Shown: piece after piece, positions 1-20,461 of the stretch
Layout of the letters: each line of letters starts with the position of its first letter
How positions within the stretch are numbered: position 1 is the stretch's first letter
IMG/VR virus record: IMGVR_UViG_3300004461_000498
Span: 1-20,461 of that record
DNA from: a virus
DNA: 20,461 bases
Strand: one strand, 5' to 3'
Translations under genes and position numbers: made by a program
Notes under the pieces: generated by a model
Told to the model about the DNA's origin: nothing
The model's input: the letters and a program-made list of their open reading frames with translations, nothing else
The model's database searches: none

Positions 1-2738
1 GTAGAAGGAATAGTAACCATACCAGTATATTCATTACTGGCACTGACACCTGGATCAATAGTTCCAACTGCTGAATAGGCAAAGATGTTAAATCCTGTGG
101 TCTGACCAGCATTACCAAACTCAACGCTAGGGCTAGATGCATAGTATTGTTTTTGTGCTGGTGTGCCATTTCTATAGGTTAGACGAATGACAAAACTGTA
201 TCTGCTGTTGCCACTGCCTACTGCACCAAAGTCTCCTGACAGATCCCACGTGAGTTGAGTGAAAGGAGTATAGCCTGCCACATTATCAAAGTTATAGTCT
301 TCATAACTGTAATAGGTATCTGTTGACAGTTTGTAATAGATTCTAACACCCTGTATTAAAGTATTGGTAATAGCACTGGTAGCATAGGTAATCTGTGTCA
401 TCTTTACAGAAACACGTCTACGACCTGCAATCTGTTTAGGCAATAGTTGGAACTGATCAATGGTATCATCATACTTGGGTGTTGTGACAACCAATGTGGC
501 ATCTGGTGCCCAACCATCTGTGATCTGAACCACTGTTGGAGGTTGTGCAACACCTGTCAGAACAGTTGAACCTGAGTTTAATGAAACAGTTCCATATAGA
601 ACTTTATTGGATCCACGTCCATCAGATGCAAATGAACGGATGTAGTAGGTAAACACACCATAGGTGCTGATAAAACTCACAGGAATATCACCACCACTGC
701 CTGGTAGTGTGTCCATACGCACCTGTGTCCAAGCACTATAAGCATTGGCACGCCAATACATTATGCTGTATTGGTATAGACCATCATTAGGCTGTGTGAA
801 TATGAGATTATAAGAAACTGTGCTGCCTTGCAATATGGCTGCTGAACTGGATTTTAAACTTAGAACTGCGGAAAAAGGCACAACAGGTGCTGGTGGTGTT
901 GGCGTTACTGGAGCAGGTGGTGATGGCACCACAGGATTATTAGGATCTATTGGAGGTGTTGTTGGTGGCGGGTTTGGCACACTTGGTGGTAATGTTGGAG
1001 GTATTACTGGGAATGGTGCCTGTGTAGGTGGAACCAATCCAATGGGATCTCCTCTATTCACACTTGATGGATAATAGATATCACTGCCTTTTGGCACATA
1101 GATTGCGGCCACTAGGTCTTCTTCATTGTAGCGAGCGTGTGGATAGATGTCATCAGGGTTTTTAACCAAGCCCAATGTCACTGTCATATTGTCATTGATT
1201 TTTACTGACACTACACGCCAAGGAATGATTAGGCTTGAACTTGTGGTAAAGTCTAAGATGTTGCCCTGCACACGAATATTATCACCTGGCTCTAGTTCAA
1301 GACCTTCTGAACTTACTGTCAATGAAATAGTTTCTTGACGACGTGATTTCAAGAATAACAGTTTGGCCATATCTTTGGCAATGGCGTAGTTGGTGATAGT
1401 TGGGAATGTGGCTTCCATTTTATTTTCACGGCCGCCATCTTTCACAATATAACTTTGACGTTCTTCTTCTGTTTCTGGCCATACCACCTGTTGATTACTC
1501 CATTTCTGATCTGGATCAACATAGGTCACAACTACTGCAGAATATTTGTTGGATTTTTCAATACCTGTATAGGTGATACTGCCAACGATATCACAGACAT
1601 TGCCTGTGTATTGGTTTTTAGGATAGGGTTTAGATGTAGCAGTCATTACCACAGTGGCCACACCACTTAGGATATCTGTGTCATTGCCAGCATCTTCAAT
1701 CTTTAGTTTGTATTTGCCTTGAACATAGGGCATATAGCCCCTAAATCCCATTAAAAGCGTCTTAGTGTTGGCAAATATTGTCTGTCCAGTAGATAATACA
1801 AAGTTAGAAGTCAATATAGGACCTGCATAACTCTGTCCAGTGACATAGTTTACTGTGGTATTACATTTGTTGGCTGCTTTGATCCAACTATCCCAATGGA
1901 TATCATTATTGACCAATCCCTTACCATATCTGGGATTGCGTAGATAGTCTAACAGAATCTCTGCTGGATTTGTGGAATAACGCACTGGTGCTTGGCTGTA
2001 TTCATAGCCACTGGCCTGACTGTCTAGTGCGGCAATACGGCGACCTAGTAGTTCAACTTGAACTTCTGGTATGTTGCCTTTGAATGGATTGTTATCAGCA
2101 TCTGCTTGTGTTTTGATTTCTTTCCATTCATAGCGAACTGCCAATGTGGCCAATCCGTTGAAGTTCATTGATGAAGTAAAACTAGGAGAGTCAGCAAAGA
2201 TGTTGGTCTTCCAATAGGAACCAACTGTGCTTGATGCTGGGTTGGCATAGTAAACACCTGGATTCCACATCATACGCACACGACCATTATAGCGATCTGC
2301 GTTGACATCAACAATCTGTCCAGCATTGACATTGGCAGTTAGGTTAGTAGGCAACTCCCAGTCATCAATGAATACCTTGCGTAGACCTTCTACAACACCT
2401 TCACTAAAAACATAGACCACATAGAGATATTTGTTGTTGGTTGATCCAGTTTCAGCAAACACCACTGTGCCACCAACCTTGCGAAATCCATAGACCACAG
2501 GAATATCAATGTTTGAACCTGTCTGCTGTATAAGCACACCCTGTTGACGATCTGCTTCCGCAGCCGCAGAGGGTATGTCTGGCATTCCCCCTAGCATTCC
2601 TAAGAATGGCTGTGCCACAAAGTTGACAACGTCTGCTACAACATTGACAACGGCCTTGACTACAGAACTTACTACATTGACAACTGCCTTGACAACTGAT
2701 GTGACTGCATTGCCAATGGCCTTAAAGACTTTAGCCAT
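1..2738 (-). CDS. Tail-tip / host-specificity protein, J-like (3' part cut off by window edge)
   Basis: The frame is open from ATG at 2738 to the left edge (about 912 residues) with no stop, so the gene is incomplete at its C-terminus. It resembles lambda gpJ-type tail-tip proteins (COG4733 group), which form the tail-tip hub and touch the receptor; I infer this from gene position and from motifs such as VVYGFRKVGG (about residue 80) and VQVELLGRR (about 230). The N-terminus (residues 1-50) is a hydrophobic helical repeat (VVKAVVNVV twice), followed by GMLGGMPDIPSAAAEADRQQG. Hub-like beta domains follow, then a proline-rich linker at about residues 566-616 and a fibronectin-III-like stretch. 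The start ATG overlaps the stop of the upstream GNAT-like gene by 8 nt, which suggests translational coupling. Being last of the tail genes and the longest after the tape measure fits gpJ. Confidence 0.85.
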   Translation of the reverse strand, partial: MAKVFKAIGNAVTSVVKAVVNVVSSVVKAVVNVVADVVNFVAQPFLGMLGGMPDIPSAAAEADRQQGVLIQQTGSNIDIPVVYGFRKVGGTVVFAETGSTNNKYLYVVYVFSEGVVEGLRKVFIDDWELPTNLTANVNAGQIVDVNADRYNGRVRMMWNPGVYYANPASSTVGSYWKTNIFADSPSFTSSMNFNGLATLAVRYEWKEIKTQADADNNPFKGNIPEVQVELLGRRIAALDSQASGYEYSQAPVRYSTNPAEILLDYLRNPRYGKGLVNNDIHWDSWIKAANKCNTTVNYVTGQSYAGPILTSNFVLSTGQTIFANTKTLLMGFRGYMPYVQGKYKLKIEDAGNDTDILSGVATVVMTATSKPYPKNQYTGNVCDIVGSITYTGIEKSNKYSAVVVTYVDPDQKWSNQQVVWPETEEERQSYIVKDGGRENKMEATFPTITNYAIAKDMAKLLFLKSRRQETISLTVSSEGLELEPGDNIRVQGNILDFTTSSSLIIPWRVVSVKINDNMTVTLGLVKNPDDIYPHARYNEEDLVAAIYVPKGSDIYYPSSVNRGDPIGLVPPTQAPFPVIPPTLPPSVPNPPPTTPPIDPNNPVVPSPPAPVTPTPPAPVVPFSAVLSLKSSSAAILQGSTVSYNLIFTQPNDGLYQYSIMYWRANAYSAWTQVRMDTLPGSGGDIPVSFISTYGVFTYYIRSFASDGRGSNKVLYGTVSLNSGSTVLTGVAQPPTVVQITDGWAPDATLVVTTPKYDDTIDQFQLLPKQIAGRRRVSVKMTQITYATSAITNTLIQGVRIYYKLSTDTYYSYEDYNFDNVAGYTPFTQLTWDLSGDFGAVGSGNSRYSFVIRLTYRNGTPAQKQYYASSPSVEFGNAGQTTGFNIFAYSAVGTIDPGVSASNEYTGMVTIPS

Positions 2739-3198
2739 TGATCAACTCCTTTTCTAACCATACACCTGGTTTGAAATCAAAATGTTCAAACAGTTTTCGT
2801 GTGCGTTCTGGATTGATGCCAATATCGCCTGCAGTCATTGAACGAGCCTTGATAGTCTTGCTCCATTCTTCAAACTTTGAGATCAATACTCGGAAGTTAT
2901 CCATATTTTTATGACTGTCTAGCAAAAAGATAAAAGCAATATTGGCATCAATAAGTTCACTGTTCCAGGGACATTCACTGGCATAGCCAGCAATGAATCC
3001 TATGGGACGCTGTCCTTCATAGGCATTGAACCAGCAGTGATCCCATTTGCTGGCAAAATGTTTAATGGTCTTGATAACAGAGTTTTCATCATATTCATCT
3101 GCTATTCTTGGCAAGGATTCCACGGCTTCATCTCTGTAGTAACCAAATAGGTTTACAGTGACATCAAACTCCTGTGGTATCATTTGTCTTACGATCAT
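2731..3198 (-). CDS. GNAT-like acyltransferase-fold protein in the tail module
   Basis: A 155-residue protein. The C-terminal part (from about residue 123, GDIGINPERTRKLFEHFDF, then KPGVWLEKEL) matches the end of GNAT N-acetyltransferases, where a helix is followed by a GF-type turn and a basic end. The middle (RPIGFIAGYAS, about 65-75) fits the beta strands before the acetyl-CoA site. The usual pyrophosphate-binding loop (Q/RxxGxG/A) is not evident; the corresponding place reads LLDSHKNMDNFRVLI. It may therefore bind a ligand without classical acetyltransferase activity. It sits between the L-like and J-like genes, where lambda-like phages carry the K (NlpC/P60) gene and I. The gene begins 1 nt after the preceding stop and its own stop overlaps the next ATG. 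Fold assignment is moderately sure; substrate unknown. Confidence 0.6.
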   Translation of the reverse strand: MIVRQMIPQEFDVTVNLFGYYRDEAVESLPRIADEYDENSVIKTIKHFASKWDHCWFNAYEGQRPIGFIAGYASECPWNSELIDANIAFIFLLDSHKNMDNFRVLISKFEEWSKTIKARSMTAGDIGINPERTRKLFEHFDFKPGVWLEKELING

Positions 3199-3199
3199 A

Positions 3200-3823
3200 T
3201 TATAGTCTACCCCATTTAAACTCTGTTTGTCCTATCCAACCTGATTTGTCAAAACAGGTATCTGATTTTGAACCTTGATAAAACCAGTTTGACCAGTTAT
3301 TGGTCTTGCGTCCCTGTGTTCTTTCAAAGTCTGCAAATAGACTGGAACAGTCTATATTGATTTGGCAACTTTTCTCACCTTCAACTACTGCAAAGTTATA
3401 GATGATGCCATCAAACATTAGTATAGGTGTTGCTGCCAACTGTAACTTGTCTGTGCCACCACTGCCAAAGTTTAGAAATGCTTTATAAAGAACCACACGC
3501 TTGCCTTCAATCTCATTGTCCATTAGATACTGCACTGATGTTCTATCAACGCCACTTAGGAAAATAGAGAACTTGCCAACCTTGACATCAAAATCTTCTT
3601 GTAGACTGGTAAAGCCAATGAAACTGCCCTGTGCGGCATAGGTATTGACCCCTGCTGTTGGAGCAGTATCACTATCAAATGACAAATCAGCACCACCACT
3701 ACACAAATATAAGGGCAAGTCAGCACCTGCATTGGTTTTTAAATGTAGTTCAACGCAGTCTATTGCAATAGTATGATCGCGATAGTATTCATCACGATTG
3801 GCAGTTGAGGAAAAGTCTTTCAT
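3200..3823 (-). CDS. Minor tail protein, L-like / DUF2163-like
   Basis: A 207-residue protein in the position of lambda gpL, after the M-like gene and before the tail tip. Such proteins link the distal tail to the central hub. The interior has the pattern VGKFSIFLSGVD, then LMDNEIEGKRVVLYKAFL, then LMFDGIIYNFAVVEGEK, which resembles hub beta-domain proteins of the DUF2163/gpL type. The C-terminus carries a pattern of R, W, S, D, F and WG residues (RTQGRKTNNWSNW ... DTCFDKSG ... KWGRL) seen in that family, with a Cys that could act in metal or cluster binding as in gpL, though only one is clear. Its ATG (3823) directly follows the stop of the upstream gene (TAA at 3826-3824). Family call is by pattern and context. 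Confidence 0.6.
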   Translation of the reverse strand: MKDFSSTANRDEYYRDHTIAIDCVELHLKTNAGADLPLYLCSGGADLSFDSDTAPTAGVNTYAAQGSFIGFTSLQEDFDVKVGKFSIFLSGVDRTSVQYLMDNEIEGKRVVLYKAFLNFGSGGTDKLQLAATPILMFDGIIYNFAVVEGEKSCQINIDCSSLFADFERTQGRKTNNWSNWFYQGSKSDTCFDKSGWIGQTEFKWGRL

Positions 3824-4441
3824 TTACCACACTTCCCTCATTTTAACTGACATTGAAGTCATACCGCCAATGCCAATGTCAAACTCCTGCACGTCATCTT
3901 CACAGATAGCAGTAAATGGAACGGCAGTGATTGTGAGGTTAGTGCCACTGGGAACTGCGGCTACCAATGGACAGGTAAAATATAATGTTGCCGCACCTGC
4001 ACCATCACTGTTACAAGGTGCTACTGCCATATAGACCTTTGAATGATTGGCAAACTTGAAAAAGTCACCTGCTGCCAATACTGTTTTATTAGCACCACAG
4101 TTGGTCAATGATACTTGTTTTGCTCCCAGGGCGCCTGCGGCTGATGTTCTTGGTGTTGATGTTGTCTGTGCTGCCAACTTGCTGTATGAAATCTTAGGTA
4201 ATAGGATTTCAAAACTAAATGTCTGACCTAATGTCTGTCCAAGGAATCCTTGAACTGTGCCTGAATCAATGGGCACCAACTGTGGATATTTTACTTCCCA
4301 GGTATAGTAGGTAACGCCCAATGAAATACGTCTCATCTTACCACTCATAGTCATAGATGTCTGTGCTGGTGTAACTGTTTTAAAGTTCACACTGGTGAAA
4401 CTTGGGTATGTTGGGTATTGACTTCCTGTTATATCAGCCAT
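3824..4441 (-). CDS. Minor tail protein, M-like (distal tail)
   Basis: A 205-residue protein immediately downstream of the tape measure; the stop of the tape measure and this ATG overlap as TAATG at 4441. Position matches lambda gpM, the distal tail component that caps the tube at the tip end. The N-terminus (YPTYPSFTSVNFKTVTPAQT, then MSGKMRRISLGVTYYTWEV) resembles the start of distal-tail proteins. The middle has KTVLAAGDFFKFANHSKVY, a beta-rich GDFFKF pattern common in these phage proteins. The C-terminus has VQEFDIGIGGMTSMSVKMREVW. No enzymatic motif. Assigned by gene order and general pattern, not by a diagnostic motif. Confidence 0.6.
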   Translation of the reverse strand: MADITGSQYPTYPSFTSVNFKTVTPAQTSMTMSGKMRRISLGVTYYTWEVKYPQLVPIDSGTVQGFLGQTLGQTFSFEILLPKISYSKLAAQTTSTPRTSAAGALGAKQVSLTNCGANKTVLAAGDFFKFANHSKVYMAVAPCNSDGAGAATLYFTCPLVAAVPSGTNLTITAVPFTAICEDDVQEFDIGIGGMTSMSVKMREVW

Positions 4442-6939
4442 TATACAATGCTCCTATGTCCTCTATCCAACATAGCGTCAGATATAATCTGTTGAATAAC
4501 ACCTTTGCGGCTTGATAACAGTTGATCAAATCCTGCTGTGTCATTGGCCACAATAGTGAAGTTCACATTAGTTACCCCACCACCACCTAACTTATCTGTA
4601 GGTGTGATTTGTCCACTGCTTGATGGAGTAAACAGTTCTGGACCATTCTCACCAACAATGTATGGAGTGTTGCCACTAACACCACCACCAACTTTCTTAC
4701 CACTGTATTGTTGACTTCTAATGGCATTGATCTGTGCAAAGCCAGCGGCAATGGCGCCTGCCACATAGATAAATGACAAGGGTGGTCCTGGTGGAAATGC
4801 GATTGCCATAGCAGCCGCTTGGTATGTGGATATCACTGCCTGCGCAATGGCCAATGCCTTGTGTGCTTCAAAGGCCTTGCGACTGTTTTGTCCCATTGCT
4901 GACATCACTTGATCCAGTGCGCCTAGAACACCTTGTGCTCCTACAATGCCACCTTGCTGTATCATCTGCACATTGGCCTGTTGCATTTTAACTGCATCAA
5001 TAATAGCCTGGTTGGTAACACCACCTTGTTTTAGTCTTGCTTCACCTACTTTCTGATCATACTGTAACATCTTGTCAGCGGCTTCTTGATTCATTAGCAC
5101 ACGCTGATCTAGATAACTTTGTTCATCAATGAGACCTTTGTCTCTCAACATTTTCAGTGCATCTTGTTGACGTCCAAAGTCTACTGCTTGACCTTCTTTG
5201 GTTGAACCAAACATTGAGGCAGCACGACCAGCAGTTTCTAGTTCTGTCTGTTGACGTGTTAGGTCATTGAGTGTTTTACGAACTTGATTCTGTTGATCCA
5301 AGTCATAGTTTTGTTGCAATAAGATTCTATGCTGTGCTTCTAGTTCAGCGGTATAGGCAGTGCCATACTGTTGACGACGTTGTAGGACAGCACCTTCAAT
5401 GGCCTGTGCTCTAGGATCAAGATTGCTTTGAACCTGTGTATTGGCCAAGGCATTACGAGCATCAGTCAATATGGTTCTTGCGGCTTCAGCGGCCTTGTTG
5501 GCACGGATCTGAAGTTCTAGTTCATTCTTGCGTAGGTTATATGATTCTTGTGTTAGGCTGAGACGATATTTCTCCATCTCAACTTTAACAGCATATTCGT
5601 TGGCATCCTGTATGTTCAAGGCCAGTGTGCTTGACTGTAGACTCTGTAGGTCTTTGTTGATTGTGCCTAGTTCTTCTGCTAGGACTTTACGACGAGTGGC
5701 AGCGGCAAGATCTCGTTCTTGCTGTTTGCTCATTGAATCGCCAGTAGCGGCATATTTTACACGCTCTGCGGCAATGGCTTTTTCAACTTCTAGTGCAAGA
5801 CTTCTTAGGCCAGTAGACTTTTCATCTATGGCACTCATTGCATTCATTGACAACAACTGTGCTTTCAATGCCTTGTCAAGATCTTCTGCTTGTTTTGAAC
5901 GAGGTTTTACTGCATTAAAAGCCTTACCTTGTGCGGCTTCTATTTCTTTAAGTTTTTGTTTTTCTTCTTCGTGCTTTTGATTTACTTCACCTAGGGCTTT
6001 GTCAAGCATTAGATATGCGGCTGTGCCAGCGGCAGCGGCAACAACCAAACTCAATCCACCAGTGGTAATGGCTTCCATAATGGCTACCGCTCTAAGAGCG
6101 GCAACTATTTCCATAAATGCACTGGCAACAGCAAGAATACGACCAACAGCAAAGGCAGCAAAGAAGGCTGCGCCTATTTTGATAATGGTATCAAAGTTAT
6201 TGGCCAAGAACTCTAGGGCCTTGACAAACTTATCACTGGCTCCTGTGGCTTCATCAAAAGCACGGAAACTTTCCATAATCTTTGTTTGAAGATTTTCAAA
6301 TGCCTGTGGAATGGTTCTAATGGTCTTGCCATAGTCCTCAGTGATCTGTTGATTTTTATAAAATGCTTTACCAATAACATCAGCAGTAAGTTTGCCTTCC
6401 TCTGCCATTATTCTCAACTGACTTTGTGTGACACCAAGTTCTTTGGCTAATATCTTGAGAGCATAGCCGTTTGTTTCCTGCATATTGCGGAACTCATCAC
6501 CATTTAGGGTGCCTTTCTGCATTGCCTGTGCAAACTGATAAAGTGCAGAGGCAGCACCAGCGCCACTGGCTCCTGATATCTGTAGTGTCTTGTTGAAGTT
6601 ATCTACAATGTTGGCCAATGCTTCTGTGCTAGAACCAGCAAAGGTTGTTGAAGCCGCTAGTTTCTGGAATAGATCAACTGTTCCACCAATGTTTGAACCT
6701 GTTCTTTGTGCAGTTTCAGAAAGAATACTAAACTTGGCATTGGCCTCTGTGATATTACTGCTTACAGATAATAGTTTGTTTGTGAGTTCTTGACTTTTGC
6801 CTGCAATGTCAATAAGTTCCTTAGCGATAGTCGCACCAATAGCGATACCCGCCAAACCCCTTAGAGTATTTTGTAAACCCCCCAGAGCACGTTCTGCTTG
6901 GGAGGTGTCTGCGGTTATTCTTATCTGTGCATCAGCCAT
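4441..6939 (-). CDS. Tail tape measure protein
   Basis: An 832-residue protein that sets tail length and is wound by the G/GT chaperones. The N-terminus (residues 1-30) has the ADTSQAERALGGLQ pattern. Residues about 150-195 contain NMQETNGYALKILAKELGV followed by LRIMAEEGKLTADVIGKAF, the signature of the lambda gpH-like N-terminal domain (TIGR02675). Hydrophobic segments lie at about residues 255-315, and a long charged coiled-coil region at about 330-640. Near the C-terminus (about 755-770) is YIVGENGPELFTP, a typical tape-measure ending. The usual rule of roughly 0.15 nm per residue would give a tail near 125 nm, a short siphovirus tail. The ATG follows the frameshift-product stop by 1 nt (6940), with AAAGGA 8 nt upstream inside the preceding gene. 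Confidence 0.93.
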   Translation of the reverse strand: MADAQIRITADTSQAERALGGLQNTLRGLAGIAIGATIAKELIDIAGKSQELTNKLLSVSSNITEANAKFSILSETAQRTGSNIGGTVDLFQKLAASTTFAGSSTEALANIVDNFNKTLQISGASGAGAASALYQFAQAMQKGTLNGDEFRNMQETNGYALKILAKELGVTQSQLRIMAEEGKLTADVIGKAFYKNQQITEDYGKTIRTIPQAFENLQTKIMESFRAFDEATGASDKFVKALEFLANNFDTIIKIGAAFFAAFAVGRILAVASAFMEIVAALRAVAIMEAITTGGLSLVVAAAAGTAAYLMLDKALGEVNQKHEEEKQKLKEIEAAQGKAFNAVKPRSKQAEDLDKALKAQLLSMNAMSAIDEKSTGLRSLALEVEKAIAAERVKYAATGDSMSKQQERDLAAATRRKVLAEELGTINKDLQSLQSSTLALNIQDANEYAVKVEMEKYRLSLTQESYNLRKNELELQIRANKAAEAARTILTDARNALANTQVQSNLDPRAQAIEGAVLQRRQQYGTAYTAELEAQHRILLQQNYDLDQQNQVRKTLNDLTRQQTELETAGRAASMFGSTKEGQAVDFGRQQDALKMLRDKGLIDEQSYLDQRVLMNQEAADKMLQYDQKVGEARLKQGGVTNQAIIDAVKMQQANVQMIQQGGIVGAQGVLGALDQVMSAMGQNSRKAFEAHKALAIAQAVISTYQAAAMAIAFPPGPPLSFIYVAGAIAAGFAQINAIRSQQYSGKKVGGGVSGNTPYIVGENGPELFTPSSSGQITPTDKLGGGGVTNVNFTIVANDTAGFDQLLSSRKGVIQQIISDAMLDRGHRSIV

Positions 6940-6940
6940 C

Positions 6941-7452
6941 TCATCGTCCTTTGTTTAACTGCTTTTGGTGTTCTTCGTATTCCAACTTGTAGAATGCGGC
7001 CCACCCTGCAAACTCCACTGTAGACATTTCCAACACATCCACTACTTTGAGACCCAGATCCTTTGCCAGTCTATAGGCAAACATCAAGTCTGGATCTCGT
7101 TTTAGTTTTTTTCTGCGTTTTCCAGATCTAGTTCATCAGCACCAATGCTATTGATTTCACTGACCACCTTGATTAGAATCTTGGGATCAACTTCATTCAA
7201 TAGAGTGCTTTTGTCAGCCATTGAAAACATCTTAGTGCCATCTTCATTGCGAGCCTTGATGATCAGTCCTTCTACTAGGGCTTCAACAGTTTTGTTCTGT
7301 TGAGTTAGTTCAAGAACACGACCTTCATCTTTTAGACTAGTGGCTGTCTTGAAGTAGACCTTAGTGCCCCATTCTGGAACATCTATGCTTTTCATCTCAC
7401 CTGAGATTTGATTTCTAAAATGTGCTGTGGCTTTTTCTATTACTTTGTTCAT
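6941..7452 (-). CDS. Tail assembly chaperone, GT-like -1 frameshift fusion (join 7452..7105, 7105..6941)
   Basis: A -1 shift at 7105 continues G for 54 more codons to a TGA at 6943-6941, giving a fusion of about 170 residues. The extension starts LKRDPDLMFAYRLAKDLGL and contains EMSTVEFAGWAAFYKLEYE, the pattern of the T domain of lambda gpGT and of DUF4035-type proteins (EF, W, A, FY, L). I read the whole extension codon by codon and found no internal stop. There is no credible independent start for T, so frameshifting is the likely way to make it. T binds tail-tube subunits and recruits them to the G-coated tape measure. The stop lies 1 nt before the tape measure ATG. The identity of T is inferred from pattern and position. 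Confidence 0.85.
7049..7111 (-). promoter_or_regulatory. Programmed -1 ribosomal frameshift signal
   Basis: In the 0 frame the minus strand reads GAA AAA AAC TAA. The heptamer A AAA AAC (7111-7105) fits the X XXY YYZ rule. After a 6-nt spacer (7104-7099) comes a 10-bp stem: GAGATCCAGA (7098-7089) with TCTGGGTCTC (7058-7049), one pair being G-U. Its loop encloses a second perfect hairpin, TTTGCC (7081-7076) with GGCAAA (7067-7062) and an 8-nt loop. Slippery site, spacer length and downstream stem all match known -1 frameshift signals. Confidence 0.85.
7102..7452 (-). CDS. Tail assembly chaperone, G-like (0-frame product)
   Basis: A 116-residue protein lying just before the tape measure, the place of lambda gpG. 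It would coat the tape measure during tail assembly. The sequence is mixed beta/alpha, with a pattern EWGTKVYFKTATSLKDEGRV early and DLENAEKN at the end. The 0-frame stop (7104-7102) follows directly on an A AAA AAC slippery heptamer (7111-7105), which makes this the shorter of two products. The ATG overlaps the TGA of the upstream gp10-like gene (ATGA), and AAAGGA lies about 8 nt before it. Function rests on position plus the frameshift architecture. Confidence 0.85.
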   Translation of the reverse strand: MNKVIEKATAHFRNQISGEMKSIDVPEWGTKVYFKTATSLKDEGRVLELTQQNKTVEALVEGLIIKARNEDGTKMFSMADKSTLLNEVDPKILIKVVSEINSIGADELDLENAEKN

Positions 7453-7736
7453 TTGTATTTTCCTTTTACTTGTGTTAGAGTTGGTCCAATGATACCCTTT
7501 GGCGCCTGACGGCTCGCTCCAGCCTCTAGTTTACCTATATAAGGAACCTTGTTTTCCACCTTGAAGTTATTCTGGGTGGTTGCTTCTGTCCAGTTACGTC
7601 TTGCATTACCACTACGCACAGGTGTGTTCTTCTTGGCTGTCACATAGACATCATCAGCAATCTGTTTGACAAACTTTTTGAGTTGGTCTCCTAGATCTTT
7701 GTTTAAAGAATCAACACCTGTGAATGTGATATTCAT
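7449..7736 (-). CDS. HK97 gp10-like tail completion / neck protein
   Basis: A 95-residue protein of the HK97-gp10 type: ADDVYVTAKKNTPVRSGNAR at about residues 27-46, then VENKVPYIGKLEAGASRQAP (about 60-79), then an IGP motif near the end. These are the family's usual TPVxTG, N..PY and LE.G.SR.QAP marks. Members act in joining or completing the tail. It is short compared with many homologues (roughly 110-150). Its start overlaps the stop of the second tail-tube gene (TAATG at 7736) and its stop overlaps the G-like start. Its place after the tube genes, not before them, is unusual. Confidence 0.75.
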   Translation of the reverse strand: MNITFTGVDSLNKDLGDQLKKFVKQIADDVYVTAKKNTPVRSGNARRNWTEATTQNNFKVENKVPYIGKLEAGASRQAPKGIIGPTLTQVKGKYK

Positions 7737-8176
7737 TATGGATACGCGACGTTAGTGCCAATGCTATATGTAGTAGCGCCAGTTCCTTGGAAGGAAATAC
7801 TTGCTTCTACCATACCATCCATTGCTGACTTTACACTATATCCAGTGACAATGATACTGCCTTGGAAAACAGCATCAGCAGTAGAACTACCACCTATATC
7901 TTTACCAACATAAAACTTGCCTGCTACACCACTTGCACCAACTAGACCTGCTGTTGGATTGAATGAAGTTTCGTAAGTGTCAAAGTCTGAAGTGTCAAAA
8001 TAAATGTCTGCTGAACCTGAGAATGCACTCAAGCCTGCAACATAGGTTCTAACATCCACACCCATTGTTGTTGTTTCAATAGTGTCTGCTTTTACATCAA
8101 TGGTGAAGTTACGGACATTTGCTATACCCGCACCATTGATAGAAACAGCACCATCATTACCTGTAATCGTTGCCAT
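7736..8176 (-). CDS. Tail tube protein, second copy
   Basis: A 146-residue protein similar to the gene just upstream. Shared blocks are NVRNFTID, DTIETTTMGVDVRTY, GSADIYFD and SVKSAMDGMVEASISFQG. These fit major tail tube proteins, whose beta-sandwich subunits stack as rings around the tape measure. The middle (about residues 65-105) and the extreme C-terminus (TTYSIGTNVAYP) differ from copy 1. A good Shine-Dalgarno (AAGGAG, 10 nt before ATG) shows it is translated on its own. Position before the chaperone and tape measure supports the tube role. Either copy may be the main tube protein. Confidence 0.8.
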   Translation of the reverse strand: MATITGNDGAVSINGAGIANVRNFTIDVKADTIETTTMGVDVRTYVAGLSAFSGSADIYFDTSDFDTYETSFNPTAGLVGASGVAGKFYVGKDIGGSSTADAVFQGSIIVTGYSVKSAMDGMVEASISFQGTGATTYSIGTNVAYP

Positions 8177-8189
8177 AGTCTAGGTCTCC

Positions 8190-8618
8190 TTAGGTTGCTG
8201 AGAATGCACAAGCACCTGAACCTTGGAAAGAGATTGAAGCCTCTACCATACCGTCCATTGCTGATTTAACTGAGAAACCAGTGATGATCACATTACCAGC
8301 AAACTTATAAGACGTTGTGTCTAAAAAGCCTTCAAATGCTGTGGTTCCTTGACCTACTGTTCCGCCTGTTGGATTTAATGAAGCAGTTGTGCCAAATGTT
8401 CCAGTTGATGCAGTTGGATCAAAATAGATATCTGCTGATCCACTCCAAGAACTTAGACCATTTAGGTATGTGCGAACATCTACACCCATAGTGGTTGTTT
8501 CAATAGTGTCACGCTTGAGATCAATCGTGAAGTTTCTTACATTGGCAACAGTTGTGGTGCTACCACCTACTGTGCTGGCGATCTTGATTACGCCGTTGTT
8601 ACCTGTGATTGTGGCCAT
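8190..8618 (-). CDS. Tail tube protein, first copy
   Basis: A 142-residue protein beginning MATITGNNGVIKIAS, paralogous to the next gene downstream. It shares NVRNFTID, TIETTTMGVDVRTY, SGSADIYFD and the strongly conserved SVKSAMDGMVEASISFQG block near the C-terminus. Compared with copy 2 it has an insertion near residues 14-24 (VGGSTTTV) and a different middle loop. AAGGAG lies about 8-10 nt before the ATG. The TAATG overlap with the upstream small gene (8618) suggests coupling. It is likely a tail tube or tube-cap subunit. Confidence 0.8.
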   Translation of the reverse strand: MATITGNNGVIKIASTVGGSTTTVANVRNFTIDLKRDTIETTTMGVDVRTYLNGLSSWSGSADIYFDPTASTGTFGTTASLNPTGGTVGQGTTAFEGFLDTTSYKFAGNVIITGFSVKSAMDGMVEASISFQGSGACAFSAT

Positions 8619-8818
8619 TATTCGTCTCCTTTATTAGTGATATTGGCTTCTTCTACGGCTGTTACGGTCGCCTTAGACTTCACCGGGGGCTTGAGACGAA
8701 TAACCTCTTCTCTTGCCTGTTCTGGAGCGGCTGGAGTCCATCCTGCAGCCACTAATAGTTCTTGATCTTCTTCTGTGCACCAGCGTTCCATCTCGTGCTT
8801 GAGCATTTTAATCTTCAT
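8618..8818 (-). CDS. Small phage protein of unknown function
   Basis: A 66-residue protein: MKIKMLKHEMERWCTEEDQE followed by LLVAAGWTPA, then a basic, Lys/Val-rich second half ending in NKGDE. The pattern of a short N-terminal strand and a helix with E..LL.A.GW resembles small accessory proteins found among phage connector and tail genes, but I cannot name a family with confidence. It overlaps its neighbours on both sides (TAATG at 8818 and 8618), so it is part of the translationally coupled chain between the tail terminator-like and tail-tube genes. Confidence 0.7.
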   Translation of the reverse strand: MKIKMLKHEMERWCTEEDQELLVAAGWTPAAPEQAREEVIRLKPPVKSKATVTAVEEANITNKGDE

Positions 8819-9264
8819 TAGGTTGATCCTCTTACATAGTTGTATTTGACTTGAAACTCAATGCGAAACTCCGCCAATGGAGCCACGCGATTTACTATCT
8901 CAATCACTGTAACCTGACTGTCAAGAACGCCTGAAGTGCGTAGGCCTAGGTATCTGTCACTGTCAAGGCTTTCTTCAATGCGTTCTATAAAGTCATTGCG
9001 GCGTGTGTCTAGTTCAACACCACGGACAAATCCGCGTATGGTCCAGGTGATAACACCTGCTCTGCGACCCGCTCCCGGGATACCCATCGTGACTGTTTCA
9101 CGTTCTTCTTTGTCCATCTGCACCAAGAGTGCAGGGAACTGTGTTATGGCCAACTTGTCTGCTTCAAAAGGTTCTCTGTTCACCAGGATAGGAGTTGGAT
9201 CCTCCATATTCCTAAGAGTCTTGACCAGTTGGACTGCGATTTGTTCTCTGAGATTTTGTGCCAT
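8818..9264 (-). CDS. Tail terminator / minor tail protein (U-like position)
   Basis: A 148-residue protein with an alpha/beta pattern: N-terminal helix (LREQIAVQLVKTLRNMEDPT), then strands including PALLVQMDKEERET, VITWTIRGFVRG, the helix RRNDFIERIEESLDSDRY, and the C-terminal strands VTVIEIVNRVAPLAEFRIEF, QVKYNYVRG. This order matches the small fold shared by tail terminator and neck proteins that cap the tail tube. Its position just before the tail tube genes supports this. Start and stop both overlap neighbours as TAATG. Assignment is by secondary-structure pattern and synteny. Confidence 0.6.
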   Translation of the reverse strand: MAQNLREQIAVQLVKTLRNMEDPTPILVNREPFEADKLAITQFPALLVQMDKEERETVTMGIPGAGRRAGVITWTIRGFVRGVELDTRRNDFIERIEESLDSDRYLGLRTSGVLDSQVTVIEIVNRVAPLAEFRIEFQVKYNYVRGST

Positions 9265-9725
9265 TATCTGCGTATTCTCAAGTAAGTGTCAGGAAGTTTC
9301 TCAAAGGGTGCAATGGTGCCATCTTGATTGATGTCATATTTGACACCTTCTCTTATGGCAAGATCCATTTCGTGTTCAAAGCGACCTTGATAGTAGTTCA
9401 TCATTACTTGGAAACGATCTGTCTCAGGTGAAAACTGTGTGAGTTTAGGACAGATATGATAGGCTAGACAGTGATAGACTGTGGCCTGTGTCCACTGGTC
9501 GCCATCTAGGCGCTGTGGATCCATAATGGCCATTTGACCAACGATTGTGATGTTTACTTTGAACTGTTTGGAATACTGTGGCCACCAACGAACTGATAAT
9601 ATGCGAATGACTTCAGTCTGTGATTTTGCCAGTTCAGCGTCCCAGTCAAGGGCTCCGTATTCTTGGATATTTGGCTCATAGGCCAAAAGATTATCAAGCG
9701 TGGCAAATGTATGGTTCAAAGACAT
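9264..9725 (-). CDS. Putative head-tail connector protein
   Basis: A 153-residue protein starting MSLNHTFATLDNLLAYEPNI. An in-frame TTG lies 18 nt upstream at 9743, but ATG 9725 has AAGGA at 8 nt and is the better start. The content is helix-rich, with VIRILSVRWWPQYSK, DQWTQATVYHCLAYHICPKL and YYQGRFEHEMDLAIREGV. It is the first gene after the post-capsid intergenic block and terminator, and the first of the connector/tail chain, the usual place of head-tail adaptor proteins. No catalytic motif. I could not match it to a named family, so the role is inferred from position and size. Confidence 0.5.
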   Translation of the reverse strand: MSLNHTFATLDNLLAYEPNIQEYGALDWDAELAKSQTEVIRILSVRWWPQYSKQFKVNITIVGQMAIMDPQRLDGDQWTQATVYHCLAYHICPKLTQFSPETDRFQVMMNYYQGRFEHEMDLAIREGVKYDINQDGTIAPFEKLPDTYLRIRR

Positions 9726-9751
9726 AGTTTGAGTCCTTCTCAATCGTTAGT

Positions 9752-9766
9752 GCAGGTCCTTCCTGC
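9752..9766 (-). repeat. Small hairpin upstream of connector gene
   Basis: GCAGG and CCTGC form a 5-bp inverted repeat around AAGGA (minus strand), about 27 nt before the connector ATG. It could be a minor leader hairpin; no function is shown. Confidence 0.3.
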
Positions 9767-9794
9767 GATAGTGTATTTAGTTTCTTCAAAAAGA

Positions 9795-9843
9795 AAGGCC
9801 TTTATATTGCTATAAAAGGCCTTCAAAACTTCTACGAAGTTTT
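9795..9843 (-). terminator. Rho-independent terminator after the lipoprotein gene
   Basis: Two adjacent hairpins on the minus strand. The first is AAAACTTC/GAAGTTTT (9843-9825, perfect 8 bp, 3-nt loop). The second has a 12-bp stem with one bulged base (9823-9795) built on AAGGCC and TTTATA with a 4-nt loop. It runs straight into UUUCUUUUUG, a good U-tract. It closes the micro-gene cluster about 30 nt after the lipoprotein stop and precedes the connector gene, so the tail genes probably have their own promoter or depend on read-through. Confidence 0.8.
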
Positions 9844-9872
9844 AGTTTAAGGAATGTCAAATCACTGACATT

Positions 9873-10118
9873 TTATTTACCACCGCCACTAATAACTGTA
9901 AAGGATCTGGCACCTGAACCATTGGTTACGGTATAACTGTTGACATTGACACCTGATGTTTGACTGACACCTGCACCATCACCATATGGCAATGCTATCA
10001 ATGCAGGATATCCCTTATAGGTTGTGCAGGCTGTCAAGAGCAAAGCCATTGTCACGAGGATCCATAACCTTGTGCCAAAAGGTCCAAAGCGTGAGGTTGT
10101 GTGCTTTAGCGGCCGCAT
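9873..10118 (-). CDS. Small lipoprotein
   Basis: An 81-residue ORF whose N-terminus is a lipoprotein signal: a basic n-region (to about residue 17), a hydrophobic core LWILVTMALLLTA, and a lipobox LLTAC with Cys at about residue 31. The mature part (TTYKGYPALIALPYGDGAG and a Gly/Ser/Val-rich tail) has no known domain. It would be lipidated and held in a membrane. Its first 104 nt overlap the upstream gene in another frame, a layout like Rz/Rz1 spanin genes, but the mature part is not proline-rich like Rz1 and no Rz-like partner is clear. ATG 10118 has a weak ribosome-binding site; the true start could be an internal non-ATG codon before the hydrophobic core. Confidence 0.65.
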   Translation of the reverse strand: MRPLKHTTSRFGPFGTRLWILVTMALLLTACTTYKGYPALIALPYGDGAGVSQTSGVNVNSYTVTNGSGARSFTVISGGGK

Positions 10119-10254
10119 ATGAGTTAGGAAACAATCCTAGAGGAGTCCGCACTGGCAGAAGTTTCCTGCTGTGCCCTAGCGATTCTGCGGAGTTCTTTGA
10201 TTCTTTCAACTGCCGCCTGCGCTCGTTGGTGGTGTATGACTTTTTCTCGCTCAT
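10015..10254 (-). CDS. Small phage protein of unknown function (TPLG-F-AA-AH motif)
   Basis: A 79-residue ORF. The second half has VRTPLGLFPNSYAAAKAHNL followed by TLWTFWHKVMD. This TP.G.F.S...AA.AH pattern recurs in small phage proteins, sometimes as a DNA-binding-like module; I infer no function. The first half (SEKKSYTTNERRRQLKESKN) is basic and is read from DNA that also encodes the upstream 56-residue gene in another frame (131 nt overlap). The ATG at 10254 has no clear ribosome-binding site, so the real start may be internal, for example the GTG at the VRTPLG segment, which has AGGA upstream at long spacing. Its 3' end overlaps the lipoprotein gene. Confidence 0.55.
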   Translation of the reverse strand: MSEKKSYTTNERRRQLKESKNSAESLGHSRKLLPVRTPLGLFPNSYAAAKAHNLTLWTFWHKVMDPRDNGFALDSLHNL

Positions 10255-10294
10255 TTAACTGTTTAATGTGTTTTGTGAGTTCATTAAAATCCAT
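10124..10294 (-). CDS. Small helical protein
   Basis: A 56-residue protein, MDFNELTKHIKQLNEREKVI followed by an Arg/Ala/Glu-rich helix, probably one long coiled coil with a short Ser-rich tail. An in-frame GTG at 10306 would add four residues, but ATG 10294 has GAGG 7 nt upstream, inside the preceding gene, and is the better start. It overlaps the end of the upstream 58-residue gene by 11 nt and the beginning of the 79-residue gene by 131 nt. Function unknown. Confidence 0.55.
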   Translation of the reverse strand: MDFNELTKHIKQLNEREKVIHHQRAQAAVERIKELRRIARAQQETSASADSSRIVS

Positions 10295-10460
10295 TTTTAA
10301 CCTCACTATATTCTAGTTTATCCATTTGGTCAAGCCAATATTGTAGTTCAAGAAGTTCACTTTGCCAGTTGTCCTGTGCTCGTTGAACTCGTGCTTCAAG
10401 GTGATCTATATTGGCGCTAATGCCTTCACGGCTGAGATTGGGTTTAGGATCTGGTTTCAT
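10284..10460 (-). CDS. Small helical protein (58 residues)
   Basis: ATG 10460 opens a 58-residue frame: MKPDPKPNLSREGISANIDH, then LEARVQRAQDNWQSELLELQ, then YWLDQMDKLEYSEVKNGF. A Pro-rich start is followed by a predicted coiled coil with Leu/Ile at heptad-like spacing. The ribosome-binding site is weak (AGAG). It is the first gene after the hairpin RNA element, and its stop lies inside the next gene. Function unknown; support comes from coding-like composition and tight overlap with the next gene. Confidence 0.5.
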   Translation of the reverse strand: MKPDPKPNLSREGISANIDHLEARVQRAQDNWQSELLELQYWLDQMDKLEYSEVKNGF

Positions 10461-10480
10461 TTGGATCTCTGTGTGTTGTT

Positions 10481-10555
10481 AAAAAGTGTAGTGAACAAGA
10501 ACGAGGCCTATATTATTAAATGGAGTTTAACAAACTCACTCTTGCTCACTACACT
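10481..10555 (-). ncRNA. Candidate structured RNA or leader: long hairpin with U-tract
   Basis: On the minus strand, AGTGTAGTGAGCAAGA (10555-10540) pairs with TCTTGTTCACTACACT (10500-10485) over all 16 bp, one pair being G-U. In plus-strand RNA that pair would be A-C, so the fold suits the transcribed strand. The loop contains a second perfect hairpin, GAGTTT/AAACTC (10537-10523). The stem runs into UUUU (10484-10481). A candidate promoter lies so that transcription would begin about at the 5' end of the stem. It could be a small stand-alone RNA of about 75 nt, an attenuator, or a stabilising 5' leader for the micro-gene cluster. Confidence 0.5.
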
Positions 10556-10558
10556 TAC

Positions 10559-10587
10559 AGTATACAGTCAAACAAAAAGGACTGCAA
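10559..10587 (-). promoter_or_regulatory. Candidate sigma-70-type promoter
   Basis: TTGCAG (10587-10582), a 17-bp spacer and TATACT (10564-10559) on the minus strand. The -10 box is good (5 of 6), the -35 box weak (3 of 6). The -35 lies within the upstream terminator. The predicted start is about 10552-10555, at the foot of the long hairpin. Seen by consensus only. Confidence 0.4.
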
Positions 10588-10598
10588 GAGTCCTTTTT
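10574..10598 (-). terminator. Rho-independent terminator after the major capsid gene
   Basis: AAAAAGGACT (10574-10583) and AGTCCTTTTT (10589-10598) form a perfect 10-bp stem with a 5-nt loop. On the minus strand it is followed by T-rich sequence (TTTTTGTTTG). It lies about 30 nt after the capsid stop. A second weak 7-bp dyad (ATCTAGT/ACTAGAT, 10603-10619) sits between. The terminator probably ends the packaging/head transcript. Confidence 0.85.
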
Positions 10599-10628
10599 GC
10601 CAATCTAGTTAGACTAGATCTTTTTGGT

Positions 10629-11531
10629 TTAGATCAAGCAGTCTGCTGTGATTGCAACACCAAATGTTCTTTGTAGAACCTGTGCACCTGCTACTGATTT
10701 CAATACAACATCAGTTGCGCGGTTAGCAGGCAAATACAATGTGTTCATTTCTACAGAACCACGCATTGCGTGACCTGTTGAACCTGGAGTGAATACCAAT
10801 GCCTTGGCATCGTCACTACCGTCAACTGTCAATAATGCTGATTCAAAAATCTGAACACCAGCCAATGAGCCAATGTAGAAACCACCTAGGATGCTTTCAG
10901 CAACAGAGTTCATTGCGGCACCACGGTTTTCTGCGAATGATGTTCCACTTGCAGTTGCACCGTTGTAGGCAATAACTTTAGTCATAGCATCTTTCAATGC
11001 GTATGCTTGTGCTGGGTGAACCACTGCATAGAAAGGACCTGTTAGTTTACGCTGACGTAAAGTTGCAGCCGCTTTCAAGATCAATGTAGGTGTTAGTTCA
11101 TTACCTGCTGTGCCTAGGTCTGTGGAGAAACCATATGTGCCGTCAGCCATAGCGTCAAACACCTGCTTGTCCATAGACTCAGCAATAGCACGACCACTTT
11201 GCTCACCAATCTGTGCGAAGACATTGCTGTAAGCAGAGTCTTTCAACTGATCAGTTACTTGATGGTAAACCACGTGTTCTTTCAAAGTGATTGTTGCTGA
11301 AGTTGTGTTTGTTGTCAATGCTGTTGCTGCCGCTTCATCAGCGATCAATGAAGCACTAACGCTAGACCAGATTGGAACTTGTAGGTTTAAACCTGTGTTC
11401 AATGGTGCGTCAAACACTGTTACTAGTTGACGAGCGATTGACTGCTCGTATGCGGCGAACTGAGCGGCTGTAACAAGGTTTGCATACAGTTCGTTGTTGA
11501 TATTGGTATTACTATTTGATGGATAACTCAT
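10629..11531 (-). CDS. Major capsid protein
   Basis: A 300-residue protein in the canonical place after scaffold. The pattern is that of HK97-fold capsid proteins: an N-terminal helix (LYANLVTAAQFAAYEQSIAR), a region on the way to the P-domain (IGEQSGRAIAESMDKQVFDA at about 105-125), TLILKAAATLRQRKLTGPFY with AVVHPAQAYALKD (about 150-180), and late beta strands (VEMNTLYLPANRATDVVLKS). AAAGGA lies 7 nt before ATG. The length suits a small isometric head. There is no N-terminal extension of the HK97 delta-domain type, in agreement with a separate scaffold gene. A terminator follows. Confidence 0.88.
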   Translation of the reverse strand: MSYPSNSNTNINNELYANLVTAAQFAAYEQSIARQLVTVFDAPLNTGLNLQVPIWSSVSASLIADEAAATALTTNTTSATITLKEHVVYHQVTDQLKDSAYSNVFAQIGEQSGRAIAESMDKQVFDAMADGTYGFSTDLGTAGNELTPTLILKAAATLRQRKLTGPFYAVVHPAQAYALKDAMTKVIAYNGATASGTSFAENRGAAMNSVAESILGGFYIGSLAGVQIFESALLTVDGSDDAKALVFTPGSTGHAMRGSVEMNTLYLPANRATDVVLKSVAGAQVLQRTFGVAITADCLI

Positions 11532-11554
11532 AATATTTTCCTTTAAGGTTTATT

Positions 11555-12235
11555 TTATCTACCTTGATTGGATTTCCATTGTGCGTAGACCTTGCGATCT
11601 GCTGGCTTGGACATATCCAACTTGGTAACATCTATTTGTTGAGATCCCGTTCCTGAGCCAATGCTATTGCGAGTCTGTGTAGTTGCAGGGCCTGCTGCCA
11701 CAAAATGTGGATTAGCATCTAAGAAGTTCTTTACAAGATCTTCAACTCCCCAGGCATCCCCATTGTCTTTGTAACGGGTCATACCATTTGTGTCAACTAC
11801 TTCTACTTCACCATCTGGTGTCATTTTAATCTGATTACGCAACAATGCCTTGACCTGTTCAGGGGCTACGGCACGATATTTGGCTGCGGTCTCAACTAAA
11901 GGACTATCCACACGATACTGTGCAATAATACTATCTCTTTTAGCGATCTCTGCGTCTTTTTTAGAAGCCATCTCTTTTAGAATCTGTTCAAAGTCTCCCT
12001 TGCCCTTGTGTTCTTCAAACTGTTTGTTTTCAAACTGTTCTTTTAGAGCACGAAGTTCATCTGGTGACCCCAGTTCAGCATAGGCTTTTACGGCCTTGCG
12101 TTCTACGGCTGCACGGGTTTTGGCCATTGCATCGTCAAACTCTTTCTGAGAATAAAACTTCTCTTGTGCCTGATCTTCACCTTGTTGGTCAGCGACAGTT
12201 GCTGGTTTTGTTGCCAATGTATTTTGTAAGTCCAT
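11555..12235 (-). CDS. Capsid scaffolding protein
   Basis: A protein of 226 residues from ATG 12235 (MDLQNTLATKPATVADQQGE). An in-frame GTG at 12286 would give 243 residues, but ATG 12235 has a strong AAAGGAGG about 11 nt upstream, while the GTG lies inside a hairpin (12278-12295). The protein is charged and helical: FYSQKEFDDAMAKTRAAVER, then a coiled-coil Glu/Lys-rich stretch (KGDFEQILKEMASKKDAEIA), then a helix-turn region and a C-terminal end (DVTKLDMSKPADRKVYAQWK). This order fits scaffolding proteins that guide prohead assembly and leave. It is directly before the capsid gene (23-nt gap). Confidence 0.8.
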   Translation of the reverse strand: MDLQNTLATKPATVADQQGEDQAQEKFYSQKEFDDAMAKTRAAVERKAVKAYAELGSPDELRALKEQFENKQFEEHKGKGDFEQILKEMASKKDAEIAKRDSIIAQYRVDSPLVETAAKYRAVAPEQVKALLRNQIKMTPDGEVEVVDTNGMTRYKDNGDAWGVEDLVKNFLDANPHFVAAGPATTQTRNSIGSGTGSQQIDVTKLDMSKPADRKVYAQWKSNQGR

Positions 12236-12277
12236 TGTAGACTCTGCCTCCTTTGGAGTGTTTGTTTTAGAATAATA

Positions 12278-12295
12278 TTTAGCCACCTGGCTAAA
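12278..12295 (-). repeat. Short perfect inverted repeat near scaffold gene start
   Basis: TTTAGCCA and TGGCTAAA face each other around CC, covering the alternative GTG start (12286) and the gap after the preceding small gene. As RNA it would sequester that GTG, so it supports use of the downstream ATG (12235). Regulatory role is not shown. Confidence 0.4.
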
Positions 12296-12302
12296 ATATC
12301 AT

Positions 12303-12473
12303 TTACTTATGCCCGTGTTTTTTGCCAGTATGGGTTTTTGAGCCTGTATAACCATTGGCATACATTGCTCGCATCTGATTTAATGCACCTGCACGAGTAG
12401 GATAAACGTGACCACTGTTACCATATTTGTAGCCTGTGGCACCTGATTTAGTTTTCACTTTCATTATGGGCAT
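12303..12473 (-). CDS. Small basic phage protein (56 residues)
   Basis: ATG 12473 opens MPIMKVKTKSGATGYKYGNS, then GHVYPTRAGALNQMRAMYAN, then a His/Lys/Gly-rich end (TGKKHGHK). It is strongly basic with few acidic residues. The pattern Y.YG.SG.VY.....A..Q.RA.YA.GY recurs in very small proteins of marine tailed phages located in the head region; I recognise the pattern but no function. It could bind nucleic acid. It lies between the 52-residue gene and scaffold. Confidence 0.65.
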   Translation of the reverse strand: MPIMKVKTKSGATGYKYGNSGHVYPTRAGALNQMRAMYANGYTGSKTHTGKKHGHK

Positions 12474-12484
12474 ATCAATACCTC

Positions 12485-12643
12485 TTAGGGGGTTTTACTG
12501 GTTTTTTCTTCTTCATTTTTCTGCTCCTTTTTACCAAATATTAGATCCCAGTTGGATTCAAACTGTGATTTATTTTCAGGTTCACGTTGTGTGTATTTGA
12601 GATCTCTCCAGCGGACCTCTGTGCTTGAGTATCTTGCGTCCAT
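12485..12643 (-). CDS. Small protein (52 residues), unknown
   Basis: ATG 12643 overlaps the stop of the Dps-like gene (TAATG). The product begins MDARYSSTEVRWRDLKYTQR, continues EPENKSQFESNWDLIFGKKE, and ends in a Lys/Glu-rich tail. Coupling to the upstream gene and a charged, coding-like composition support translation. No domain is recognised. It might work with the portal or scaffold, but that is only by position. Confidence 0.6.
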   Translation of the reverse strand: MDARYSSTEVRWRDLKYTQREPENKSQFESNWDLIFGKKEQKNEEEKTSKTP

Positions 12644-13155
12644 TATAGTTTAGGTGTGGGTTCTTCTGGTATGCCCATTTCTTTGTCAGCGGCCATTTCA
12701 GCGGCTGCTACTGCTGGATCTTCCATTGAAGCACCCAACATCCAGCATAGTTTTTCAGCATCTTCTAGATAGTCTGCTAGGATATTTTGCAGGCCATAGC
12801 GACCTTCTTTCTGACAAAGGTCAAAGGCCTTGACCGCATCCATTCTAACTGTTTCAACGTCAGCGTATAGTTCCATCCACATATCTTCAGGGCAGGGCAC
12901 CACTTTCTCATCAACGATTGTGGTCAGTTGACGGATACGATCTATTGAGAATGGCACAACATCACCCAAGGTGCGGCTGCCTTCTGCTAGACGGTCAATA
13001 TACTCTTGAAAGTTCACATAGATCTTTTCTAGGAACTGATGATTGGCAAAGAATCCACAACCTGTGACGTTGACGTGGAATCCGTGGCTTTTAGTGTAAA
13101 GAGCAAAGTTGTCTGCCCATAGTTGTTTCATTGCGTTTGATAGTTGTGTGCTCAT
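12643..13155 (-). CDS. Dps/ferritin-like protein
   Basis: A 170-residue protein with the Dps signature. Residues 23-65 align without gaps to E. coli Dps around its ferroxidase site: His27 (Dps H51), His39 (H63), Glu43 (D67, conservative), Asp54 (D78) and Glu58 (E82). KSHGFHVNVTG and YIDRLAEGSRTLGD are the core motifs; Trp52 of Dps is replaced by Val28. The C-terminal NILADYLEDAEKLCWMLGA (residues 124-142) is the typical final helix. Dps proteins form 12-subunit shells that oxidise iron with peroxide, and some bind DNA. The N-terminal tail before helix A is very short (4 residues) and there is an acidic C-terminal extension of about 25 residues. It lies between portal and scaffold, joined by TAATG overlaps on both sides. 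Confidence 0.85.
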   Translation of the reverse strand: MSTQLSNAMKQLWADNFALYTKSHGFHVNVTGCGFFANHQFLEKIYVNFQEYIDRLAEGSRTLGDVVPFSIDRIRQLTTIVDEKVVPCPEDMWMELYADVETVRMDAVKAFDLCQKEGRYGLQNILADYLEDAEKLCWMLGASMEDPAVAAAEMAADKEMGIPEEPTPKL

Positions 13156-14600
13156 TACTGAACTCCTTGTTGTGTTATGTTCTGTGCTTGTTGTTGAACT
13201 TCATTGATCAAGCCCTGAGCCACTGGAGCAGGATCTTGATACAGCATTGGATCTGTGAGATAGTTGTTGAAATCTTCATTGCCTAAGGCAGTGACCATAA
13301 TCTCATAGTCCAACATCTTTTGATATTCAGGATTGACCACAGCGGCGCGGGCCTGGACCAAGGCTGTGAGTTCATTCTTCTTGTCCTGTATGTTAAATGT
13401 GTCTGGATATTCTATTTCACCATCCCAGGTTCTGCCTTGATATGCACACCAGTAGAACCAAATGTTGTCTTCACAGAGTTCAAGATTATCTGCTTTGTCT
13501 GATAATCTTGCATTCAACATCTGAAACTCTGTTTCCATTGCCACACCACTCATTGTTGATGTTTTGGTAGCACGGGCACTTCCCAAGTTGGCCATACGAT
13601 CAATGGCTTCAATACGCTGTTTCATTGACTCATAGACTGCTGATACTGTGGCACCATTAGGCTGTAACAAGAATGGCTTCAGGCCTGGATCTAGATTGTC
13701 TTCCATCTGCACCACTGAGCCAGCACCTGCCACTGCTTCTGTGCCTGCTGTTTTGACTAATGAGGGGTGACCATTGATACGGATAGTCTGTTCTACTTCA
13801 CTATATTCATTGTATATGGCTCGCTGTAGATCTGCGATGTCATCTACTGATGAAACACCTACGCCACGCTTGGGACTGCGTTGATCATAGCAGATGGTAA
13901 TAGGAATATAACCAAGTCCATTGGCTTCAACAATATGTTCTTTGATCAGTTGATCTTCTTTGTCCATTATTGAAGTTTCAATGCGATCTGGGAACCATTC
14001 TTTGATGGTCAAGATGTGGCTGCGATCACTATCTTCCATATATTTGAAATACTTGAGGTGATACATACCTGCTTGACTGCGTTCCCATTCCCAGTCTAGT
14101 GCTGACAGTGGAGTAATCATTGACACATAAGGTCTAGCACCTACTGTCATTTCATCTGCACGAGTAACAGCCCCTACATTGGGCTTTGAAACAATCACCC
14201 AGCAATGGCCAAACACGCCTGAATATGTAGAAACATCCTTCATAAATGAATCAAAACTCTGCCCCTCTAGTGTGGCATCATCCAAGAAGTCTTGTAGCAT
14301 TACATCACCTTCTAGGCTGGCAAAGTCACGCATAGGTGGCTTACGGAACATAAAGGCATTGTAGACTGCCAGCACACCTTTAACGTGATTGTCTAAGGGT
14401 GTGGTCCACATACGAGTGATGTAGTCCTGTTCACTTTCATTGGCGTATCTGGTTAGATACTGTCCTTGACGATACATTTCACCGCCTAGAAAACTGTTTA
14501 GGAGGAATCTCCAACGTCCATTTAGGTTTTGATACTGTTCGTGTGTTCCCAGTAGTGCTTCATACTGTTTGCTGGAACCTACTCCTGTGTTTTGTGGCAT
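13155..14600 (-). CDS. Portal protein
   Basis: A 481-residue protein directly after the large terminase, the normal place of the portal, the dodecameric ring for DNA entry and exit. Marks include DYITRMWTTPLDNHVKGVLA (about 60-80), the beta/alpha wing with YVSMITPLSALDWEWER (about 153-170), ADLQRAIYNEYSEVEQTIR (about 255-275), the crown/stem region LGSARATKTSTMSGVAMETE (about 346-365), and a Gln-rich C-terminus (NEVQQQAQNITQQGVQ). It resembles the portal type of marine siphoviruses (DUF4055-like, a tentative label). Its start follows the terminase stop by 10 nt. Confidence 0.85.
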   Translation of the reverse strand: MPQNTGVGSSKQYEALLGTHEQYQNLNGRWRFLLNSFLGGEMYRQGQYLTRYANESEQDYITRMWTTPLDNHVKGVLAVYNAFMFRKPPMRDFASLEGDVMLQDFLDDATLEGQSFDSFMKDVSTYSGVFGHCWVIVSKPNVGAVTRADEMTVGARPYVSMITPLSALDWEWERSQAGMYHLKYFKYMEDSDRSHILTIKEWFPDRIETSIMDKEDQLIKEHIVEANGLGYIPITICYDQRSPKRGVGVSSVDDIADLQRAIYNEYSEVEQTIRINGHPSLVKTAGTEAVAGAGSVVQMEDNLDPGLKPFLLQPNGATVSAVYESMKQRIEAIDRMANLGSARATKTSTMSGVAMETEFQMLNARLSDKADNLELCEDNIWFYWCAYQGRTWDGEIEYPDTFNIQDKKNELTALVQARAAVVNPEYQKMLDYEIMVTALGNEDFNNYLTDPMLYQDPAPVAQGLINEVQQQAQNITQQGVQ

Positions 14601-14610
14601 TTTTTCTTCC

Positions 14611-15921
14611 TCAATATCTGTAAGTTGTTGTTGTTCTTGCGGCTCGGGTATCTAGTGAATGTCCCCAGGTTGTAGGCTGAGCAACACCGCTGTGATCGCG
14701 ACCAATGGGGAATAGATAGTCAACCATATAACCCAAGGCATCCATCATATGATCATAGCCTGACTCTTTGTCTGGCTGACTGGTGCCTTCTTTGTAGGTC
14801 TGACGCTCTAGTCCCTCAATAGTGTATTTACAGCGCGGATCTATAAAGAGGTGTCTAATGCCTGATGTTGAACACAATCTTGAGTTCACTGCATTGATAC
14901 GATCTCGCACTGGTGTATGGCTGTGTGGTGCCTTTACGACAAATCCTGCGTTTTGGAGGATGGTGATGTCAGTAGAGCCACCTGCTGATGTTTTTCTTTG
15001 TCGTGCCGCTGGATCTGGATATGCCCAGATTTTAGCACTTGGATATCTGCTTTTAACTTCATCCACTGCTTCTTGGGTGTTAGAAGAAAACATACGGATT
15101 TCATCAATGACATAGAGACTGTCTCCTGAACGAACTGCTATGACCACACTCATAGGATCTATGTTAAAGTCCCATCCAGTGTAGAGAACCTGCTGTTTGA
15201 TGTCTTTGAATGGTCCTTTAGGATCTGAGATGTTTATGGGCACAACATTGTGAGCACGGTCAAAGCCATAGTAGATACGACCTGCAAAGGTTTCAAAGGT
15301 TGCTAGGTATTCTTGATTAAATGTGCGAGCATCCAGGTCTCTGCGTGCCTGTTGTATTTCTTCTTCAGGAACTTGTCCACCATCAATAGTGGTAAAAGTA
15401 TATGATGCCCAGTGTTGGGGATCTTCTAGGGTATTCTGATAGAGTTCATAGGCCCAGTTGCCAATGCCCTTGGGTGTGCCAATAAACAGAGCACGGCCCT
15501 GCTTGTCTGATAGTGTAGGGCGTAGTGTTTCAAACCAAGCGTCTGGTGCTATGTCAGCGAACTCATCCAATACGATAAAGTCCAGCCCAACTCCACGCAG
15601 ACTATCGTGATTATCAGCGCCTTTAAGAGATATAGTAGATCCATTTTTGAGATGGATGGTAAGTTCAGTTTCATTTATTTTGTCTGCCCATTTTAGGTCT
15701 TGCAGTCTATGTTTGAGTTTCTTCCAGGTGATGTTCTTTGATTGTCTATATGAGGGACTCACATACCAAACATCCTTGTTGGGCAGTCTAGCGTGATAGC
15801 ATAACTCACGGATGGCCAGATGTGTTTTGCCAAACCTTCGTCCCGCTACGCAGACACGAAATCTAGTTGCATCTTTGGCTATTTTATTCTGGGCTGGTGT
15901 CAGCATCATCTTCTGCTTCAT
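14611..15921 (-). CDS. terL: Terminase large subunit
   Basis: A 436-residue packaging motor. Walker A is GRRFGKT at residues 27-33, Walker B is FIVLDE at 115-120, and the coupling motif is FIGTPKG at 146-152. The RNase H-like nuclease domain starts at about 245 with TGWDFNIDPMS, Asp251 being the first metal ligand; YDHMMDALGYMVDYLFP near residue 395 is the C-terminal acidic nuclease motif. It cuts concatemers and drives DNA into the prohead through the portal. The gene start overlaps the small terminase by 38 nt; an alternative ATG lies at residue 5. Stop is TGA. Confidence 0.96.
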   Translation of the reverse strand: MKQKMMLTPAQNKIAKDATRFRVCVAGRRFGKTHLAIRELCYHARLPNKDVWYVSPSYRQSKNITWKKLKHRLQDLKWADKINETELTIHLKNGSTISLKGADNHDSLRGVGLDFIVLDEFADIAPDAWFETLRPTLSDKQGRALFIGTPKGIGNWAYELYQNTLEDPQHWASYTFTTIDGGQVPEEEIQQARRDLDARTFNQEYLATFETFAGRIYYGFDRAHNVVPINISDPKGPFKDIKQQVLYTGWDFNIDPMSVVIAVRSGDSLYVIDEIRMFSSNTQEAVDEVKSRYPSAKIWAYPDPAARQRKTSAGGSTDITILQNAGFVVKAPHSHTPVRDRINAVNSRLCSTSGIRHLFIDPRCKYTIEGLERQTYKEGTSQPDKESGYDHMMDALGYMVDYLFPIGRDHSGVAQPTTWGHSLDTRAARTTTTYRY

Positions 15922-16390
15922 TCCAAGGTAAAGGCTGATTTTCTTGTGAACTATTAGGATTGTCGCTCATACCCAACAGGTTCTTAGATAGCCATATCTG
16001 CATCACTGCATTGCCACCTAAGGCATTCTTTAACATAGCACGGCGCAATGACATTTTGACATCTTCACGGCCCTTTGCTAGAATATCGCTAAAGTTGTAT
16101 TTTAAGGTGCTTTCTGCTATGTCAAACCAACGGGCTATTTCACTGTCATTACAGCCTATTGCTGCCAGTTCGTAGACGTCTTGTGGTGCCACAACCTTCT
16201 TACGGTTACCTCTGCCCACTTCATAGCCAAATACTTCCACTGCCACCAACTGCTTGGGCTTGTTGCCTGTCTTGCTAGGGTCTCTAGGTGGGGGCTCCTG
16301 GTAGGGCAGTATGGTAAACTGCTCACCACTGGGTTCTTTGCTAGGATCACTGGGTTCAAGCCCTAGTTCTAGTGCTTCTTCAGGGGTCAT
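15884..16390 (-). CDS. terS: Terminase small subunit
   Basis: A 168-residue protein with a disordered Pro/Gly-rich N-terminus (1-45) and a helix-turn-helix at about 70-100 (DVYELAAIGCNDSEIARWFD, IAESTLKYNF) for binding packaging-site DNA. A central helix (MSLRRAMLKNALGGNAVMQI) serves oligomerisation, and the acidic C-terminus (EAEDDADTSPE) suits contact with the large subunit. It overlaps the terL start by 38 nt and the upstream adaptor-like gene by TAATG at 16390. Confidence 0.88.
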   Translation of the reverse strand: MTPEEALELGLEPSDPSKEPSGEQFTILPYQEPPPRDPSKTGNKPKQLVAVEVFGYEVGRGNRKKVVAPQDVYELAAIGCNDSEIARWFDIAESTLKYNFSDILAKGREDVKMSLRRAMLKNALGGNAVMQIWLSKNLLGMSDNPNSSQENQPLPWNEAEDDADTSPE

Positions 16391-16725
16391 TATAGACTGC
16401 GGTTCTCTATTTTAACTCTAAAATATCTGCGATCTTGACTGCTGTCATCTGTGGTAATAGCGGCTGTGACTGTGTAGATCTTGCCCACTTGTCCACCACT
16501 GAGTTCAACATAAGTGATCTTGTTGCCCGCCGTAATGCCACTGCTGACTCTGACCACTGGTGCTGGGTCATTGGCACGAGTTTGAACTGTATAGGTCACT
16601 GCTGTGATGGTCTGACCTGCGGCCAGCCATTCTGTCCAATCCATTGAATACACCAGGACTGCTGATGGGTCCTTAGGTATCCAAGCACCTTCATTATCTT
16701 GTTTGTATCCTGTGATGGTAGTCAT
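16390..16725 (-). CDS. Ig-like small protein, fiber-tail adaptor type
   Basis: A 111-residue beta-sandwich protein. The pattern DPSAVLVYSMDWTEWLAAGQ (about 17-36), TITAVTYTV, ITYVELSGGQVGKIYTVTAA and RRYFRVKIENR matches the small Ig-like proteins called phage fiber-tail adaptors (D..WL..G.TI....V, SGG..G..Y.VT..I.T, R.F.V.V). It lies between the repeat/ConA appendage gene and the terminase genes, consistent with attaching that appendage to the virion. The family call is by pattern. Confidence 0.65.
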   Translation of the reverse strand: MTTITGYKQDNEGAWIPKDPSAVLVYSMDWTEWLAAGQTITAVTYTVQTRANDPAPVVRVSSGITAGNKITYVELSGGQVGKIYTVTAAITTDDSSQDRRYFRVKIENRSL

Positions 16726-16740
16726 AGTTTGTCCTTGTTT

Positions 16741-19725
16741 TTACAATACTGTATTTAAGTGATTTTCTTGATCTATAGTCAATATGCGACTTTCTGGCAG
16801 GACTCGTTTGATTCTTGTGGCCTGCTCCACTGTATATGTTCTTGATTCTGCTAGAACTCGCTTGCTTCTTGATTCTGCTGGCACCTGTATCTGTAGTTCT
16901 GGTAGGATGTTGAATACATCACCCACTGTGATTTCAGTGACTATGGCAGTGAAATAAGCACTTGCCTGATAGCGAACTCCTGCTCTTGAGACCACAGTGA
17001 AACGACCTGTTATAGCCGCAGAATGGTTAGCACGATAGTTTGCTGACTCTGTGGTGGTAAATCGTGATGTCACAGCCACTGCAAAGTCTTTCTTCTGTCC
17101 TATTCTGCAGACAATAGTGGCTGTAGAACTCAATGCTATTGCTGTTGATCTAGTTCTTGTGGCAACTGTTGATATTGCTGCCACAGTGGTCAAGGCCGCT
17201 TGGGCACGAATCAGTTTCTGTGCTGATGCTGACTGTGTGAATGCTGACTGCAGAGCCGCTGTGCTTCTCAGTGTTTTTGTGGCTGTGGTTGACTGTGCGA
17301 ATGCTGAAGCAAGAGGTATTTCACTACCTCTCAATCTTCTAGCAGAGATCGTAGTAGTCACTGCTGACGTAATGGCTACTGTGGTAACAATGACCTTGCG
17401 GGCTGTGGCTGTCAGTGTGGCTGCTGATGCCACTGTGGCTGTGCCATATTTTACTCTAGTCGCAGTGGCAGATTGTGTAAATGCTGATGATAATGATGAC
17501 GACAGTCTAGCAGACTTGATCACTGTGGCAGTCTGTGTGGCTACAGAGGTCAGTGTAGCAGTGATATTTCTATATTTGACTGCTGACGCTGTGATGGTAA
17601 ATGCTGATGATAATGCGGCACCAGATGCAATCACAGTCACAAAGTTGCTGGATAGCGAAGCCTGTGCTGTCCAACCCTGTGCGGGAACATCACCTGCAGA
17701 GACTGAGACTACTGTTTCATATCTTGGATCAAAATCATATGCGCCTGTGCGACTTGGTGGATATGGATTGGGATTATAGGCAGTTTGATACCAATCATTG
17801 TAAACACCCTGTATGTGAGTATCTGAGGTAGTGCCTGGTGCATAGGCCACTTGACCTTCAAGACTAGGAGTGGTAAATCCATTACTACCATAGTAACTGC
17901 CTACATCATAGAGATCTGTAGTGGAGTTATAGAAACTGCTTCTCTGTGCGATCAAGAACTGTGCCATATCCATTCTTGCTCTAGGCTCACTGCTTCTGCG
18001 TCCACCACCTATTTGAATATTGGTGCTGTAACCCACTGCCAGGCCATAGAAATAACCACCAGCATTTTTCTCACCCTGTGCAATGCCATCAACCCAAGCG
18101 GCAAATCTCTGGTGTCCACCAGTGGCCACATTCCATTCTTTGATATAGATCAAATAGTGGTGCCACTTTGCGTCATTGGGAACTGCATTGGTCCATTGCA
18201 CCTGTAGATTGGCATTTCCTGCTGAGCCACTTTCATCATAGGCACCAAATGCCAATGTGGTATTGTCATCATAGCCAATCTGGAAATACTGTTGATTGTA
18301 GTTCCAGTTACCACCTGGCAATCCGTTAGATCCTACAAAACTTCTTGATGTGTTCCAAACAAATATTCCACCAATGGGCTGTGTATTGTCTTTTCTTGCC
18401 CAGAAACTGAATAATGCACCAGCACCCAGTCCACCACCATTACCATTGTCTATGTTGGAGTCTACATACTGCACCCATTGTTGAGGTTCAATGGCCCAAC
18501 CAGTGATTCTAGGACCATTTGTGGCACGACGAATAACACCAAAACTGGCAGTGACTGTAAACCTTGGTTCAAGAGTGGCTGTATTTGTGGCTGTTTTAAC
18601 TGCCACAGTGACATCAGTGGCTATGCTAGGGAATGTGGCTGTGACTACCACAGTCTTTCTAGCAGTGACATTGACTGTGACTGCAGAACCTAATGTAATG
18701 GAAGTTGAAGTAACTTTTTTAGCAATAGCAGTTTGTGTAAATGCTGATGAAACTGTCACTATGCCGTATTTTATAACACCTATACTGGCAGACTGTGCAA
18801 ATGCACTGGCAATAGTTGAACCAGTTGCTCTAGTTCTTGCCACTGTGGCAGACTGTAAGAATGCTGATGCAAGACTAGAACTATATCCTGTAGTCTTACG
18901 GCCTGTGATAGACGTGGTAAATGCACTGGCAATATTTGAACTAGTTCTTGCAGTTTTTCTAGCAGTGACATTGACTGTGAATGCTGTTGATAATGCGGCA
19001 TTACCTTTAATGGTCAGTTGACCATTGGCAGTTTGTGTAAACGCTGATGCTATATTTGCAGTGGCATATTTTACTGCTGATAGACTTGCTGTAAGACTAG
19101 CACTACCACCACCTTGTTCATAGTAGCCTTCTAGAATATAGTCTTCTAGATAATAGGGCTCTAGAGCAATCTTTGCTGATCTAATGCGTGTTGGTGTTAG
19201 GGATTGTGTAAACTGACTTGATGCTGTTGAACTTGCGTTCTTTGTTGCTGATATAACTGCACTGACCGCGGCTGTGGCTGACAGTGATGAGGTAATACCT
19301 CTCAATCTCGCAGCCTGTGCGGCAATATTGGCAATGGTGGTAAGAGTTATTGATGCTCTTGCATTGACTACCACTGAGGCTGTCAATGCACCATTGCTAA
19401 ATGCCTGCAATACTATTTCACGTGTTCTATATCCCTGTGCTGATTGTGTGAATGCACTTGACATTGACGCAGTGGCAGATTTAATACTGCCTGCTGTGAC
19501 TGATTGTGTAAATGCTGAACTTATTGATGCTGAGGCATTTACATATCTAATACTAAAGGATATGGCATTACAATATAAAGTAGCATAGGAGCCTGTGCTG
19601 ATAAAATAGCCATCAACAAAATACCCTTCAGTGAAGTAATCCCCAAGGATTACTCCAGCATCAGCGGTATATGTATAATAGTTGTCAGCAACATAGCCAC
19701 TGACATAATAGACAATATCAGCCAC
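16741..19725 (-). CDS. Giant repeat appendage protein with embedded ConA/LamG-like domain
   Basis: A 994-residue protein; GTG start at 19725 with AAGGAG at 5 nt. The N-terminus (1-55) is Tyr-rich (YFTEGYFVDGYF). Two blocks, about residues 55-395 and 680-905, hold more than 20 copies of a unit near 20 residues with a core like xLxSAFTQSATAxR. Between them, about 404-675, lies a ConA/LamG-like carbohydrate-binding domain with GALFSFWARKD, WHHYLIYIKEW, AAWVDGI and ARMDMAQFLIAQ. A second Tyr-rich patch (ALEPYYLEDYILEGYYEQGG) is at about 195. The C-terminus has three ESR repeats. It is probably a virion fibre or adhesin. No enzyme motif. The repeats generate long antisense ORFs that are not genes. 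Confidence 0.8.
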   Translation of the reverse strand: MADIVYYVSGYVADNYYTYTADAGVILGDYFTEGYFVDGYFISTGSYATLYCNAISFSIRYVNASASISSAFTQSVTAGSIKSATASMSSAFTQSAQGYRTREIVLQAFSNGALTASVVVNARASITLTTIANIAAQAARLRGITSSLSATAAVSAVISATKNASSTASSQFTQSLTPTRIRSAKIALEPYYLEDYILEGYYEQGGGSASLTASLSAVKYATANIASAFTQTANGQLTIKGNAALSTAFTVNVTARKTARTSSNIASAFTTSITGRKTTGYSSSLASAFLQSATVARTRATGSTIASAFAQSASIGVIKYGIVTVSSAFTQTAIAKKVTSTSITLGSAVTVNVTARKTVVVTATFPSIATDVTVAVKTATNTATLEPRFTVTASFGVIRRATNGPRITGWAIEPQQWVQYVDSNIDNGNGGGLGAGALFSFWARKDNTQPIGGIFVWNTSRSFVGSNGLPGGNWNYNQQYFQIGYDDNTTLAFGAYDESGSAGNANLQVQWTNAVPNDAKWHHYLIYIKEWNVATGGHQRFAAWVDGIAQGEKNAGGYFYGLAVGYSTNIQIGGGRRSSEPRARMDMAQFLIAQRSSFYNSTTDLYDVGSYYGSNGFTTPSLEGQVAYAPGTTSDTHIQGVYNDWYQTAYNPNPYPPSRTGAYDFDPRYETVVSVSAGDVPAQGWTAQASLSSNFVTVIASGAALSSAFTITASAVKYRNITATLTSVATQTATVIKSARLSSSLSSAFTQSATATRVKYGTATVASAATLTATARKVIVTTVAITSAVTTTISARRLRGSEIPLASAFAQSTTATKTLRSTAALQSAFTQSASAQKLIRAQAALTTVAAISTVATRTRSTAIALSSTATIVCRIGQKKDFAVAVTSRFTTTESANYRANHSAAITGRFTVVSRAGVRYQASAYFTAIVTEITVGDVFNILPELQIQVPAESRSKRVLAESRTYTVEQATRIKRVLPESRILTIDQENHLNTVL
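16750..16905 (-). repeat. C-terminal ESR repeats of the appendage gene
   Basis: The last 60 residues contain VPAESRSKRVLAESRTYTVE and RVLPESRILTIDQ, three near-copies of (V/L)(P/A)ESR about 11-20 residues apart. It may be a trimerisation or attachment segment. Confidence 0.5.
18656..18980 (-). repeat. Exact 25-nt direct repeat, 300 nt apart
   Basis: Positions 18656-18680 and 18956-18980 are identical and lie exactly 300 nt apart, which equals five 60-nt (20-residue) units. They encode the VNVTARK segments of the appendage protein. Confidence 0.75.
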
Positions 19726-19734
19726 TAGAACTCC

Positions 19735-20409
19735 TTAGTTACCTTCTACAAATACACTATTGCTTATTGAATCAGCGTGTATCAATAGTAATGTATCTGC
19801 ATCACGGATAAATGCTGAGGTTGTTGGAGTGAAGTTACCTGTATATCTTGCTGTCTTACTAATACGGATTTCATCCATATAACCATTGAATGAACCACGG
19901 CTATCAATAAACTGACCCCAAACGTGTGGGTTAGTGATCATTAGATCACTTCCACTAGGAGTCCAGTTATAGGTATTGGTGAATGATGTTTTTTCTGTTC
20001 CATCCCAATAGACTTTATAAGTTCCAGAACTACGAACCACAGCCAAGTGATACCAAGTATTAGTTGATGGCGTGCTCATAGCCCAGTCACCATATTTGTC
20101 TCCTGGCAATGCCACTTGAATACTAGTATTAGTCATAGATATATATGGTGTTGCGGCACCGCCTGGACCTGGGCTATAAAGCATAAAGTATCCACCACTA
20201 CCAGTGCTTGGCAATGCAACAAATCTCAGGAACGCTTCTATTGTAAAATCGCCTGTGAAATCACTGCTATTACCCCAATCGCCTTTGGTGGCTTTTAGGT
20301 AATCTCCACTGCCATCAAATACCAATGAGGAATAGCCAAACTTCTTGTAAGAAGTTGATATTGCTGTTTGGCCACCGGCTTCAAGTATACTTGGACCATC
20401 AATTAACAT
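19735..20409 (-). CDS. ConA/LamG-like domain protein (5' end uncertain)
   Basis: A 224-residue frame from ATG 20409. It carries a ConA/LamG fold: FGYSSLVFDGSGDYLKA (about 24-40), FTIEAFLRFVALP, WYHLAVVRSSGTYKVYWDG and GYMDEIRISKTARYTGNFTP. After this, LLLIHADSISNSVFVEGN resembles the start of a second LamG unit that ends soon after. Such proteins bind glycans or serve as virion appendages. No ribosome-binding site precedes ATG 20409, and the frame stays open to the window edge. In this family the sequence usually has an LLLH.D segment before this point, so the true start is probably upstream or altered by the inverted repeat at the edge. The downstream repeat gene starts 10 nt after the stop. 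Confidence 0.7.
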   Translation of the reverse strand: MLIDGPSILEAGGQTAISTSYKKFGYSSLVFDGSGDYLKATKGDWGNSSDFTGDFTIEAFLRFVALPSTGSGGYFMLYSPGPGGAATPYISMTNTSIQVALPGDKYGDWAMSTPSTNTWYHLAVVRSSGTYKVYWDGTEKTSFTNTYNWTPSGSDLMITNPHVWGQFIDSRGSFNGYMDEIRISKTARYTGNFTPTTSAFIRDADTLLLIHADSISNSVFVEGN

Positions 20410-20461
20410 TGTGCTGGTGTAAACAACAGCACAATGTTCATTGATGGTCCAAGTATACTTG
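20382..20461. repeat. Near-perfect 35-bp inverted repeat at the window edge
   Basis: The arm 20382-20416 is the reverse complement of 20427-20461 with one mismatch (20404/20439), separated by a 10-nt loop (20417-20426). The outer end of each arm is the 12-bp palindrome CAAGTATACTTG. The second arm stops exactly at the last base given. It may be a fold-back chimera of amplification or assembly, or a real inverted repeat. Confidence 0.9.

Follow-up and report, generated by a model that had tools for sequence, protein, structure and literature searches.

The window, by which we mean the whole stretch of viral DNA analysed here (20,461 nucleotides, positions 1 to 20,461 of IMG/VR record IMGVR_UViG_3300004461_000498), carries a head operon on its minus strand in which a gene of the Dps family lies between the portal and scaffolding genes, a position referred to below as the slot. 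The features are listed in the order of transcription, with the basis of each in brackets.

15884..16390, minus strand: terminase small subunit (PHROG 309, E=6e-9)
14611..15921, minus strand: terminase large subunit (PF03237, E=9e-18)
13155..14600, minus strand: portal protein, 481 aa (PHROG 145, E=3e-59)
13163-13168, minus strand: AAGGAG ribosome site inside the portal gene (sequence)
13153..13157, minus strand: TAATG overlap of the portal stop and the Dps start (sequence)
12643..13155, minus strand: Dps-family mini-ferritin, 170 aa (Pfam, PHROG, AlphaFold model, dN/dS)
13075..13077, minus strand: codon of ligand H27 (invariant in all sets compared, partly biased by the search patterns)
13039..13041, minus strand: codon of ligand H39 (invariant in all sets)
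13027..13029, minus strand: codon of the variable ligand E43 (E in 28 of 41 slot homologues)
12994..12996, minus strand: codon of ligand D54 (invariant in all sets)
12982..12984, minus strand: codon of ligand E58 (invariant in all sets)
12646..12720, minus strand: acidic C-terminal tail, residues about 146-170, ending in GIPEEPTPKL (conserved in the window's clade)
12485..12643, minus strand: 52-aa ORF whose ATG overlaps the Dps stop (ORF of the same length at the same place in relatives L062 and L140)
12303..12473, minus strand: 56-aa basic ORF between Dps and scaffold (ORF of the same length in L062 and L140)
11555..12286, minus strand: head scaffolding protein (PHROG 206, E=1e-8)
10629..11531, minus strand: major capsid protein (PF25209, E=4e-9; PHROG 267, E=5e-12)

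The sequence-only reading of this DNA had the Dps gene coupled by TAATG overlaps to both the portal and the scaffold genes. Towards the portal this stands, with the overlap at 13153-13157 and the AAGGAG site; the scaffold part was wrong, because the second TAATG, at the Dps stop, opens the 52-aa ORF, which is followed by the 56-aa ORF, and the scaffold start at 12286 lies 356 bases downstream. The Dps gene is under purifying selection, like the portal gene (dN/dS against near relatives of 0.08-0.22 for Dps and 0.09-0.13 for the portal). Scans of the window for promoters and terminators gave matches no more numerous than in shuffled sequences, and a search for the host through related prophages found no relative among genome contigs. 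Elsewhere in the window, a GNAT-like acetyltransferase is encoded among the tail genes at 2731-3198 (PHROG 1249, E=8.5e-10), and a 913-codon frame on the minus strand (3-2741), which lies outside the standard ORF list and runs off the window end, probably encodes a tail protein.

Analysis of the product of 12643-13155 showed a match to the Pfam Ferritin family (PF00210, E=1.5e-14, 54.5 bits against a cut-off of 24.5) and to PHROG 3636 (E=8.7e-28, profile positions 5-148 of 149), and the closest sequence in the PDB was the P. aeruginosa Dps PA0962 (8ff9, E=4e-15). The AlphaFold model, built as a single chain on an alignment of 19 relatives, has a mean pLDDT of 83 and predicts helices at residues 3-29, 35-62, 71-77, 89-117 and 120-143, that is, the four long helices of a ferritin-like bundle and the short BC-loop helix of the Dps family. 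When the model was overlaid on solved structures by Foldseek and VIA-align, only Dps chains were among the matches listed, with Z of 20-22.5, TM of about 0.84-0.92 by target length and an rmsd of 1.3-1.5 A to most of the best-matching structures. The profile matches, the PDB sequence match and the predicted fold agree, and together they identify the product as a genuine Dps-family mini-ferritin, as had been claimed from the sequence. It is best read as ferroxidase-competent, and it would presumably assemble as a homododecamer with a hollow core. The predicted fold is common to bacterial Dps proteins (PA0962, HP-NAP, T. pallidum TpF1, B. subtilis MrgA), and the ferroxidase ligand positions and core length are also the same; the window protein differs from them in being the product of a phage late gene, in having Val instead of the Trp next to the site, in its conserved acidic C-terminal tail and in lacking a basic N-terminal extension.

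Residues H27, H39, E43, D54 and E58 align without gaps with the Dps ferroxidase ligands and follow the family pattern (H, H, D/E, D, E at standard spacing), a correspondence that, as an alignment, is far beyond chance. These positions were compared in 41 distinct slot Dps sequences, 65 sequences from T4-like and other contexts and 71 sequences of a second lineage. All three sets have H27, H39, D54 and E58 without exception; the invariance of H27 was partly selected for, because the stretch around it was used as a search pattern, as was that around H39 in the last survey, and D54 and E58 lay in no pattern used for the scans of viral contigs. Where position 43 of the slot sequences is not E, it is Q, K, N or G; in the non-slot sets, the second lineage included, it is mostly G or A, and S also occurs among relatives. 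Dps activity may vary among relatives, since E43 is lost in many. The earlier statement that all five ligands are present at exact spacing is correct for the window, and among relatives it extends to four of them; conservation of all five was rejected because position 43 varies. The fold and ligand test that the earlier reading had proposed for its own refutation consequently gave a mixed result, with a four-helix bundle and four of the five ligands invariant.

The residue after H27 is Val in the window (position 28), as it is throughout the window's clade and in one T4-like clade, and Trp elsewhere. The loss of this Trp, noticed from the sequence, is real, although no more than about half of the slot homologues show it (21 V, 20 W). 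In characterised Dps proteins this Trp adjoins the ferroxidase site; its loss is therefore relevant to the quenching of radicals and to iron chemistry, and gives little reason to suppose altered DNA binding. Binding of DNA in the E. coli manner, which uses a basic, flexible N- or C-terminal tail, is unlikely for the window protein: its N-terminus is short and non-basic (nine residues precede the first Lys, none of them basic) and its C-terminal tail is net acidic (EDPAVAAAEMAADKEMGIPEEPTPKL). This tail is conserved in the window's Dps clade, with G161, P163 and E164 invariant, and the model predicts a helix at 147-160 and has low confidence beyond it; a docking function is possible. We rejected the idea that the acidic tail marks head-located Dps, as it is missing from the capsid-seeded slot proteins of L192, L194, L147, L225 and L226; it belongs to the window's own Dps clade.

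One explanation to be weighed at this point is that the protein has lost its iron chemistry and serves purely as a structural head or scaffold component, its four-helix cage or bundle acting as an assembly aid. The replacement of Trp28 by Val and the loss of E43 in many relatives would agree with this, and we still consider it very improbable, since it is difficult to see why H27, H39, D54 and E58 should be invariant in more than 170 divergent sequences if no metal chemistry were involved.

The order terminase, portal, Dps, small ORFs, scaffold and capsid was kept in every head-operon relative, with Dps identities from 95% down to 42%. The synteny survey was repeated with the capsid and the portal as seeds, which avoids selection for Dps. 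In a hand count of the best 80 capsid-seeded loci, Dps occupied the slot in 41, 26 had no Dps and 13 were cut, giving 41 of 67 resolvable loci with Dps between portal and scaffold. Dps is thus often present in the slot and yet dispensable there; many relatives that share the portal, scaffold and capsid have no Dps, which argues again that it is not an essential building part of the head. The slot of the relatives without Dps holds varied accessory ORFs, including one that resembles an HNH nuclease (judged by eye, not by family search), and because unrelated accessory genes also occupy the slot, the position alone is no proof of a structural role. The same variety would suit a second explanation, in which the slot is simply a convenient site for late expression and Dps stays in the host cytoplasm, limiting iron and peroxide damage during assembly and packaging. 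We regard this late cytosolic protector as rather unlikely, and also as the main rival of a role in the head.

The divergence of Dps is correlated with that of the portal (Mantel r 0.63) and of the capsid (r 0.39), with 0 of 2000 permutations reaching either value and near-copies inflating both figures. Against L002 and L003, synonymous divergence is 0.4-0.55 for Dps and portal and only about 0.1 for the scaffold (window 11555-12643 compared), which suggests that Dps travels with the portal and that a recombination point lies between Dps and scaffold. In L155 (2592-3495) and L167 (2112-3501), members of a clade that we take to be of bog-lake origin, portal and Dps are separated by several extra small ORFs.

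A tree of 70 Dps domains, which took in only five bacterial proteins, divided the slot Dps of the window's phage family between two clades. The sister group of the window's clade consists of Dps proteins encoded in the tail-fibre region of T4-like phages (support 100/94), and the branches starred in the tree force at least two changes. A single origin of slot Dps in this phage family is not supported, as the T4-like clade separates the two slot clades; Dps thus seems to have arrived in the slot on at least two occasions, unless the Dps of the T4-like clade came from slot phages. Among L234-L294, many apparently T4-like contigs have a Dps gene of 143-150 aa between tail-fibre-like genes and an apparent DNA polymerase, the neighbours being identified by clustering and by eye.

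A large number of phage Dps genes are found away from head modules, for example beside tail-fibre, tRNA or replication genes, and this counts in favour of a cytosolic protector. Proposals of the same kind, protection of the infected cell, have been published for gut and Lactobacillus phages (PMC8008677, PMC6669764). The phage proteins of PHROG 3636 and the published cases from Lactobacillus phages, Gratiaviridae and Privateer belong to the same phage-encoded family as the window protein. In the isolates inspected (Gilson, S-SRM01 and Privateer) and in the L. plantarum phages as described (PMC6669764), the Dps gene is outside the head genes, whereas in the window it is coupled to the portal. 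Mass spectrometry of purified virions of Privateer, a prolate podophage, did, however, detect a Dps family protein (PMC7881722), a finding that a cytosolic protector leaves unexplained; we take it as supportive of a head role and not as proof, because the protein is very distant from the window Dps in our tree and its gene lies among replication genes. Our literature search, with subscription journals outside its coverage, turned up no account of a Dps gene in a head operon or of a fusion between Dps and a prohead protease.

A search with more distant Dps sequences uncovered phages with a second kind of portal, PHROG 776, which goes undetected by the profile built on the window's portal family (profile-profile probability 0.5%). 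In 63 of the 64 PHROG 776 loci with both genes, the distance from the portal stop to the Dps start is -4 to 17 nt, and in the remaining one Dps lies just upstream of the portal. As these loci were found through Dps, they show where Dps is located and not how frequent it is in such phages.

Dps domains were also found in single ORFs with head proteins. A Ferritin domain and an S78 prohead protease share an ORF in L480, L486 and L501 (each domain E<=1e-12; in L480 a protein of 673 aa with domain E-values of 1e-47 and 3.9e-15), and L485 has a Dps-S78 fusion ORF cut by the contig end. Other single ORFs join the Ferritin domain to an XkdF protease (L489), to a portal/maturation-protease polyprotein (L494, PHROGs 859 and 18402) and to a minor head protein (L298, PHROG 16619). 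BFVD independently contains Dps folds inside proteins named prohead protease. The window's own Dps is not fused to any head protein. Because prohead proteases work within the procapsid, a Dps domain that forms part of the same polypeptide should enter it as well. Fusions to procapsid proteins would also agree with the purely structural role discussed above. Late cytosolic protection, by contrast, leaves unexplained both these recurrent fusions to prohead protease, XkdF and portal proteins and the close portal coupling in two portal families.

The survey of the neighbours of Dps-like phage genes thus showed that linkage to head genes recurs, in the slot, in the second portal family and in the fusions. 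The link to head morphogenesis made by the sequence-only reading is supported by the conserved synteny, the second portal family, the Dps-prohead protease fusions and the distant Privateer virion protein. What that reading had observed was confirmed in part, the scaffold coupling being wrong and E43 varying among relatives. Its interpretation is supported for Dps identity and the head link and not for the argument from Trp to DNA binding, and the protection of packaged or host DNA that it proposed is an inference.

A head-associated role is the leading explanation because Dps recurs beside portals and in fusions with procapsid proteins; among the points against it are that Dps is missing from many relatives and that so many phage Dps genes are outside head modules. 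We put at about even the chances that the window protein is made late, coupled to the portal, and is probably an internal procapsid or virion head protein near the portal that protects against iron and peroxide. According to this proposal, Dps would be translated late in coupling with the portal protein and would end up in the procapsid or virion, packaged inside the head near the portal. The ferroxidase sites of its cage would then take up Fe(II) and consume peroxide, either in the head or on the way into the cell, and Fenton chemistry might thereby be kept from the packaged genome.

A cysteine-rich domain resembling high-potential iron-sulfur proteins (HiPIP-like) recurs at the same loci. 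It is present at the C-terminus of slot Dps proteins (L141, L193, L196-L199, L228) and of many portals of relatives, including that of L002, which in its core shares 95% identity with the window's portal.

L002:3889-5772, L101:251-2215, L129, L225:3143-4990, L226, L230, L376-L408: portals with the C-terminal HiPIP-like domain, long or short form

In L002, L225, L226 and L230 the domain is on the portal and Dps is encoded by the gene beside it. In other loci the domain has an ORF to itself, which immediately precedes Dps (L060, L234) or immediately follows it (L301); in L308, L310 and L327 it is part of a larger protein encoded after Dps, and in L314, L326, L345, L495 and L500 it belongs to a multi-domain protein that includes Dps. 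Slot Dps proteins and portals also exchange the domain at their C-termini. The domain has the HiPIP pattern C-x2-C ... C ... C-x2-W, and the best PDB matches of the short-form profile are solved HiPIPs (E=2e-4); Pfam HIPIP scores the short form at 21.2 bits, just below the cut-off of 22. It differs from HiPIP in being fused to a portal, prohead protease or Dps, and in having a longer form for which no PDB sequence match was found. No confident fold was obtained for this long form, the domain having a pLDDT under 60 in the model of the L141 fusion; in GenBank it is annotated as HiPIP in phages such as DSL-LC01, where it lies next to capsid maturation proteases. In the S78 protease of Pontimonas phage phiPsal1 (L212:3809-5263), the N-terminal residues of about 50-120 match the short form by tblastn. 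A literature search for HiPIP on portals found no report, subscription journals being outside its coverage.

The shared attachment points of the HiPIP-like domain and Dps suggest joint iron or redox work in the head. A more specific explanation would make the two a pair, a virion iron supply or redox module in which Dps iron is used by or exchanged with Fe-S or Fe sites of the virion, such as the HiPIP-like domain or tail proteins. The fusions of the domain to Dps in slot and multi-domain proteins, the loci in which the two are adjacent (L234, L301, L308, L310, L327), their presence on neighbouring genes and the HiPIP matches of the short form would favour it. We find it improbable for the window, where no HiPIP-like domain was found in six frames, the portal included, and most slot-Dps loci of its clade also lack one; moreover, most HiPIP-like domains in the survey do not adjoin a Dps, the long form has neither PDB match nor confident model, and cluster binding by the domain is putative.

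For tailed phages in general, we tentatively propose, at somewhat less than even chances, that several unrelated lineages carry an iron kit in their heads, consisting of Dps, often with a HiPIP-like Fe-S domain, and reaching the procapsid because it is synthesised together with, or joined in one chain to, portals, prohead proteases and minor head proteins. Phage Dps proteins are already known and have been read as cytosolic stress or auxiliary genes; their repeated physical association with portal, prohead protease and minor head proteins speaks for a role in the particle instead. If that is so, capsids carry enzymatic cargo, a defined protein is added to the debate on iron in phage particles (the Ferrojan Horse idea), and a way is suggested in which virions survive peroxide and iron in sediments and lakes; a particle with such a kit would be a naturally iron-loaded or redox-protected capsid. 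It would also be the viral equivalent of encapsulins loaded with ferritin, whose shells are believed to have originated from HK97-type phages (PMC8346489). Like encapsulins with ferritin-like cargo, the window genetically couples an HK97-fold shell to a ferritin-like protein. Encapsulin shells stand without phage terminase, portal and tail genes, whereas the window has all of these, and a tape measure too, and has neither an encapsulin shell nor a known cargo-loading peptide.

Several of the Dps-bearing proteins contain further domains. In L480 (3326-5347), L485 and L486, a polynucleotide-kinase/HAD-like domain is in one ORF with the Dps domain and the S78 protease. The Dps-bearing minor head protein of L298 (872-3268) also has a zeta-toxin-like kinase domain, and the gene next to it encodes an XkdF protease with a long cysteine domain. 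Dps proteins of 726-803 aa with a long cysteine domain and DUF5824 are encoded in L314 (664-2895), L326 (2675-5086) and L345 (2813-4993), directly after the PHROG 776 portal where the portal gene is complete, and that of L326 is also ParB-like.
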